In this document: piece by piece, positions 1 through 64,000 of the stretch
Layout: every line of letters starts with the position of its first letter
How positions within the stretch are numbered: the first letter of the stretch is position 1
NCBI GenBank assembly: GCA_036496605.1
Contig: DASXKV010000051.1
Span: forward strand, 1-64,000
Origin: Gemmatimonadaceae bacterium
GTDB lineage: Bacteria; Gemmatimonadota; Gemmatimonadetes; Gemmatimonadales; Gemmatimonadaceae
DNA: 64,000 nucleotides
Direction of reading: 5' to 3'
Program-made: the position numbers and the translations under genes
Notes under the pieces: generated by a model
Databases searched by the model: none
Told to the model about the DNA's origin: nothing
Seen by the model: only the letters and a program-made list of their open reading frames with translations

Positions 1-1
1 C

Positions 2-958
2 GTCGGGGTCGACTCGAGCTACTTCCGCATCATGAACCTCAAGCTGGACGAAGGCGCCAATTTCGCGCTTCGGCAATACCAGGCCGCGTCGTCGGTCACG
101 ATCATCGGCCAGGGCGTGAAGTCGCGCTTCTTCACGACGGAGGAGCCGATCGGTCGTACGATCAAGGTCGGCAATCAATGGTTGACCGTCGTCGGTCTGC
201 TCGAGGACCGCAAGGTCTCCGCCGACGTCTCGCAGCGGTTAGGCATTCGCGACGCCAATATGGACGTCTACGTTCCGCTGCCGACGATGCTGCTCCGCTT
301 TCGGAATCGGGCCGAGGTGACGCAGGAAGAGATGGAGCTCGCAGCGCGCGAGTTCAGTCAACCCGACTCCTCCGAGACGGACGATCAGCGCGCCGAGAAG
401 CGCAACTACAACCAGCTCGACAAGGTCGTGGTGCAGGTGGATCGCGCCGCGGTCGTGCCATCGGTGGCGGACATTGTTCAGCGTCTGCTCAAGCGGCGCC
501 ACAACGAGGTCATCGACTTCGAGATCACCGTCCCCGAGCTGCTGCTCAAGCAGGAGCAACGGACAAAAACGATCTTCAACATCGTGCTCGGCGCCATCGC
601 GTCGATCTCGCTCGTCGTCGGTGGGATCGGCATCATGAACATCATGCTCGCATCGATTCTCGAGCGCATCAAGGAGATCGGCGTGCGTCGAGCCGTTGGC
701 GCAACGCAGCGAGATGTGCTCGCGCAATTCCTGAGCGAGGCGGTGATGATCAGCCTCGCCGGTGGTCTCGCCGGGATCATCACCGGCGCGATCCTGAGCT
801 CGATCATCGAACATGCGGCGAAGATTCACACGATCGTCTCGCCTTTGTCCGTCGTCGTCGCTTTTGGGGTGTCGGTCGCCGTCGGCCTCTTGTTCGGCAT
901 CGTTCCCGCCTGGCGCGCCGCGCGCCAGGATCCCGTCGTGTGCCTTCGCTACGAGTAG
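2..958 (+). CDS. MacB-like ABC transporter permease (C-terminal part, cut by window edge)
   Basis: Inner-membrane permease of the MacB/FtsX family, which couples a cytoplasmic ATPase to periplasmic export of drugs, peptides or lipoproteins. The frame is open from the first bases, so the true start lies upstream; about 318 residues are visible. The first ~180 residues are the periplasmic core. Three membrane segments then follow, near residues 190-220, 240-265 and 285-305, with the family's cytoplasmic loop ERIKEIGVRRAVGAT between the first two. It ends in the usual short tail after PAWRAARQDP. A TolC-type gene begins 33 nt downstream, so this is probably the end of an efflux operon. An ATPase and adaptor are expected to the left of the window. 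Confidence 0.9.
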   Translation, partial: VGVDSSYFRIMNLKLDEGANFALRQYQAASSVTIIGQGVKSRFFTTEEPIGRTIKVGNQWLTVVGLLEDRKVSADVSQRLGIRDANMDVYVPLPTMLLRFRNRAEVTQEEMELAAREFSQPDSSETDDQRAEKRNYNQLDKVVVQVDRAAVVPSVADIVQRLLKRRHNEVIDFEITVPELLLKQEQRTKTIFNIVLGAIASISLVVGGIGIMNIMLASILERIKEIGVRRAVGATQRDVLAQFLSEAVMISLAGGLAGIITGAILSSIIEHAAKIHTIVSPLSVVVAFGVSVAVGLLFGIVPAWRAARQDPVVCLRYE

Positions 959-990
959 CGCGGGCAGTCGTCTCTCGAGCCTAACGACAC

Positions 991-2511
991 ATGTTGTCAC
1001 TCTCTCGCCGCGCGTGCGTCCTGGTGCCGCTCGCCCTGTTCGCGCTCCCGTCGGGCGATGCGCTGGCGCAACAGCCGGTCACGGCCCCTTGTCCCCCCGG
1101 AAGGATCGTCGCTTCCGGATGCCCCGCTGGCTCGCTCAATCTCGCCGACGCCGTCGCGATGGCACAGCGTCAGGGGCTGTCGGCCGAGGCGTCGCGCCAA
1201 ATGCTGGTCGAATCGAGAGCGCGCAACGCCGCCTTCAGGGCGCGCTTGCTGCCGCAGCTGTCCCTGGATGCGATGCCCGCGAATTACAACCGCGGCTTCA
1301 TTCCGGTCGTCCTGCCGACGGGCGAGACACAGTTCGCGTCGCAGAGCCAGAATGAGTCGACGGCGGGCCTCACGGTTTCGCAAGCGCTTCCGTGGATAGG
1401 ATCGACACTCACGGTCGGATCGTACCTCGATCGCCTGGACCTGACGGGCAGCGTGACCAGTCGGACATATAGAACGACTCCGTTCCTCGTGACGCTGCGT
1501 CAGGATTTACTCAAGCCGCGCGAGCTGCTCTGGGACACTCGGTCGCAGGATCTCCGCGCTGGTCTCGCCGAGCGGCAGTATCTGGAGTCGCGAGAGGATT
1601 TGGCGATCAATACCGCCGCGGCATTCTTCGACTATTACGCCGCGACGGTTGCCCTGCGAAATGCGACGTCGAACGTCGCAGTGAACGACACGCTGTACAC
1701 GCTCAACAAGGGCCGCTACGAGGTCGGCAAGATCGGAGAGAATGATCTACTGCAGAGCGAGCTCCAGCTGCTGCGTGCGCGCGCTTCGTTGGACGGTGCG
1801 AAACTCGAGCGCGACCGGAGCGAATCGGCGCTCCGGCGGCTCGTCAACGTGCATGCAACGGACACGCTCGTCGTCGTTCCGCCGGAGAATGTGTCGACCA
1901 TCGAGGTTGACCCGAGCGTCGCCGTCACGGAAGCGCTCCGCAACAGTAGTGTGGCCGAGCAGGCCGCGCTCGATTCTGTGGTCGCGCGACGCAGCGTCAC
2001 GGAGGCGCGGCTCACCAACGGTTTCGGCGCAACGATCATCGCGAGCTATGGCATGAATCAGACGAACTCCCTGTTCGGCCTTTCCTACGCGTCACCCTTG
2101 CCGCAGCAGGGCTTTCAACTGCACGTGACCATGCCGCTCTTTCAGTGGGGCGGCGGCAGCGCCGACGTTCAAGCGGCGAAGGCCGAGGAGGCTCGGGCCG
2201 CGAGCACGTCACGCGCTCGGCGAGAGCAGGCCGCGGAGGACGCTCGTTATGCAGCGCTCCAACTCACCCAGTCGCAGCGCATGCTCCTCATCGCGGCGAA
2301 GGCAGACACAGTCGCGCAGAAGCGATTCGAGGTCGCCAAGAACCGCTACCTCATCGGGAAGATCGGAGTGAGTGATCTCTACATCGCGCAGAACGAAAAG
2401 GACCAGGCTCTGGACGCGTATGTACAGGCGCTTCGCGGCTATTGGAACAATTACTATCGGCTGCGACGGGTCACGCTGTACGATTTCGAGCAGAAGGCGA
2501 GGGTGCAGTGA
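991..2511 (+). CDS. TolC-family outer membrane efflux protein
   Basis: Outer-membrane channel for tripartite export; 506 residues, normal for the family. A signal peptide occupies about residues 1-27, ending near the ALAQQ cleavage site. Two TolC repeats follow, with the typical Ala/Gln/Arg-rich long helices and the repeated motif of an aromatic or Leu followed by K-N-R-Y in each half (NKGRYEVGKIGENDLL and AKNRYLIGKIGVSDLY). That internal duplication is diagnostic. It lies 33 nt behind a MacB-like permease and most likely serves it. A copy of the dispersed CCTAACG heptamer sits in the gap just before the start codon. Confidence 0.92.
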   Translation: MLSLSRRACVLVPLALFALPSGDALAQQPVTAPCPPGRIVASGCPAGSLNLADAVAMAQRQGLSAEASRQMLVESRARNAAFRARLLPQLSLDAMPANYNRGFIPVVLPTGETQFASQSQNESTAGLTVSQALPWIGSTLTVGSYLDRLDLTGSVTSRTYRTTPFLVTLRQDLLKPRELLWDTRSQDLRAGLAERQYLESREDLAINTAAAFFDYYAATVALRNATSNVAVNDTLYTLNKGRYEVGKIGENDLLQSELQLLRARASLDGAKLERDRSESALRRLVNVHATDTLVVVPPENVSTIEVDPSVAVTEALRNSSVAEQAALDSVVARRSVTEARLTNGFGATIIASYGMNQTNSLFGLSYASPLPQQGFQLHVTMPLFQWGGGSADVQAAKAEEARAASTSRARREQAAEDARYAALQLTQSQRMLLIAAKADTVAQKRFEVAKNRYLIGKIGVSDLYIAQNEKDQALDAYVQALRGYWNNYYRLRRVTLYDFEQKARVQ

Positions 2512-2782
2512 GAGCAGTGGTGTCGCCGCTCTCGAGTCGTTGTCGGACCGCGTGAACTGACTAAGGGGCGGTTTCCGCACTTTATCCGGATCTCGAGCCG
2601 CTGCCATCGGACCACGAGTCGCGGTCATCTGTCCTCGACTCGATGTGACCTAGCGGCCACTCGGTCTACGAAAACCCTCGCTCGTTGCGGCGACATCTCG
2701 ACTCGTGGTCAGCGACGCACGCCTCGGAGTGACGAGACCAGACTCCAGGCTGAGCTGTTCACGACATCGAGAACGGTGACCC
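2512..2782. other. Intergenic stretch with no recognised gene
   Basis: It lies between two convergent genes (tolC-like on plus, phosphoketolase on minus). I see no convincing hairpin followed by a T-run, no tRNA and no short ORF with a ribosome site. It probably only holds the 3' ends of both transcripts. Confidence 0.5.
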
Positions 2783-5254
2783 TTACTTGCCCGCTGCGGG
2801 CGGACCTGGAAGTGTGGAGAAATAGGAAACTTTCGGCTCCTCCGGACCGCGCCTGCCCGTCCATTTCCAATTCTTTATCTCCGGCATGTCGTCCCCGTGC
2901 TCTCGCACGTAATGATGATGCTCCACCAACTTGTCCCGGAGCATCTGCTTGAAGTGCGAGCCGATGCGCGCGAGCCGCGGCACGCGATCGACGACACTGC
3001 CGGCGATGTGGAAGCGATCGAGCTCGTTGAGCACCGTCATATCGAACGGCGTCGTCGTCGTTCCTTCTTCCTGGTAGCCGTGCACGTGGAAATTCGCGTG
3101 GTTGCGGCGACGATACGTGAGTCGGTGAATGAGCGTCGGATACCCGTGGTACGCGAAGATCACCGGACGGTCCGTCGTGAACATCGAGTCGAACTCCGCC
3201 TCCGGCAAACCATGCGGATGCTGCGTCGATGACTGCAACGTCATCAGATCGACGACATTGATCACGCGCAACGCGACGTCGGGGAAATGCCGGCGCAGCA
3301 GGTCGACCGCGGCCAACGTCTCGAGCGTCGGCACATCGCCGGCGCACGCGATCACGGCATCGGGCTCGATGCTCTGATCACTGCTCGCCCAATCCCAGAT
3401 GCCGATACCAACGGTGCAATGGCGAATGGCCGCCGTCATATCGAGATACTGCGGGGCGGGCTGCTTCCCCGCGACGATCACATTGATGTAGTTGCGACTC
3501 CGGAGACAGTGATCGGCCACGGAAAGCAAACAGTTCGCGTCCGGCGGGAGATACACACGTACGATATCGGCCTTCTTGTTGACGACGAGGTCGATGAATC
3601 CCGGATCCTGATGGCTGAAGCCATTGTGATCCTGTCGCCAGACGTGTGACGTCAGCAGATAGTTCAACGACGCGATCGGACGCCGCCAGGGAATGTCGAG
3701 GCACGCCTTGAGCCACTTGGCGTGCTGGTTGAACATCGAGTCGACGATGTGAATGAACGCCTCGTAGCAGGAGAAGAAGCCGTGGCGCCCGGTGAGGAGG
3801 TAGCCCTCGAGCCAACCCTGGCACAGCTGTTCGCTCAGCACCTCCATCACGCGTCCGTCGGCCGAAAGATGTTCGTCCGTCGGCAGAATCTTCTCCATGA
3901 AGACGGTGTTCGTCGCCTCCCACACAGCCGTTAGGCGATTGGACGCGGTCTCATCCGGCCCGAACAGACGAAAGTTGCGTGCCTCGCCACTGAGCGCGAA
4001 GATGTCGCGCAGAAACTCGCCTAACGAGCGTGTGCTCTCGGCGACGCGCTCACCGGGAGCGCTGATCGGCAGCGCGTAATCGCGAAAATCCGGCAGCAAC
4101 AGATCGCGAAGCAGCAAGCCGCCGTTCGCGTGCGGATTCGCTCCCATGCGTCGGTCGCCGCGTGGCGCGAGCCCGGCGAGCTCCGGAATGAGCCTACCCT
4201 CGGCGTCGAACAGCTCCTCTGGGCGATAGCCGCGCATCCACTCTTCGAGCTGCGCGAGGTGCTGCGGTTTGGTGGCAAGCTCGCTCAACGGAACCTGATG
4301 CGCGCGCCACGTGCCCTCCACGGGCTTGCCGTCTACTTCCTTGGGCCCCGTCCAGCCCTTGGGCGTGCGCAATACGATCATTGGCCACACCGGCCTTCCG
4401 GTCGATTTGCGCGCTCGGGCATCATGTTGGATGGCGTGGATCTCGTCGACGATCTCGTCGAGCGTCGCTGCCATCAGCTGATGCATTGCCTCCGGCTCGT
4501 GTCCCTCGACGAAGTAGGGCGTGTAGCCGTAACCCGTCAGGAGTTGCGACAGCTCGTCGTCGTCCATCCTGCCGAGGATCGTTGGATTAGCAATCTTGTA
4601 ACCGTTGAGATGGAGGATCGGGAGGACGGCGCCGTCCCGTGCCGGATCGAGAAACTTGTTCGAGTGCCAGCTCGCGGCCAGCGTGCCCGTCTCGGCCTCG
4701 CCGTCGCCGATGACGCACGAGACGACCAGATCGGGGTTATCGAATGCCGCACCGTACGCGTGAATGAGCGAGTAGCCGAGCTCGCCACCTTCGTTGATCG
4801 AGCCGGGCGTCTCCGGGGCGGCGTGACTCGGGATACCACCGGGAAATGAGAACTGCTTAAAGAGTCGCCGCATGCCTTCGACGCTCTGCGAAATACTCGG
4901 ATAGAACTCGCTGTACGTCCCCTCCAGATATGTGTTGGCGACGATGCCAGGCCCTCCGTGACCTGGCCCTGTTACGTAAATCACATTCAGGTCGCGCTCT
5001 CGTATCAACCGATTGAGATGCACGTATACGAAATTGAGTCCCGGCGTCGTGCCCCAATGTCCGAGCAATCGTGGTTTGACATGCGCCAATGTGAGCGGCT
5101 CGCGCAACAACGGGTTGGCGAGCAGATAGATCTGGCCGACGGAGAGATAATTGGCGGCGCGCCAGTACGCATCGATTCGATGCAGTACGTCATCGGTGAG
5201 CGGACGCGGAATCGTTCGCTCGCTGTGCGGAGTCACGGTGGCGGTTGTCGACAT
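2783..5254 (-). CDS. xfp: Xylulose-5-phosphate/fructose-6-phosphate phosphoketolase
   Basis: Thiamine-diphosphate enzyme splitting xylulose 5-phosphate (and often fructose 6-phosphate) with phosphate into acetyl phosphate plus glyceraldehyde 3-phosphate or erythrose 4-phosphate. The cytosolic product is 823 residues from the chosen ATG, within the family's usual ~790-830. Signatures in order are [28 protein letters not shown], the TPP/Mg loop [16 protein letters not shown], and the C-terminal [13 protein letters not shown]. An in-frame ATG 63 nt upstream exists, but the intervening residues look non-native and a perfect TATAAT sits only 6 nt before the chosen ATG. The gene stands alone on the minus strand. 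Confidence 0.95.
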
Positions 5255-5260
5255 GTTTGG

Positions 5261-5266
5261 ATTATA
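5261..5266 (-). promoter_or_regulatory. Perfect -10 box (TATAAT) directly before the phosphoketolase start
   Basis: On the minus strand TATAAT is followed by only six bases and then the ATG at 5254. RNA started from this box would begin at or next to the ATG, giving a leaderless message. No good TTGACA-like -35 is visible at 17 nt. AT-rich sequence here is unusual for this genome. Confidence 0.45.
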
Positions 5267-5430
5267 GCAAAAAAATGTTCGTCGCGTGCGTTGCATCACG
5301 GCGAACTCGTAGCACACGAGGCAAAACGTTTAATCCGTATGCAACGCGATGACGCGCACACCGGGAACGCGTCGATGCGGCTCGTGTCTTGCCTTTCGGT
5401 TGTCGGCAGTCCGATGAATAGGAGCTCCGT

Positions 5431-5595
5431 ATGAGCGACATCACTCGCAGCACGGGAGTCGCGGTGGATCCGGTGCAGGAAGCTCACCGAGTCTTTCATC
5501 GACTGTGGTCCAAGGCGTACGACGCGCCGGGATACGACAAGCGAGAGTGGCTGCGCTTCGAAGAGTTGCTGCGTCAACTGGGACTGCGCATCTGA
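5431..5595 (+). CDS. Small 54-residue protein of unknown function
   Basis: A short ORF running ATG to TGA with a good AGGAG ribosome site about six bases ahead. The protein is soluble, charged and Trp/Arg-rich (VFHRLWSKAYDAPGYDKREW in the middle, ending LLRQLGLRI), with no signal peptide or membrane segment. It is divergent from the phosphoketolase and is followed at once by a hairpin element that could end its transcript. I do not recognise the family. Ribosome site, codon composition and following terminator-like stem support a real gene; its size limits certainty. Confidence 0.55.
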   Translation: MSDITRSTGVAVDPVQEAHRVFHRLWSKAYDAPGYDKREWLRFEELLRQLGLRI

Positions 5596-5706
5596 GTAGA
5601 GGGTAGAGAGTGGAGAGTAGAGGGTGAGAAAAACGAATGGCCGGCACACCAGTGCCGGCCAACGAGTCTACTCTCTACTCCTCACCCCTCTACCCTCCAC
5701 GCTCTA
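5596..5706. repeat. Self-complementary iterated GTAGAGGG-type element with central hairpin
   Basis: The left arm repeats GTAGAGG/GGAGAGT-like units (5596-5629). The right arm (5668-5706) is the imperfect reverse complement, CTCTACTC/CCTCTACCCT. At the centre is a perfect 10-bp stem, TGGCCGGCAC (5638-5647), loop ACCA, GTGCCGGCCA (5652-5661). It lies between convergent genes and may act as a bidirectional terminator. The right arm overlaps the last codons of the minus-strand lipoprotein gene. Confidence 0.6.
5638..5661. terminator. Perfect 10-bp hairpin between convergent genes
   Basis: The stem TGGCCGGCAC/GTGCCGGCCA with a 4-base loop is preceded on the plus strand by an A-run (GAGAAAAACGAA), which reads as a T-run after the stem on the minus strand. 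It is placed to terminate the lipoprotein gene or the 54-residue gene. Confidence 0.5.
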
Positions 5707-6218
5707 GCACTCCGCCTCACGCGATTCGGGTTTCGTTTGAACGAGGGGCGGTGCGCTGCAAGCCACGTTTTTTGATCTGACGTTAGAACTTTCTGAATAT
5801 CTGCACCGAGCTGTTTGTTCGCCGTCATGAGACGTTGCCGAACCGGCGTGGTCTGCGCGAACATCGCGTGCCGTTGGTCGACACTCATGGATTGGCCCGC
5901 CACGCGCGCCGCGCGCATCTGCTTGCCGATCGCCGCCATCGATTGCAGGTCTTGCCGATGAGCCGAGCGATACGCCGTCACGAGCGCCTTGATCTGCGTC
6001 CGCTGCGCATCCGTCAACTGAAGATTCGCCGGCAGTCGCCGAGCGAACATGAAACCTCCGCCCATCATCCCGAATCCATGCCGGCCAAATCCCCATGGGC
6101 CCGGCGCGCCATTCGTGGCGCTGAGGAAATTATCCGGCGCCGGCACCGTCGGCGCCGTCACTTCATTGGCGCACGCCGCCACGGAACCGGCGACGAGCAG
6201 GAGCAGCATGTTCCTCAT
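5682..6218 (-). CDS. Spy/CpxP-like periplasmic lipoprotein with LTXXQ motif
   Basis: Probable lipid-anchored, helical periplasmic protein of 178 residues. The N-terminus MRNMLLLLVAGSVAAC ends in a lipobox cysteine at residue 16. A Gly/Met-rich stretch (GRHGFGMMGGG) leads into the LTXXQ motif LTDAQRTQIKAL, and a second LTSDQKTW motif lies near residue 150. This is the pattern of Spy/CpxP-type envelope-stress chaperones. A GGAGG ribosome site precedes the ATG. The last ~10 residues (ARAWRVEG) are encoded by the right arm of the iterated element, so the native C-terminus may have been extended. Metal or misfolded-protein binding is inferred from the family only. Confidence 0.75.
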   Translation of the reverse strand: MRNMLLLLVAGSVAACANEVTAPTVPAPDNFLSATNGAPGPWGFGRHGFGMMGGGFMFARRLPANLQLTDAQRTQIKALVTAYRSAHRQDLQSMAAIGKQMRAARVAGQSMSVDQRHAMFAQTTPVRQRLMTANKQLGADIQKVLTSDQKTWLAAHRPSFKRNPNRVRRSARAWRVEG

Positions 6219-6322
6219 GTCCTCATCCTCCGATGTGCACCGAGTCGAGTGCGTAAGACGGAGGCTATGAACAAATGTTAGCGTCGGCCAGTGGCTCGTA
6301 GCTGGTTCTTAGTGAATAATCA

Positions 6323-8095
6323 ATGTTACGAACCGCCGACCCAACGTTGATGCTCTCTCGGCTGTACAACCGCGCCACCGGAATGCCGATCTTGATCGGC
6401 CTTCTCGTGGTCACGTTTGCCATTGCGGCGGACCTCGCGCACGAGGCGTGGACCACGGGAGTTTCTCAGCAGCGAACCGCCGAGCGCGCCCTGCGCGATT
6501 TCGTGCGATTCTCCGCGACAAATACGGCATACCAGGCGCAAGCATCGATTGAGCTTGGAGTCCGAACCCTCCTCGGGCCGGTGGCGGCTCGCAGTGCTAG
6601 AGACAGGTCTCCCGCGGCCGAACTAGAAGCATTGGCGGAGAGTGCGGCCCGAATTGTTGAATGCCATTGCGCACCAGTCTTTCGGCCGACCTTCTATTTC
6701 CGTCTCGACCTAGCCTCCGCCGATCTGCGAATCAGCGGCGCCGCGTCTCCCTCGGACGCCGAGCGTCAATGGCTCCGCGACACGATTGCGGTCCACGCTC
6801 GTGCGGTGCGTCACCCTGATTGGGACGTGGCGCTCGTCTACGGCGGCGCAGGCTCGCGGCCCCGAGTCGTTGCATACAGCCTGCGCGGCCCCGCCGCGTA
6901 CGGCCTGGTGAGCGACGTCGGAGCCTTCGGCGACGCGGCCATCGCTCCGGTGGTCCGGACTCGCCCGCGCCCCGATGTCGAGCTCGGCCCGCACGCCGCC
7001 GGCTACGACTCGCTGATGAGAACTTTCATATTGGCCCCGGACGGTCATGCGGTGTACGACGCGAATCCCCGTCGGCCGGAGCTTCGCGTCACGATGGTAC
7101 CGGGCGCTGGACACGAATCGTATACGCCGGGCGCCGAGCCCCTGATCCCGACGACGCTGTTTGCCGATACGGTGCGGCTCGGGCCGCAGTTCGGCGATCT
7201 GCGGCTCGACGTCGCGCTCGCCACGAGTGATCCTGGCGCCCTCATCGCGGGAGGGCTCCCACGGTCGCGGCTCTTCGCGCTGCTCGGATTGCTGGTGTTG
7301 ATGGCTGGCCTCGTGGCCGTCGTCGTGTTGCAGCTCCGGCGCGAGCACGAGCTCGCGCGGCTGCGTGCCGATCTGACCGCCGGAGTGTCGCACGAGCTGC
7401 GCACGCCGCTGGCGCAGATTCTTCTGTTCGGCGAAACGCTGATGCTCGAACGCACGCGCTCGGAGCGCGAGCGCCGTGCGGCCGCCGAGGTGATCGTGCG
7501 CGAGGCGCGCCGGCTCATGCATCTCGTCGAGAATGCGCTGCACTTCACTCGCGCCGACCGCGAGCTCCTGCATCTCTCGCCCGAGTCGATCGATCTGGGT
7601 GAGGCAACGCGCGAGATTCTCGTCAGCTTCGCGCCGCTTGCGTGGACGGCGAAGGTGACGTTGCGCGAGATGATCGACGAATCCGCGACGGCACTTATCG
7701 ATGCCGCCGCCTATCGGCAGATCGTGCTCAACCTGCTGGAGAATGCGATTCGCTACGGGCCCGTTGGCCAGACGGTGACGGTGCGCGTTGAGGGTGTACC
7801 GGATGGCGCGCGCCTCGTCGTCGAGGATGAAGGGCCAGGCATTTCTACCGCCGATCGCGAGCGCGTGTGGGCGCCGTTCGTTCGCCTAACGAATCAGGCT
7901 CGCGGATCGATGGGCACGGGAATCGGTCTGGCGGTGGTCCGCGATCTCACCTCGCGCCACGGCGGCCGCGCCTGGATCGATCGTGCACCATCGGGTGGCG
8001 CTCGGTTCGTCGTCGAGCTTCCGTCGAGTGCGCGGGGCTTGCCGAAAAACTCGGGCCGCGAGGACTCTGTTGGCCCCGCCCACGCCGCACTCTGA
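6323..8095 (+). CDS. Membrane-bound sensor histidine kinase
   Basis: A 590-residue two-component sensor. Membrane segments at about residues 22-37 and 316-336 flank a ~280-residue periplasmic sensor domain that I do not recognise. The kinase core follows directly: phospho-acceptor His357 in SHELRTPLAQ, then the ATPase domain with NLLENAIRYG (N box), EDEGPGIS (G1) and GTGIGLAVV (G2). There is no receiver domain. An in-frame ATG nine codons in is an alternative start. The likely partner is the OmpR-type regulator 1.7 kb downstream, with an amino-acid permease between them, suggesting transporter-linked sensing. Confidence 0.92.
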   Translation: MLRTADPTLMLSRLYNRATGMPILIGLLVVTFAIAADLAHEAWTTGVSQQRTAERALRDFVRFSATNTAYQAQASIELGVRTLLGPVAARSARDRSPAAELEALAESAARIVECHCAPVFRPTFYFRLDLASADLRISGAASPSDAERQWLRDTIAVHARAVRHPDWDVALVYGGAGSRPRVVAYSLRGPAAYGLVSDVGAFGDAAIAPVVRTRPRPDVELGPHAAGYDSLMRTFILAPDGHAVYDANPRRPELRVTMVPGAGHESYTPGAEPLIPTTLFADTVRLGPQFGDLRLDVALATSDPGALIAGGLPRSRLFALLGLLVLMAGLVAVVVLQLRREHELARLRADLTAGVSHELRTPLAQILLFGETLMLERTRSERERRAAAEVIVREARRLMHLVENALHFTRADRELLHLSPESIDLGEATREILVSFAPLAWTAKVTLREMIDESATALIDAAAYRQIVLNLLENAIRYGPVGQTVTVRVEGVPDGARLVVEDEGPGISTADRERVWAPFVRLTNQARGSMGTGIGLAVVRDLTSRHGGRAWIDRAPSGGARFVVELPSSARGLPKNSGREDSVGPAHAAL

Positions 8096-8160
8096 CGAGA
8101 CTCTGACGTTGGCCCGTGCCGTCAGTGCACCGTCGGCGCCGTCAGTTCACGAAACTCTAA
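8088..8160 (+). promoter_or_regulatory. Cluster of short direct repeats before the amino-acid permease
   Basis: ACTCTGACG occurs twice, a third copy reads ACTCTAACG, and between them GCCGTCAGTGCAC (8118-8130) and GCCGTCAGTTCAC (8138-8150) repeat with a 20-bp period. A 20-bp phase places copies on one DNA face, as for dimeric regulator sites. The first copies overlap the end of the kinase gene. The candidate binder is the response regulator encoded downstream. Confidence 0.4.
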
Positions 8161-8253
8161 CGTTGCATAGGAAGGCAAAAACCTGTCGGCACGATCGACG
8201 GCGACGTATCCGTTGTATACAAATCCCCGGGCACACCCCAGCCCCCTCGAATC

Positions 8254-9714
8254 GTGTCTCTCCTTACACGGAAATCTCTCGTCGACCTGCGCGCCGAAGC
8301 GGAGCGCAGCCCCCTCCGCCGATCCCTCGGCCCGCTCAACCTAACGGCGCTCGGCATCGGCTCCATCATCGGGACCGGCATCTTCGTGCTCACCGGCACC
8401 GCGGCCTCGCAGAACGCCGGCCCCTCGCTCGTCCTCTCGATGATCATCTCCGCGGTCGGCTGCGCCTTCGCCGGGCTCTGTTACGCGGAGTTCGCGTCGC
8501 TCGTGCCGGTCGCGGGCAGCGCGTACACGTACGCATACGCGACGGTCGGTGAGATCTTCGCGTGGATCATCGGCTGGGATCTCATTCTCGAATACGCGCT
8601 CAGCGCGTCGACGGTCGCGGTGGGATGGTCCGGGTACTTCGTGAGTCTGTTTCGCGATCTCGGCATCGCGATACCGGCGCAGCTCACTGCTCCGCGCGGC
8701 GTGGTGCTCACGCTCGCCGACGGGTCGATTGCGCACGGCGTCTTCAACGCGCCGGCGGCATTCGTCGTGCTCCTCGTCTCGGCGCTGCTCGTGATCGGCA
8801 TCAGGCAATCGGCTGGCACGAACACCGTGCTCGTGCTCATCAAGTCGCTCGTGCTCGTTCTCTTCGTCGTACTTGGCTGGTCGTACATCCGGCGCGAGAA
8901 TCTCACACCGTTCATTCCACCTAACGAGGGCGGCTTCGGCCACTTCGGGTGGAGTGGCGTGTTGCGTGGCGCCGGCGTGATGTTCTTTGCGTATATCGGC
9001 TTCGACGCCGTGTCCACGGCCGCGCAGGAGGCGAAGCAACCGCAGCGAGACATGCCGATCGGCATCCTCGGGTCGCTCGCGATCTGCACGGTGCTCTACA
9101 TCGCGGTCGCGATCGTCCTCCTCGGGATCGTGAGCTATCATCGGCTGAACGTCGCCGATCCGCTCGCCGTCGGCATCGACGCGACCGGACTGCGCTGGTT
9201 CAGCCCGGTGATCAAGGTCAGCGCGCTTTTCGGCTTGTTCAGCACGATGCTCGTGCAGCTTCTCGCGCAGACGCGAATCTTCTACTCGATGAGCCGCGAC
9301 GGACTTCTTCCGCCCCTCTTTGGCGTCGTGCACCCACGCTTCCGAACGCCCTATCTGAGCACCATCCTCACCGGCGTGATCATTGCCATCGCGGCCGGCC
9401 TGCTTCCAATCGAACTGCTCGGCCAGTTGGTGAGCATCGGCACGCTGCTCGCCTTCGTGCTCGTCTGCATCGGCGTCGTTAGGCTCCGCCGCACCGCGCC
9501 CGACCTCGAGCGTCCTTTTCGCACGCCCTTCGTGCCGACGATCCCGATCCTCGGTGCGGTGATCTGCCTTGTGCAGATGGTCGCCCTGCCGCTCGAGACG
9601 TGGATTCGGCTCGTGGTCTGGCTCGTCACGGGGCTCGTGATCTACTTTGCGTACAGTCGGCGCCGGGCGTACAGGGTTCGCATCGCGCGAGTCGAGGCGG
9701 AGCGGGCGGCGTGA
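8254..9714 (+). CDS. APC-superfamily amino acid permease
   Basis: Inner-membrane secondary transporter, probably for cationic or other amino acids; 486 residues with about twelve hydrophobic segments. The N-terminal signature GIGSIIGTGIFVLTGTAA is the substrate-binding bend of APC helix 1. The helix-6 motif FFAYIGFDAVSTAAQE and the conserved loop QTRIFYSMSRDGLLP also fit the cationic amino acid transporter branch. It starts at GTG. A short extra loop after residue 145 is normal for this branch. It is placed between a sensor kinase and its probable response regulator, which suggests that uptake and sensing are linked. Confidence 0.92.
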   Translation: MSLLTRKSLVDLRAEAERSPLRRSLGPLNLTALGIGSIIGTGIFVLTGTAASQNAGPSLVLSMIISAVGCAFAGLCYAEFASLVPVAGSAYTYAYATVGEIFAWIIGWDLILEYALSASTVAVGWSGYFVSLFRDLGIAIPAQLTAPRGVVLTLADGSIAHGVFNAPAAFVVLLVSALLVIGIRQSAGTNTVLVLIKSLVLVLFVVLGWSYIRRENLTPFIPPNEGGFGHFGWSGVLRGAGVMFFAYIGFDAVSTAAQEAKQPQRDMPIGILGSLAICTVLYIAVAIVLLGIVSYHRLNVADPLAVGIDATGLRWFSPVIKVSALFGLFSTMLVQLLAQTRIFYSMSRDGLLPPLFGVVHPRFRTPYLSTILTGVIIAIAAGLLPIELLGQLVSIGTLLAFVLVCIGVVRLRRTAPDLERPFRTPFVPTIPILGAVICLVQMVALPLETWIRLVVWLVTGLVIYFAYSRRRAYRVRIARVEAERAA

Positions 9715-9773
9715 GTGCCTAACGCCGACGCAAGGCAAACGCTTCCCACCGATGGCTCTCCACCGACGTCACC

Positions 9774-10478
9774 ATGTCGCGGATTCTGATTGTCGAGGAC
9801 AACCACGATTTGGCTCGGGGTCTCGCGAACAATCTCGAGATCGAAGGCTATGACGTCGACGTCGTGCACGACGGAGCTGAAGGCCTCGAGCATGCGCGCG
9901 CGAGCGATCCGGCGCTGATCATTCTCGACTTGGCGTTGCCGGGTCTCGATGGGTATCGCGTGCTCTCGACGTTGCGCGCCGAGGGCAACGACGTGCCCGT
10001 GTTGATCCTGACGGCGAGGAGCGAAGAAGCCGATAAGGTTCGCGGCTTCCGGTACGGGGCTGACGACTATGTCACGAAGCCGTTCGGCCTCCTCGAGCTG
10101 CTCGGCCGTGTGAACGCTCTGTTGCGTCGCGCCGGTGCGCCGGCGCGGACGAACGGTGGGGGCAAGGCGTTAGGCGAGCGGATCCACTTCGGCGACATCG
10201 AAGTGCGGCCCGGAACCCACGGCGTCTATCGCCGCGGATTCCCCGTGACATTGCGACCGAAAGAATTCGAGCTGCTCATGGCGCTCCTGCGTCGCGGGGG
10301 AAAGATCGTACCGCGTCTCGAGCTGCTGCGCGACGTGTGGGGCTATGATGCCGACGTCGTGAGTCGGACCGTCGATACGCATGTCGCCGAGCTGCGGCGA
10401 AAGCTCGAAGACGATCCCGCGAACCCGCGCTACATCGTGACGGTGCGCAAGGCCGGCTATCGTATCGCGCTCGACTGA
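9774..10478 (+). CDS. OmpR/PhoB-type response regulator
   Basis: A 234-residue DNA-binding regulator. The receiver domain (1-~120) has acidic residues Glu8/Asp9, phospho-acceptor Asp52 in LIILDLALPG, Thr80 and Lys102 in YVTKPFG. A winged-helix effector domain follows (~130-230), with the family pattern RPKEFELLMALLRRGGK and VDTHVAELRRKLEDDP. It starts 59 nt behind the permease, with a CCTAACG copy in the gap. The sensor kinase upstream is the likely partner. Targets are not visible directly, but phased direct repeats lie just downstream, before the SusC-like gene. Confidence 0.92.
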   Translation: MSRILIVEDNHDLARGLANNLEIEGYDVDVVHDGAEGLEHARASDPALIILDLALPGLDGYRVLSTLRAEGNDVPVLILTARSEEADKVRGFRYGADDYVTKPFGLLELLGRVNALLRRAGAPARTNGGGKALGERIHFGDIEVRPGTHGVYRRGFPVTLRPKEFELLMALLRRGGKIVPRLELLRDVWGYDADVVSRTVDTHVAELRRKLEDDPANPRYIVTVRKAGYRIALD

Positions 10479-10506
10479 CGTACGTCGCGCGACACTTCGT
10501 TACGGA

Positions 10507-10605
10507 GTTCATCACCGTGCCATACCGGTTCATCACCGGTATATGCGGCTCACGGAGAAGTCAAGAAAATGCGTGACTTCTCAACCCCGATTCGGGTTCA
10601 TCACA
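10507..10605 (+). promoter_or_regulatory. Three GTTCATCAC direct repeats and an inverted repeat upstream of the SusC-like gene
   Basis: GTTCATCACC begins at 10507 and again at 10528, exactly 21 bp apart. A third copy, GTTCATCACA, begins at 10596. Between them is an inverted repeat, GAGAAGTCA (10555-10563) and TGACTTCTC (10574-10582). Tandem sites spaced by two helical turns are typical of OmpR/PhoB-type regulators, and one is encoded immediately upstream. The inverted repeat could instead be that gene's terminator. Confidence 0.45.
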
Positions 10606-10748
10606 ACATACGGAAATGACGGCGCCGTGATGCTTCACGCGACGTCGGCGCGTCGCTGGTGACTGCGACTGCTCGCGAACATTCCGTTTCTTGCGCGCGC
10701 GCTGCACTCGCGCGCGACGACTCACACCCTTGGGAAAGGGAGGGCCGA

Positions 10749-13700
10749 ATGGCTTGGATTCGCAGGTTTGCCGTCAGCGTGTTGGTGCTCGCGCCAGTGC
10801 TCGGCAGAGCGCAGCAGCCGACGGGAACGATCGCCGGACGCGTCATCGATCGTGCAACGCAGCAGCCCGTCGTGGGCGTGACGGTGCGCGTCATGGGAAC
10901 GACCCGCGCGGCGCAGACGACGGATCAGGGCGGCTATCGCATCACCGGCGTGCCGTTAGGCACGGTCAGTGTGCAGGCGCTGCGAATCGGGTACGCATCG
11001 AGTACGCGTCCCAGCTCGATCACGGGAACGGACGTGGCGACACTGGACTTCGCGCTCGACATAGCGGCGACGCAGCTCGACGTTGTGCAAGTGACCGCCA
11101 CGGGGCAGGAGCAATCACGTCGTGAGAGCGGCGTATCCACCGCCACGATCAACGTGCCCGACGAGGTGCCGCAAGCGGCCGTGTCCAACCTGCAGACCGT
11201 TCTCTCTTCCCGCGCCGCAGGCGTCGTGGTGCAAGAGGCGAGCGGGACGACTGGCAGCAGCGCGCGCATTCGGATTCGCGGATCCAACAGCGTGTCGCTC
11301 CTGAATGATCCACTCATCATCGTCGACGGCATTCGTGTCAACAACGACGAAGGCGCGACGAGCATCGGCGTCGGTGGACAGGTGACATCGCGGTTGAATG
11401 ACATCAATCCCGAGGAGATCGAGAACATCGAGATCGTCAAGGGACCCGCCGCGGCTGCACTCTATGGAACGGCGGCGTCGAATGGCGTCATTCAGATCAC
11501 GACGAAACGCGGCACTCCGGGACGGACGAGATGGACGACGCATACCGAAGCCGGGACAGTCAACGAAGTCAGCCAGTATCCGACGAATTACTGGATGCTG
11601 GATCTCAACAGTCCCTTCGTGAATCCCGGAGATACGCTGTTTCCCTGCACGCTCGACTTCCAGGCGCGGGGCATTTGCAGCTCGAACCTGAAGCTCGTCT
11701 CGTTCAATCCCCTCGAACAGGCGAGTCCGTTCGTTCGCGGCTGGCGTGAGCGCTATGGCGCGGATGTCGCCGGCGGTTCGGATCTCGCTCAATACTTCTT
11801 CAGCAGCGATTTCTATCGGGAGCAGGGTGTGTACGCAATCAATCGCGAGCGTCAGATCTCGCTCCGCGGCAACATTCACACCCAGTTGCGTGAGAACTTC
11901 GATCTGTCGGCGAACACCGGGTACGTCCAGAACCGGCTCCGTCTACCGCAGAACGACAACGACGTGCGCGGAATCATTCCGGGCGGTCTGCTCGGACCCG
12001 CCATACCCGGGTACGGCCGCTTCGGCGGCTACGGTTTCGATTCCGTCGCCGACATCGAGGCGATCAACACGCAACAGAACGTCGAACGCTTCACCACATC
12101 GGCGCGCTCCACTTGGCAGCCACTGACGTGGCTTTCCGCGATCGGTACCGCCGGCATCGATTTCGCCAATCGCATCGATCAGGAGTTCATTCCGCCGGCG
12201 AGCGCCGGTGGTCCGACGAGCCATTTCTCGGACGACCGCGTTGGCAAGCGCACGTCGAATCCGTTTCAGGATTTCGTGTACACGTCGAACGTCGGTGTGA
12301 CGGCGACATTCAATCCGCGCGCCGATCTTCGATCGGCAACATCCACCGGCGTTCAATACAACGACGAGGTAACGCGCGCCACGTTCGCCTTCGGACAGAA
12401 TCTGCTCGCCGGCACCGGGTCGCTCGGCGGCGCGACGGCGCTCTTCGCGGTGGGCGAGACCAACGTCGAAAACAAGACGTTAGGCGGCTACTTCCAGGAG
12501 CAGTTGTCCTGGCGCGATCGCTTGTTTGTCAGCGGCGCGCTGCGGGGAGACAAGAACAGTGCCTTCGGTCAGGACTTCCGCAGCGTTCTGTATCCGTCGG
12601 CGAGCGCCTCGTGGGTCATTGGCGACGAAGGGTTCTTCCCCAAACAGGAATACCTCTCCTCCCTTCGTCTGCGAACGGCCTACGGCGAGAGCGGTCAGCG
12701 CCCCGGTTTCCGCAGCGCGATACGCTTCCTGGCTCCGTCGGCGGTTGCCATTCGCCAGGGCTCGAGCGAGAGCGCGAATGTTCCCGCCTTCTTCGTGGGC
12801 GGCATCGGCAACGTGAGCCTCAAGCCGGAGATCTCGAAGGAGTATGAGATCGGCTTCGACGCGGGATTCTGGCGCGACCGCGTCGCGACGGAGATCACCT
12901 ACTACAGCAAGAACACCACGGACGCCATCGTTGCTCGCCCGATTCCGCCGTCCGGTGGCGAAGCGACCACGCGCCTCGAGAACCTCGGACGCGTGAAGAA
13001 CGCAGGCCTCGAGTACACCGTCAACGCGCGCCTGTTCGAGACGCGTCAGGTCGCAGGCAGCCTGGTCCTCAATGGCAGCACGAGCGCGAACAAGCTGCTC
13101 AGTCTGGGGCAGGGCATTCCGACGATCACCTTCGGCTCGAACGGCACGCAGCGCCACGAGGCCGGCTACCCGTTAGGCGGCTACTGGTCCGTCCCGATTC
13201 TCAGTTACCAGGACAAGAACGGCGACGGCATACTCAGTCGCACGAATTGTAAGACCACGAACGGTGTGGTGAACCCGCAGGGTGCATCGCTTCCCGCGTG
13301 CGAAGTCACGCTCGGCGACTCGGCGGTGTTCCTCGGCTCGCCGTTCCCGACGCACGAGCTGTCGCTCACGCCGCAGCTCACCTTCTACAGGAACATCACC
13401 GTTCGTGCGCTGTTCGATCACCGCGGTGGAGAGAAGTTGTTCAACTACACCGAGCGTTTCCGCTGCGTCGTCTTCGCGAATTGCCGTGCCGCGAACGACA
13501 AGACGGCGCCGCTCGACGAGCAGGCGCGGTATATCGCGGGCTTGATGGGCACGGACGTGGGTTATCACGAAGACGCCAGCTTCACGAAGCTGCGCGAGGT
13601 CGCGGTGAGCTTCAGCGTTCCGGCGCGATACGTCTCGCGCTACGGCTTCAGTGGGGCGACGCTCACGCTTGCCGGGCGCAATCTCCACACCTGGACCAAG

Positions 13701-13817
13701 TACACCGGTCTCGATCCGGAGATCAACGAGAATGGTGGATTCAACTTCAGCACGGACGAATTCCTGACGCAGCCGCACGTCCGCTATTTCACCGCCCGTC
13801 TCGATCTTGGTTGGTAA
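10749..13817 (+). CDS. SusC/RagA-like TonB-dependent outer membrane receptor
   Basis: Outer-membrane beta-barrel that imports a bound nutrient with TonB energy; 1,022 residues. The chosen ATG has a GGGAGG ribosome site and starts a clean signal peptide (MAWIRRFAVSVLVLAPVLGRAQ). A carboxypeptidase-like Ig domain follows (~25-105, GTIAGRVIDRATQQPVVG), then the plug (RIRGSNSVSLLNDPLIIVDG and VKGPAAAALYGTAASNGVI), then the barrel, which ends in aromatic FTARLDLGW. The SusD partner starts 33 nt later. No glycosidase or protease is attached, so the ligand is unknown. Upstream direct repeats may bind the neighbouring response regulator. Confidence 0.95.
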   Translation: MAWIRRFAVSVLVLAPVLGRAQQPTGTIAGRVIDRATQQPVVGVTVRVMGTTRAAQTTDQGGYRITGVPLGTVSVQALRIGYASSTRPSSITGTDVATLDFALDIAATQLDVVQVTATGQEQSRRESGVSTATINVPDEVPQAAVSNLQTVLSSRAAGVVVQEASGTTGSSARIRIRGSNSVSLLNDPLIIVDGIRVNNDEGATSIGVGGQVTSRLNDINPEEIENIEIVKGPAAAALYGTAASNGVIQITTKRGTPGRTRWTTHTEAGTVNEVSQYPTNYWMLDLNSPFVNPGDTLFPCTLDFQARGICSSNLKLVSFNPLEQASPFVRGWRERYGADVAGGSDLAQYFFSSDFYREQGVYAINRERQISLRGNIHTQLRENFDLSANTGYVQNRLRLPQNDNDVRGIIPGGLLGPAIPGYGRFGGYGFDSVADIEAINTQQNVERFTTSARSTWQPLTWLSAIGTAGIDFANRIDQEFIPPASAGGPTSHFSDDRVGKRTSNPFQDFVYTSNVGVTATFNPRADLRSATSTGVQYNDEVTRATFAFGQNLLAGTGSLGGATALFAVGETNVENKTLGGYFQEQLSWRDRLFVSGALRGDKNSAFGQDFRSVLYPSASASWVIGDEGFFPKQEYLSSLRLRTAYGESGQRPGFRSAIRFLAPSAVAIRQGSSESANVPAFFVGGIGNVSLKPEISKEYEIGFDAGFWRDRVATEITYYSKNTTDAIVARPIPPSGGEATTRLENLGRVKNAGLEYTVNARLFETRQVAGSLVLNGSTSANKLLSLGQGIPTITFGSNGTQRHEAGYPLGGYWSVPILSYQDKNGDGILSRTNCKTTNGVVNPQGASLPACEVTLGDSAVFLGSPFPTHELSLTPQLTFYRNITVRALFDHRGGEKLFNYTERFRCVVFANCRAANDKTAPLDEQARYIAGLMGTDVGYHEDASFTKLREVAVSFSVPARYVSRYGFSGATLTLAGRNLHTWTKYTGLDPEINENGGFNFSTDEFLTQPHVRYFTARLDLGW

Positions 13818-13850
13818 CCCGACATTACTCGCGGAGAGAAGAGGACACAG

Positions 13851-15218
13851 ATGATCAATAGACTATTATGGCGCACCGGCGCGCGAGGGCCCGTTCTCGC
13901 CGCTGCGGTCTTGCTATTGAGTGCCTGTTCAATCGACAAGGTGCTCGAGGTGCCCGATCCCGATGTCTCGCGACCCGGCGATCTGACCGGGACGCTCGCG
14001 TTGGCGACCCTCAAGGCGGCGGCGGTGGGTGACTTTCAGGTGGCGTTCGCCGGTACTGGCGGACTCACCGGTCTCGAGGGACTCGTCAACATCACTGGCC
14101 TGTTCACCGACGAGTTCTTCTTTACCGAGACTTTCCCGACGCGCGTACAGATCGACCGTCGTGCGATCGACCGCAACAACTCGACGATGCTGGCGATCTA
14201 TTTCCAGGCACAGGCGGCGAGACAATCGGCGTTTCGTGCCGAGAGCGTCTACGCGAAGCTCGCGCCTAACGACTCAGGCTACTCGGAGTCGCTGAGTCTC
14301 GAGGGATATGCGTTCATCCTCCTCGCCGAGAGCTACTGCTCGGGGGTGCCGATCACGAAAGTCGATGTGTCGGGCATGGTGCTTCCCGGACAACCACTCT
14401 CCACCCAGCAGTTGCTCGATTCGGCGATCAATCGCTTCACGACGGCGCTCACCATCGCGAACAGCGCCGGGAGCACATACCTCGCGAATCTCGCCCTCGT
14501 TGGGCAAGCGCGCGCGCTCCTATTCAAGGGCAACGGCAGCCTTGCCGCGGCCGCGACGCTCGTGCAGAACGTGCCTTCCGACTTCGAGTACCGCATCTTC
14601 TCGAGCGATAACACCGACCGCCAGAACAACGGCGTCTTCGAGCTACAGTATCTCGAAGGCAGGTGGACGCAGGCGGACAAGGAGGGACGCAACGGCCTCC
14701 CGTTCCTGAGCGCCGGCGATCCACGCACGCCGTTCGTGGATCTCGGCGCGGGCTTCGACGGAGCGCATGAAGTGTACGGCTCTCTGAAGTACCCGAGCCG
14801 TTCCGCGAGTACAGTTCTCGCCAGCGGTGTCGAAGCTGAGCTGATTCTCGCCGAAGCGGCGCTCTCGAGCAACTATGGAGGTGCCAATGGTACGCTGGAC
14901 ATTCTCAATGGCCTGCGTGCGAATATCGGCATGAGTCCTCTTGCGTCAGCGGCTACTCAACAGGCGCAGGTGGATCAGCTCTTCAGCGAGCGTGCCTTCT
15001 GGCTCTTTCTCACCGCGCATCGACTCGGTGATCTCCGTCGTCTTTCGCGCTCGGTGGCGAATGGCGGCTACGGTCGAAATTCCGAGACGGTATTTCCAAC
15101 GGGAGGTTACAGCGGTCGCGGCGGCGGCATCTATGGTACCGACGTGAACTTTCCCATTCCGATCGAGGAAGCGAACTCGAACCCCAATGCGCCGGCGTGC
15201 CTCGATCGCAATCCGTAA
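13851..15218 (+). CDS. SusD/RagB-like nutrient-binding lipoprotein
   Basis: Surface lipoprotein that caps the SusC-like barrel and captures ligand; 455 residues. The leader ends at lipobox LLLSAC (Cys near residue 25). The rest is the helical TPR-like SusD fold: an early NITGLFTDEFF region, repeated Ala-rich helices, AEAALSSNYGGANGTLDILNGLRANIG, and the late SERAFWLFLTAHRLGDLRRLSR typical of RagB/SusD. The C-terminal NFPIPIEEANSNP loop is also characteristic. It lies 33 nt after the receptor and is followed by a strong palindrome, so the two form a bicistronic unit. Confidence 0.93.
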   Translation: MINRLLWRTGARGPVLAAAVLLLSACSIDKVLEVPDPDVSRPGDLTGTLALATLKAAAVGDFQVAFAGTGGLTGLEGLVNITGLFTDEFFFTETFPTRVQIDRRAIDRNNSTMLAIYFQAQAARQSAFRAESVYAKLAPNDSGYSESLSLEGYAFILLAESYCSGVPITKVDVSGMVLPGQPLSTQQLLDSAINRFTTALTIANSAGSTYLANLALVGQARALLFKGNGSLAAAATLVQNVPSDFEYRIFSSDNTDRQNNGVFELQYLEGRWTQADKEGRNGLPFLSAGDPRTPFVDLGAGFDGAHEVYGSLKYPSRSASTVLASGVEAELILAEAALSSNYGGANGTLDILNGLRANIGMSPLASAATQQAQVDQLFSERAFWLFLTAHRLGDLRRLSRSVANGGYGRNSETVFPTGGYSGRGGGIYGTDVNFPIPIEEANSNPNAPACLDRNP

Positions 15219-15241
15219 TCAGGTGCTGGAGCGTGAAACGC

Positions 15242-15269
15242 GAAACTCCCTCGAGCTCGAGGGAGTTTC
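15242..15269 (+). terminator. Perfect 28-bp palindrome after the SusC/SusD pair
   Basis: GAAACTCCCTCGAG pairs fully with CTCGAGGGAGTTTC, then GTCGTTCC follows. The stem is long and GC-rich; the T-tract is weak. It sits 24 nt after the SusD stop codon. I see nothing gene-like between it and 15473. Confidence 0.65.
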
Positions 15270-15473
15270 GTCGTTCCGGCGGTTGAGCCGAGCACGTGGG
15301 CGAGCCCGTCCCACGCTGAGCTCACGGGCCCACAGTTCAATCGTGCTCTGCGCCAGCTCGAAATCATCTACTCGGCAGCGACGCGACGGGCGGCGCCTTG
15401 ACCGCACAGCAGGCACGTCTGCAAGCTTCCCTTCCACGTCCAAAAGGAGCGGATCATTACCAACGCGACGCGC

Positions 15474-16463
15474 ATGCGCGCCGTCACGATCACTCGGCCC
15501 GGCGGCCCCGAGGTGCTGGAAGTGCGCGATGCCGTGCGCCCCGAGCCGGGAGCGGGCGAGGTGCTCGTGCGCATTCGCGCGAGTGCGCTCAATCGCGCCG
15601 ATCTCTTGCAGCGGGAGGGCCGCTATCCCGCGCCGCCTGGGTGGCCGCAGGACATCCCCGGAATGGAGATCGCCGGAGAGATCTTGGCCTGCGGAAAAGG
15701 CGCTTCCTTATGGAAGGACGGCGATCGCGTCTTCGGCATCGTGGGTGGCGGAGGGAATGCCGATTACATAATCACCCACGAGCGCACGCTCGCCGCGATC
15801 CCGCCCAATCTGTCGTGGACGGAAGCGGCGGCTGTACCCGAAGCGTTCATCACTGCCCACGACGCACTCCTTACCCAAGCCAGGGTGCGGCTCTCGGAGC
15901 ACGTACTCATTCATGCCGTTGGAAGTGGCGTCGGTCTGGCGGCGTTGCAGCTTGCGCGAGCCGTGGGCGCGGTGCCGATCGGTGATGCCCGAAACGCCGA
16001 CAAGGTCGACCGGGCGCGGGCACTCGGTCTCGCTGAGGGCATCACTGTTGGTGACGACATCGGCGTCATTGCCAAGCGAGTGCAGGAATCGACGGGCGGC
16101 AAGGGCGTCGAGGTCGTTCTCGACCTCGTCGGAGGACCGTACACTGCCGTGAGCATCGCCGCCGCGGCGCCCAAAGGGCGCATCATGCTCATCGGCACGA
16201 TGGCTGGTCGCGATGCCTCGCTTCCCATCGGACTGATCCTCGGTAAGCGCCTAACGTTGCGGGGGACCGTCTTGCGGGCGCGACCTCTAGAGGAGAAGAT
16301 CGCGGCGACTCGCGCCTTTGCGGCGCAGGTGGTACCACTCATCGCGCGCGGCATCGTGAAGCCGGTGGTCGATCGCGTCTTCAAGCTCGAAGAGATCGCG
16401 AGCGCTCACCGCCACCTCGAGAGCAACGCAACGTTTGGTAAAGTCGTAATCGAGAATGGATGA
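15474..16463 (+). CDS. NAD(P)H quinone oxidoreductase (PIG3-type, zinc-free MDR family)
   Basis: Cytosolic reductase of the medium-chain dehydrogenase superfamily, 329 residues. The start MRAVTITRPGGPEVLEV, the catalytic-domain motif SALNRADLLQREGRYP and PGMEIAGEI are typical of the PIG3/quinone oxidoreductase branch. The Rossmann motif VGSGVGLAALQLARAVGA sits near residue 145-165. No structural zinc cysteines are seen. The end, HRHLESNATFGKVVIENG, is characteristic. It usually reduces quinones with NADPH by one electron; the true substrate cannot be read from sequence. It stands alone, 50 nt before the VPS10-type gene. Confidence 0.9.
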   Translation: MRAVTITRPGGPEVLEVRDAVRPEPGAGEVLVRIRASALNRADLLQREGRYPAPPGWPQDIPGMEIAGEILACGKGASLWKDGDRVFGIVGGGGNADYIITHERTLAAIPPNLSWTEAAAVPEAFITAHDALLTQARVRLSEHVLIHAVGSGVGLAALQLARAVGAVPIGDARNADKVDRARALGLAEGITVGDDIGVIAKRVQESTGGKGVEVVLDLVGGPYTAVSIAAAAPKGRIMLIGTMAGRDASLPIGLILGKRLTLRGTVLRARPLEEKIAATRAFAAQVVPLIARGIVKPVVDRVFKLEEIASAHRHLESNATFGKVVIENG

Positions 16464-16513
16464 CAGTGTACGGCACCGAACAATTCGTTCAATTCCCTCT
16501 CCCCTGAACCACC

Positions 16514-19500
16514 ATGTTCGTACGTTCACTGTTCGTTGGCATACTCGTACCACTCTCCGTGCGTGCTCAGGCGAGACCGACCGCTTCTTCGCCAATTGAC
16601 ACGACGCGCTACGAGCGCACCGCGCCCGAGCTCCGGGGACTGCGGTGGCGGCTTGTCGGTCCTTTCCGCGGTGGACGGTCGGTCGCTGTGACCGGCGATC
16701 CAAACAATCCCCGTGTCTTCTACTTCGGCGCCGTCGACGGCGGCGTCTGGAAGAGTACCAACGCCGGCCAGAGCTGGAGCAACGTCACCGATGGCAAATC
16801 CAGCATTGCGTCGGTGGGCGCGGTTGCGGTGGCGACCAGCGATCCGAACGTGATCTACGCGGGCGGCGGCGAGGCGGACTTTAGGGAAGACTATACCTAT
16901 GGCGACGGCATCGACCGCTCGACCGATGGCGGACGCACCTGGACCCACCTCGGCCTCGACGACGCGCGGCACATTGCGCGCATCGTCGTGGATCCACGCG
17001 ACGCGGAGGTCGTCTACGTCGCCGCAATGGGACACGGCGCCGGTCCCAATCCGACGCGGGGCGTCTTTCGCTCGCGAGACGGCGGACGGAATTGGCAGAA
17101 AGTCCTCTTCGTCGACGACTCTACTGGTGCGATCGACCTAACGATGGACCCGGGCAATCCGCGTATCCTGTACGCCGCCCTCTGGCGGATGCAGCGTTCG
17201 CCGTGGGGCTTCACCGCCGGCGCCGGCCGCAGCGGTCTGTGGAAGTCAACGGACGGTGGCGAACACTGGTCCGAGCTCACGTTCAATGAAGGCATGCCCC
17301 GCGGACCGATCGGTCGCATCGGCGTCGCCGTCTCGCCGGCCGATCCGGAGCGAGTCTACGCGACGATCGAGACGCCACCAGAAGACTCGACGGGCGGCAT
17401 CTTCCGGTCCGACGACGGCGGCATAACCTGGGAGCGAACGAGCGGCGATCAGCGGTGGATGGTGCGCCCGTGGTATTACTCCGTCGTGCGCGCCGATCCG
17501 TCAGACGCGAACACGATGTACGTGATGAACCTCTCGACGTGGAAATCGATCGACGGCGGTCGTACGTTCACGCGCCTCCGCTTGCCGCACGGTGACACGC
17601 ACGACTTGTGGGTCGACCCCAAGGATTCAAAGAGACTCATCAGCGGCAACGACGGGGGCGCGACGGTCAGCATCGACGGTGGCGAAAGCTGGTCGAGCAT
17701 CATGAACCAGCCGACGGCGCAGTTCTATCATGTGGTGACGGACGATCAGTTCCCATATCGCATCTACGGTGCGCAGCAGGACAACACCACGGTGTCCACC
17801 CTCAGCCGTTCGGACGACGGCGCGATCTCGCGCGAAGACTGGTATCCCGTCGGCGGCGGTGAGTCCGGCTACATCGCGCCAAAGCCGGGCGACCCGAACA
17901 TCGTCATCGCCGGTACGTACACCGGGACGCTGACGCGACTCGATGTTCGCACGAAGCACGTGAAGGACATCAGCGTCGGTCTCAACAACTACGACGGCTG
18001 GCCTTCCTCGCAGGTCCCGAATCGTTTCCAGTGGACGTTTCCGATCTTCTACTCGCGCCACACGCCCAACGAGTTATACGTTGCGGCAAATCGCGTCTTC
18101 CGCTCCACCAACGATGGCGACAGCTGGGAGGCCGTGAGCCCCGACCTCACGCTGCACGACCCGAAGACGATGGGACCGGTCGGCGGCGCGGTGACGCACG
18201 ACATGACGGGCACCGAGTGGTACGCGACGATTTTCGCCCTCGCCGAGTCGCCGGCGCTCGCCGGCGTCCTCTGGGCCGGCTCGGACGATGGCCTCGTTCA
18301 CGTCACGCGGGATGACGGGAAAACGTGGACCGACGTGACGCCGCGCGACATGGCGCACTTCACGCGCGTGTCGATCATCGAGCCCTCCCATTTCGATGCC
18401 GGAACGGCGTATGTGGCCGCGAATCGCTACCAGGTCGACGACCTTCGACCGTACCTCTGGAAAACGACGGACTACGGGCGCTCCTGGACGCGCATCGACG
18501 CCGGCATTCCCGCCGGCGCGTACACACGTACCATTCGTGCGGATCCCGTTAGGCGCGGCTTGTTGTACGTCGGCACCGAAACGGGGATCTGGTACTCGAC
18601 CGACGACGGCGCACACTGGCGTTCGTTGCAGCTCAACCTGCCACGCTCGTCCGTTCGCGACCTGCACATTCACGGTGCCGATCTCATCGCCGCGACACAC
18701 GGCCGTGCCTTCTGGGTGCTGGACGACGTCACCCCACTGCGTCAGATGACCGACGCAATGCGCGCCGAGGCTGTGCACCTCTTCGTGCCCGACACGGCGA
18801 TCCGTTTTGGCGGCGGTCGATTTCGCAGCGAGGACGCCGGCGAGAATCCCGCCTGCTGCCTAACGGTAAGCTACTGGCTGAAGCAGCGTGTGACGACACC
18901 GGTGACGCTCGAATTTCGTGACGCCACCGGGAAAGCCATCCGCACGTTTTCGAGCGCGGCCGCGAGCGACAGTGCAAGCGTCGACTCGTCCAAGAATCGA
19001 GCGCCACGAGACACGCTCGCGGAAAAGCCGCGCGGCTCGCGCTCCCTCGCTGACGACACCCTGTCGTTCCTGGCCGCCGATTCGGTGGTGGTGACGCGCA
19101 CCGGCCTCAATCGCTTCGTGTGGAATCTGCGCTATCCCTCCACCCGCGAAGTCCGCGGCATCGTGAATGACGAAGGGTCTACGCTAGGGCCAGTTGTCGC
19201 TCCCGGCACGTACACCGTTCGTCTCACCATCGCTGGACAATCGTACGATCAGCTTGCAATCGTTCGACCCGATCCGCGCATGCGTGCGACGCAAGCGGAG
19301 TACGACGCGCAGGTTACGCTCGCACTGCAAGTGCAGCAAACCACAAACGATCTGTCCGATGCGGTGAGCCGGATTCTCGACCTCGAGCACCAACTCGACG
19401 AACGCGTCGGTCACTCGAAGAAGCAGACGTACGCCGCCAAACTCGGCGCGGCCGCGACTCCGCTCCGGCAGAAGCTCGAGGCCATTCGGGATTCGCTCGT

Positions 19501-19768
19501 CGAAGTCCACTCGCACGTCGATCAGATCACGCTTCACTATCCGATTCGGCTGTACAACATGCTGCTGTCGCTTGCCGACATGGTGCAGAGCGCCGAGGGC
19601 GCGCCGACGAAGCAGGAGGGTGACGTTTACCGTGACATCGCCACGCAGGTGAATCGCCAGATTGCTCAACTCCGCACGTTGGAGACGAACGACGTCGTCG
19701 CATTCAATCGAATGATGCGAGAGCTGGAGGTGCCGGCGGTGGTGACGGGAGACGCGAAGAGAAGGTAG
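16514..19768 (+). CDS. Exported VPS10/sortilin-type beta-propeller protein (BNR/YCF48-like repeats)
   Basis: A 1,084-residue secreted or periplasmic protein with a short signal peptide (ending VRAQA). The first ~720 residues are a multi-blade propeller built from repeated Asp-box motifs such as STNAGQSW, STDGGRTW, SRDGGRNW, STDGGEHW, SDDGGITW and STDDGAHW. The C-terminal ~350 residues contain an Ig-like segment (VAPGTYTVRLTIAGQSY) and a helical tail. Proteins of this make-up are often labelled glycosyl hydrolase because Asp boxes occur in sialidases, but no catalytic sialidase residues can be assigned. The role is unknown. Confidence 0.85.
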   Translation: MFVRSLFVGILVPLSVRAQARPTASSPIDTTRYERTAPELRGLRWRLVGPFRGGRSVAVTGDPNNPRVFYFGAVDGGVWKSTNAGQSWSNVTDGKSSIASVGAVAVATSDPNVIYAGGGEADFREDYTYGDGIDRSTDGGRTWTHLGLDDARHIARIVVDPRDAEVVYVAAMGHGAGPNPTRGVFRSRDGGRNWQKVLFVDDSTGAIDLTMDPGNPRILYAALWRMQRSPWGFTAGAGRSGLWKSTDGGEHWSELTFNEGMPRGPIGRIGVAVSPADPERVYATIETPPEDSTGGIFRSDDGGITWERTSGDQRWMVRPWYYSVVRADPSDANTMYVMNLSTWKSIDGGRTFTRLRLPHGDTHDLWVDPKDSKRLISGNDGGATVSIDGGESWSSIMNQPTAQFYHVVTDDQFPYRIYGAQQDNTTVSTLSRSDDGAISREDWYPVGGGESGYIAPKPGDPNIVIAGTYTGTLTRLDVRTKHVKDISVGLNNYDGWPSSQVPNRFQWTFPIFYSRHTPNELYVAANRVFRSTNDGDSWEAVSPDLTLHDPKTMGPVGGAVTHDMTGTEWYATIFALAESPALAGVLWAGSDDGLVHVTRDDGKTWTDVTPRDMAHFTRVSIIEPSHFDAGTAYVAANRYQVDDLRPYLWKTTDYGRSWTRIDAGIPAGAYTRTIRADPVRRGLLYVGTETGIWYSTDDGAHWRSLQLNLPRSSVRDLHIHGADLIAATHGRAFWVLDDVTPLRQMTDAMRAEAVHLFVPDTAIRFGGGRFRSEDAGENPACCLTVSYWLKQRVTTPVTLEFRDATGKAIRTFSSAAASDSASVDSSKNRAPRDTLAEKPRGSRSLADDTLSFLAADSVVVTRTGLNRFVWNLRYPSTREVRGIVNDEGSTLGPVVAPGTYTVRLTIAGQSYDQLAIVRPDPRMRATQAEYDAQVTLALQVQQTTNDLSDAVSRILDLEHQLDERVGHSKKQTYAAKLGAAATPLRQKLEAIRDSLVEVHSHVDQITLHYPIRLYNMLLSLADMVQSAEGAPTKQEGDVYRDIATQVNRQIAQLRTLETNDVVAFNRMMRELEVPAVVTGDAKRR

Positions 19769-19815
19769 GAGGGACCAGGTGCCAGGGCGCTTGCTGGCGG
19801 CTTTAAGCTTCCCTC

Positions 19816-21474
19816 ATGCGCCCAGTCTTGCTCGCCGTCGACGACGATCCTGAAGTTCTTCGCGCGGTCGACCGCGATCTGCGCCGCCGATATGCCGACC
19901 GCTACCGTGTCGTGCGCGCCGAGTCCGGCGCGTTCGCCATCGATGCGCTGCGCAAGTTCGAGGAGCGCGGCGATCCCATCGCGCTCGTGGTCGCCGATCA
20001 GCGCATGCCGGAGATGTCGGGCGTCGAGCTGCTCGAGCAGACGACCCGCCTCGTCCCCGACGCCAAACGTGTCCTCCTTACCGCCTACGCCGATACGGAC
20101 GCCGCCATCGACGCGATCAACAAGGCGCGGATACACAATTATCTCATGAAGCCGTGGGATCCGCCCGAGCAACAGCTCTATCCGTATCTCGACGAGCTGC
20201 TCGACGATTGGCAGTCTGGCTATCACGCCCCTTTCGAGGGGATCCGGGTCGTCGGCCATCGTTGGTCGCCCAAATCGCACGAGGTGCGCGACTTTCTCGG
20301 CCGCAACCTCGTCCCCTTCAAGTGGCTCGATCTCGATGCATCCACGGAAGCCCGCGACGCGTTGAGTAAATTTGCAACGCGGGAGACGCCGCCGCTGCTG
20401 CCGCTGGTGCTCTTTCCAGACGGCGCGGTGCTCGACGCCCCGGACTTCGCGACGCTCAGTGCCCGAATCGGCCTGCGAACTCGCGCCGAGAAGCCGTTCT
20501 ACGATCTGGTGTGCGTTGGCGGAGGTCCGGCTGGACTCGCTGCTGCGGTCTACGGCGCGTCGGAAGGGCTGCGCACGCTGCTCGTCGAGCGTGAAGCGCC
20601 TGGCGGTCAGGCGGGGACGAGCTCGCGAATCGAGAATTACCTCGGTTTCCCGAGCGGCCTCACCGGCGCCGACCTAACGAGACGGGCGGTCGCCCAGGCG
20701 CGAAAATTCGGCGCCGAGCTGCTGACGCCACAGGAAGCGTGTGGTCTGCGCATCGACGGCCAGTACCGCGTGCTCACGCTCTCCGACGGGTCCGAGGTCT
20801 CGACGCGCGCGCTCGTGATCGCGTCCGGCGTCTCCTATCGGACGCTCGACATTCCCGGCGCCGAGAAGTTGACTGGAGCAGGTGTGTACTACGGCGCGGC
20901 GCTCACCGAAGCCATCTCCTGCCAGGATGAGGAAGTACTCATCATCGGCGGCGGGAACTCGGCGGGCCAGGCGGCGCTCTTCTTCGCCCAATACGCGCGT
21001 CACGTGACGCTCGTCGTGCGTGGTGGCTCCCTGGGCGAGAGCATGTCACGGTATCTCGTCGATCAGGTAGAGTCCACTCCGAACGTCACGGTGCTCACAC
21101 GCACTCGAATCTCCGCGCTGCACGGTGACGATCGCTTGCGCTCGGTGACGCTCGCCTGCGACAGCGAGGAGCGCGATATGGAAGCGACGTCGCTGTTCGC
21201 ATTCATCGGTGCTCAGCCGCGCACCGAGTGGGTCGCCAGCGTGCTGCAGCGCGACGAGCATGGTTTCATACTGACGGGACCCGATCTGGCGCGGGAGAAT
21301 GGTCGACCGCACGGCTGGACGCTCGCGCGCGATCCGTTCTTGCTCGAGACCAACGTGGCGGGCGTCCTCTGCGCCGGCGACGTGCGTCATCAGTCGATCA
21401 AGAGATGCGCGTCGGCGATTGGCGAGGGCGCCATCGCCGTCCAGTTCACCCATCGCTACCTCGCCGAGGGCTGA
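19816..21474 (+). CDS. Receiver domain fused to glutaredoxin-like and thioredoxin-reductase-like FAD domains
   Basis: A 552-residue three-part protein. Residues 1-~125 form a response-regulator receiver (Asp10/Asp11, phospho-acceptor Asp61 in VVADQRMPEMSG, Lys112 in YLMKPW). Residues ~142-222 resemble a thioredoxin/glutaredoxin fold without a CxxC (GHRWSPKSHEVRDFL, LPLVLFPDGAVL). Residues ~228-552 form a thioredoxin-reductase-type FAD/NAD(P) module (GGGPAGLAAA at 235, GGGNSAGQAA at 378, closing CAGDVRHQSIKRCASAIGEG). Where true reductases carry CATC, the sequence reads GAAL, so the disulfide centre is gone. The kinase that likely phosphorylates it starts 1 nt after its stop. FAD-dependent output under phosphorylation control is inferred. 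Confidence 0.88.
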   Translation: MRPVLLAVDDDPEVLRAVDRDLRRRYADRYRVVRAESGAFAIDALRKFEERGDPIALVVADQRMPEMSGVELLEQTTRLVPDAKRVLLTAYADTDAAIDAINKARIHNYLMKPWDPPEQQLYPYLDELLDDWQSGYHAPFEGIRVVGHRWSPKSHEVRDFLGRNLVPFKWLDLDASTEARDALSKFATRETPPLLPLVLFPDGAVLDAPDFATLSARIGLRTRAEKPFYDLVCVGGGPAGLAAAVYGASEGLRTLLVEREAPGGQAGTSSRIENYLGFPSGLTGADLTRRAVAQARKFGAELLTPQEACGLRIDGQYRVLTLSDGSEVSTRALVIASGVSYRTLDIPGAEKLTGAGVYYGAALTEAISCQDEEVLIIGGGNSAGQAALFFAQYARHVTLVVRGGSLGESMSRYLVDQVESTPNVTVLTRTRISALHGDDRLRSVTLACDSEERDMEATSLFAFIGAQPRTEWVASVLQRDEHGFILTGPDLARENGRPHGWTLARDPFLLETNVAGVLCAGDVRHQSIKRCASAIGEGAIAVQFTHRYLAEG

Positions 21475-21475
21475 T

Positions 21476-22555
21476 ATGGGTGACGCAGCCGTCGGTACGC
21501 CTCCTGGCGAGGTCGAGACCACGCAACGTGAGCGCATGGCGACGCTCGGTACGCTCGCGGCCGGCTTGGCACACGAGCTGAATAACCCGGCGATCGCCAT
21601 CGGCCGCTCGGTCGATCTGCTGCGCACCGAGATCGCCGGCGTCGACCCCATTCTGCGACAGATCGCGAGCCATCCCTGGACCGAGGACGAGCTGCGCTTC
21701 CTCGCGCGGTTGGGTGCGACGACGGAACGGACACAGGGCCTAACGGCTCCCCTTGACGTTGTCGACCGCACCGATCGTGAGGAAATGCTCATCGATTGGC
21801 TCGCGCAGCACGAGGTGTCGACATCGCCGGATCTCGCCACAGTGCTCGTCGATCGCGGCGTGACACCGGACGAGCTGGCGGCGCTCGCGCGCGGCTGCAG
21901 TCCGAGCGTGATCAGTGACGCCATGGCGTGGCTGTCGCGGCTCACCCTCATCCGGCAACTGCTCGACGACGTTGCCCGGAGCGCCGCGCGCATCGGTGAG
22001 CTCGTGCGCGCCGTGAAGGGCCACGCCTACACCGATACCGGTCGTCGGCTCGTGGACGTGCACGAGTCGATCGAGAGCAGCCTCACGCTCATCAGCTACA
22101 AGCTCCGCGAATCCCGAGCAAAGCTCGCGCGTGAGTATGACCGCACGCTCCCGCCCATCGAGACCTACGGCACGGAGCTCAACCAGCTCTGGACGAATCT
22201 CCTCGATAACGCCGCCGACGCACTTTCGTCGATGCAAGGCGAGCGGACCATTTCCCTCCGAACGTCGCGCGACGAGGGAGGTGTGCGCATCGAGGTCGCC
22301 GACAGCGGGCCCGGAATCCCCGCCAACCTCGCGGCGAAGATCTTCGAGCCACACTTCACGACGAAGCCAGCCGGGAAGGGAACCGGCCTCGGACTCGACA
22401 TCGTTAGGCGCATCGTCGCGCACCACGGCGGCTCGATCACGTGTGAGTCGGATGCCAAAGGCGCCCGCTTCGTGGTTCGCATTCCCTTCGCGCAGCCACC
22501 CGCTGCCTCACCGAACTCGTCACCAGCTGCGCGTTTCGATGTTTCCAAACAATGA
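21476..22555 (+). CDS. Soluble histidine kinase
   Basis: A 359-residue cytosolic kinase with no membrane segment or recognisable N-terminal sensor. The phospho-acceptor His33 sits unusually early, in LAAGLAHELNNPAIAIGRS. A ~150-residue helical insertion follows before the second dimerisation helix (RIGELVRAVKGHAY). The ATPase domain is complete (WTNLLDNAADAL, VADSGPGIP, HFTTKPAGKGTGLGLDIVRRI). Kinases of this kind with fused-reductase receivers are a recurring pair. The ATG lies 1 nt after the preceding stop. The end overlaps the DsbA-like gene by 17 nt, indicating translational coupling. Confidence 0.9.
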   Translation: MGDAAVGTPPGEVETTQRERMATLGTLAAGLAHELNNPAIAIGRSVDLLRTEIAGVDPILRQIASHPWTEDELRFLARLGATTERTQGLTAPLDVVDRTDREEMLIDWLAQHEVSTSPDLATVLVDRGVTPDELAALARGCSPSVISDAMAWLSRLTLIRQLLDDVARSAARIGELVRAVKGHAYTDTGRRLVDVHESIESSLTLISYKLRESRAKLAREYDRTLPPIETYGTELNQLWTNLLDNAADALSSMQGERTISLRTSRDEGGVRIEVADSGPGIPANLAAKIFEPHFTTKPAGKGTGLGLDIVRRIVAHHGGSITCESDAKGARFVVRIPFAQPPAASPNSSPAARFDVSKQ

Positions 22556-23123
22556 CCTCCTGTTCGGCGGCCCGCCGCTCTCAGACCCCGTCGATGAAGC
22601 CGATCACATTCGCGGAGCCGCCTCGTCGCTCGTCACGCTCGTCGAGTATGCCGACTTCGAGTGCCTCAACTGCGCGCGCGCCTTTCCACTACTCGTTAGG
22701 TACCTCGAGGAATTTCGCGGTACGCTGCGCTTCGTCTTCCGGCACTATCCGCTGACCTGGGAGCATCCCGCGTCGTCGCTGGCCGCGCGCGCCGCGGAAG
22801 CCGCAGCACGACAGGGAAAGTTCTGGGAGATGCACGACGAGCTCCTTCGAAATCCGGGCATGCTGCACCGCGAAGCGCTCCACGCGCACGCCGCATCCGC
22901 CGGGCTGGACATCGTCGGCTTCGCAACTGACCTCGAGGACGAAAGCCTCATCGCCCGCATCGGGCGCGACGTCGCCAGCGGCGAGCGTAGCTCGGTTCGC
23001 GCGACACCCACATTCTTCATCGACGGCGCTCGCTTCGCGAACTCCAGAAACGTGGAAGGCTTGCGCGACGGCATCATGGAAGCGGCCATGCGCGCCACGA
23101 CCCGCTTGCTCGAGGAGCGGTAG
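22539..23123 (+). CDS. DsbA-family thioredoxin-fold protein
   Basis: A 194-residue thiol-disulfide protein. The active-site CxxC is Cys42-Leu-Asn-Cys45 in EYADFECLNCARAF. The cis-proline loop is RATPTFFIDG near residue 150. The helical insertion between them is typical of the DsbA/Thioredoxin_4 branch. There is no signal peptide in the chosen reading (MFPNNDLLFGG), so unlike classical DsbA it should be cytosolic. It overlaps the upstream histidine kinase by 17 nt, and with the receiver-reductase fusion it makes a redox signalling cluster. It could supply the cysteine pair the reductase-like protein lacks; that is speculation. Confidence 0.85.
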   Translation: MFPNNDLLFGGPPLSDPVDEADHIRGAASSLVTLVEYADFECLNCARAFPLLVRYLEEFRGTLRFVFRHYPLTWEHPASSLAARAAEAAARQGKFWEMHDELLRNPGMLHREALHAHAASAGLDIVGFATDLEDESLIARIGRDVASGERSSVRATPTFFIDGARFANSRNVEGLRDGIMEAAMRATTRLLEER

Positions 23124-23263
23124 CCACTTGTTCCCTTGTGGGCATTCGGCAGTCTCTATTGCGCTCGCGGCGTGGCGAGCCGATCTTCACCCCGCCGTTC
23201 CCTACCGTGCAGACGTCCCGCCTTCCCCGGCCGTCGTTGTTCCCGCCACCAGCAACGCTCCCT

Positions 23264-25015
23264 ATGTCCCACCTTCCCGTGGAGCGAGAGACCGAAAATA
23301 TTCGGTCGCCCACGGACGCGCTCGCTGTCACCCCGGTAAGCATCAGCGAGGCACGCTATCGAACCCTCATCCAGGCGATCTCACAGATCGTCTGGACGCG
23401 ATCGCCATTCGGCGAGTTTGTCGACCGGCAGGTGGCTTGGGAGGAGTTCACGGGTCAGTCGCCTGACGAATACCTCGGCTGGGGATGGCTCGATGTCGTC
23501 CATGACGAGGACCGACTCCGTGTGAAGCAAAACTGGCGGCGCGCCGTCGAAGCGGCATCCCCGTACTACGCCGAGTACCGCCTGCGTTCACGCGATGGTG
23601 TCCATCGCTGGGTGGCCGTGCGCGCGGCACCCGTGCGTGAGGCCGACGGTACCGTGCGCGAGTGGATCGGCACTCACAGCGATATCGACGCGGCGAAGCG
23701 GGCCCACGAAGAGCGCGCGCGGCTCTTCGAGTCCGAGCGTCATGCGCGCCTCGCCGCCGAACGGGCGATGAATCGCCTGCGGTCCGCGTGGAGTGTCGCC
23801 GACGCGGCGAGCGCGGAGGCGAGCCTCGACGACATGCTCTGGACGCTCTCGGAAGGCTTGCGCGTTGCCCTCCAGGCAGACGAGGCGACCGTCCTGCTGC
23901 TCGACGTCGAGACCTCGGAGCTCGTCGTCAGAGCCTCTGTCGGGATCGAGCGCGATGCGTCGCAGGAGACGCGCATTCGGCTCGGTGAAGGATTCGCGGG
24001 ACGCGTCGCCTTGGCGCGTTCGCCGGTCGTCGTGCCGGAGACCATGGCGCTTGACGAACGGAGCACCTTCCTTCGCGAGCGCTTGACGTCGGTGATCGGT
24101 GCGCCGGTTCGCGCGTCCGGGCGCCTCGTTGGCGTCATCCACGCGGGAACGGTCGAAGCGCGCGAGTTCAACGAAGAAGACGTCATCCTGCTGCAGCTCG
24201 TCGCCGATCGCGTTGCACATGCCATCGAGCGCGCGCGTCTGCTCGACGCTGAGCGCGTCGCGCGCGCCGACGCCGAGCTCGCGAATCGAGCGAAGATGGA
24301 ATTTCTCGCGATGATCTCTCACGAGCTGCGTACGCCCCTCAATGCCATCGCCGGCTACGCCGAGCTGCTGGCGATCGGTTTGCGCGGCCCGCTCAGCGAG
24401 ACGCAGCTCGCCGACGTCCACGCCATTCAACGCAACGAGCGACATCTCCTCTCGTTGATTGAGGAAGTGCTCACCTTTGCGAAGATCGACGCGGGACGAA
24501 TTCGGATCGAGCCAGAGGATGTTCGCGTGTCGGCAGCACTCGCGTCGATGAGTGACCTCATCGCTCCGCAGATGGAGCAGAAACAGCTCGACTACGAGCT
24601 CGAGCCGTGCGACTCGTCGCTGGCTGTGTATGCCGACGTCGAGAAGCTGCAGCAGGTCGTCCTCAACCTGCTCTCCAATGCGGTCAAGTTCACACCGGCT
24701 GGCGGCCGTATCGTCGTTGGCGCGTCCGCGCACGCGAACGATGACAATCTCGTCGAGATCCGCGTGCGCGACACGGGAATTGGGATCCCAGTCGATAAGC
24801 TCGAAGCGATCTTCCAGCCATTCGTTCAACTCGACGGCGGCTTGACGCGAGCATCTCAGGGCACGGGCCTCGGCCTCGCCATCAGCCGGGACCTCGCGCG
24901 TGCAATGCAGGGCGATCTCGTCGTCTACAGCGAGGCAGGCGAAGGGGCCGAGTTCGTTCTCACGCTTCCACGTGGCGAGCTGCTTCGCACTCGCGGAGTG
25001 TCCCAACAGACTTGA
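23264..25015 (+). CDS. PAS-GAF hybrid-input histidine kinase
   Basis: A soluble sensor kinase of 583 residues from the chosen ATG (an in-frame start 126 nt upstream would add a Pro-rich extension). Order: PAS domain (~25-145, RYRTLIQAISQIVWTR to EWIGTHSDIDAAKR), short coiled coil, GAF domain (~175-325), then the kinase core with His353 in MISHELRTPLNA, NLLSNAVKFTPAGG, RDTGIGIP and GTGLGLAIS. There is no receiver domain. Ligands for PAS and GAF cannot be assigned; the GAF domain has no obvious haem or chromophore cysteine. It follows the DsbA-like gene by 140 nt on the same strand. Confidence 0.9.
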   Translation: MSHLPVERETENIRSPTDALAVTPVSISEARYRTLIQAISQIVWTRSPFGEFVDRQVAWEEFTGQSPDEYLGWGWLDVVHDEDRLRVKQNWRRAVEAASPYYAEYRLRSRDGVHRWVAVRAAPVREADGTVREWIGTHSDIDAAKRAHEERARLFESERHARLAAERAMNRLRSAWSVADAASAEASLDDMLWTLSEGLRVALQADEATVLLLDVETSELVVRASVGIERDASQETRIRLGEGFAGRVALARSPVVVPETMALDERSTFLRERLTSVIGAPVRASGRLVGVIHAGTVEAREFNEEDVILLQLVADRVAHAIERARLLDAERVARADAELANRAKMEFLAMISHELRTPLNAIAGYAELLAIGLRGPLSETQLADVHAIQRNERHLLSLIEEVLTFAKIDAGRIRIEPEDVRVSAALASMSDLIAPQMEQKQLDYELEPCDSSLAVYADVEKLQQVVLNLLSNAVKFTPAGGRIVVGASAHANDDNLVEIRVRDTGIGIPVDKLEAIFQPFVQLDGGLTRASQGTGLGLAISRDLARAMQGDLVVYSEAGEGAEFVLTLPRGELLRTRGVSQQT

Positions 25016-25071
25016 CACCCAGCGTCACGGTACGACATGCGCGTGTCAGAGCGAGTTCGAGAACCTAACTC

Positions 25072-25986
25072 TCAATGCGCCGCGCTGCTCTTCCCGAGCA
25101 ACCCATCCATGAACGGCTTGCCGATGCATTGGTAGAACGTCTTGTCTCCGCATAACGATTCGGCTTGCCGTTCCACGTAGTTCTTCACCTTTGTCGGATA
25201 CGTCCGGCAATTCGGTGTGTTCGTGCCCTTCACACAGCCGTTGTACTTGAGCAATCCCTTGGTGACGTCGGTCGCCGTCACCTGGTTGCCCGTGTGCTTG
25301 ATGTACTCCGAAAGGATGTAGACGCCGTACTTCACATTCGTCGAATCCGAGGAGAGATCCGTCCCGAACTTGTCACCGAGTTCCTTGAGCCAGATTTTCG
25401 GATAGATCTGCATCAACCCCACCGCGCCGACATTGGAGAGCGCGTTGCTCACGAACAACGCGTTTTCCGTCAGCATGACACCGAAGATCACCGCGGGCGG
25501 AATGCCGTCGAGATACGCCTCGCGGACCGCGTAGTACGCGATCGAATCGGCGCGTGCCTGCGATAAGCGGCCCGTGCGAACAAGGTCCTGCGAGAACTTT
25601 GCGCTGTCGGCAGTGAACTCGGGTGACGCGAGTAGCGTCGCGAGTCGTCCAGTGTCTGGCGACGGCTTGGTCGCGAGTAGCGGCTTCGTGAGCGGCACGC
25701 GATCAGCGAGACTCTGGACGACAGTCGGCTGACCAGCGAAGATCGGCTGCTCGTGATTCACGGCGAACACGATGGCCGCAACGAGCACGATGATGGCCCC
25801 GATGTCGCCGAGGAAAGTGAGCAATCGCCGCTTGCTGGCGCTGATCCGCAATCCGCGCCGCCCCGGCGACGAACGCTCCCGCCGATCTTCCCTTCGGCCC
25901 CTCCGCTCACCCTCGTCCTCGGTGGGAACCATAGAGAGCCCGGGCTCGATCAGAAGCTCGCCTGATCCTGGCATACGGACCTGCAA
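25072..25986 (-). CDS. Membrane-anchored lytic transglycosylase (SLT fold)
   Basis: A murein-cleaving enzyme of 304 residues. A basic cytoplasmic tail of ~50 residues precedes one membrane helix (~58-77), so the catalytic domain is periplasmic. The SLT domain (~150-260) has candidate catalytic Glu174 in VMLTENALF, followed by SNVGAVGLMQIYPKIW, the hallmark Gly-Leu-Met-Gln motif. Late cysteines (NGCVKGTNTPNCRTYP and LCGDKTFYQC) could form disulfides. It is the last gene of a minus-strand run after the TonB receptor and the GH15 gene, 47 nt from the latter. ATG codons at residues 5 and 19 are alternative starts. Confidence 0.88.
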   Translation of the reverse strand: MQVRMPGSGELLIEPGLSMVPTEDEGERRGRREDRRERSSPGRRGLRISASKRRLLTFLGDIGAIIVLVAAIVFAVNHEQPIFAGQPTVVQSLADRVPLTKPLLATKPSPDTGRLATLLASPEFTADSAKFSQDLVRTGRLSQARADSIAYYAVREAYLDGIPPAVIFGVMLTENALFVSNALSNVGAVGLMQIYPKIWLKELGDKFGTDLSSDSTNVKYGVYILSEYIKHTGNQVTATDVTKGLLKYNGCVKGTNTPNCRTYPTKVKNYVERQAESLCGDKTFYQCIGKPFMDGLLGKSSAAH

Positions 25987-26033
25987 TGCAACTCGTACAC
26001 CCGTGCCGGGTGTCTCAAGCGGACGCGGCGTTA

Positions 26034-27839
26034 TCAGCGCGGTCCGCCCTGTCCCCGCTTCTCATCCAACGCCAAGGCCGCGCCAATCAACCCGGCATGC
26101 ACCAATCCCTGCGGAAAATTCCCGAGCAAGCTCCCGTCGGCACCGATGTCCTCGGAGAACAACCCGAGGTGATTGGCGTGCCCAACGAGACGTTGCATCG
26201 CCATACGAGCCTTCTCGAGCTCGCCGCTGCGCGCGAGACATTCGACGTACCAGAACGAGCAGATCGTGAACGAAGGTGCCGCTTGGCTCCCGGCATCGGT
26301 GTCCATCCCGCTCATGTCGTAGCGCCGGACGAGAGAGTCGCGCACCAGACGCGTTTCCACCAACCGGAGCGTCGACAGCCATTTTGGATCCGTCGGCGGA
26401 ATGAAGCCAACCAGCGGCATAACGAGACACGCCGCATCGATCGACGTCGAGCCCCTCGCGCCCACGAACGCGCCGAGCGTCGCGCTCCAGAAGTTCGTGA
26501 CTATGTCGTCGCGAATGGTGTCCCGCGTTTCTCGCCACCGCTCTCGCGACGCGGGATATCGACGCCGCGTCGCGAGTCGCAACGCCCGATCCACCGCAAC
26601 CCAACACATGACGCGTGAATAGAGGAACTCCTGGCTACCGGTCCTCACCTCCCAGATTCCCTGATCCGCGCGCTGCCAATTTCGACACACCCATTCTGTG
26701 AGATCGGCAATGTGCTTCCAGGCCGATCGCGAAATCGGCTCGTTATAGACGTCGTTGAGATACAGAGCGTCGATCAACTCACCGTAAATGTCGAGCTGGA
26801 GCTGATCGAACGCCGCATTACCGACGCGAACGGGGCGCGATCCTCGATGTCCGGCCAGATGCTCCAGAATCTGCTCTGTCAGCTCACGTCTGCCGTCGAT
26901 GCCGTAGAAGCTCTGTAACTCGCCCGGTCGATCCGCTTCCTCGCAGCGACGCACGATCCAGCGCGTGAACGATTTCGCCTCGCGCGCGAGCCCGAGCCGC
27001 GCGAGCGCGTAGATCGTGAACGATGCATCGCGAATCCACGAATACCGAAAATCCCAGTTTCGATCGCCGCCGATCTGTTCCGGGAGCCCGAAGGTGGGCG
27101 CTGCGATGACCGCACCGGTCAGACGGCTTTGCAGGAGCTTGAGCGTGAGCGCGGAACGGCGAACCATCGCGCGAAATTCGCTATCGTACGTACATCGGCT
27201 GATCCACCGGCGCCAGTACACGATCGTGCGCCGCATGGCTCTCGTTGCCCAACGGACGTTAGGCAGGTCGCCGGCTCGCTCGGCACGCGCTCCAAAGGTG
27301 AAGACGACGATCTGCCCGGGACGCAGCACGAAGTTCGCCACCGCCGCCGGGCCATCGCACGCCAGTGGAGCGGTACTCGTTAGGCACAACGAAGCGTTGC
27401 CGGGCGCACGGAATAGCGCCGCGCCCGGTATCAATTCCACCGACGGCGCGACCCGTCCGTAGTCGAAGCGAGGCGCACACGTCATTCGAACCCTCGCCTC
27501 GCCCCATACCGCCCGCGCGACTCGCACGATTCGGCTCGGCCCGGGCCCGCGCTCGATCGGCATGAAGTCCACGATCTCGAGCGACGACTCGCCGGTTTCC
27601 AGCCGGGTTACGAGCACGTTGGTATCTCGTGCGTAGCGCTGCTCGGCGCGCGCCCTCCCATCTTCCGGTGCAATCGTGAAATGTCCGCCGCGCTCGGCAT
27701 CGAGCAGACGCGCGAACACCGTGGGGGAGTCGAACTCCGGAAGACAGAGAAAATCGATCGTTCCGTCGAGCGCGACGAGCGCCGCCGTCTGCAGATCACC
27801 GATGATCCCGTGATCGGCGATGCCGGCGGCGCCGCGCAC
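26034..27839 (-). CDS. Glycoside hydrolase family 15 (glucoamylase/trehalase-like)
   Basis: A 601-residue enzyme releasing glucose from alpha-glucans or trehalose by inversion. The N-terminal beta-sandwich starts IADHGIIGDLQTAALVALDGTIDFLCLPEFDSP, typical of bacterial GH15 trehalase-like proteins. The (alpha/alpha)6 barrel carries GGDRNWDFRYSWIRDASFT (substrate-binding loop) and the late GLFSEDIGADGSLLGNFPQ, whose Glu is the expected catalytic base. There is no signal peptide, so it is cytosolic and probably acts on internal trehalose or glycogen. The GTG start lies 5 nt after the TonB receptor stop, so the two should be cotranscribed under the upstream riboswitch. Confidence 0.9.
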   Translation of the reverse strand: MRGAAGIADHGIIGDLQTAALVALDGTIDFLCLPEFDSPTVFARLLDAERGGHFTIAPEDGRARAEQRYARDTNVLVTRLETGESSLEIVDFMPIERGPGPSRIVRVARAVWGEARVRMTCAPRFDYGRVAPSVELIPGAALFRAPGNASLCLTSTAPLACDGPAAVANFVLRPGQIVVFTFGARAERAGDLPNVRWATRAMRRTIVYWRRWISRCTYDSEFRAMVRRSALTLKLLQSRLTGAVIAAPTFGLPEQIGGDRNWDFRYSWIRDASFTIYALARLGLAREAKSFTRWIVRRCEEADRPGELQSFYGIDGRRELTEQILEHLAGHRGSRPVRVGNAAFDQLQLDIYGELIDALYLNDVYNEPISRSAWKHIADLTEWVCRNWQRADQGIWEVRTGSQEFLYSRVMCWVAVDRALRLATRRRYPASRERWRETRDTIRDDIVTNFWSATLGAFVGARGSTSIDAACLVMPLVGFIPPTDPKWLSTLRLVETRLVRDSLVRRYDMSGMDTDAGSQAAPSFTICSFWYVECLARSGELEKARMAMQRLVGHANHLGLFSEDIGADGSLLGNFPQGLVHAGLIGAALALDEKRGQGGPR

Positions 27840-27844
27840 TCGCG

Positions 27845-30076
27845 TCAGATACCCAGTTGCAAAGTTACGAATACATTCCGCGGCGGCAGCACGTAGTAGT
27901 ACGGCGTATTACCGCTGCCATAGCCGCTTCCGTATCGCTTCGAGTTCGTGAGATTGTTGCCACGAATCTCGAGCGCTTGCCGCCCCGCGAAATGCCACTT
28001 GGCCGATGCGTCGACGACGTACGCCGCGGGCAGCACGAGATCGGGATTGGCCGTGTCGTCGAGCTGCGACTGACCCGTGTAGCGCCCCTCGGCCCAGAAC
28101 GACAAGGCGCGGGGCGCGTCCCACGCGATGCGTTGCGCCGTGACGACGCTCGGGGTCAGCAGCGGCGCCACGTCGTGGAACGACTCACCCGACGAGTCGT
28201 CGGTGTAATCGGCGATGCGCGCGCGCATGAGCGTGGCGTTCAAGGAGGCTTTCAGCGAAGCCGTTAGGCGGTAGCTCGCATCGAGCTCCACGCCGCGCCG
28301 ATAGCTCGCGTGGACATTCTTGCGTAGCGGAAGACCTTGATAGCTCAGCGCGCCGATCGGCTCGATCTCATTGCGAAAGTCCATCGAGAACACGTTGGCC
28401 TGCAGGTGCGCCGAGGCCGTCGAGAGCGTCACACCGGTTTCGACATCGTGCACCGTTTCCGGCTTCACGCGCGAGAAATCGCCCACGAACGCGACGTTCG
28501 ATGTGTCGAGGTTGTCGAATCCGGCGAACATGTCGAGTCGCGCCGGCTCTCGACTCGTCGCACCGTAGGACGCGTATGCGGAGAACGCGGTCGTTAGGCG
28601 ATAGGTGAGGCCGGCCCGCGGATTCACGAATGTCCAGGAGATCGAGCGCTCGGGTATGTCCGCGTGGACGTCCGGCACATACCGAAATCCCGCCTGCCGC
28701 GCCTGCAGATCGCCGAACAGCGTCGCCCGACCCACGTCGTACGACACCTTGGCGAAGCCACTCGCATCATCCTTGTGGCCGGTATTGAAGTAGATGTCAT
28801 CAACCAGATCCGGCCGGATGAAGGCATAGTGATCCCGCGCATAACGATTCGCGTTGACGCCGACGTTCACGCGCACGCGGTCGCGTTGCCACGTCCATGC
28901 ACTCGTCACTCCGTACCAGACGAAGTCGAGATGATAGTTCCACAGATCGGGATCGATGGCGACGTCGTAATTGCCGCTCGCCGAAATGCGGTAGAGTGTC
29001 GTCGACAGCGAGGCGTCGCCGAACAACCGTGTGTAGGCCGCCGAGACGAGCTGCTCTCCGAACCGATCCAATTCGTCCGGCTGCAATGGATTGATGCGCC
29101 GGTCGTGAGCGAGATCCGTATCAGGGACCGCCAGATAGCTCAGCGTGTCGTGCAGCAACCCGGCCGTCGCCATCACTTTCACGACGTCGTGCGCGCCGAA
29201 GTATCCCGCGCTCACGAGCCCCGAGCGGCCGAGCACTCCGGAGTGATACCGATAGCCGTTGGACTGCAGATCGGAGAGCCGGCCGTAAAAGGCAAGTCCG
29301 TTGCCGAGGAGACCCGAGCGATACTCGGCACTCGCGCGCTTGGATCCGAAGGAGCCGCCCTCGAGCTGGAGTTGCGTTTCCTCTGGACCGGCGATGGGCG
29401 CTGTCTCGAAATTCATCGAGCCGGCGAACGATGCCGTTCCAGCGCTGCTCGTCCCAACGCCACGCTGGATCTCCACCGACTCGAGGCTGCTCGCGAGATC
29501 CGGAAAATCCGCGAAGTAGAGCACCTGATCTTCGGGATCGTTCAGCGGAATGCCGTCGATCGTTAGGTTGATGCGCGATTGATCGATGCCTCGCAATCGT
29601 GTGTAGCTGTAGCCCCAGTAATTTCCCGTCTCGGCATACGACGTGACCGAAGGCGTGCCCTGCAGGAGCAACGGTACCTCCTGGCCGAACGACCGCTGCG
29701 CGATCTCGTCACGCGTCAGCGTTCGCTGCGACACCGGCGCCGCCTCATCCGCCGAGCCGCCGCGGAGCGCAGTGACGGTGACGCCTTCGAGTGCGCGCGG
29801 CGACGTGGCGAGCGCAAGGATGACGTTCGATGACGAGACGACGATCTCGCGCGTCGCGTAGCCAACGCGCGACAATCGGAGCCGCGCAGGGAGCTCGGCG
29901 TCGAGCGCGAAATGCCCGGCGCTGTCGCTCAGCGCTTGTCGACGTGACACGACATCCATCACCACGACACTCGCCACGGGCGCGTGCGTCGCGGAATCGT
30001 GAATCACACCGGCGACGCGCGGCTGTTGTTGGAGGACTGCCGATGCAAGAGACAGGAGGAATAGTGGCGCGTTCAT
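27845..30076 (-). CDS. TonB-dependent receptor under TPP riboswitch control (probable thiamine-compound uptake)
   Basis: Outer-membrane barrel of 743 residues from the chosen ATG, which has a GAGGA ribosome site and begins a signal peptide (MNAPLFLLSLASAV). An upstream in-frame GTG at 30139 would add 21 residues unlike a leader. A carboxypeptidase-like domain is followed by the plug (YTRLRGIDQSRINLTIDGIPL, VEIQRGVGTSSAGTASFAGSM) and a barrel ending NVFVTLQLGI. The leader RNA holds a TPP riboswitch, so the cargo is most likely thiamine, its phosphate or a precursor. It is first in an operon with the GH15 gene. Confidence 0.9.
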   Translation of the reverse strand: MNAPLFLLSLASAVLQQQPRVAGVIHDSATHAPVASVVVMDVVSRRQALSDSAGHFALDAELPARLRLSRVGYATREIVVSSSNVILALATSPRALEGVTVTALRGGSADEAAPVSQRTLTRDEIAQRSFGQEVPLLLQGTPSVTSYAETGNYWGYSYTRLRGIDQSRINLTIDGIPLNDPEDQVLYFADFPDLASSLESVEIQRGVGTSSAGTASFAGSMNFETAPIAGPEETQLQLEGGSFGSKRASAEYRSGLLGNGLAFYGRLSDLQSNGYRYHSGVLGRSGLVSAGYFGAHDVVKVMATAGLLHDTLSYLAVPDTDLAHDRRINPLQPDELDRFGEQLVSAAYTRLFGDASLSTTLYRISASGNYDVAIDPDLWNYHLDFVWYGVTSAWTWQRDRVRVNVGVNANRYARDHYAFIRPDLVDDIYFNTGHKDDASGFAKVSYDVGRATLFGDLQARQAGFRYVPDVHADIPERSISWTFVNPRAGLTYRLTTAFSAYASYGATSREPARLDMFAGFDNLDTSNVAFVGDFSRVKPETVHDVETGVTLSTASAHLQANVFSMDFRNEIEPIGALSYQGLPLRKNVHASYRRGVELDASYRLTASLKASLNATLMRARIADYTDDSSGESFHDVAPLLTPSVVTAQRIAWDAPRALSFWAEGRYTGQSQLDDTANPDLVLPAAYVVDASAKWHFAGRQALEIRGNNLTNSKRYGSGYGSGNTPYYYVLPPRNVFVTLQLGI

Positions 30077-30150
30077 GGACGTGTCCTCGGCGAGACACGT
30101 CGCGCACGGGCGCCCGCCATCGGGGCGATCGAACGACACGACATTTGTGT

Positions 30151-30238
30151 GACTCCCTACGCCGGTGCGAACCGGATCAGGTTCAACGGGACTCTCTCAG
30201 CCGGCGCCCTTAGTGGCGGCGGCACCCCGGTCAGTGTC
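30151..30238 (-). promoter_or_regulatory. TPP riboswitch (THI element)
   Basis: Read on the minus strand, the leader contains the conserved THI blocks in order: GGGGTGCC, then GGCTGAGA, then GAACCTGATCCGGTT, then GCACCGGCGTAGGGAGT. These form the P2/P3 arm and the P4/P5 arm that bind thiamine pyrophosphate. It ends 75 nt before the ATG of the TonB receptor, room for control of translation start. High TPP should lower expression of the receptor and the genes behind it. Confidence 0.93.
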
Positions 30239-30290
30239 GCAATCTATGTCGTCGAATTCTCAGGTGCCATCGACAAGCCGCGCGCGGCTG

Positions 30291-31889
30291 CTATGGCGAT
30301 CGCCGCTGATCGGTCGCTCCGCGGCGGCGCTCGGGCACATCCGTCCCCGGGCCGCCGCGGCGCCGCTCACCGTCGGCGTCGAACTGACTCCAGATGCGCT
30401 CGAGATCCGATGGCGACACGTGCACCGGCGTACCGGACAGAATCCCCGTCACATTGCGGAAGGGCCGCCCGAGGTGCATTCCCTTTCCGTCAATGGTGAA
30501 CTCGCGAATCCGCTTGTCGTGCACCGAGCCGCGCATCTTCAGGACGGTGATCCCGCGCTTCATCTCACCGAACATCTCGACGTAGCGGAGCAGAATGATC
30601 GAGTCGGTGAGCGTGGAGATGTGACCTTCGGTAATCGACGTTCCGCCCATGAGCGAAGGCGTGGTCGACGTAAACAGCCCGGCGACCTCCTGCTGTTTGA
30701 TGAAGGACGTGAAGCCAATTACGAACTCACGAAACGCCTTGATTGTGCCGATGCGCTCGAGGGCCGAAAGACTATCCAACGCGACGCGATGAGGCCTGAA
30801 CTCCTTCACGGTGCGTTGGATCGTCACCAGCCAGTCTTCCAGACTCGCGACCTCGGGGTAATCACACAACACGCGGAGCATTCCGGACCGCTCCATGTAC
30901 TCGAAGTCGACGCCCCAGCCATTCGCATTGCGGAAGAGCTGCTCGCGACTTTCCTCGAACGCGAGCAGCAAGCAGCGTTCGCCCACGGCCGCGCCACCGT
31001 TCAGAAACTGAGTAACGTTGAGCGTCTTGCCCGTACCCGTTGCGCCGGAGATGAGGATCACCGAATCGCGGAAGAAACCCCCGCCACACATGTCATCGAG
31101 CTCGCGATTCCCAGACGAAATCCGAATATCCGAGGACTTTTGCTTGAGCTGGATCGCTGATAACGGGATGACGACCAGCCCACCGTCGTTTACGATGGTG
31201 AAGGGATACTCGCCCTTCTGATGATCGGTGCCGCGAAACTTCAGAATCTCGATCGTGCGTCGCCGAATCTCGTCGTCGAGCACGTTGCGCAACACCATCA
31301 CGTTGTCGGCGATGAACTCCTCCACGCCGAAGCGCGCGATCGGACCGTAATCCTCCGTGCGCTCGGCGGTGAGGATCGCGGTGACGCCCATGCTCCTGAG
31401 CGCGGACGCAATGCGAAAGAGCTCGCGACGAACGATCGACTGATCGGAGAATTGCGAGAACACGGCGCCTAACGAGTCGACGGCGACACGCGTCGCTCCG
31501 ACCTTGCGGATGGCGTTCTGCATTCGCGCCAACAGTGCACCGAGGTCGAAGGCGCCACTCTCGACGATCTCCACATGCGGGTCCGGCGAGGCGTCCACAA
31601 ACGCGAGCTTGCCCTGACGTTCCCATTCCTCGAGATCCCAGCCGAAGCTCCGCATGTTCTTGCGGATATCGCTCGCCGACTCCTCGAACGTCACGAACAC
31701 GCCGTGTTGGTCCGCATCGCGGATCCCCGACGCGAGAAACTGCATCGCGAAGACGGTCTTTCCGCTCCCGGCTGTGCCAGACAGCAGGGTCGTGCGGTTC
31801 TCTGGTAAGCCGCCCTTTGCGATGACATCGAAGCTCGCGATTCCGGTCGCCAGCTTCTGGACCGGGGCATCATTTGCCTGCTCGTTCAT
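30291..31889 (-). CDS. kaiC: KaiC-like double-RecA ATPase
   Basis: A 532-residue, two-domain ATPase of the circadian KaiC family. The CI domain has Walker A GTAGSGKT (38-45) and catalytic Glu69/Glu70. The CII domain has Walker A GATGTGKT (282-289) and Glu312/Glu313. The CII segment [17 protein letters not shown] keeps the Ser425-Thr426 pair equivalent to the Ser431/Thr432 phosphosites of cyanobacterial KaiC, so autophosphorylation is plausible. After the conserved [13 protein letters not shown], the C-terminus is a basic, Arg/Gly-rich tail rather than the A-loop tail that binds KaiA; no kaiA is seen. Its start overlaps kaiB by 4 nt (ATGA), as in a standard kaiBC operon. Confidence 0.95.
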
Positions 31890-32182
31890 TTGGCGTCGAG
31901 ATTGGGATGCGAGGCGTCTGCTGCGCCCGGCCGCACCTCGAGGCCGAGCAAGACTTTTTCTTTGTCGGAGAGATCGCCAATTACTCGCCGCAGTGGCGGC
32001 GGCAATTGCTTGATGAGCGTCGGCGTGGCGAGAATCTTTTCATCTTCGGCGAGTTGCGGCTTCTCGAGCACGTCGATGATCTCGAGCTGATACTGCCCAC
32101 GCAGCTCCTGCTCGCAAATCCGACGCAGATTGGCAACGGCCAGATCGGTCCGCGGGCTGCTGCCCGTTACGTAAAGCCTCAA
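31886..32182 (-). CDS. kaiB: KaiB-like protein
   Basis: A 98-residue thioredoxin-like fold-switching protein that binds the CI ring of KaiC. The family core is clear: [42 protein letters not shown] and [22 protein letters not shown]. It starts at TTG; the frame is closed by a stop a short way upstream and has no ATG or GTG, so TTG (or an even rarer codon) must be used. The TTG overlaps the stop of a small upstream gene (TTGA), and its own stop overlaps the kaiC start, giving a three-gene coupled operon. Confidence 0.93.
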
Positions 32183-32370
32183 CAGGTAGGTCGACAGGGA
32201 TCCTCCCTTATGCGTGCGAGCTGCTCCTCGACGAATCGCGCTTCATCGGCGGCGACGTCCTCGCCTGAACGCATCTTCCGCACCGTCTCGAAGCCACCAG
32301 GAGGCTGCGTCAAGACGCGACCCTCCGAGGCACGGACTTTGTAATCATCACGGCCTACGATGCGGAACAA
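32179..32370 (-). CDS. Small 63-residue protein coupled to kaiB
   Basis: A short ORF with TTG start, its TGA overlapping the kaiB TTG. The product (starting [17 protein letters not shown], then [28 protein letters not shown]) is soluble and charged, predicted beta then helical, with no membrane segment. Codon use resembles its neighbours, with G or C favoured at third positions. I do not recognise the family. The stop-start overlap and the need for translation through the kaiB start make a real, coupled gene more likely than chance. A role with KaiB/KaiC is inferred from position only. Confidence 0.6.
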
Positions 32371-32415
32371 TCGGATGGAGCCACAAGAGCCGCGAGGACC
32401 GACCTAGACCAGCAG

Positions 32416-34143
32416 ATGGACAAGGAACGGGATCGACGAGAGCGCCGGCGTGGCCGCCGGTCGGAGGAGGGCCGTTTGCGCTCGATCGTCGAGCAGCTGG
32501 CCGATGGCATCGTCATTGTCGATTCAAGAGGTATCATCCGTTTCGCCAACCCCGCCGCCGAGCAGCTGTTCTGTCGCAAGAGGGCTGACCTCATTGGAAG
32601 AGACCTCGGATTTCCGGTTGTTCACGGGGAGTCCACCGAGGTCGAGGTCAGGCGGCTGGACGGAAAAACCGTCACCACGGAGCTCCGCGTGGTCGACGTC
32701 GAGTGGGCCGATGCGCCGGCCCTTCTCCTTTCGCTCCGCGACATCACCGACCGCAAACGATCCGCCGAACGCGAACGACAGCTCGAGCGCGAGCGCACGG
32801 CGCGCGCCGAGGCGGAAGCAGCAAGCCAGGCGAAGTCCGAATTCCTGGCGATGATGTCGCACGAGCTGCGGACACCACTCAATGCGGTCATCGGCTACGC
32901 GGAGCTCCTGGATCTTGGGATCGCTGGTCCCTTGACGAGCGATCAACATCAACAGGTCTCCCGGATCCGTACGAGCGGCCGGCATCTCCTTGGGTTGGTC
33001 AACGAGGTCCTCGACCTCGCCAAGATCGAAGCAGGTCGATTGTCCGTGAGCCTTGCCATTGGTCGCGCCGGTGACGCTGCCGATGCAGCACTGGCGTTGG
33101 TGCAAACCCGCGCCGACGAGAAAGGACTGCGGTTTGTTGGCGACTGTTTGGGTGATGCCGATGTCGCCTACGCGGGCGACGAAGACCGTGTGCGCCAAAT
33201 CCTCGTCAACCTGCTCACCAACGCCGTGAAGTTCACGGAGCCCGGCGGTGACGTATCCCTGGAGTGTGGCATTGCGGAGCGACCCGATGCCGGCGCGCGC
33301 GTCCAGGGCAACGGCAAGTGGGTCTACTTTCGTGTCCGCGACACTGGCGTCGGTATCGAGGCCAAGCAGCTGCCCTTGATCTTTGACCCGTTCGTTCAAG
33401 CAGAAACTGGCCACACGCGCTCGAACGACGGCTCGGGTCTCGGCCTAACGATTAGCCGGCGTCTCGCGCGACTCATGGGTGGGGATCTCACCGTGCACAG
33501 CACGCTCGGTACAGGCTCGGTGTTCACGCTCTGGTTACCCGCGGCTGTCATCAAGTCGGAGCCGGCGGCGCTCGAGTGGCAGGAGCCCGTCGACGGGTTC
33601 ACGCGACTGCACGGAGTGGCGGATCTCGGCGAATTGCTTATGCGGGAGATCTCGACCGCGCTCGAGGTACTCGTCGTTTGCATTCGAAGCGAGGAGCTCG
33701 TGCCCGGCGCGAAAGCGATCAAATTTTCGCAACTCGTCGACCACTACCCGAGCCTACTCGCGGATCTTGGCGGCATGTTGATCAGCATCGAAGAGACACG
33801 TGGTCAGCCCACCAGTCTTCTCACCGACGGCGCCGACATTCAACGCGTCATCGCCGAGCGCCACGGCAGTCAGCGCGGACGGCTCGGTTGCAGCGCAGAC
33901 ATGGTGCGACGAGAGTACGGCCTGCTTCGCGAAGAGTTGGCCGACATGCTGCGTCGACGAGCGAGGGGAATTCCCGACAACGCCATCGAGGAGGGCCTCG
34001 TGATTCTCAATCGCGTGCTCGCCCAGGCCGAAGACGCGAGCGTGCGGAGCCTGCTGCGCACCCGCCGGAAAGAGCTCGCTCGATCTCAAGCGGATCAGTC
34101 ACGGATGAGCGATGCCGATGAAAGCTCGACCGCGCACGGCTGA
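32416..34143 (+). CDS. PAS histidine kinase divergent from kaiBC
   Basis: A soluble 575-residue kinase. A basic N-terminus leads into a PAS domain (~20-112, SIVEQLADGIVIVDSRGIIRF to LSLRDITDRKRS) and a coiled coil. His149 sits in MMSHELRTPLNAVIGYAELL, with the ATPase domain at ~250-380 (VNLLTNAVKFTEPGG, RDTGVGIE, GSGLGLTIS). A C-terminal ~190-residue extension is helical and may resemble the N-terminal domain of RsbRD-type stress regulators (YGLLREELADMLRRRARG). It has no KaiB-like domain, so it is not a classic SasA. It starts 45 nt from the kaiBC operon on the opposite strand and probably shares its control region; a functional link to KaiC is inferred. Confidence 0.88.
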   Translation: MDKERDRRERRRGRRSEEGRLRSIVEQLADGIVIVDSRGIIRFANPAAEQLFCRKRADLIGRDLGFPVVHGESTEVEVRRLDGKTVTTELRVVDVEWADAPALLLSLRDITDRKRSAERERQLERERTARAEAEAASQAKSEFLAMMSHELRTPLNAVIGYAELLDLGIAGPLTSDQHQQVSRIRTSGRHLLGLVNEVLDLAKIEAGRLSVSLAIGRAGDAADAALALVQTRADEKGLRFVGDCLGDADVAYAGDEDRVRQILVNLLTNAVKFTEPGGDVSLECGIAERPDAGARVQGNGKWVYFRVRDTGVGIEAKQLPLIFDPFVQAETGHTRSNDGSGLGLTISRRLARLMGGDLTVHSTLGTGSVFTLWLPAAVIKSEPAALEWQEPVDGFTRLHGVADLGELLMREISTALEVLVVCIRSEELVPGAKAIKFSQLVDHYPSLLADLGGMLISIEETRGQPTSLLTDGADIQRVIAERHGSQRGRLGCSADMVRREYGLLREELADMLRRRARGIPDNAIEEGLVILNRVLAQAEDASVRSLLRTRRKELARSQADQSRMSDADESSTAHG

Positions 34144-34273
34144 GTACGTCTTACCCGCGCGGATTATCGTCCATGATGAGGGACGGTGCGACGCTTCGAC
34201 GCGCGCCTCGCGCGGCGGTATTGTGGCACGGGCCGTGCCCCTAGCGGGTGGACATTTGGAGGGGGGAAAAACA

Positions 34274-34729
34274 ATGAGACCAAAGGCCATCATCATCCTC
34301 GCAGCGCTCGTTACGGCAGCCGCAGGATGTCACAAGGACAAGAACGACGCGCTTCAAAACGATTTGAATCTTGCAAATCAAGCAAATTCCGCGCGGTCGC
34401 TGGATAGTATTTCGGCGGCCGAGCGCGGGTACGCGGCGCCCTCACCGACGTCGCGTACCACGACTGGCACGTCAACGCGATCGAGCGCACCGGCTCGTCA
34501 CTCGACGTCGTCGAGCGGCGCCGTGAGCAGCGCGCCTGCTCCGTCGCATACGGTCGTTCAGAAGAACACGAAGCGTGACGCCGCCATCGGCGCGGCGGCG
34601 GGCGCGATCATTGGGGCCACGACGAGCCGCGATAAGGTGAAAGGCGGCGTCATCGGCGCCGCCGCGGGCGGCATTCTGGGCGGCGTAATCGGCAACAACG
34701 TCGACGTCAAGAAGAAAAAGACGCCGTAG
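34274..34729 (+). CDS. Glycine-zipper lipoprotein
   Basis: A 151-residue exported lipoprotein: the leader ends at lipobox TAAAGC (Cys18). A low-complexity Ser/Thr/Ala/Pro linker (~55-95) precedes a glycine-zipper segment, AAIGAAAGAIIGATTS and GGVIGAAAGGILGGVIGNN, two hydrophobic helices that insert in or span a membrane. It ends in KKKKTP. A strong GGAGGGG ribosome site fixes the start. Such proteins often act in outer-membrane integrity or as inhibitors or adaptors; no specific role can be read here. A hairpin with T-rich tail follows. Confidence 0.8.
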   Translation: MRPKAIIILAALVTAAAGCHKDKNDALQNDLNLANQANSARSLDSISAAERGYAAPSPTSRTTTGTSTRSSAPARHSTSSSGAVSSAPAPSHTVVQKNTKRDAAIGAAAGAIIGATTSRDKVKGGVIGAAAGGILGGVIGNNVDVKKKKTP

Positions 34730-34860
34730 CTCCTCGTTGGTGACTGGTGGTTCGTAGTTGCGGGGAAGGCTAGCGAGCAGTCTCGCTGGCCTTTCCTTCT
34801 TGCCGCCAATCGCCAACGACCAATCACTAACTACCAGGCACCAGCCGACAGCCAGCAAAC
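34730..34860. repeat. Self-complementary iterated element around a terminator hairpin
   Basis: The left arm reads GTTGGTGACTGGTGG then TTCGTAGTTG (34737-34760). The right arm (34803-34858) is the rough reverse complement, built from AATCGCCAACG, CCAATCACTAACTACCAGG and CACCAGCC. At the centre lies the stem AAGGCTAGCGAG (34766-34777), loop CAGT, CTCGCTGGCCTT (34782-34793). The design matches the elements near 5.6 kb and 35.9 kb, but the repeated unit differs. Confidence 0.5.
34766..34801 (+). terminator. Rho-independent terminator after the glycine-zipper lipoprotein
   Basis: A 12-bp stem with one G-T pair and a 4-base loop is followed by TCCTTCTT. It begins 36 nt after the stop codon. Confidence 0.7.
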
Positions 34861-35092
34861 CGGCACTTTCCTCTTTGTTTAAGGTCGATTAGCTTGGGGC
34901 GAGCGAAAAACGCGCGTAACCAGCGCGCTACCAGAGGCTGCAAGAGGGACCTGGAGACATCCGCTCAGGTCCCTCGTCATTTATCTGTTCGCTTGCCGCG
35001 CGGGGGTCTCCGCGAGCTGGTCATCTCGTCGGGTACGTACGGCGCGTCCGGACTCCGACATCACCGCAACATGTTACAGGGAGTAGGACGCA
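34861..35092 (+). promoter_or_regulatory. Long leader region of the cold-shock gene with a strong hairpin
   Basis: The ~230 bases between the upstream terminator and the cspA ATG hold no ORF. They contain a perfect 10-bp hairpin, GAGGGACCTG (34944-34953) and CAGGTCCCTC (34966-34975), followed by GTCATTTATCT, and a smaller CGCGC/GCGCG stem before it. Long structured leaders are typical of cold-shock mRNAs, where they act as thermosensors; the hairpin could instead attenuate. The ribosome site GGGAG lies just before the ATG. Confidence 0.45.
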
Positions 35093-35305
35093 ATGCGTAC
35101 CACCGGCGTTGTAAAGTGGTTCAACGACGCGAAGGGCTTCGGATTCATCACTCCGGAAAACGGACAGAAGGACTGCTTCGTGCATCACTCGGCAATTCAG
35201 GGCAAGGGCTTCAAGACACTCGCCGAAGGTGAGCGAGTGGAGTTCGACATCGTACAGGGCGCCAAGGGTCCGGCGGCGGAGAACGTCGTCAAGATCGCCC
35301 GCTAG
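35093..35305 (+). CDS. cspA: Cold-shock domain protein (CspA family)
   Basis: A 70-residue single-stranded nucleic-acid chaperone of normal length. Both RNP motifs are present: KGFGFITP and CFVHHSAI. The start [18 protein letters not shown] is canonical. It binds and melts mRNA structures; the long leader upstream suggests post-transcriptional control. A strong terminator follows, so it is monocistronic and separate from rpsU-infA downstream. Confidence 0.96.
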
Positions 35306-35376
35306 GCAGGGCGTGAGCTGCGGCGAGCTGCGCGAGACAAGCAGGAGCGAGCGCAAGCGAGCGAGCACCGGCTTTC

Positions 35377-35415
35377 GGGGCCGCCCGACCCCTCGGGCGG
35401 CCCCGAGGCATTTTT
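35377..35415 (+). terminator. Strong rho-independent terminator after cspA
   Basis: GGGGCCGCCCGA (35377-35388) pairs with TCGGGCGGCCCC (35393-35404), then GAGGCATTTTT. It lies 72 nt after the cspA stop and just before the ribosome site of rpsU. Confidence 0.9.
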
Positions 35416-35428
35416 CTGAGGAGAGTAA

Positions 35429-35620
35429 ATGATCGAGATCAAGATCGAAGAAGGCGACCGTTTGGATTGGGCCCTCAAGGTCTTCAAGCGGCGCATCGCG
35501 AAGTCGGGCATTCTCAAGGACCTTCGCAAGAAGCGACACTATGTAAAACCCAGCGAAGCCCGGCAGCTCAAGGCCGCCGCCGCGCGCCGCCGTCAGCGCA
35601 GTGCATCGCGCGAGCGCTGA
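35429..35620 (+). CDS. rpsU: 30S ribosomal protein S21
   Basis: A 63-residue basic small-subunit protein. The pattern LDWALKVFKRRIAKSGILKDLRKKRHYVKPSEARQ, given here only as its key run ALKVFKRRIAKSGIL plus RHYVKPSE, is unmistakable. A GAGGAG ribosome site precedes the ATG, immediately after the cspA terminator. It is followed 31 nt later by infA, so the two translation genes probably share a transcript. Confidence 0.97.
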   Translation: MIEIKIEEGDRLDWALKVFKRRIAKSGILKDLRKKRHYVKPSEARQLKAAAARRRQRSASRER

Positions 35621-35651
35621 GTTGCGGCGCTGAACCGCGAGCCGAGGAGAC

Positions 35652-35873
35652 ATGGCCAAGGAAGAGCCGATACAACTCGAGGGACAGGTCACCGAGGTGC
35701 TGCCGAATGCCACATTTCGTGTATTGCTGACGAACGGCCATACCGTGCTCGCCACCCTCGGCGGCAACATGCGGCGCTTCCGGATTCGCGTCCTTCAGGG
35801 AGATCGCGTGACCATCGAGGTCTCGCCGTACGATCTCAGTCGCGGACGCATCATCTTCAGACACAAAACGTGA
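35652..35873 (+). CDS. infA: Translation initiation factor IF-1
   Basis: A 73-residue S1/OB-fold factor that binds the ribosomal A site during initiation. The sequence shows [24 protein letters not shown], with the core [32 protein letters not shown] and [13 protein letters not shown], all family hallmarks. A good ribosome site (GAGGAG) is present. It sits 31 nt behind rpsU and is followed by an inverted repeat element before the porin gene. Confidence 0.97.
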
Positions 35874-35891
35874 AGCACGGGCTGATGTGAG

Positions 35892-35955
35892 AGGTGCTCG
35901 GTGCTAGGGTGAAGTGCACTACTCACTAGCACCTGACACCTAGTACCGAGCACCT
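35892..35955. repeat. Inverted repeat built from AGGTGCTCGGTGCTAGG-like units
   Basis: The left arm AGGTGCTCGGTGCTAGGGTG (35892-35911) is complementary, with few mismatches, to the right arm ending ACCGAGCACCT (35955). The inner loop also contains CACTAGCACC, another partial unit copy. It lies between infA and the porin, whose ATG begins 3 nt after it. It may terminate infA, though there is no T-run. Confidence 0.55.
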
Positions 35956-35957
35956 AC

Positions 35958-37052
35958 ATGCCCTCCTCCCGCCTCAAGGCGCTCGTCGCCGTGGCTCTGA
36001 TTGCCCAGCGACTCCCTGCCCAGGACAGTACAAAAGCCAGTCACGACTCATCGCACGCCGCGGCGCCGCAAGCGCCGGCGGTTCAAATAGACGGGTTACT
36101 TCAGGTGTGGTATCTCGACGGCCACACCATCACCAACGGCCACGACAGCTATCGGATTCGGCGCGCGGACGTGAAGCTGAGCGGCATCATCTCGCCGCGC
36201 GTGCGCTGGCATATCTCGCTCGACGGTGCGAAGGTGCTCAACCTGAACAAGACGACGACCGTCGTCGGCGATTCCTCGGCGTTGAAAGACGCGAGCATCG
36301 ATCAGCGTTCACGCATTCTGCAGGAAGCGTCGATCAGCGTTTCCGTTCTTCCCGATTTCCGCGTCGACGTTGGCCAGCAGATCATTCCGCTCTCGTACGA
36401 AGGTGTCACGGCGGCGGCGCAGATCGAGACAATCGAGCGCACCATGTTCATCGCCGAGCGCACCCGGGGAGGCGGCATCAGCGACGTACGCGACATCGGC
36501 GCCGAAGCGCGCGGCAGCGTCGCCTATGGATTCGTCGACTATCAGATCGGCGTCTTCAACGAATTCGGTGATAGCCAGAACAGCACCGATCAGAACGATC
36601 AGAAAGCGACGATCGGTCGCGTTGCCTTTCACCTGCCATTTCTGTCCGCGCTGCAACTCGGCGCGTCGGGTGGGACCGAGGGCGGAACACCACAGCAGCG
36701 TCATGAGCGCGCCGGCGGCGAGGCGCAGTTTCGAAATCGCTGGCTCACACTTCGCTCCGAGGTCATGGGAGCGCGGGACGGTTCGCTCCGTCGCCTGGGA
36801 TATTATGGGCTCGGTGCCATCCGGCCGACACCCGACATCGAACTCGTTGGCCGCTGGGACTCCTGGGATCCCGATCTGCATAACGAGAGCGGTCCGGCCG
36901 ACGCGGCCGAACGTGAGATCGTCGGTGGCGCGAGCTACTTCATCGAGGGCGGCGCAACGCGCCTTGCGGCCAACGTCGTTCGCTCCACCTTTCCGAGTGG
37001 AAAAACGCCGTCGAGTACCATGTTGCTCGTCGGCCTCCAGGTGGTCTGGTAA
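35958..37052 (+). CDS. Phosphate-selective porin O/P-family outer membrane protein
   Basis: A 364-residue beta-barrel with a signal peptide ending near LPAQD. Features of the OprO/OprP superfamily are the early VQIDGLLQVWYLDG strand, SYRIRRADVKLSGII, VDVGQQIIPLSYEG, and the C-terminal strand ending in an aromatic residue (MLLVGLQVVW). Its N-terminus has a His/Ala/Ser-rich linker. Substrate selectivity (phosphate, polyphosphate or other anions) cannot be decided; no phosphate-regulon genes are near. It ends 4 nt before the ABC ATPase gene, possibly sharing a transcript. Confidence 0.82.
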   Translation: MPSSRLKALVAVALIAQRLPAQDSTKASHDSSHAAAPQAPAVQIDGLLQVWYLDGHTITNGHDSYRIRRADVKLSGIISPRVRWHISLDGAKVLNLNKTTTVVGDSSALKDASIDQRSRILQEASISVSVLPDFRVDVGQQIIPLSYEGVTAAAQIETIERTMFIAERTRGGGISDVRDIGAEARGSVAYGFVDYQIGVFNEFGDSQNSTDQNDQKATIGRVAFHLPFLSALQLGASGGTEGGTPQQRHERAGGEAQFRNRWLTLRSEVMGARDGSLRRLGYYGLGAIRPTPDIELVGRWDSWDPDLHNESGPADAAEREIVGGASYFIEGGATRLAANVVRSTFPSGKTPSSTMLLVGLQVVW

Positions 37053-37056
37053 GCGT

Positions 37057-38004
37057 ATGCAGCTTCGCATTGAGAATCTGTCCAAGACGTATCCGAACGG
37101 CACGCGTGCGCTGGACGCCGTGTCGCTCGACATCGCGCCCGGCATGTTCGGTCTGCTCGGACCTAACGGCGCGGGAAAGTCGACGCTGATGCGCATCATC
37201 GCGACGTTGCAGGAGCCGGATACGGGACGCGTACAGCTCGGGGACATCGACGTGCTGCGCGACAAGGAGGCGGTCCGGCGCACCCTGGGCTACTTACCGC
37301 AGGAGTTCGGCGTTTACCCCAAAGTCACGGCGGAGGATTTGCTCGATCACTTCGCGGTGTTGAAGGGCATCGCCAATCGCACCGAGCGCCGTCGTCTCGT
37401 GACCGCGCTCCTCGAGCAGACGAATCTGCAGCGAGATCGTGCAAAACAGCTCGGCGGGTTTTCCGGCGGGATGCGGCAGCGATTCGGCATCGCGGTTGCG
37501 CTGCTCGGTGATCCTCGCCTGATCATCGTCGACGAGCCGACCGCGGGACTCGATCCCGAGGAGCGCGTTCGCTTTCTGAATCTGCTCGCCGAGCTTGGAC
37601 AGAACAGCATCGTAATTCTCTCGACGCACATCGTCGACGACGTGAGCGAGCTGTGCTCGCGCGTCGCGATCATCGATCGCGGCCGCATTCGTCTCGAGGA
37701 CGACCCACAAGCGGCCGTGGCTCGACTGCAAGGCCGGATCTGGCGGCGCGTGGTCGCGCGCGATGAGCTTGCGCGACAGCAGGAGCGATTCGCCGTGCTC
37801 TCGACCAAGCTTCTCGCCGGCCGCACCGTCGTCCGTGTTCTCGCCGATGCGCGCCCGGACACGGGTTACGAGCTGGCCGAGCCGGGTTTGGAGGATGTGT
37901 ATTTTGCGGCGATGCGCATTGCGCACGCGCCCGAGGCGAAGCCATTTGCCGCTGACGCGCCTGCCGCCGCGCCCGCTTTCGGAGCGCGCACCGGAGGCAA
38001 TTGA
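37057..38004 (+). CDS. ABC transporter ATP-binding protein
   Basis: A 315-residue cytosolic ATPase. Walker A is GPNGAGKST (the Pro-Asn codons carry a CCTAACG copy), Q-loop LPQEF, signature FSGGMRQR, Walker B LIIVDEPTAGLDP and the H-loop STHIVDD. The C-terminal ~90 residues are an ABC-2-type extension with an Ala/Pro-rich tail. The stop codon overlaps the next start (TGATG), so it is coupled to the permease-peptidase fusion, which it must power. Confidence 0.93.
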   Translation: MQLRIENLSKTYPNGTRALDAVSLDIAPGMFGLLGPNGAGKSTLMRIIATLQEPDTGRVQLGDIDVLRDKEAVRRTLGYLPQEFGVYPKVTAEDLLDHFAVLKGIANRTERRRLVTALLEQTNLQRDRAKQLGGFSGGMRQRFGIAVALLGDPRLIIVDEPTAGLDPEERVRFLNLLAELGQNSIVILSTHIVDDVSELCSRVAIIDRGRIRLEDDPQAAVARLQGRIWRRVVARDELARQQERFAVLSTKLLAGRTVVRVLADARPDTGYELAEPGLEDVYFAAMRIAHAPEAKPFAADAPAAAPAFGARTGGN

Positions 38005-41000
38005 TGTCACAATTCCTCGGCGTCCTTCGCTGGGAGGTCGCGTACTACCTGCGTCGTATCTCGACGTGGGTGTACTTCGGCATTTACACGTTGATCGGCT
38101 TCCTCTTCATGCTGCTGAGCGGCGGCGCCTTCAAGGAAGCGTCGGCCGTGTTCGGTGGCGGCGGGAAGGTGCTCGCGAATGCTCCGTACGCCATCGCGGC
38201 ATTGATGCCGACGATCGCGCTGTGCGGCATGTCGATCGTCGCCGCCGTGGCCGGGAACTCGATCTACCGCGATTACGACGCGCGCATGGAGTCGTTGGTC
38301 TACAGCACGCCCATCTCCAAGCGCGCGTTCCTCGGCGGCCGGTTCATCGGCACGCTCGTGATCAACGGCATCATTCTGCTGGGCATTCTCGCGGGGCTCA
38401 TCCTCGCGTCGAAGTCGCCCTGGGTGAAGCCGGACAAGTTTGGGCCGTTCGATATCTGGGCGTACCTGTCGCCGTATCTCACGCTCGTGCTACCGAACCT
38501 GCTGTTTACGGCGTCGATTTTCTTCGCGCTGCCGGCGATCACGCGCCAGATGGTGCCTAACTACGTCGGCGGCGTGCTGCTGTTGCTGGGGTATCTGATG
38601 GGCGGCTCGCTGCTCAACGACCTCACCGACAAACACACGGGCGCGCTGCTCGACCCATTTGGCTTGCGCGCGACGCAAGTCCTCACGGAATACTGGTCGA
38701 TCGCGGACAAGAACGCTCGCTACGTGTCGTTGTCGGGTGTGCTGGCGTCGAACCGAATCATCTGGATTGCGTTCGGCCTGGCGGTCTTTGCGCTCGCCTA
38801 CGCGCGCTTCCGATTTTCATATGCGGCGTCCGATCCGAAAGTCGATCTCGAGCCGACGACTCCGACTACGGAGCCGATTCCACCGGTCCCCGAGCCTGTT
38901 CGGACCGTAGAGCTTCCAGCGGCCACGCAGCGCTTCGACGTGCGCGCTCGTCTCGATCAATACTGGTCGCTCACCACGCGCTCGTTTTGGCGGATCGTCC
39001 GGAACATTTATTTCTACGCGATCGTCGGCGCCGGCGTTCTCTACATCGTCTTTGTCGCGCAACAAGTCGGAAAGCTCTTCGGTACGGTCACGTGGCCCGT
39101 GACGTATCAGATGATCGAGATCCTGAACGGTCAGTTCGGGCTCTTCATCCTCGTCATCATCGCGTTCTACTCCGGAGAGCTGGTCTGGGCGGAACGCGAC
39201 GTGAAGATGGGGCAGATCACCGACGCGACGCCGTTGCCTAACGCGACAGCGTTTCTGGCAAAGTTCACCGCGCTCGTCGCGGTGCTTGCGCTATTGCTCG
39301 GCGTCATCATGCTGACGGGCATCGCGACGCAAGCCGCCAAGGGCTACACGCGCTTCGAGATTGGTCTCTACGTGCAGGCGCTGTTCGGCTTCCGCCTCAT
39401 CGATCTCGTGTTGCTCGCTCTGCTTGCGATGGCGATTCACGTCATCGTCGATCACAAGTACATCGGGCACCTGATCATCTTCGTGGTGTTCATCGGCCTG
39501 CCGCTGCTGCCGGGTCAGCTCGGCCTCGAGCGGAACCTGTACCAGTACGGTGGCGACGGCGGACTGCAGTACTCGGATATGAACCGGTGGGGCCCGTTCG
39601 CACATCCGTTCATCTACTGGAAATTGTACTGGGGAGCATTCGGCATACTCCTGGCCGTACTCACCAATTTGCTCTGGGTGCGTGGCGAGGAGACGCACGC
39701 GCGCTGGCGCGCGCATCTCGCGCGCGTTCGTTTCGGCCGGCCCGCGCGCGGTATCGCCGCTTTCGCCAGCTTGTCGTTCATCGGTCTTGGCGGTTTCCTG
39801 TTTTATAACACCGACATCCTGAATCGCTTCACGACGAGCAACCAGCGACGCCATCTCCGCGCCGAGTACGAGCGACTGTACAAGCGCTACGAGCACGCGC
39901 CGCAGCCACGCATTACCGCCGTCCAGATTCAGGTCGACCTCGTTCCCGAGCGCGGTGACATGCGCGCACGAGGGCACTACGTGCTCCGCAACAAGACGAA
40001 GGTCGCGATCGACACGATCCAGCTCCGTCTCGATCGTGACCTGAAGGTCAACACGCTCGCGTTCGATCGTCCCGCGCACAACGTCCTCGCCGACAGCGCG
40101 CACGAGTATTACCTGCACAAGCTCGACACGCCGCTCGCCCCGGGCGATTCGCTCGTTCTGAACTTCGATCTCGCGCGCCGAACGCGCGGCTTCGGGAACA
40201 CCGTCGACAACACGGAGCTCGCCTCGAACGGGACCTTCGTCGAGAACGGCGCCTTCATGCCCAGCATCGGCTACAATCCGCGCCTGGAGCTGTCCGACGA
40301 CGACGATCGCAAGAAAGAAAAGCTCAAACCCGTTCCGCGCATGAAGCCGCCGACGGATTCGACGGCGCGCGCGAACAACTACATCAGCCACGACGCCGAC
40401 TGGCTCGATTACGACGCCACGGTGAGCACCGCGCCCGATCAGATTGCGATTACATCGGGCTACCTCCGGCGCGAATGGACGGAGAACGGCCGTCGTTACT
40501 TCCACTACAAGATGGACTCGCCCATTCTCGACCTGTGGGCGTTCCAGTCGGCTCGTTATGTAACCGCGAAGGATACGTGGAAGGCGCCCGACGGCCGCGT
40601 CGTCGACATCGCGGTCTACTATCATCCGAGCCACACGTGGAACGTGAGGCGGATGATCGATGCCGTGAAGAAGTCGCTCGACTATTACACGGAGAACTTC
40701 GGACCATACCAATATCATCAAGTCCGCATCGTCGAGTTCCCGCGCTACGCTTCGTTCGCTCAATCTCTCCCCAATACGATCCCGTACTCTGAAAGCATCG
40801 GGTTCATTGCGCGAGTCGAAGGTCCAGACGACATCGACTATCCGTTCTACGTCACCGCGCATGAAGTGGCGCACCAATGGTGGGCGCACCAGGTCATCGG
40901 TGCGGATGCGCAGGGCTCGACGATGCTCTCGGAGACGCTCGCGCAGTATTCGGCGCTGATGGTCATGGAGAAGGAGTTCGGCGCGGCGGCGATGCGCCGC

Positions 41001-41696
41001 TTCCTCGAATACGAGCTCGATCGCTATCTCATCGGCCGGAGCACCGAACGAAAGCGCGAGATGCCGATCGAGCTGAACGAGAACCAGCCGTACATCCACT
41101 ACAACAAGGGCTCGCTCGTGATGTACGCGTTACGGGACTACATCGGCGAGGATCGAATGAACGCGGCCATCCGCGGCTTTCTCAACGCCGAGAAATTCCG
41201 CGGACCGCCGTATCCAACGTCGCTCGAGCTCGTGGATTCACTGCGCGCCGCCACGCCCGACTCGCTCAGGTACCTGATCAAGGACATGTTCGAGACGATC
41301 ACGCTGTTCGAGCTCAAGGCCGACTCGGCGATCGCAACGGACGCATCTCAGGGAGAGTATCGCCTGGACCTGTATCTCAGTTCCAAAAAGCTGCGCGCGG
41401 ACAGCCTCGGCGCCGAGACGCCGATCCCGATGCGCGATTGGGTGGACATTGGCGTCTACACGCGTCCCGCGCGCGGCCAGAAGAGTCCCGACAAGGATGG
41501 CGTCTCGATCTATCTCGCGAAGCAGCTGATACACGATGGCGAGCAGCACCTCGTGCTCACCGTGCCACGACTGCCGTCGCGTGCCGGCATCGACCCGCTG
41601 CACAAGCTGATCAGCCGCCTGACGACCGAGAATACGATCGGAGTCCAGAACCGGACGAAGCCAAGGGCGCCGAAGTCATCGAGAGGCCCTCTCTAG
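38004..41696 (+). CDS. ABC permease fused to an M1-family metallopeptidase
   Basis: A 1,230-residue membrane protein. Residues ~1-560 hold two ABC-2-type permease halves with about twelve membrane helices, separated by a Pro/Thr linker. A further helix near 590 leads to a periplasmic M1 peptidase domain with zinc motif HEVAHQWW (His953) and zinc Glu in MLSETLAQY. Here 19 rather than the usual 18 residues separate the second His from the Glu. The ATG (GGAGG ribosome site) overlaps the ATPase stop. An in-frame TTG one codon earlier is less likely. Peptide or protein handling coupled to transport is inferred; the end overlaps the convergent Sua5 gene by 21 nt. Confidence 0.9.
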   Translation: MSQFLGVLRWEVAYYLRRISTWVYFGIYTLIGFLFMLLSGGAFKEASAVFGGGGKVLANAPYAIAALMPTIALCGMSIVAAVAGNSIYRDYDARMESLVYSTPISKRAFLGGRFIGTLVINGIILLGILAGLILASKSPWVKPDKFGPFDIWAYLSPYLTLVLPNLLFTASIFFALPAITRQMVPNYVGGVLLLLGYLMGGSLLNDLTDKHTGALLDPFGLRATQVLTEYWSIADKNARYVSLSGVLASNRIIWIAFGLAVFALAYARFRFSYAASDPKVDLEPTTPTTEPIPPVPEPVRTVELPAATQRFDVRARLDQYWSLTTRSFWRIVRNIYFYAIVGAGVLYIVFVAQQVGKLFGTVTWPVTYQMIEILNGQFGLFILVIIAFYSGELVWAERDVKMGQITDATPLPNATAFLAKFTALVAVLALLLGVIMLTGIATQAAKGYTRFEIGLYVQALFGFRLIDLVLLALLAMAIHVIVDHKYIGHLIIFVVFIGLPLLPGQLGLERNLYQYGGDGGLQYSDMNRWGPFAHPFIYWKLYWGAFGILLAVLTNLLWVRGEETHARWRAHLARVRFGRPARGIAAFASLSFIGLGGFLFYNTDILNRFTTSNQRRHLRAEYERLYKRYEHAPQPRITAVQIQVDLVPERGDMRARGHYVLRNKTKVAIDTIQLRLDRDLKVNTLAFDRPAHNVLADSAHEYYLHKLDTPLAPGDSLVLNFDLARRTRGFGNTVDNTELASNGTFVENGAFMPSIGYNPRLELSDDDDRKKEKLKPVPRMKPPTDSTARANNYISHDADWLDYDATVSTAPDQIAITSGYLRREWTENGRRYFHYKMDSPILDLWAFQSARYVTAKDTWKAPDGRVVDIAVYYHPSHTWNVRRMIDAVKKSLDYYTENFGPYQYHQVRIVEFPRYASFAQSLPNTIPYSESIGFIARVEGPDDIDYPFYVTAHEVAHQWWAHQVIGADAQGSTMLSETLAQYSALMVMEKEFGAAAMRRFLEYELDRYLIGRSTERKREMPIELNENQPYIHYNKGSLVMYALRDYIGEDRMNAAIRGFLNAEKFRGPPYPTSLELVDSLRAATPDSLRYLIKDMFETITLFELKADSAIATDASQGEYRLDLYLSSKKLRADSLGAETPIPMRDWVDIGVYTRPARGQKSPDKDGVSIYLAKQLIHDGEQHLVLTVPRLPSRAGIDPLHKLISRLTTENTIGVQNRTKPRAPKSSRGPL

Positions 41697-42671
41697 CCGG
41701 TCGCGTACACCGGCCCACTCTGCCGCGTTAGGCACGCGCTCGACATAGATCACCCGGCACCCAAGCTCGTCGAGCTCGTGCAGCGCGGCGTACAAGCGCT
41801 GCGCATAACGAGCCGAGTCGTCGGGCATGCGTACGACCTCCCACGCGCCGTCGTTCTCGAGGCTGCGAAGCAGCATCCCGACGCGGCTGCTTTCGGCGGC
41901 CAACGCACGTACCTGCTCGAAGATGTGATGCGCATCCTCCCGATCGAAGAGAACGAGTCGGGCGCGCGGAGCGTAGTGACGCTCCATCATTCCGGGCGAT
42001 GGCCGCGCTCCCTCGCCTTCCAGGTCGTTAGGCGCGGCAATCGGCCCGACCAGCGGCTCCAGTTCGCGGCGCCCGACGACGCCTGGGCGAAGGATGGCTG
42101 CTCGAGGCCCGCGAAGATCGAGCACCGTCGACTCGATGCCAACGCTGGTCGGACCACCGTCGAGAATCAGGTCGACACGATCGCCGAGGGAGCGCTCGAC
42201 GTGACGCGCCGTCGTCGGCGACAGCTCCGTTGACTGGTTCGCACTCGGCGCCGCGAGTGGAAGGCCAGAGACGACGAGCAGTGCGAGCGCTACGCGGTTC
42301 GCCGGCACGCGCAGCGCCACCGAGTCGAGGCCGGCCGTGACGTTGTCGGGCACGATCGGTCGCTTCGGCACGACGATCGTCACCGGTCCCGGCCAGAATG
42401 CGTTCGCGACCAGCGACGCGCGCTCCGGCCACCGGGACGCCAAATCACGCGCCGCCGCTTTGTTGGGAATGTGGACGATCAGCGGATTGAACGACGGTCG
42501 GCCTTTGGCCGAATAGATGCGTTCTACTGCGGCCGCATCGAGCGCGTTCGCGCCGAGGCCGTACACCGTTTCCGTCGGAAATGCGACCAGCCCGCCTCGA
42601 CGAAGGATCTCGGCGGCTTGATCGATCGCTGATGGCTCCGGTGAATCGGGATCGACTCGGATGACTCGCAT
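41676..42671 (-). CDS. L-threonylcarbamoyladenylate synthase (Sua5/YwlC type)
   Basis: Makes threonylcarbamoyl-AMP from Thr, bicarbonate and ATP for the universal t6A37 tRNA modification. The chosen ATG gives 331 residues, the length of two-domain Sua5. The YrdC domain has GLVAFPTETVYGLGANA, KGRPSFNPLIVHI and APSANQSTELSPTTA. The C-terminal Sua5 domain follows the linker SPGMMERHYAPRA, the hallmark hinge. An ATG 45 nt upstream is possible but adds residues before the conserved start. Its 3' end overlaps the convergent peptidase fusion by 21 nt. Confidence 0.94.
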   Translation of the reverse strand: MRVIRVDPDSPEPSAIDQAAEILRRGGLVAFPTETVYGLGANALDAAAVERIYSAKGRPSFNPLIVHIPNKAAARDLASRWPERASLVANAFWPGPVTIVVPKRPIVPDNVTAGLDSVALRVPANRVALALLVVSGLPLAAPSANQSTELSPTTARHVERSLGDRVDLILDGGPTSVGIESTVLDLRGPRAAILRPGVVGRRELEPLVGPIAAPNDLEGEGARPSPGMMERHYAPRARLVLFDREDAHHIFEQVRALAAESSRVGMLLRSLENDGAWEVVRMPDDSARYAQRLYAALHELDELGCRVIYVERVPNAAEWAGVRDRLERASR

Positions 42672-42714
42672 AGGCGATGAGGATACCAGGGTCCATCCCG
42701 AGCCCGTAGCCCCC

Positions 42715-42756
42715 AAGCTCTACCGTCTAAGCTCTAGCCCCTAAGCTCTAGCCCCT
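42715..42756. repeat. Three tandem 14-bp repeats (AAGCTCTAGCCCCT)
   Basis: Units at 42715 (variant AAGCTCTACCGTCT), 42729 and 42743 are head to tail; the last two are identical. The preceding CGTAGCCCCC looks like a decayed partial copy. CTAG, normally rare in such genomes, recurs. The array sits between divergent Sua5 and ClC genes, directly before ATATTGG and the ClC start, so it may lie within their promoters. Confidence 0.75.
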
Positions 42757-42768
42757 ATATTGGCTTCC

Positions 42769-44589
42769 ATGAAGTCGCAGCCTTTAGGGCGCGCCAACGC
42801 ACGCGACGCGTGGCGTGGGATCGTCAACTGGTTCAACGGCCTGGAGCTGAGCGAGAACGCCATCCTCATCGCGTTCTCGCTTGCCATCGGCGTGCTCAGC
42901 GCGATGGGCGTTGTCGGTTTCTACAAGTCGATCGACCTCGCGTTCGCTCTCTTCTATCGTCTACCCGGCGAGATCGTGCCCAAGCTCGCTGTCTTTGCCT
43001 ATCGGCCGGTCATCACGGCGGCAGGCTTTGCTCTGGCGTGGTGGTTCATGCGCTACGTCGGGCGTGGTCATGACGGCATGAACGTGCCCGACGTGCAATT
43101 GGCGGTGGTCCGTCGAGGTGGGACCATCCCGCCGCGGCCAGCGCTCGCCCGCACGGTGGCGAGCGCGATTACCATTGGCGCCGGTGGCTCCGCGGGCAGT
43201 GAAGGACCTGTCGTCGTCTTCGGCAGCGCGATCGGCTCGTTATGCGGCCGGACATTCGGCTTCAGTCAAGATCGCATGCGCGTGCTCGTCGGCGCCGGGG
43301 CGGGGGCGGCGATCTCCGCGGCCTTCAACGCGCCAATTGCCGGCGCGTTCTTCGCGCTCGAGGAGATCCTCGGTTCGCTCGCGGTGACGGCGTTCCCACC
43401 CGTCGTCGTGGCGAGCGTCATTGCGGCGGTGATCTCACGCGCCGTTTTCGGAAACCATCCTGCGTTTCCCATTCCAGTAGAGTACAGCTACGGTCTCACG
43501 CGCGAGGTCTTCGTCTTTTTTCCTCTTCTCGGTGTAGTGACCGGTGGAGTCGCGGCCCTCTTCGTCCGTGTTTTCTTCGGCGTCGAGTCGCTCGTCAAGC
43601 GAATTTCACTCCCTCGCTGGCTGATTCCATGGCTCGGCGGAGCTCTCGTGGGCGTGCTCGTCGTGTTCTCGCGCGGGCTGCTCGTCGGCTACGGACACCT
43701 CGCGGTGCACCTCGAGGTCTTTGGCCGCATGCCGTGGTACGCATTGGGTCTTTTGGCACTCGGCTCGATCCTCGCGACGTCGATCACGCTCAACAGTGGC
43801 GGCTCAGGCGGCTTGTTCACGCCCTCGCTGTATGTCGGCGCGGCGACGGGCGGCGCTTTCGGCGTCGCGCTCGCGCAGCTTCTGCCTAACGTGGCGATTC
43901 GCCCCGAGGCATACGCGATCGTCGGCATGGGTGCGCTTGTCGCGGCGTCGACGCACGCGCCGATCACGGGCATCCTGCTCGTGTTCGAGATGACGAACGA
44001 CTACGCGCTCGTGCTCCCGCTCATGCTCGCGACGGTGATCTCGTATCTCGTCGCCCATCGGCTCGAGCCAGACTCACTCTATAGCGGTTGGTTGCGGCGG
44101 CGCGGCGAGCGCATCGAGCACGGGGCCGACGAGACCGCACTCGTGAGCCTGCACGTTCGCGACGCCTACGACGATGGCGCCCGCGTCATTCGCGAGCACG
44201 ATGGCGTCGGTCAGTTACTCGAGCATCTCGGGCACGCCGATCAGCTGGTTTTCCCGGTCGTCGATGACGACCATCGGCTTTGCGGGGTCATCGATCTCGC
44301 CGATCTGGGCCGCGTCGCCAAGGACTACGGCAATCTCACGCCCCTGGTACTCGCCATCGATCTCGCCCGCGCGACCGAGACGGTAACGCCTAACGAGACG
44401 CTCCTCGATGCCACCCGGCGGATGGGCGTGCGGGGGGTGAGCGCGTTGCCCGTGCTCGATGCGGCGGCCGGCCGCGTCCTCGGTCTGCTCAGCCGCCATC
44501 ACGTCCTCGCTGCCTACGAGCGGTCGGTTGCGGGTTCTTCGTCGAACGAAGGCGGTGAGGAAGACAGTGGGAGTCGAAGTGTGGCGTGA
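42769..44589 (+). CDS. ClC-family chloride channel/transporter with C-terminal CBS domains
   Basis: A 606-residue inner-membrane protein. The ClC core (~1-440) has the selectivity motifs GSAGSEGPVV (the gating Glu is kept) and NSGGSGGLFTPSL, plus the N-terminal GRGHDGMNVP region. Two CBS domains follow (~450-595: LVFPVVDDDHRLCGVIDLADL and GVSALPVLDAAAGRVLGLLSR), which usually bind adenine nucleotides and regulate the channel. With the gating glutamate present it could be a proton-coupled antiporter. A TTG start 9 nt earlier is possible. It is preceded by the 14-bp tandem repeats. Confidence 0.92.
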   Translation: MKSQPLGRANARDAWRGIVNWFNGLELSENAILIAFSLAIGVLSAMGVVGFYKSIDLAFALFYRLPGEIVPKLAVFAYRPVITAAGFALAWWFMRYVGRGHDGMNVPDVQLAVVRRGGTIPPRPALARTVASAITIGAGGSAGSEGPVVVFGSAIGSLCGRTFGFSQDRMRVLVGAGAGAAISAAFNAPIAGAFFALEEILGSLAVTAFPPVVVASVIAAVISRAVFGNHPAFPIPVEYSYGLTREVFVFFPLLGVVTGGVAALFVRVFFGVESLVKRISLPRWLIPWLGGALVGVLVVFSRGLLVGYGHLAVHLEVFGRMPWYALGLLALGSILATSITLNSGGSGGLFTPSLYVGAATGGAFGVALAQLLPNVAIRPEAYAIVGMGALVAASTHAPITGILLVFEMTNDYALVLPLMLATVISYLVAHRLEPDSLYSGWLRRRGERIEHGADETALVSLHVRDAYDDGARVIREHDGVGQLLEHLGHADQLVFPVVDDDHRLCGVIDLADLGRVAKDYGNLTPLVLAIDLARATETVTPNETLLDATRRMGVRGVSALPVLDAAAGRVLGLLSRHHVLAAYERSVAGSSSNEGGEEDSGSRSVA

Positions 44590-44638
44590 TCCGGCAGCGT
44601 CTCCCCCGCAACACGCCCGCATCGCGTAGCTTTCGCTG

Positions 44639-45223
44639 GTGAGCACTCTCGAATGGATTGCCGCGCTCGCCGGCGCTGTGAGCGTCTATCTCAGCGCGCG
44701 CGAGAATATTTGGAGCTGGCCGACGGCCATCGTCAACGTCGGCCTGTACGTCATCGTGTTCCGGCGCACGGGTCTGTACTCCGACATGGGACTGCAGGTC
44801 GTCTACCTCGTGCTCTCAATTTACGGCTGGTACGAGTGGTTGTATGGCGGCAAGGATCGGACACAGCTCACCGTCTCACGTGCGTCGGCGCGCGAATGGC
44901 TCATCGTGACGCCGATCGCGCTCGTGTTCTGGGCTGTCCTCGCACGGTACACCGCGACGCTACCCGGAGTTGCGCTGCCGTCAATCGACGCCGGCCTGGC
45001 GACGATCAGTCTCGTCGCTCAGTGGATGATGACGCGAAAGATCCTCGAGAATTGGGTGCTCTGGATCATCGCCGATATCGTCTACGTGCCGATGTACGTG
45101 TACAAGAAGCTGCCTGTCACGGGGGCGCTCTACGCGATCTTCCTCGGGCTCGCCGTGATCGGGCTCCGCTCCTGGTGGCGCAGCTACCGCGAGAACGTGG
45201 TCGCCGAACCGTCTCCTGCGTGA
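44639..45223 (+). CDS. pnuC: PnuC-type nicotinamide riboside transporter
   Basis: A 194-residue membrane protein with seven hydrophobic segments. The family motif is seen in ENIWSWPTAIVNVGLYVIVF and LQVVYLVLSIYGWYEW, then NWVLWIIADIVYVPMYVYK. It brings in nicotinamide riboside by facilitated diffusion, trapped by phosphorylation. It starts at GTG and its stop overlaps the next GTG (GTGA). That next gene encodes the matching kinase, which supports nicotinamide riboside over thiamine or riboflavin as substrate. Confidence 0.92.
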   Translation: MSTLEWIAALAGAVSVYLSARENIWSWPTAIVNVGLYVIVFRRTGLYSDMGLQVVYLVLSIYGWYEWLYGGKDRTQLTVSRASAREWLIVTPIALVFWAVLARYTATLPGVALPSIDAGLATISLVAQWMMTRKILENWVLWIIADIVYVPMYVYKKLPVTGALYAIFLGLAVIGLRSWWRSYRENVVAEPSPA

Positions 45224-45747
45224 AGCGCGTCGTCCTCATCGGTTCGGAATCGACAGGCAAAACGACGCTCGCCAGGCAGCTCGCCGAGCATTACGACGCC
45301 GAGTGGGTGCCCGAGTTCGTCCGCGACTATGCGGACCGGAAGGAAGGCGCGCTCGTCTTCGGCGACCATGCGCCGATCGCTCACGGCCAGATTGCGCTCG
45401 AGGACGAGTACCGCGTCCGCTCGAACGAGCGAAACGCACCGCTGCTGATTCAGGACACGGATCTCCTCAGCACAGCGATCTATTGCGCGCATTACTACGG
45501 CAAGTGTCCCGTCTGGATCACGGAGGCCGCGACCGCGCGCCGGCCCGATCTCTATCTGCTGCTCGATATCGATATTCCCTGGACCGCCGACGCCCAACGC
45601 GATCGCGGCCAACTGCGCAACGAGATGCAGGCAGTCTTTCGCGAGGCGGTCGAGCGGTCCGGCGCACCGTTCGTTCGGGTACACGGCAATCGAGACGAGC
45701 GATTCGAGCAGGCACGCTCGGCGATTGATGATCTGCTAAACGATTGA
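45220..45747 (+). CDS. NadR-like ribosylnicotinamide kinase (P-loop ATPase)
   Basis: A 175-residue cytosolic P-loop kinase equivalent to the C-terminal domain of NadR. The Walker A IGSESTGKTTL, the motif AEWVPEFVRDYAD and the DTDLLSTAIYCAHYYG segment are characteristic. NadR's regulator and adenylyltransferase domains are absent. The GTG start overlaps the pnuC stop by 4 nt. Together the pair imports nicotinamide riboside and converts it to NMN for NAD synthesis. An ATG much further upstream in this frame would read through pnuC and is rejected. Confidence 0.88.
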   Translation: MKRVVLIGSESTGKTTLARQLAEHYDAEWVPEFVRDYADRKEGALVFGDHAPIAHGQIALEDEYRVRSNERNAPLLIQDTDLLSTAIYCAHYYGKCPVWITEAATARRPDLYLLLDIDIPWTADAQRDRGQLRNEMQAVFREAVERSGAPFVRVHGNRDERFEQARSAIDDLLND

Positions 45748-45760
45748 GGCTGTCAGTCTG

Positions 45761-47161
45761 TCACTCGATCGCTATGCGCAGAATCTCTTTCCGGAACAGA
45801 ACCCGAATCCGCAGCGCGAGGAACAGCGCGACGACACTGAGCGAGGCTACGAACCCCCACCATAATCCCGCGGCGCGCAGCGGCGTGTGAAAACCCAGGA
45901 ACAAGCTCACTGGTAGTCCAATGAGCCAATATCCCGCGATCATGCCGATGAGCGGTGCGCGTGTGTCGCCCAGGCCGCGCAGGACGCCCGCTCCCACGGC
46001 TTGAGCGCCGTCGAAGATCTGGAATACGCCCGCGACTGGAATCAGCAGACCCGCGATTGCGACGACGCCGGCGTCGCCCGTAAAGAGCTTGGCCAGCAAC
46101 TGCGGCGCCAACAGAAAACCGAGCGCCGTGAGCGACATGAACCCCAGGCCGCACACATAGGCCGCGCGCGCCGCGAGCTTCGCCCGGGCCTGGTCACGCG
46201 CGCCGACAGCGCGTCCAACCCGAACGGCCGCGGCAGCGCCGACGCCTAACGGGACCATGAACGTCAGTGCGGCGAGCGTGATCGCGATCTGATGACCCGC
46301 CATCTCGGTCGTGCCGAGCATGCCCATCATCAGACCGATCGCACCGAACGCTCCCGACTCGAGCAGCATCTGGAGCCCGATCGGTACGCCGAGACGAAGG
46401 ATGCGGACGATCGGCACGAGATCCCAGGCCTCGCGTCGCATCGGTGTAAGATGCGAGCGCAAGGTCGGCCACGCGAATGCGAGGAGCGCAATCGCCATGA
46501 GCCAGCGGCTCACCAGTGTCGCCATCGAGCTCCCCGACGCGCCGAGCGCCGGGCTACCGAGATGGCCGTACACGAAAACCCAATTGAGGCCCGCGTTCGC
46601 CAGATTCGCGCCGACGATTGCCCAGACAATTGGCGCCACGCGATGCAGCGACTGCAACGTCTGTCGAAACACGACAAACAGCAGAAACGGGAGGACGCCC
46701 GGAATCGAGATGCGGATGTATGACGTCGTATCCGGGATGATTTCGGGCTGCTGCCGCGTCAGCACGAGTACAGCATGCGCCGGTAGGAGCAGGAGTGCAG
46801 TGAACAAGGACAGTCCGACGGCAATCAACAACCCACGTTGCATGGCGCGGCTCACCGACTCCATATCGCCCGCCCCGACCGCCTGCGCGACTATCGGGTC
46901 GAGGGCCATCAAAGTCCCGTTTGCGAGCACGATCGCGTTGAACACATACAGATTCCCGAGCGCGACCGCTGCCAGTACACTCGCCGACACATGGCCAACC
47001 ATTACTGTGTCCACTACGCCCATGAACATCAATCCGATCTGCACGAGCACTACCGGGAGCGCGAGACGAATCGTCGCGTGCAGCTCGCTCTCGCCCATCT
47101 CATGGAGAGGCGCATCGGCGACCGAATCGCGCCGTTCGTCGTCACGCGTGGCGTGCGTCAT
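45761..47161 (-). CDS. MATE-family multidrug efflux transporter
   Basis: An inner-membrane Na+ or H+ driven exporter; 466 residues from the chosen ATG with twelve helices in two homologous halves. The N-terminal LALPVVLVQIGLMFMGVVDTVMVGH is typical. GAGDMESVSRAMQRGL and the second-half GVPIGLQMLLESGAFG plus GRAVGARDQARAKLA mark the internal repeat. A longer reading starting at 47257 would overlap the divergent porin-like gene and adds polar sequence, so the internal ATG is preferred. The drug substrates are unknown. Confidence 0.92.
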   Translation of the reverse strand: MTHATRDDERRDSVADAPLHEMGESELHATIRLALPVVLVQIGLMFMGVVDTVMVGHVSASVLAAVALGNLYVFNAIVLANGTLMALDPIVAQAVGAGDMESVSRAMQRGLLIAVGLSLFTALLLLPAHAVLVLTRQQPEIIPDTTSYIRISIPGVLPFLLFVVFRQTLQSLHRVAPIVWAIVGANLANAGLNWVFVYGHLGSPALGASGSSMATLVSRWLMAIALLAFAWPTLRSHLTPMRREAWDLVPIVRILRLGVPIGLQMLLESGAFGAIGLMMGMLGTTEMAGHQIAITLAALTFMVPLGVGAAAAVRVGRAVGARDQARAKLAARAAYVCGLGFMSLTALGFLLAPQLLAKLFTGDAGVVAIAGLLIPVAGVFQIFDGAQAVGAGVLRGLGDTRAPLIGMIAGYWLIGLPVSLFLGFHTPLRAAGLWWGFVASLSVVALFLALRIRVLFRKEILRIAIE

Positions 47162-47198
47162 CGTCGTAATCTGACATGACCGAGACCCAAGCGGACCT

Positions 47199-48482
47199 GT
47201 GAGGCTTTCTCGAGCATTCTGCTCGGTAATGGTGACGACATTCTGCGTCACCGGCATTGCGTGCTCGGTTTCCGCTCAAGCGACGGGCTTGATTGCCGGT
47301 GCGAGCGGGATCCTTCTCGCGACCCACGCCACGGGTACTCCGCAGGGTCGCACGATCACCGAAGCGTACCTCACACAGCCGATGCTGAGCGCCGACTGGA
47401 GAGCTTCCTGGTTCGAGGCGCTGGGCATCCTCAATCTCGAGGGGCTCACGCTCAGGCGCGGCGAGCTCGATCTCGGCGCGTGGGGCGAAGGCTACGTGGA
47501 TCGTCGTCATCCGCACGCGTACGTGCATGAGCTCATGGCTGGCGTTCACTCGACGCACGGTATCGTCGCCGGTTCGCTCTATGCGGGTCGCGGGTTCGTG
47601 CCATTTGGCAGCGACGATCCGATGACGCGACCCTTCGTGTCGTATCCCGTCGATCACCATCTGGCGCAGATTCTCGAGCGGCTCATGGTGGTGGGTGCAT
47701 TACGAGGCGGGCCACTCGTGCTCGAAGCTGCGACCTTCAACGGGGACGAGCCGCTCGATTCCTCCACGCTGCCGCTTGCGCGGCGCTTCGGCGATTCCTG
47801 GGCACTGCGCGGAACGCTCGCCGGCGAAAGTGCATCGTCACTGCTCGGTCGCCTCGAGTTGGCGGCAAGCTATGCAGGGGTGAAATCGCCTGAATTTCGC
47901 GAGGGGCAGGGACTCGACCAGCGGAAGGCACACGTCGATCTCCGCCTCGACGGGGCTGCGGGTCCTTTCACTCGTTATGCGCTGGTCGAAGCCGCGCGCA
48001 CCACCGACGTCGATCGCGGGCGGGCGCTGTACTCCTTTGACGCTGTCCTTGCCGAAGCCGCGATTTGCCGGAACGAGCTCGGCGTTGCCGCGCGCTGGGA
48101 GCGCAGTGATCGGCCTGAAGAAGAACGACTTCTCGATCTCTTTCGCTCGGCCCGTCCGGCGACCGACGCAAGTATACTCGGTGTCACGCAGTGGACGACC
48201 GTGTCGGCGGCGATCGCACTTCCCGCGGTGACGATTGCCGCTTCTCAAGTCGCACCGTTCGTCGAGGTGGCTCGCATTACCGCCGACCGCACGACGGCCG
48301 CGGTGTTCGATCCCGTGAGCTTTTATGGAACGAACCTCATGTGGCGGCTGTCGCTTGGTCTTCGACTCGGGCTCGGACACATGCACGAACGCGTCGGGCG
48401 GTACGGCGTCGCCGCCCATCCGATGAGCGCCGGCCCCCACGAGGCGCACGATCACGGTCGACTCCGTCGCTGTTTTTCATGA
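47199..48482 (+). CDS. Exported porin-like protein of unknown function
   Basis: A 427-residue protein from a GTG start with a signal peptide (ending SVSAQA). The body alternates short beta-strand-like stretches with aromatic girdles (GELDLGAWGEGYVDRR, RYALVEAARTTDV, MWRLSLGLRLGLGH), as in outer-membrane barrels. Several His-rich patches occur (RRHPHAYVHELMAGVHSTHG and, at the end, MSAGPHEAHDHGR), which might bind metal. I do not recognise the family. Its stop overlaps the next start (ATGA), so it is translated together with the LVIVD lipoprotein. Confidence 0.65.
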   Translation: MRLSRAFCSVMVTTFCVTGIACSVSAQATGLIAGASGILLATHATGTPQGRTITEAYLTQPMLSADWRASWFEALGILNLEGLTLRRGELDLGAWGEGYVDRRHPHAYVHELMAGVHSTHGIVAGSLYAGRGFVPFGSDDPMTRPFVSYPVDHHLAQILERLMVVGALRGGPLVLEAATFNGDEPLDSSTLPLARRFGDSWALRGTLAGESASSLLGRLELAASYAGVKSPEFREGQGLDQRKAHVDLRLDGAAGPFTRYALVEAARTTDVDRGRALYSFDAVLAEAAICRNELGVAARWERSDRPEEERLLDLFRSARPATDASILGVTQWTTVSAAIALPAVTIAASQVAPFVEVARITADRTTAAVFDPVSFYGTNLMWRLSLGLRLGLGHMHERVGRYGVAAHPMSAGPHEAHDHGRLRRCFS

Positions 48483-49720
48483 ACCGCGGATTTCGTTTTC
48501 TCCCGCTCATTCTCGCGACTGCCTGTCTCGATCGCAGCACGTCGCCTCCCGTGCACGCCTCGTGCGCGCTGAACGATAGCACGTCGTTAGGCACGCAAAC
48601 GCTGGGCGTCATCGGATGCGGTGTGATCGCCAATCGCTTCACGGCGGAAGTGGCGGTTCGTGATAGCACGGCCTACACGACCACCTGGGGATTCCGGACG
48701 GCACCCGGCGACCTGATTGCGATCTGGGACGTGAAAGGCGCCGAGCCGATTCTCGTCGACTCGGCGATCGTGAGCGGCGCGTCGACGTTGGGCGATATCG
48801 CCGTCAGCGACGACGGGAAGCTCCTCATCGTCGCCACCGAGCGGAATAACGGATCCCTCGTCGTCTTCGACCTCACGAATCCGCGGCGCCCAGTGCAGCT
48901 CTCGCGCCTCGCCACGGCGGAGACCTACAACGGCGTGCACACGGCCGAGGTTGGGCGCGTCGGTGGACATCTCTATGCGATTCTCGCCGTCGACCCGCTC
49001 AGCGGTGCACCGACGCCGGAATCGAAGGTCGTGATCGTCGATCTCGGCGATCCGGCGAATCCGCGTCAGGTGTACGTAAAGTCTGTCCCGAATACCGCGC
49101 CCTTCGTGCACGACACGTTTCTCCGCGATGGGTTGCTCTTTGTCGCGCTGTGGAACGCGGGCATCGAGATCTGGGACCTCGGCGGCGGTGGACAGGGCGG
49201 AACGCCGAGCGCGCCCGTCGTCATGGGAGGTGTCGCAACGATAGGCGGCGACGCTCACAATATCTGGTGGCTGCACGACCCCGTGAGTGGATCTCGTTAT
49301 GCGTTCGTCGGCCAGGAGTCCGGGCCCGCGCAGATCGGCGTCAGCTCCGCCGGTGACATTCACGTCCTCGACGTCTCCGATCTCGCACACCCGCGCGAGG
49401 TAGCGTTCTACCACGTGGCTGGCGGGGGCACGCACAATTTTTCCGTCGATGAAACGAACGGGATCCTCTACGCGGCGTACTACAACGCCGGTGTCCGTGC
49501 CCTGAACGTCCGCGGGGACCTCGAGACCTGCACCCCGAGCCAGCAGGTCAGCACTGGGTCAATCACACGCTGCGATCTCGGCGCCATGGGACGGGAGGTT
49601 GGACGGGGCCTTGGTGGGGGGACCCCCGCGGTCTATGTCTGGGGCGTCCAGCTTTCGGGAGGGGCACTCTACGCCTCGGACATGTTGAACGGTCTCTGGA
49701 AGTTGCAGACGGTCCGATAG
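48479..49720 (+). CDS. LVIVD-repeat lipoprotein (beta-propeller)
   Basis: A 413-residue exported protein; the leader ends at a lipobox-like ATAC (Cys16). Propeller blades carry the LVIVD-type pattern of a short hydrophobic strand, then D followed by a turn of the type DPANPRQV: LVVFDLTNPRRPVQL, VVIVDLGDPANPRQVY, IEIWDLGG and IHVLDVSDLAHPREVAFY. Such proteins are extracellular propellers without known enzyme activity. It overlaps the upstream porin-like gene by 4 nt, suggesting that the two form one outer-membrane complex, barrel plus surface propeller. That pairing is inferred. Confidence 0.82.
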   Translation: MNRGFRFLPLILATACLDRSTSPPVHASCALNDSTSLGTQTLGVIGCGVIANRFTAEVAVRDSTAYTTTWGFRTAPGDLIAIWDVKGAEPILVDSAIVSGASTLGDIAVSDDGKLLIVATERNNGSLVVFDLTNPRRPVQLSRLATAETYNGVHTAEVGRVGGHLYAILAVDPLSGAPTPESKVVIVDLGDPANPRQVYVKSVPNTAPFVHDTFLRDGLLFVALWNAGIEIWDLGGGGQGGTPSAPVVMGGVATIGGDAHNIWWLHDPVSGSRYAFVGQESGPAQIGVSSAGDIHVLDVSDLAHPREVAFYHVAGGGTHNFSVDETNGILYAAYYNAGVRALNVRGDLETCTPSQQVSTGSITRCDLGAMGREVGRGLGGGTPAVYVWGVQLSGGALYASDMLNGLWKLQTVR

Positions 49721-49819
49721 CCGTGACGAGCCGTACGTCTGGTCGCGCCAACGGGAGACGGGCATGTTAGCGATCCGTAAATCCCAATGCACCAAGGGTG
49801 TAGACGCCGCGTCTGCGCG

Positions 49820-49846
49820 TTGCAAAGGCGCGGGCCGGATCATAAT
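49820..49846 (+). promoter_or_regulatory. Weak sigma-70-like promoter
   Basis: TTGCAA (49820-49825) and CATAAT (49841-49846) are separated by 15 bp, shorter than ideal. They lie 45 nt before a small exported-protein gene with a GAGGAG ribosome site. Confidence 0.3.
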
Positions 49847-49890
49847 TTGAGCGAGCCGGCGAGTTGTATTCGCCTCTGAGGAGCGTGGCC

Positions 49891-50229
49891 ATGTTTTTGT
49901 CGACCCGAGTCCTTTCGCGCGTCAGCGCCTTCGGCTTCCTGGTGGTCGTTGGCACCAGTATCCCAACAGACTCGACGCGCCATGTGTACGGCTATGGAGG
50001 GATCGTTCCGGTACCTCCGGCGGTAGATGAGGGACAGCCAATTCAAACTCCCGATATTCTCACGCCACGCCGTATCGCCGTACGCAGCAAGAATGGTCGC
50101 GTGCTCTACGCCAACGAGCGCGTGACCATGCCTGCCGGAAGCGACGACGCACATGCATCGGCGAGCCGTGCTCGACATCCGTGCTCGCAGCTGGTACAGC
50201 GCACGGCCACCACAGCCCCGAACTCCTGA
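49891..50229 (+). CDS. Small exported protein of unknown function
   Basis: A 112-residue product beginning MFLSTRVLSRVSAFGFLVVVG, a likely signal peptide or anchor, followed by a Pro/Val-rich region (GYGGIVPVPPAVDEGQP) and an ordinary polar tail with one cysteine. A GAGGAG ribosome site lies about 8 nt ahead of the ATG. An earlier TTG (49864) is possible but lacks such a site. The family is not recognised. It precedes the C-terminal processing protease by 56 nt and may be cotranscribed with it. Confidence 0.5.
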   Translation: MFLSTRVLSRVSAFGFLVVVGTSIPTDSTRHVYGYGGIVPVPPAVDEGQPIQTPDILTPRRIAVRSKNGRVLYANERVTMPAGSDDAHASASRARHPCSQLVQRTATTAPNS

Positions 50230-50285
50230 GTTGTAACATCGGCGGCCGAGCCGCTTCGTTCTCAACCCCTCCCCCCCCCATACCG

Positions 50286-51875
50286 ATGTCCCGAATGAGA
50301 ACAGCGGCGGTTGCGACGCTGCTCCTGGTTCCGATCGTTGCAGGTGGCTTTCTGCTCCAAGAGCCATCGACGCGATCGAGCGCGCATCTCTTCGACCAGG
50401 TACGCTCGCTGATCGAGACCCGGTACGTCGATTCGCTCAAAGACAGTCAGGTCTTCGAGAAGGCGGCGCGAGGAATGGTGAAGGAGCTCAACGATCCATA
50501 CAGCGAGCTGCTCACACCGAAGGAAAGCGACTCGTTCAATCGGGGCACCAACGGCCGCTACGGCGGCACCGGCATGCTGCTCGAGCAGCAGACCGGCGTC
50601 GGCGTCGTCGTTGGGCGCGTTTTCCCGAATACGCCAGCCGAGGAAGCAGGCGTTCAGGAGGGCGATCGAATCACGGCGATCGACGGCACTTCGACGCAGG
50701 GATGGGAGATCGATAAGGTTTCCGAGAAGCTTCGCGGCACACCAGGTTCGCAGGTGTCCGTCTCGTATTCCCGTCCGGGCGTGACGGAGCCAATCAAGCT
50801 GCGTTTCACGCGCGCCGTGGTGCACGTCCCTGCTGTGGCGTACACGGGCCTCTTTGATCGGCAGGTCGGCTACATCCCACTCCAGGCTTTCAACGAGAAC
50901 GCGGCCGAAGAAGTCGCAGCCGCAGTCGAGAAGCTCGAGCAGGACGGCGCGAAGGGAGTCGTGCTCGACATGCGCGACAATGGCGGTGGCATCGTCGATC
51001 AAGCGCTCGCAGTGAGTGGACTGTTCTTGAAGGAAGGGCAAGAGATCGTGAGCGTCCGCGCGCGCAATGCGCCGACAGAAGTCGCGCGCGCTCGCGGTCC
51101 GCATCTCGCCACGAACATCCCGCTCGTTGTGCTCGTCGACGGATCGTCTGCGTCGGCGACGGAGATCGTTGCCGGCGCGCTGCAGGATCACGACCGTGCG
51201 CTCATCGTCGGAACGACGAGCTTCGGCAAGGGCCTGGTGCAGTCGGTCTTTCCGCTGGACGGCGGCTACTTCCTGAAGATGACGACGGGCAAGTGGTACA
51301 CGCCGAGTGGTCGCTCTATTCATCGCGATCGGCAACTGCTGCCGGATGGACGATTTGTCGAGACACATCCCGATTCGCTCGAGACGGATTCCGCTCGCAA
51401 GTCGCGGCCGCCATTCAAGTCCGACGCTGGTCGCACTGTCTATGGTGGCGGTGGCATCACGCCTGACCTGGTCGTCGCCGATGACACGCTGTCGACGTTG
51501 GAGCAGCAGTTCCTGCGCTCGATCGCGGCGAAGGGACAGATCGTGCGCAGCGCGCTCGACAGCTATGCGTTCGAGCTCAAGAAAGATGTGAAGCGTGATT
51601 TCGTCGTGACTCCGCAATGGACGACGGAGCTCACGCGCCGGCTCGCCGCGCGTGGTGTCACGATCGAACCGCGCTTCGAGTCCGCGGCGACGCATCTCTT
51701 CACTCGCGAGCTCGAACAGCGCGTGGCGCGTTTGGCGTTCGGCGACGCGGCCGCGAAGGAGCGCGAGCGGAAGACGGACCGACAGCTCTCGACGGCGATG
51801 GATCTGCTCGAGAAGGCTGCGTCGCAGCACGATCTCTTCACCGTGGCGCACGCCGGGCTCGCTTCGAGGCAATAG
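50286..51875 (+). CDS. S41-family C-terminal processing protease (CtpA/Prc-like)
   Basis: A 529-residue envelope protease with an N-terminal membrane anchor or signal (RTAAVATLLLVPIVAGG). A PDZ domain (~85-170: GTGMLLEQQTGVGVVVGRVFP) recognises C-termini. The catalytic dyad is Ser290 in VDGSSASATEIVAGAL and Lys315 in TTSFGKGLVQ, with the usual 25-residue spacing. A ~150-residue C-terminal helical extension follows the peptidase core. Alternative upstream starts run through a C-rich tract and are unlikely. Substrates are unknown; the family trims or degrades periplasmic proteins. Confidence 0.93.
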   Translation: MSRMRTAAVATLLLVPIVAGGFLLQEPSTRSSAHLFDQVRSLIETRYVDSLKDSQVFEKAARGMVKELNDPYSELLTPKESDSFNRGTNGRYGGTGMLLEQQTGVGVVVGRVFPNTPAEEAGVQEGDRITAIDGTSTQGWEIDKVSEKLRGTPGSQVSVSYSRPGVTEPIKLRFTRAVVHVPAVAYTGLFDRQVGYIPLQAFNENAAEEVAAAVEKLEQDGAKGVVLDMRDNGGGIVDQALAVSGLFLKEGQEIVSVRARNAPTEVARARGPHLATNIPLVVLVDGSSASATEIVAGALQDHDRALIVGTTSFGKGLVQSVFPLDGGYFLKMTTGKWYTPSGRSIHRDRQLLPDGRFVETHPDSLETDSARKSRPPFKSDAGRTVYGGGGITPDLVVADDTLSTLEQQFLRSIAAKGQIVRSALDSYAFELKKDVKRDFVVTPQWTTELTRRLAARGVTIEPRFESAATHLFTRELEQRVARLAFGDAAAKERERKTDRQLSTAMDLLEKAASQHDLFTVAHAGLASRQ

Positions 51876-51889
51876 CGGACGAGGCATCC

Positions 51890-52528
51890 ATGGGCCTCGA
51901 AGCTCGTTGTGAGCTTCGCCTCGACGGCGCGACACACGAGGGCAAAGCGCTGCTCGAGACTGATGACCTGCTTTTCCGCGGCGACGGAACGGGACGCGGA
52001 AAAGCAGCGCGCGGCTTTCGTCTCGCGATTCCGCTGTCATCGATTCGCGGAGTGAGCGACGACGACGACGCGTTACACGTCCGCTTCAGCGGTGGCGACG
52101 CGACGTTTCGTCTCGGCAGACAATCCGCAAAGTGGGCAGAGCGTATTCGCTCGCCGAAATCGCTCATCGATAAGCTCGACGTGAAGGGGCATCACACGGT
52201 CTCCGTCATCGCGCTCGACGATGACGATTTCGTGGAATTGCTCCGCGCGCGAGCGACGCGTGTGATCGTCGGTCGCATCGCTCCATCGTCGGATGTGATA
52301 TTCCTTGGCGCGGAGACCGCGGCCGCGCTCGCGCGCTTGTCGAAAGCAGCGACGGCAATGGCGCGCGACGGAGCGATTTGGGTCGTGCATCCGAAAGGTA
52401 CGTCGGGGTTGCGAGATTTAGAAATCTTTGCGGAAGCGAAGAAGATCGGGCTCACCTACACGAAAGTCGCGCGCTTTTCCGCTACGCACACAGCGGAGAA
52501 GCTGGTGATACCGAAGGCGCAGCGCTGA
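51890..52528 (+). CDS. DUF3052-like protein of unknown function
   Basis: A 212-residue cytosolic protein. The N-terminal ~85 residues form a small beta domain (CELRLDGATHEGKALLETDDLLFRG, HVRFSGGDATFRLG). The C-terminal half has the DUF3052-type pattern: a helix, DVIFLGAET, then DGAIWVVHPKGTSGLRDLEIF, then GLTYTKVARFSATHTAEKLVIPK. The family has no assigned function. The ATG follows the protease stop by 14 nt with a GAGG ribosome site, so the two are probably cotranscribed. Confidence 0.7.
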   Translation: MGLEARCELRLDGATHEGKALLETDDLLFRGDGTGRGKAARGFRLAIPLSSIRGVSDDDDALHVRFSGGDATFRLGRQSAKWAERIRSPKSLIDKLDVKGHHTVSVIALDDDDFVELLRARATRVIVGRIAPSSDVIFLGAETAAALARLSKAATAMARDGAIWVVHPKGTSGLRDLEIFAEAKKIGLTYTKVARFSATHTAEKLVIPKAQR

Positions 52529-52712
52529 CGGTTTGCCCCGGCGCGGCACGCGCCGTGATCGCAACGCCGAACGGACTCGGCGCGTTACTCGACAGAACGC
52601 CGACGCCCGTCGCGCTCCTGAGCGGCGACGAGCGTTAACAGCACGGCAACTCGGCACGTCGAATCACGTCTCGCACGCGAGATCTCGACTCCTGCTCGAA
52701 CTTCGTCAGCAA

Positions 52713-55700
52713 ATGCCTATGCACCTGTCTCGTTCGCGTTGGTTGTCCACTGCACTCGTGATCGTCGCGGCGATGGTGGCCGTTGTGTCGTCGTCGCGCG
52801 ACGCGCGCGCGCAAGTCGGAAGCACGACCGACATCATCACGGGCCACATCATGTCGCCCGATGGCAAGCCGATTGTCGGCGCCCGTGTCGACGCCATGTC
52901 GGTCGAAACAGGAGTGACGCGTTCGCGCACGACGAACGACAAGGGACAGTACACGATTCTCTTTCCGGACGGCGGCGGCTCGTACCGCATGACCGTTCGT
53001 TATCTCGGCTTCGCGCCAACCACGTTCACGCTCGCGCGGCAGGCGGACGAAGACCGACTCATCGCCGACGTGCGCCTCGCTCCCGCCGCGGCGCAGCTCG
53101 GCCCGGTGGTCATACGCAGCAGCGTCCCGACGGGCCAGGGCGATCGGCCGGGACCGGGCTCAGTTGAGCGAACGCTAACAGGCGAACAGTTGCAGCGATT
53201 GCCGATCGATCCGACCGATCTCGCCGCACTCGCGGCGCTGACGCCGGGCGTCGTCGCGATTACCGGCACCGACTCGACGAACGCCGGCTTCTCTGTCGCC
53301 GGCCAGCGACCGGACCAGAACCAAGTGACGCTCGACGGCTTGAGCTTCATGGGCGGCACGAACGTCCCGACCGAGGCGGTGCGCCAGACGCGGGTCATCA
53401 CGAACACGTATGACGTCGCGCGCGGACAATTCACCGGTGGTCAGGTCGCGACGACGACGCGTGGCGGCACGAATCAGTGGGCCGGCTCGTTCAGCTATGC
53501 GCTGCGAGACCCGCATCTCGAATGGGCGACGGATCAGTCGACCCCGACGACGTTCGGGCAGGGGTACACGCAGCATCAGCTCAGCGGAGGCGTCGGCGGA
53601 CCGATCATTCCGGACAAGCTGTTCGTCTTTGGCGCATTCCAGGTACGCCGACGCCTCGATCCGCTGCAGACGATCACGGGCGCGGATCCCATCACGCTCG
53701 AGCGGTTGGGCCTGCAGCCCGATTCCGCATCGCGCTTTCAGAGTGCCGTCAACGGCTACGGCATCCCGCTCACCGTGCCGTCGATACCGGACGATCGGGA
53801 ATCGGACAATGGCACGGCGCTCGTTCGCATCGACTATCACGTGAATGATGATCATTCACTCATGTTGCGCGGCAATTGGCAGGGATCGCTGCAAGAAGCA
53901 TTTCGGACTTCGGCGTTCGCATTGCCGAGTCACGGTGGAATTCAGCACTCGGGCGGCGGCGGTAGCATGCTGGCATTGTCGTCGGTATTCGGCAACCTCC
54001 TGAACGAGGTGCGCGCGACGTACATGCGCAATCTCAACGCGGCGAATCCGTATCTCGTCGATCCGGAAGGCCGCGTGACCATGACGTCGGCGTTCAGCGA
54101 TACGACGGTCGCCGTGACGCAGCTCGACTTCGGCGGGAACTCCGGTTTGCCGACCGACGGCGCGAACGGTCAGTTCGAGGCGAGCGACGAAGTCTCGTGG
54201 TTGTCCGACGATGCGGCGCATCGCTTCAAGCTCGGCGGGCTCGTGAACATAACGAGCTTTTCGTCGATGAACGCGTTCAACAGCGACGGTACGTTCCTGT
54301 TCAACTCGTTGAGCGATCTGGAAAACAATACGCCGGCGATGTTCACGCGGTCGCTGATGCCGACGGCGCGCACGGGCTCCGGGCTCAACAGCGCGATCTA
54401 TCTCGGCGACACGTGGCGGCACAGCCGCGCGTTGCAGGTGACCTACGGCATGCGAGTCGAGGCATCCGAATTCCAGGGGCATCCCGCCTACAACCCAGAG
54501 ATCGAGGAGCTGTTTGATCGACGCACGGACAAGTTCCCCACGGAAGTCAGCGCGAGTCCGCGCGTCGGCTTTACCTGGATGCTCGGTGGCGGCATTGGCG
54601 GACAGGTTCCGCAGGGCGGATTTGGCGGCGGCGGTGGTGGTCGAGGCGGTGGTGGCTTCCGCGGCGGCGGCGAGGCGGCCGCGGGCTTCGGCGGCACGGG
54701 CAGTGGCATCGGCCCGCAGCCGTACATCTTGCGCGGCGGCGTTGGTGAATTCCGCGGCACGTTCCCACTGCCGTTCTTTGCATCGGCGTTGACGGCTACG
54801 GGCTTGCCCAACAGCCAGTCGCAGCTGGTGTGCATAGGTGACGCCGTTCCGGTGCCGAATTGGGCAGAGTACGCAGCAGACCCGTCGACCATTCCCGACG
54901 CGTGCGCGAACGGCGCGGCGTCAGGCGGTCCTGATATCGGTACCCAGCGGCCCAATGTCACCGTCTTCGAGCCCGACTTCGGCGCGCCGCGGTCCTGGCG
55001 AGCGTCGCTCGGTGTAAGTCATAGATTGAGCGCCCGTCTCGGCGCGAGCATCGATTTCTCGTATGCCTTGGGGACCAACCTCTACAGCGTGCGGGATCTC
55101 AACCTCAACACAGCACCGCAATTCATGCTCGCGGACGAGGCGAACCGTCCGGTGTTCGTCGACCCGAACGCGATCGTCCCGACGACGGGCGCCATTAGTC
55201 TTCTCTCATCGAGGCTCTACCCGCAGTACGCGCAGGTCCTCGATGTCACGTCGGGACTGGAGTCGCGCACGGGGCAGGTGACCGCCACCCTGAACGGCGT
55301 GACGCCTAACGATATAATCTGGACGTTGTCGTACACATTCATGCGGTCGGTGGACCAGTCCTCGTTCTACAACGCCGGCGGCTTTGGCGGCGGCGGCACC
55401 GGGGGCGGCTTCGGCTCGCCGCCGACTGCGGGCGACCCGAACATCTTCCCGTGGGCCACGAGCGACTTCGAGCGCCGCCACTCCTTCGTTGGAACGACGA
55501 CCTGGCTCGTCAAGCCGTGGCTCGACATCACTTCAGTCCTCCGCCTAACGTCTGGGGCACCCTTCACGCCGCGCATCGGTAGCGACATCAATGGCGACGG
55601 CTCGCGCAACGATCGCGCGTTTGTCTTCAACCCCAACGATCCGAACATCCAGAGCGACAGTGCGCTCGTGAACGGCATGCGACGATTACTCGCCAACGCG

Positions 55701-56555
55701 CCAAAGGACGCGCGAGCGTGCCTCGAGAAGCAGCTCGGCGTGGTGGCGGCGCGGAACAGTTGCATCGGAAGCTGGACGCCCGGGATCGACCTGCAGGCGA
55801 ACATTCGACCCGACCTTGGCGCGTTCCTCGGACGCCGGCTGATGATCTCCGTGAGCGCGATCAATCCGCTCGCGGGACTCGATCAGCTGCTACACGGCGC
55901 GGACAATCTCAAGGGTTGGGGCCAGCCGAATCGCGCCGATCCGACGCTTTTATATGTCACGGGCTTCGATCCGGATCCAAACGACAAGCACTTCATTTAC
56001 ACCGTGAACGACCGGTTCGGCGACAATCCCGCCTCTCGCGTGGCGATAAGAACTCCATTCCAGGTTGCGTTGACGGCGCGAGTGCAAGTCGGTCCCGATC
56101 GACAGCGCCAGCTCCTCGAGGGCACGCTGCGCGGCATCAACGGCAACCGTGCCGCCGGCGGCGGTGGAAGGAACTTCGACATTCGCACCATCGTCAATCG
56201 CGTCGCGCCCAATCCAGTCGCAACGATCCTCTCGTTGAAGGACTCGCTGAAGCTGGATCTCACGGACGACCAGGTCACGCGTCTCCAGGCGGTTGCGGAT
56301 TCGCTCACCGCGAAGAATGACAGCCTCATCGCCGACGTGGAGCAACAGCTCGCGAAAGGGCAGGGGGGCGCCGATCTGGCGTCCGTCTTCCCGAACATTC
56401 AACCCCGACTTCAGCAAGCTCGAAACAATTACCTCGCCTCGGTCAAGAGCGCGCAGGCGATTCTCACGCCGCAGCAGTGGAACAAGCTTCCCGACGACGT
56501 CCGCAATCCAGTGCTGCAGCGCGGCTTCCAGCGAAGAGGGGCGCCCCGGCCCTAG
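52713..56555 (+). CDS. Oar-like TonB-dependent receptor with Gly-rich loops and a Spy-like C-terminal domain
   Basis: A 1,280-residue outer-membrane protein with a long signal peptide. A carboxypeptidase-like Ig domain (~35-125, IITGHIMSPDGKPIVGARVDA) is followed by the plug (LAALAALTPGVVAITG, GQRPDQNQVTLDG, GQVATTTRGGTNQW) and a large barrel. Near 626-668 a loop is almost pure Gly with Phe/Arg/Gln; a second one, GGFGGGGTGGGFG, lies near 890. After the barrel come ~100 residues unlike a receptor end: LDLTDDQVTRLQAV, a coiled helical stretch, and ILTPQQWNKLPDDVR, the LTXXQ pattern of Spy/CpxP proteins, expected to sit in the periplasm. Ligand unknown. A strong terminator follows. Confidence 0.88.
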   Translation: MPMHLSRSRWLSTALVIVAAMVAVVSSSRDARAQVGSTTDIITGHIMSPDGKPIVGARVDAMSVETGVTRSRTTNDKGQYTILFPDGGGSYRMTVRYLGFAPTTFTLARQADEDRLIADVRLAPAAAQLGPVVIRSSVPTGQGDRPGPGSVERTLTGEQLQRLPIDPTDLAALAALTPGVVAITGTDSTNAGFSVAGQRPDQNQVTLDGLSFMGGTNVPTEAVRQTRVITNTYDVARGQFTGGQVATTTRGGTNQWAGSFSYALRDPHLEWATDQSTPTTFGQGYTQHQLSGGVGGPIIPDKLFVFGAFQVRRRLDPLQTITGADPITLERLGLQPDSASRFQSAVNGYGIPLTVPSIPDDRESDNGTALVRIDYHVNDDHSLMLRGNWQGSLQEAFRTSAFALPSHGGIQHSGGGGSMLALSSVFGNLLNEVRATYMRNLNAANPYLVDPEGRVTMTSAFSDTTVAVTQLDFGGNSGLPTDGANGQFEASDEVSWLSDDAAHRFKLGGLVNITSFSSMNAFNSDGTFLFNSLSDLENNTPAMFTRSLMPTARTGSGLNSAIYLGDTWRHSRALQVTYGMRVEASEFQGHPAYNPEIEELFDRRTDKFPTEVSASPRVGFTWMLGGGIGGQVPQGGFGGGGGGRGGGGFRGGGEAAAGFGGTGSGIGPQPYILRGGVGEFRGTFPLPFFASALTATGLPNSQSQLVCIGDAVPVPNWAEYAADPSTIPDACANGAASGGPDIGTQRPNVTVFEPDFGAPRSWRASLGVSHRLSARLGASIDFSYALGTNLYSVRDLNLNTAPQFMLADEANRPVFVDPNAIVPTTGAISLLSSRLYPQYAQVLDVTSGLESRTGQVTATLNGVTPNDIIWTLSYTFMRSVDQSSFYNAGGFGGGGTGGGFGSPPTAGDPNIFPWATSDFERRHSFVGTTTWLVKPWLDITSVLRLTSGAPFTPRIGSDINGDGSRNDRAFVFNPNDPNIQSDSALVNGMRRLLANAPKDARACLEKQLGVVAARNSCIGSWTPGIDLQANIRPDLGAFLGRRLMISVSAINPLAGLDQLLHGADNLKGWGQPNRADPTLLYVTGFDPDPNDKHFIYTVNDRFGDNPASRVAIRTPFQVALTARVQVGPDRQRQLLEGTLRGINGNRAAGGGGRNFDIRTIVNRVAPNPVATILSLKDSLKLDLTDDQVTRLQAVADSLTAKNDSLIADVEQQLAKGQGGADLASVFPNIQPRLQQARNNYLASVKSAQAILTPQQWNKLPDDVRNPVLQRGFQRRGAPRP

Positions 56556-56592
56556 CTGGCCAGTAGTCATTGAACGACGGTTGCTCCAGATT

Positions 56593-56621
56593 GGCCGGCG
56601 AGCTTTGCTCGCCGGCCTTTT
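56593..56621 (+). terminator. Strong rho-independent terminator after the Oar-like receptor
   Basis: GGCCGGCGAGC (56593-56603), loop TTT, GCTCGCCGGCC (56607-56617), then TTTT. It lies 38 nt after the stop codon. Confidence 0.92.
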
Positions 56622-56654
56622 ATGGACAATCACGCAGGGACAGACGATCGGCAC

Positions 56655-57338
56655 ATGGCTGACGAACGACACATGACGGTCCGCCGCACAGCGCGCTATT
56701 ACACGCTCGGTCCAACAGACGGCTCCAGCCGTCAACTGTGGCTCGTGCTGCACGGCTACGGTCAATTGGCCTCTCGATTCGTACGCGTGTTCGAGGCGCT
56801 CGATGACGGCGCACGCCTCATCGTCGCACCGGAGGCATTGAGCAGGTTCTATCTCGTCGGCGTGGACACGATGCCGGCGGCGGACCGGCCGGTGGGCGCG
56901 ACGTGGATGACGCGTGAGGATCGCGATCACGAGATCGCTGACTACGTGGCGTATCTCGATGACGTCGCGTCGGCTATCCTCGAGCCATTCAAGGCTCGCG
57001 GCACGATGCCGCGAATCATCGTCCTTGCCTTCTCACAGGGAGTCGCCACGGCGGCGCGCTGGATCACGCGCGGAGCCATCCGGCCGTCGGAGGTGATTTT
57101 ATGGGGAGGATTGCTTCCTCCCGAAATCGACATCACGAACAGCGAGCCGCTTCGCCATTCAGCGCTGCATTTCGTCGTGGGCTCGCGCGATCAGTTCGTC
57201 ACGGACGAACGGGTGACAGCGGAGGAGCGGCGGCTCCGTGACGCGAATCTGCCATACCGACTCGTTCGGTACGCTGGTGGCCATGGCATCTCCAGGGAGC
57301 CGCTGCTCGCCCTGGCGAATACGCTGCACGGAGCCTAA
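56655..57338 (+). CDS. Alpha/beta-hydrolase, phospholipase/carboxylesterase type
   Basis: A 227-residue cytosolic esterase from the chosen ATG. LWLVLHGYGQ gives the oxyanion strand. The nucleophile is Ser127 in VLAFSQGVATAARW, where the elbow begins Ala rather than Gly. Asp179 in VVGSRDQFVT and His210 in YAGGHGIS complete the triad. ATG codons at 56622 and 56673 are alternatives; the first lies in the terminator's T-run and is unlikely. The stop TAA is formed by a CCTAACG heptamer, which on the other strand also gives the Hsp15 stop. Confidence 0.82.
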   Translation: MADERHMTVRRTARYYTLGPTDGSSRQLWLVLHGYGQLASRFVRVFEALDDGARLIVAPEALSRFYLVGVDTMPAADRPVGATWMTREDRDHEIADYVAYLDDVASAILEPFKARGTMPRIIVLAFSQGVATAARWITRGAIRPSEVILWGGLLPPEIDITNSEPLRHSALHFVVGSRDQFVTDERVTAEERRLRDANLPYRLVRYAGGHGISREPLLALANTLHGA

Positions 57339-57754
57339 CGATAGCGGCGCCGCTGGCGCTCCTCGAAGGCCGACATCGCGCGTCGATCCTTCTTTGTCGG
57401 CCGACCCGCTTCGTCGCGATGGATCGCGGGCGCCAACCGATGCTGCTCACGGAGACGCTCGCGCTCGGCGATGCTCGCAGCGGACTCCTCGAAAAGAAGC
57501 GCCGCCGCAGCGGCTGGTCCGCGGCGATCGGAGAGCGCGCGCACCATGACGGCGTGAATGAACGGACCGACACGCACCCGGAGCTGATCGCCGATTTTCA
57601 CGTCCTTCGAGGGCTTCGGGCGCTGTCCATTGAGCTCGACCTTGCCCCCGTTCACGGCCTCGGTGGCAAGCGATCGGGTTTTGAAGAACCGCGCGGCCCA
57701 GAGCCACTTGTCGATTCGGACGGCGCCCGCGCTATCCGTCGCAGGATTCGGCAT
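57335..57754 (-). CDS. hslR: Hsp15-like S4-domain RNA-binding protein
   Basis: A 139-residue protein with an N-terminal S4 domain (~13-70: RIDKWLWAARFFKTRSLATEAV, NGQRPKPSKDVKIGDQLRV) and a basic C-terminal tail (GRPTKKDRRAMSAFEERQRRRYR). Hsp15 binds 50S subunits that still carry nascent chains and helps recycle them. The start and length are normal. The last codons CGT TAG lie in the shared CCTAACG/CGTTAGG heptamer, overlapping the convergent esterase stop by 4 nt. Confidence 0.9.
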   Translation of the reverse strand: MPNPATDSAGAVRIDKWLWAARFFKTRSLATEAVNGGKVELNGQRPKPSKDVKIGDQLRVRVGPFIHAVMVRALSDRRGPAAAAALLFEESAASIAERERLREQHRLAPAIHRDEAGRPTKKDRRAMSAFEERQRRRYR

Positions 57755-57821
57755 GTCCCCAAGCTAACGCGGGCGTCGACTTGCCTGGTGCGCCTTGCAT
57801 TCGGTCCTGGAAGCGCGCATA

Positions 57822-57918
57822 TTACTGACCCGTAAGTAATTTAATCGACGAGCGACGTCGCTCTCCCAGACGAGCATGAACGCCCAACACCCGAGCCTGC
57901 TTACTGACTGGTCGGTCA
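57822..57918 (+). promoter_or_regulatory. Two matching 18-bp operator-like palindromes before the TetR operon
   Basis: TTACTGACCCGTAAGTAA (57822-57839) and TTACTGACTGGTCGGTCA (57901-57918) share 13 of 18 positions and the dyad TTACTGAC...GT.AGTAA. The second ends 7 nt before the TetR ATG. This is the typical size and symmetry of TetR/AcrR sites, so autoregulation of the efflux operon is likely. Confidence 0.7.
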
Positions 57919-57925
57919 CAAATCA

Positions 57926-58606
57926 ATGACGATCTCGTCTTCTCAAGAACCGCGTTGGCGCCGACTCCCCGAGGAGCGACCGCAGCAAATCATCGATGCG
58001 GCACTCGCAATCTTCGGTGAGCGAGGCCTCGCTGCCGCCCGCCTCGACGACATCGCCAAACGCGCCGGGCTCTCCAAAGGCACGATCTATCTCTACTTCC
58101 CCAATAAAGAAGAGCTGTTTCGCGAGGTCATCCGTCACACCATCATCGCGCAAATCGAACGTGCCGAACGAGAGCTCGCCGCGGCGGCCCAACGGTCTGC
58201 CGCCGACACGCTCGCGCAGTTCGTGCGTGGCTACTGGCGCTTTCTGAGATCGCCGAACTTCGCCGCGCTCTTTCGGCTGATTCATGCGGAACTGAGCAAT
58301 TTTCCCGATCTAGCGCGTTTCTATGGACGTGAGGTCGTGGAGCGCAGTCTTCGCCTGGTCACCGGCATCATCGAGCGTGGCGTTCGCACCGGCGAATTCC
58401 GCGATGTCGATCCGGCCGTCACCGCGCGTATGCTCGGCCCCATGCTGCTCATGCACGCGATGTGGTGCAATCACCGCGATCTGTTCAGGGCAACCGCGAA
58501 CAAAACCGACGAGCAGGTCGTGGACGAAGTGCTCGACTTTTATCTCCACGCTATTCGCCCCGCGCCGGCATCGAAAAAGGCGCGGGAAAGCCATTCATCG
58601 AAATGA
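57926..58606 (+). CDS. TetR/AcrR-family transcriptional repressor
   Basis: A 226-residue regulator. The N-terminal helix-turn-helix is clear (AALAIFGERGLAAARLDDIA, then AGLSKGTIYLYFPNKEELF at ~38-66). The C-terminal ligand-binding domain is helical, with the pattern LFRLIHAELSNFPDLARFYGREV common in AcrR-type efflux regulators. It starts 7 nt after a palindromic operator and its stop overlaps the tolC-like start (ATGA), so it is the first gene of the operon it presumably represses. Confidence 0.93.
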   Translation: MTISSSQEPRWRRLPEERPQQIIDAALAIFGERGLAAARLDDIAKRAGLSKGTIYLYFPNKEELFREVIRHTIIAQIERAERELAAAAQRSAADTLAQFVRGYWRFLRSPNFAALFRLIHAELSNFPDLARFYGREVVERSLRLVTGIIERGVRTGEFRDVDPAVTARMLGPMLLMHAMWCNHRDLFRATANKTDEQVVDEVLDFYLHAIRPAPASKKARESHSSK

Positions 58607-59988
58607 AATTCCCTCATCATACCGTCCTTCGCTCCACAGCGGTCGCCCTGGCTTCGCTGGCCATTGGCGGCGCGCCGCTCGTCGCCCAGGAGCCGGCGCC
58701 GTCGTTAGGCCAACCCGTGCGCATCACCCTTGGCGACGCCGCGCGCCGCGCCGCCCACCAGAGCAATAGCGTTCAGGGCGCCGAGCAACGAGCCGCGGAG
58801 GCAGCCGCTCGCGTTACTCAGGCGCGCGCCGCGCTCCTGCCCGAGCTGAGCGGCAACGCGCTCCAAAGCGGCCGCACGTTCAACTCGGTGACCTTCGGCA
58901 TCACGCTGCCGACCGCGCCCGGCCAGCCTCCACTGTTCAATCCGGACGGCCAGGTGCTCGGCCCCGTGAACACCGTCGATCTGCGCGGCCGCGTGCAGAC
59001 GAACATCATCGATTACAGCGCCGTGCAGAAAATGCGGACGGCGAAAACGCAGGCGAACGCCGCGCAGGCCGATGTCACGAGCGCCGGGGATGCGGCCGCC
59101 ACGCAAGCGGCGAACGCGTACGTTCGCGTGCTCCACACGAATGCGCAATTGAAAGCCCGCCTCGCGGACTCCGTCCTTGCGCGTGACCTGGTCACGATCG
59201 CGCAGAGTCAGCTCGAGGCGGGTGTGGGCGTTGCACTCGACGTCACGCGCGCGCAGTCGCAGCTCGCGGGCGTCCGCAATCAGTTGATATCAGCGCGCAA
59301 CGATCGCGACAAGGCGCAGCTCGACCTGCTTCGCAGCCTCAACCTCGGCCTCGATACGCCGCTGGATTTGACCGACACCCTGTCTTCAGACGTGACCGAC
59401 AATCTCGCGCTCGATCAAGCGACGGCAACGGCGCGTGCGCTGCGTGACAGGCCAGATCTTCGGGCAATGGACGAGCAGATCCTCGCCGCTCGGCAGAACG
59501 TGGCTGCCATTCGCTCCGAGCGGCTGCCGAGCCTGAGCGCATTCGGCGACGATGGTGTCGTCGGCAAGACCGGCTCGACGCGCTTACTGCCAACGTATAC
59601 CTGGGGCGTGCAAGTATCGGTGCCGGTCTTCGACGGCTTTCGTCGCGAAGGGCGCATTCAGGAACAGGAAGCGATGACGCGCGAGCTCGATGTCCGGCGA
59701 AAAGACCTCGAGCAACAAGCGTCCATCGATGTGCGCGGCGCGCTGCTCGATCTCGCGTCTGCTCGCGAAGCCATCGGCGCGTCGCGCGAGCGACTGCGTC
59801 TCGCCGAGCAGGAAGTGGATCAGGCGCGACAGCGCTTCCGCGCCGGGATCTCGGGCAACGCCGACGTCGTGAACGCCGCCCTCACGCTGAATGCCGCCCG
59901 CAGCCAGTACATCGATGTGCTCACGTCGTTGCAGGTCGCGCGCGTCTCGCTCGCGCACGCCGAAGGCGCAGTAACCCAACTTCGCTAG
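58603..59988 (+). CDS. TolC-family outer membrane efflux protein
   Basis: A 461-residue channel with a signal peptide (~1-27, ending LVAQEP). The paired long helices and repeats are visible: LRGRVQTNIIDYSAVQKM and the late WGVQVSVPVFDGFRREGRIQEQ strand motifs; RFRAGISGNADVVNAALTLNAAR is the second-half counterpart of LEAGVGVALDVTRAQSQLAGVR. The ATG overlaps the TetR stop by 4 nt. With the downstream HlyD-type adaptor it forms the outer part of a tripartite pump. It is distinct from the TolC-like gene at the left end of the window. Confidence 0.93.
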   Translation: MKFPHHTVLRSTAVALASLAIGGAPLVAQEPAPSLGQPVRITLGDAARRAAHQSNSVQGAEQRAAEAAARVTQARAALLPELSGNALQSGRTFNSVTFGITLPTAPGQPPLFNPDGQVLGPVNTVDLRGRVQTNIIDYSAVQKMRTAKTQANAAQADVTSAGDAAATQAANAYVRVLHTNAQLKARLADSVLARDLVTIAQSQLEAGVGVALDVTRAQSQLAGVRNQLISARNDRDKAQLDLLRSLNLGLDTPLDLTDTLSSDVTDNLALDQATATARALRDRPDLRAMDEQILAARQNVAAIRSERLPSLSAFGDDGVVGKTGSTRLLPTYTWGVQVSVPVFDGFRREGRIQEQEAMTRELDVRRKDLEQQASIDVRGALLDLASAREAIGASRERLRLAEQEVDQARQRFRAGISGNADVVNAALTLNAARSQYIDVLTSLQVARVSLAHAEGAVTQLR

Positions 59989-60022
59989 TTTTCTACACGC
60001 TCAATCAAAACGAATTCTCGCT

Positions 60023-61135
60023 ATGGCAACCGCGATGCAACAGGACGTATCGGATAAGCAGATCCGTCCCGTCGAAACCCCCGAGCCGAAGAGCTCCTCG
60101 AAGCGACGCTTCATTCTGCCCATCGTCGGCGTTCTCGTGCTCATTGGCCTCATCTGGGTGTTCAAGCAATGGAGCTACGGCCGCGCTCATGAATCCACCG
60201 ACGACGCGGCAGTGGACGGTCATCTCATTCCCGTGCTCGCCAAAGTCAGCGGGTACGTACAGAAGGTGACCGTCGAGGACAACTCGCACGTCGGCTCTGA
60301 TTCGATGTTGGTGCTGATCGATCCATCCGAGTATCAGGTCCGTCTCGCGCAAGCGGACGCCGATCTCGCTGCAGCAGTCGCAACGGCCGGAAGCGGTGGC
60401 GCGACCGGTCAGGCGCAAGCGCAGGTCGCGAACGCTGCCAGTCAGCACGCCGCGTTTGGCGCGCAGATCGACGCAGCGCGGGCGAACGCGCAAAAGGCGC
60501 ATTCTGATCTCGACCGATACCGCCAGCTCGTCGCGCAGCAGATCGTTTCCAAGCAGCAGCTCGACGCAGCCCAGGCCGCGGTGCAGACCGCGGACGCGAA
60601 TGTCGCGGCGCTCGAGCGACAAGCTGCGGCTGCGGGCGCGTCGGTGACGAACGCGGAAGCGGGTGTCCGTCTCGCCGACGCGCGACTCAAAGCGGCGCGT
60701 GCGGCGCGCGACAATGCGCAGCTGCAGCTCGGATATACGCAGGTACGCGCGCCGGCGCCGGGGATTGTCTCGCGCAAACAGGTCGAGGTCGGCCAGCTCG
60801 TGCAGGCCGGTCAGCCGTTGCTCACGGTCGTCGCTGACACCGGCGTGTTCGTCACCGCGAACATGAAGGAAACACAGCTCTCCGACATTCGTGTGGGTCA
60901 GCCGGTCGACATTGACGTCGACACCTACGGCGGAGTCACGGCGGAAGGCGTCGTCGAGAGCGTCGCCGCGGCGACAGGATCGAAGTTCGCCTTGCTCCCG
61001 CCGGACAACGCAACGGGCAACTTCACGAAGGTCGTGCAGCGCATTCCCGTGAGGATTCGCATAACGAAAGGCCTCGGGCCCGATCGGCCGTTGCGACCGG
61101 GAATGTCGGTGAATGTGCATGTGAAGACGCGGTGA
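60023..61135 (+). CDS. HlyD/EmrA-family membrane fusion protein
   Basis: A 370-residue periplasmic adaptor anchored by one helix (~30-48). The biotinyl-lipoyl-like domain starts DGHLIPVLAKVSGYVQKVTVEDNSHV, followed by a long alpha-helical hairpin (~95-215, Ala/Gln-rich). The second half-motif YTQVRAPAPGIVSRKQVEVGQLVQAGQPLL completes it. This is the EmrA type, which normally works with an MFS permease (EmrB). It lies 34 nt after the tolC-like gene and overlaps the DUF983 gene by 4 nt. No permease gene follows within the window. Confidence 0.93.
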   Translation: MATAMQQDVSDKQIRPVETPEPKSSSKRRFILPIVGVLVLIGLIWVFKQWSYGRAHESTDDAAVDGHLIPVLAKVSGYVQKVTVEDNSHVGSDSMLVLIDPSEYQVRLAQADADLAAAVATAGSGGATGQAQAQVANAASQHAAFGAQIDAARANAQKAHSDLDRYRQLVAQQIVSKQQLDAAQAAVQTADANVAALERQAAAAGASVTNAEAGVRLADARLKAARAARDNAQLQLGYTQVRAPAPGIVSRKQVEVGQLVQAGQPLLTVVADTGVFVTANMKETQLSDIRVGQPVDIDVDTYGGVTAEGVVESVAAATGSKFALLPPDNATGNFTKVVQRIPVRIRITKGLGPDRPLRPGMSVNVHVKTR

Positions 61136-61500
61136 GCAACCGAGGGCAGCAGTTAGTCGCTCGTGCCATCCGGCGCCGTTGTCCGCGATGTGGCTCGAGC
61201 GGCGTCTGGGAGAGCTTCATGCGCATGCGCCGTCAATGTCCGTCGTGCGGGCTCGAGCTGGATCGTGGCGAGAGCGACTACTTCTACGGCGCGTATTTAC
61301 TCAACTTCGTCGCCGCCGAGCTCGTTGCCATGTTTGCATTCGTCGCCGGACTGCTCGCGACCTGGCCGAAGCCGCCGTGGAATCTGCTGACGGCCATCAC
61401 CGTCGCGATCGCGATCCTCGCTCCGATTGTGCTTTATCCAACGACGAAGGCCCTCTGGCTCGCTGTCGATCTCATGTTCCGGCCCGGGGCGAGTCGCTGA
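61132..61500 (+). CDS. DUF983 membrane protein with zinc ribbon
   Basis: A 122-residue protein of a conserved but uncharacterised family. A four-cysteine zinc ribbon (Cys17, Cys20, Cys36, Cys39, as CPRCG and CPSCG) precedes the family motif LDRGESDYFYGAYLLN and two membrane helices (~52-75 and 83-105). The GTG start overlaps the adaptor stop (GTGA), so it belongs to the TetR-TolC-HlyD operon, in the place where an EmrB-type permease would be expected. A direct transport role is not supported by its size. Confidence 0.85.
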   Translation: MSNRGQQLVARAIRRRCPRCGSSGVWESFMRMRRQCPSCGLELDRGESDYFYGAYLLNFVAAELVAMFAFVAGLLATWPKPPWNLLTAITVAIAILAPIVLYPTTKALWLAVDLMFRPGASR

Positions 61501-61511
61501 CGCGTCGCACT

Positions 61512-61754
61512 TCACGACGCTTCGGGCTCGATTGCGATCGACGCTGAACCTTGCGCGTCGTAGTGCACGTGCACACGCCACGGCTGGCAACAGACCTGAC
61601 AGTCTTCGACGTAATCCTGATCACCGCCACTGCCGGGATCGAGTGCGATCATGTTCTCCTCGCCGCAGTACGGGCAGATGACGGACCCGGCCGTGTCGGC
61701 GGTGCCGTCGCCCAGCGGGAACTCGTCGTCGAGGTCGTCAAAGAAATCGGTCAT
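61512..61754 (-). CDS. CPXCG-motif cysteine-rich small protein
   Basis: An 80-residue acidic protein with a predicted zinc site: Cys27/Cys30 in ICPYCGEEN and Cys52/Cys55 (Cys56) in DCQVCCQPW, followed by VHVHYDAQG. This arrangement defines the small CPXCG family of unknown function. It is convergent with the DUF983 gene and separated from it by 11 nt. Confidence 0.85.
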   Translation of the reverse strand: MTDFFDDLDDEFPLGDGTADTAGSVICPYCGEENMIALDPGSGGDQDYVEDCQVCCQPWRVHVHYDAQGSASIAIEPEAS

Positions 61755-61940
61755 TGGAAGGTACCGTTACCGAGTGGGTACGCGTCGAACATCGAGGCGT
61801 TTCTTCGCGTCGCGTGATTTCATAACGAGTGACGAGCCATCTCGTCTGCAGCGACGAATAGACGTCGTGCTCGCCATGTCAAATGATGGCTGGATCGAGA
61901 TCGCCGGAGTGGTTATAAATCGAGGGGGCGTGGCACTCGC

Positions 61941-62366
61941 ATGGTGACGATGTCGGCGATGATCGGTGCATATCAAGCAGTGTACTTCGAAGACGTAGCG
62001 CAAGCGGTGGAGTTTTGTCACGCGTTGGTGGCGCATATCGTGCCGCGTCGCGGGGCGCCGCGGGCCCACGACGAGCGTGCTGTCGTGTGGTTCCACGTGC
62101 CGGCGCGTAGTCGCAGCTCGACGCGTCAGGGATGCTACCTGTTCGCGAGCGCGGGCGCGATCACAGCCGCTGAGCGCGCCGGCCTCGACACTCCGCTGAG
62201 CGGTCGCGTTATGCGGGCGGCGCTACCGCCCGATGCCGTGCTGCTTTTCGGAGATGACGCACCGACCCCGACGCCCGGACGACGACGGCCACGTCAATTG
62301 GGCACGAGCAGCAGAAAGGCCCCGGCAGCATCGCCCGCTTGGCAGCCCGCGGATATCGGTGCCTAA
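61941..62366 (+). CDS. Hypothetical protein with basic Pro-rich tail
   Basis: A 141-residue product: an N-terminal ~95-residue folded part (AYQAVYFEDVAQAVEFCHALV, AVVWFHVPARSRS, GCYLFASAGAITAAE, ALPPDAVLLFGDD) and a basic, Pro/Ser/Arg-rich tail. Third codon positions are GC-rich, as in neighbouring genes, which supports coding. ATG codons at residues 4 and 7 are alternative starts. The stop TAA is provided by a CCTAACG heptamer. I do not recognise the family. The ~185 bases upstream hold no other feature I can name. Confidence 0.5.
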   Translation: MVTMSAMIGAYQAVYFEDVAQAVEFCHALVAHIVPRRGAPRAHDERAVVWFHVPARSRSSTRQGCYLFASAGAITAAERAGLDTPLSGRVMRAALPPDAVLLFGDDAPTPTPGRRRPRQLGTSSRKAPAASPAWQPADIGA

Positions 62367-62395
62367 CGCGCGTATCCGCGCCGCTCGATCATCGG

Positions 62396-63523
62396 TTAGC
62401 CGACACTCGCGGCGGTCCCTAACGAGTAACCGCGTCCGCGCGCCGTGACCGGCCAGCTCGTCTCGACGTTCGCGCCCCGTACGCCGACCACTACGTCGTT
62501 GAGATGCACGACGATGCAGACATGGTTGGGGATGACCCGAACGCGATCCCCAACCTCCGGACGCCACGTCGACCGACTCAGGTCGAGCAGCCCGTGCTCT
62601 TCGGACATCCCCTTGACGACGACTTCGGGATGCTCGAGGAGTGAGCCGAACCCATCTTCGGCGCCCGCGCCGCGCAGTGGCTCTCGGCCAAGCGCCTTGC
62701 TTCCCGCGTCGATCACCGCCTGTCCCGGAACCGCCGTGCTCACGACGGTGGCCAGCACCGTGAGTGCGCATTCGCTCCAATCACACGTGCCGATCTCTGC
62801 GGTCGTTCGATCGTTGAAGATGTACGTGCCCGGCCGGAACTCGGTCACCCCGGACAGCTCGTGCGTTCGCCACATCGTTGGTGTCGAGCCGCCGCTCACG
62901 GCGGTTACCGCGAGGCCAGCCTGCTCGAAGCGCGCGAGCGCATCGCTCACGCCCGTTCGCAAGGCGTCCAGCTTCGCGTCTTGCGATGCGGCTGGCTCGC
63001 GGATGTTCCCGGGATAGAACGCGATTCCTGCAAACTGCAGCGGCGCGGCCGCCCTGACGCGGCGCGCGAGCGCGATCGCGTCGTCGACAACGGGAAGTCC
63101 AACGCGATGCATGCCGAGATCGAGCTCGACATACACACCGATCTCGCGATCGGCGGCGCGGGCCGCCGCCGCGAGATCGTCTGTGGCCGTCACCGAATCG
63201 AGCGCCACGGTGAGCCGCACGTGATCGGGCAAAGCAGCGATGCGCCGCGCGCGTAACGCGCCGACCGGCGGATAGGCGAGGAGAATGTCGTCCGCGACCT
63301 CGCTCATGACTTCCGCCTCGTACGGCGTCGCGCAGGTGAGTCCTACAGCACCTCGTTTGAGCTGCTCGGCGGCGAGGCGTGGCGACTTGTGCGTCTTGAT
63401 GTGCGGACGGAGCGCCAAGTTATGGCTCGCTGCATAACGAGCGGCGCGATCGAGATTGCGCTCGAGTCGGTCGAGGTCCACGATCGGTAGCGGCGTCTCG
63501 AGCTCGGGAAAGAGGTCGGTCAC
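62396..63523 (-). CDS. Fold-type III PLP enzyme, D-threonine aldolase / D-serine dehydratase family
   Basis: A 375-residue enzyme with an alanine-racemase-like N-terminal barrel. The PLP lysine lies in LRPHIKTHKSP (Lys43 or Lys46). The beta-domain carries the metal-site motif PNHVC (His and Cys), as in eukaryotic-type D-serine dehydratases; D-threonine aldolases often have Asp at the second position. It probably acts on D-Thr, D-Ser or a related beta-hydroxy D-amino acid. VELDLGMHRVGLP and FRPGTYIFND are further family marks. It is divergent from the RidA gene, whose deaminase role on enamines suits PLP chemistry that releases 2-aminoacrylate. Confidence 0.9.
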   Translation of the reverse strand: MTDLFPELETPLPIVDLDRLERNLDRAARYAASHNLALRPHIKTHKSPRLAAEQLKRGAVGLTCATPYEAEVMSEVADDILLAYPPVGALRARRIAALPDHVRLTVALDSVTATDDLAAAARAADREIGVYVELDLGMHRVGLPVVDDAIALARRVRAAAPLQFAGIAFYPGNIREPAASQDAKLDALRTGVSDALARFEQAGLAVTAVSGGSTPTMWRTHELSGVTEFRPGTYIFNDRTTAEIGTCDWSECALTVLATVVSTAVPGQAVIDAGSKALGREPLRGAGAEDGFGSLLEHPEVVVKGMSEEHGLLDLSRSTWRPEVGDRVRVIPNHVCIVVHLNDVVVGVRGANVETSWPVTARGRGYSLGTAASVG

Positions 63524-63611
63524 GGGAGCAGAGGTGAGGGCGTGGCGGTGGGACTATGTTTGTCGGAGATTCTCACACTTCATCCTACCTTCTTCAACAC
63601 GAGCGTGCACG

Positions 63612-64000
63612 ATGGCCAATGCGACGACTACAAGCCCCCGCTCCTGGCAGCCGGCCTTCCTCCCGGCCGATGTGCCGAAGCCAGTGGGTGCCTATTCGCC
63701 AGCCGTTCGCGCCGGAGACTTCGTATTCATTTCCGGTCAGGTGCCCCGCGATCCGCGCACCGGCGCTTTGCCCGGCGACGACATCGAGAGCCAGGTGCGC
63801 CAGACGCTCGCGAATGTGAAGGGTGCTCTCGCCGCGGCAGGCGCCACGCTAGATGATGTCGTCTCGACGACAGTTTATCTCGCCGATGTCGATGACTGGG
63901 GCAAGTTCAACGACATTTATAGAGAGACGTTCCGGCCGCCTTACCCCACACGCACGGCAATCGGCGCGAATCTGCGAGGAATTCTGATCGAGATCAGCGC
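63612..64000 (+). CDS. RidA/YjgF-family enamine/imine deaminase (cut by window edge)
   Basis: The frame stays open to the last base; 129 residues are visible, nearly the whole protein. Family signatures are VPKPVGAYSPAVRAGDFVFISGQ, spelled here by its key parts GAYSPAV and FISGQVP, then LANVKGALAAAG, VYLADVDDWGKFNDIYRE and YPTRTAIGANL, whose Arg binds the carboxylate of reactive enamines. It detoxifies 2-aminoacrylate formed by PLP enzymes. It is divergent from the D-amino-acid PLP enzyme, 88 nt away, a fitting partnership. Confidence 0.93.
   Translation, partial: MANATTTSPRSWQPAFLPADVPKPVGAYSPAVRAGDFVFISGQVPRDPRTGALPGDDIESQVRQTLANVKGALAAAGATLDDVVSTTVYLADVDDWGKFNDIYRETFRPPYPTRTAIGANLRGILIEIS

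Follow-up and report, generated by a model that had tools for sequence, protein, structure and literature searches.

The window, by which we mean the whole 64-kb stretch of DNA that was analysed, carries four closely spaced genes on its forward strand (Table 1): a receiver-flavoprotein fusion, which is present as a single copy in its genome, a histidine kinase, a DsbA-like protein and a second histidine kinase with PAS and GAF domains. All four are present where the original prediction, made from the sequence alone, had placed them, and the tight packing that it described is correct: the ATG of the first kinase gene comes 1 nt past the stop codon of the fusion and the ATG of the DsbA-like gene (22539) sits 17 nt within the kinase gene. 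Elsewhere in the window, a TPP riboswitch (RF00059, 63.9 bits, 30137-30239, minus strand) is found where ORF 27845-30139 begins on the same strand; this ORF has the appearance of a TonB-dependent receptor and probably serves thiamin uptake; a tRNA search of the 64 kb found none.

Table 1. Features of the receiver-flavoprotein locus (positions are those of the window)
Feature	Position	Strand	Basis
Receiver-glutaredoxin-like-thioredoxin-reductase-like fusion, 552 aa	19816..21474	+	Pfam; 80 relatives, nearly all full length
Receiver domain, residues 6-118 (D9, D10, D61, T89, K112)	19831..20169	+	PF00072, 54.7 bits
Glutaredoxin-like domain (putative), about residues 143-222, SPKS for CPxC	20242..20481	+	Trx-fold-like helix/strand order in model
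Thioredoxin-reductase-like FAD/NAD(P) module, residues 228-552	20497..21471	+	PF07992, 119.2 bits (Pyr_redox_2, 229-538)
GAAL (residues 360-363) where a CATC redox centre would lie	20893..20904	+	Gly at 360 in 81/81, no Cys at 363
Histidine kinase (359 aa) lacking the family's N-terminal cyclic-nucleotide-binding domain (cNBD); candidate phospho-acceptor H33	21476..22555	+	HATPase_c, 90.6 bits
Insert of ~88 residues (55-142) between two long dimerisation helices	21638..21901	+	AlphaFold2 secondary structure
DsbA-like/Thioredoxin_4 protein, 194 aa, CLNC at residues 42-45 (22662-22673)	22539..23123	+	Thioredoxin_4, 83.0 bits (cut-off 23.2)
PAS-GAF-HisKA-HATPase kinase, ATG 23264 or alternative GTG 23138	23264..25015	+	Pfam PAS_3, GAF_2, HisKA, HATPase_c

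A scan of a genome collection identified 80 relatives of the fusion with 47-85% identity from many phyla, resulting in an alignment of 81 sequences. The receiver and the FAD/NAD(P) motifs, both described as intact in the original prediction, are indeed so: in addition to the Pfam matches, the acidic pocket, phospho-acceptor aspartate, threonine and lysine of the receiver are near-invariant, each being kept in 68-80 of the 81 homologues, and the motif residues for FAD and NAD(P) (G235, G237, G240, G378, N381, R402, G521, D522) are invariant. Searches with the reductase module, by sequence as well as by fold, recovered solved thioredoxin reductases. Low-Mr thioredoxin reductases and AhpF share the FAD/NAD(P) fold of the fusion, and AhpF also has an N-terminal Trx-fold domain joined to its reductase; these enzymes work by CxxC relays, whereas the fusion lacks both CxxC motifs. 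Of the hallmarks of a low-Mr thioredoxin-disulfide reductase, the fold and the cofactor motifs are present, the CxxC is missing and the score against TIGR01292 (207.9 bits) stays under the curated cut-off of 343.45. The segment in front of the reductase module has no Pfam match of its own and we infer its glutaredoxin-like family name from the structure model.

The position of GAAL was set by alignment to the canonical reductase of the same genome, which has CAIC there. The replacement of CATC by GAAL is genuine in the fusion, and the loss of these cysteines is conserved in relatives across phyla, a point that had been proposed for checking. The CPxC of the glutaredoxin-like domain is gone too (columns 151 and 154), and 70 of the 81 sequences have serine in place of its first cysteine. 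Gene decay can be ruled out as the source of the loss, since the glycine at position 360 is invariant, and this invariance is far beyond chance. Compensating cysteines can be ruled out as well. The only semi-conserved cysteine of the fusion is C369 (51/81, elsewhere mostly Tyr or Phe), three of the fusions (L015, from Devosia sp. Root413D1, L018 and L082) are entirely free of cysteine and ten have a single one; conserved cysteines elsewhere in the protein, which the original prediction had considered as a possible substitute, were therefore not found, and a disulfide mechanism common to the whole family is excluded by the same counts.

The AlphaFold2 model of the fusion has a mean pLDDT of 91 and a pTM of 0.74, and because of the latter the placement of the domains is uncertain. 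The reductase module fits the thioredoxin reductase of L. lactis in the FR conformation (5mh4) with a TM-score of 0.92 by target at 2.6 A and the FO conformation of the same enzyme (5mjk) more poorly, with 0.64 at 7.1 A; among the close structural matches, this comparison of conformations covers 5mh4 and 5mjk. The better FR fit would suit an enzyme that never exposes a dithiol, and is weak evidence for it. The disappearance of the cysteine pairs from both the reductase and the glutaredoxin-like domain could also mean that the reductase module is dead and, with no catalysis of its own, serves as a scaffold or dimerisation platform under the control of phosphorylation, but the invariance of the FAD and NAD(P) motif residues across phyla exceeds what a scaffold would need and makes this distinctly unlikely.

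Thioredoxin-reductase-like ferredoxin/flavodoxin-NADP+ oxidoreductases are not known to have a CxxC. According to the passages available from PMC10294844 and PMC10526003, the FAD of these enzymes hands its electrons on to a partner protein, and they would thus be a precedent for the fold of the fusion operating without dithiol chemistry. In the sequence search of solved structures their match to the fusion is weaker (8.8e-18 for 5xhu, compared to 3e-43 for the best thioredoxin reductase) and, unlike the fusion, they have neither a receiver nor a glutaredoxin-like domain.

The fusion has a partner. In 65 of the 80 relatives, across many phyla, a kinase of one family is encoded next to it and in the same orientation; in seven further relatives the kinase is elsewhere in the locus, in five it was not found at short flanks and in three it is absent despite full flanks. 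As in response regulators with an enzyme-like output, an intact receiver is combined with an adjoining cognate kinase. Among 54 scanned kinases, which include the window kinase, those of both congeners and one orphan paralogue, the H-box histidine (H33) is invariant and 48 have a cNMP_binding domain (Pfam; cNBD in the following). A crude pattern recognises a canonical-like phosphate-binding motif of this domain in no more than 15 of 70 kinases, that of L034 among them, and the ligand of the domain may therefore not be a cyclic nucleotide. The window kinase has the H-box histidine, the catalytic ATPase domain and the hairpin insert of the partner family and lacks the N-terminal cNBD: together with the two congener kinases, it starts only ~32 residues ahead of the H-box histidine. 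The cNBD has been lost from the partner kinase in the genus of the window, an observation from three genomes only, as the five congener loci collapse into G299 (L009, L122, L138) and G298 (L027, L121). Another kinase of this family is encoded elsewhere in the genome of the window (L136, ORF 5855-7339; G000:C18:145016-146314); it has a cNBD with the variant motif GVIPFSR, is solitary, with no receiver-flavoprotein neighbour, and could restore the lost cNBD input in trans. In a relative from the archaeal Candidatus Kariarchaeota (L058, 5976-7832) the partner kinase has an additional C-terminal CoA_binding_2 domain.

In the AlphaFold2 model of the window kinase (mean pLDDT 88), two long helices (10-54 and 143-184) are separated by five short ones, and the HisKA profile covers only its first half on this protein. 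Half-match and helix layout would both fit an insert within the dimerisation hairpin. The helical insert is conserved in the kinase family and has no Pfam family of its own.

The remaining two genes of the locus have a much narrower distribution. The DsbA-like protein has both the profile match and the CxxC of the DsbA/Thioredoxin_4 family; the CxxC is as originally described, and the lack of a signal peptide is a judgement made by eye only. Its gene is found downstream of the pair in both congeners, with CLNC kept, and the PAS-GAF kinase gene has the same position in G299 and also in G298, where it is clipped by the contig end. Neither gene lies beside the pair in any relative outside the genus of the window (three genomes), so that conservation of gene order, which was to be checked, holds for fusion and kinase and not for the DsbA-like and PAS-GAF genes. 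Outside the genus, the DsbA-like protein can be rejected as a conserved partner, the sole other match near a fusion (L013) being ~4 kb off. Thioredoxin genes can be rejected as conserved neighbours of the receiver form too: they are near only 2 of the 81 fusions, on the opposite strand and ~2 kb away. No conserved acceptor gene was found near the fusions of the 80 relatives. On plasmids, the DsbA-like protein has its nearest relatives in domains annotated inside NhaA antiporters and haloarchaeal formate/nitrite transporters.

These distributions bear on the reading offered originally, in which phosphorylation gates the flow of electrons from FAD to the adjoining DsbA-like CLNC protein. The overlap of its gene with the kinase gene and the retention of gene order and CLNC in both congeners speak for such an acceptor, but comparative support is missing, since the gene adjoins the pair in this genus alone and the core occurs without it across phyla, cysteine-free members included; moreover, it would be unusual for a flavin to reduce a disulfide with no dithiol relay in between. 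We regard this reading as very unlikely. The PAS-GAF kinase, suggested as a second input, is equally unsupported in that role, since it follows the pair only in the three genomes of this genus.

Outside the genus, a zf-UBP zinc finger is the recurrent third gene: 17 loci have it close to the fusion, frequently directly upstream of the fusion or downstream of the kinase, and the genome of the window has a single zf-UBP gene, located elsewhere (C6). The same gene is also found beside sister proteins of the fusion, namely those with a cNBD on Streptomyces and Rhodococcus plasmids and one without any N-terminal domain on a Burkholderia plasmid.

The cNBD sisters carry this domain in place of the receiver on the same glutaredoxin-like and reductase-like module. 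On direct reading of the sequences by eye, their N-termini look cNBD-like, in agreement with the plasmid annotation of some. The reductase cysteines are missing in these sisters and in those without any N-terminal domain too. A quick tree of 94 modules places the cNBD forms among the receiver forms and requires two origins, of which the strongly supported branches force one only; backbone support is modest. In databases, such proteins appear as 'cyclic nucleotide-binding domain-containing thioredoxin-disulfide reductase', often beside zf-UBP; they resemble the fusion in module and cysteine loss and differ from it in the cNBD and in that no partner kinase is annotated in the Streptomyces and Rhodococcus plasmid stretches. 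Despite the annotated name, none of the sisters examined has the cysteines that such a reaction requires. On the two plasmids (L125, 773-6302; L128, 872-6239) the cNBD sister is preceded by DnaJ-like, cbpM, clpB, trxA and zf-UBP genes. This chaperone-redox cluster may give a clue to the acceptor.

The signalling system with an enzymatic output that had originally been proposed is supported as far as fusion and kinase are concerned: together they form a two-component system that is conserved and whose output resembles a flavoenzyme. With a probability of roughly 0.6, this output is a flavoprotein that depends on NAD(P)H and does without dithiol chemistry; its activity, acceptor and control by phosphorylation we infer. 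The cytosolic histidine kinase would transfer phosphate onto D61 of the receiver, as the conserved residues and the gene pairing suggest, and phosphorylation may then alter the state of a flavoprotein that has kept the thioredoxin reductase fold, is predicted from its motifs to bind NAD(P)H and FAD and, having lost the cysteines, is incapable of dithiol-disulfide exchange. Electrons from NAD(P)H would pass to FAD, from which a non-thiol acceptor or else a partner protein would take them up directly, candidates being oxygen, a quinone, ferredoxin or flavodoxin. In the genus of the window, where the cNBD is gone, the DsbA-like protein and the PAS-GAF kinase may, speculatively, supply a new input.

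The direction of signalling could also be the reverse. If the flavoprotein were a redox sensor, its FAD, reduced by NAD(P)H, would report the NAD(P)H/NAD(P)+ ratio and set receiver phosphorylation or kinase activity, which would agree with the lack of both a conserved acceptor gene and a DNA-binding output in the system and with the loss of dithiol chemistry while the cofactor motifs remain. However, a receiver is usually the target of a signal and not its source, the kinase family already has a sensor domain of its own in the cNBD, and in the sister branch the cNBD is directly on the flavoprotein and looks like an input to it; a sensor role is therefore unlikely. To return to the flavoprotein as output, the cNBD is present on most kinases and, in the sisters, on the flavoprotein itself, so that phosphorylation of the receiver and binding of a ligand appear to be exchangeable ways to control it. 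It is possible, though we propose it only tentatively, that receiver phosphorylation, or ligand binding to the cNBD of the sisters, acts as a direct switch for a cysteine-free flavoenzyme that uses NAD(P)H, and that such proteins are a widespread class of signalling outputs that connect two-component and possibly cyclic-nucleotide signalling to cellular redox chemistry without transcription.

Fusions of a receiver with a thioredoxin-reductase-like module, the architecture also seen in the window, have been mentioned before (PMC5847659) and this architecture counts as known. The passages available from that paper mention neither cysteines nor a glutaredoxin-like domain or a cNBD kinase, and the window adds to the system described there a kinase that lost its cNBD; in the library that was searched, neither the cysteine loss nor the pairing with a cNBD kinase was found to be described. 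Fusion and kinase are a widespread signalling system across phyla and not a broken gene. Lacking the cysteines, this family, which is conserved in many phyla and has a kinase of its own, would carry out a reaction other than the annotated thiol chemistry, and the cysteine-free members open the thiol question to direct testing. If phosphorylation gates the fusion, two-component signalling would be coupled to redox metabolism directly, with no transcriptional step in between.
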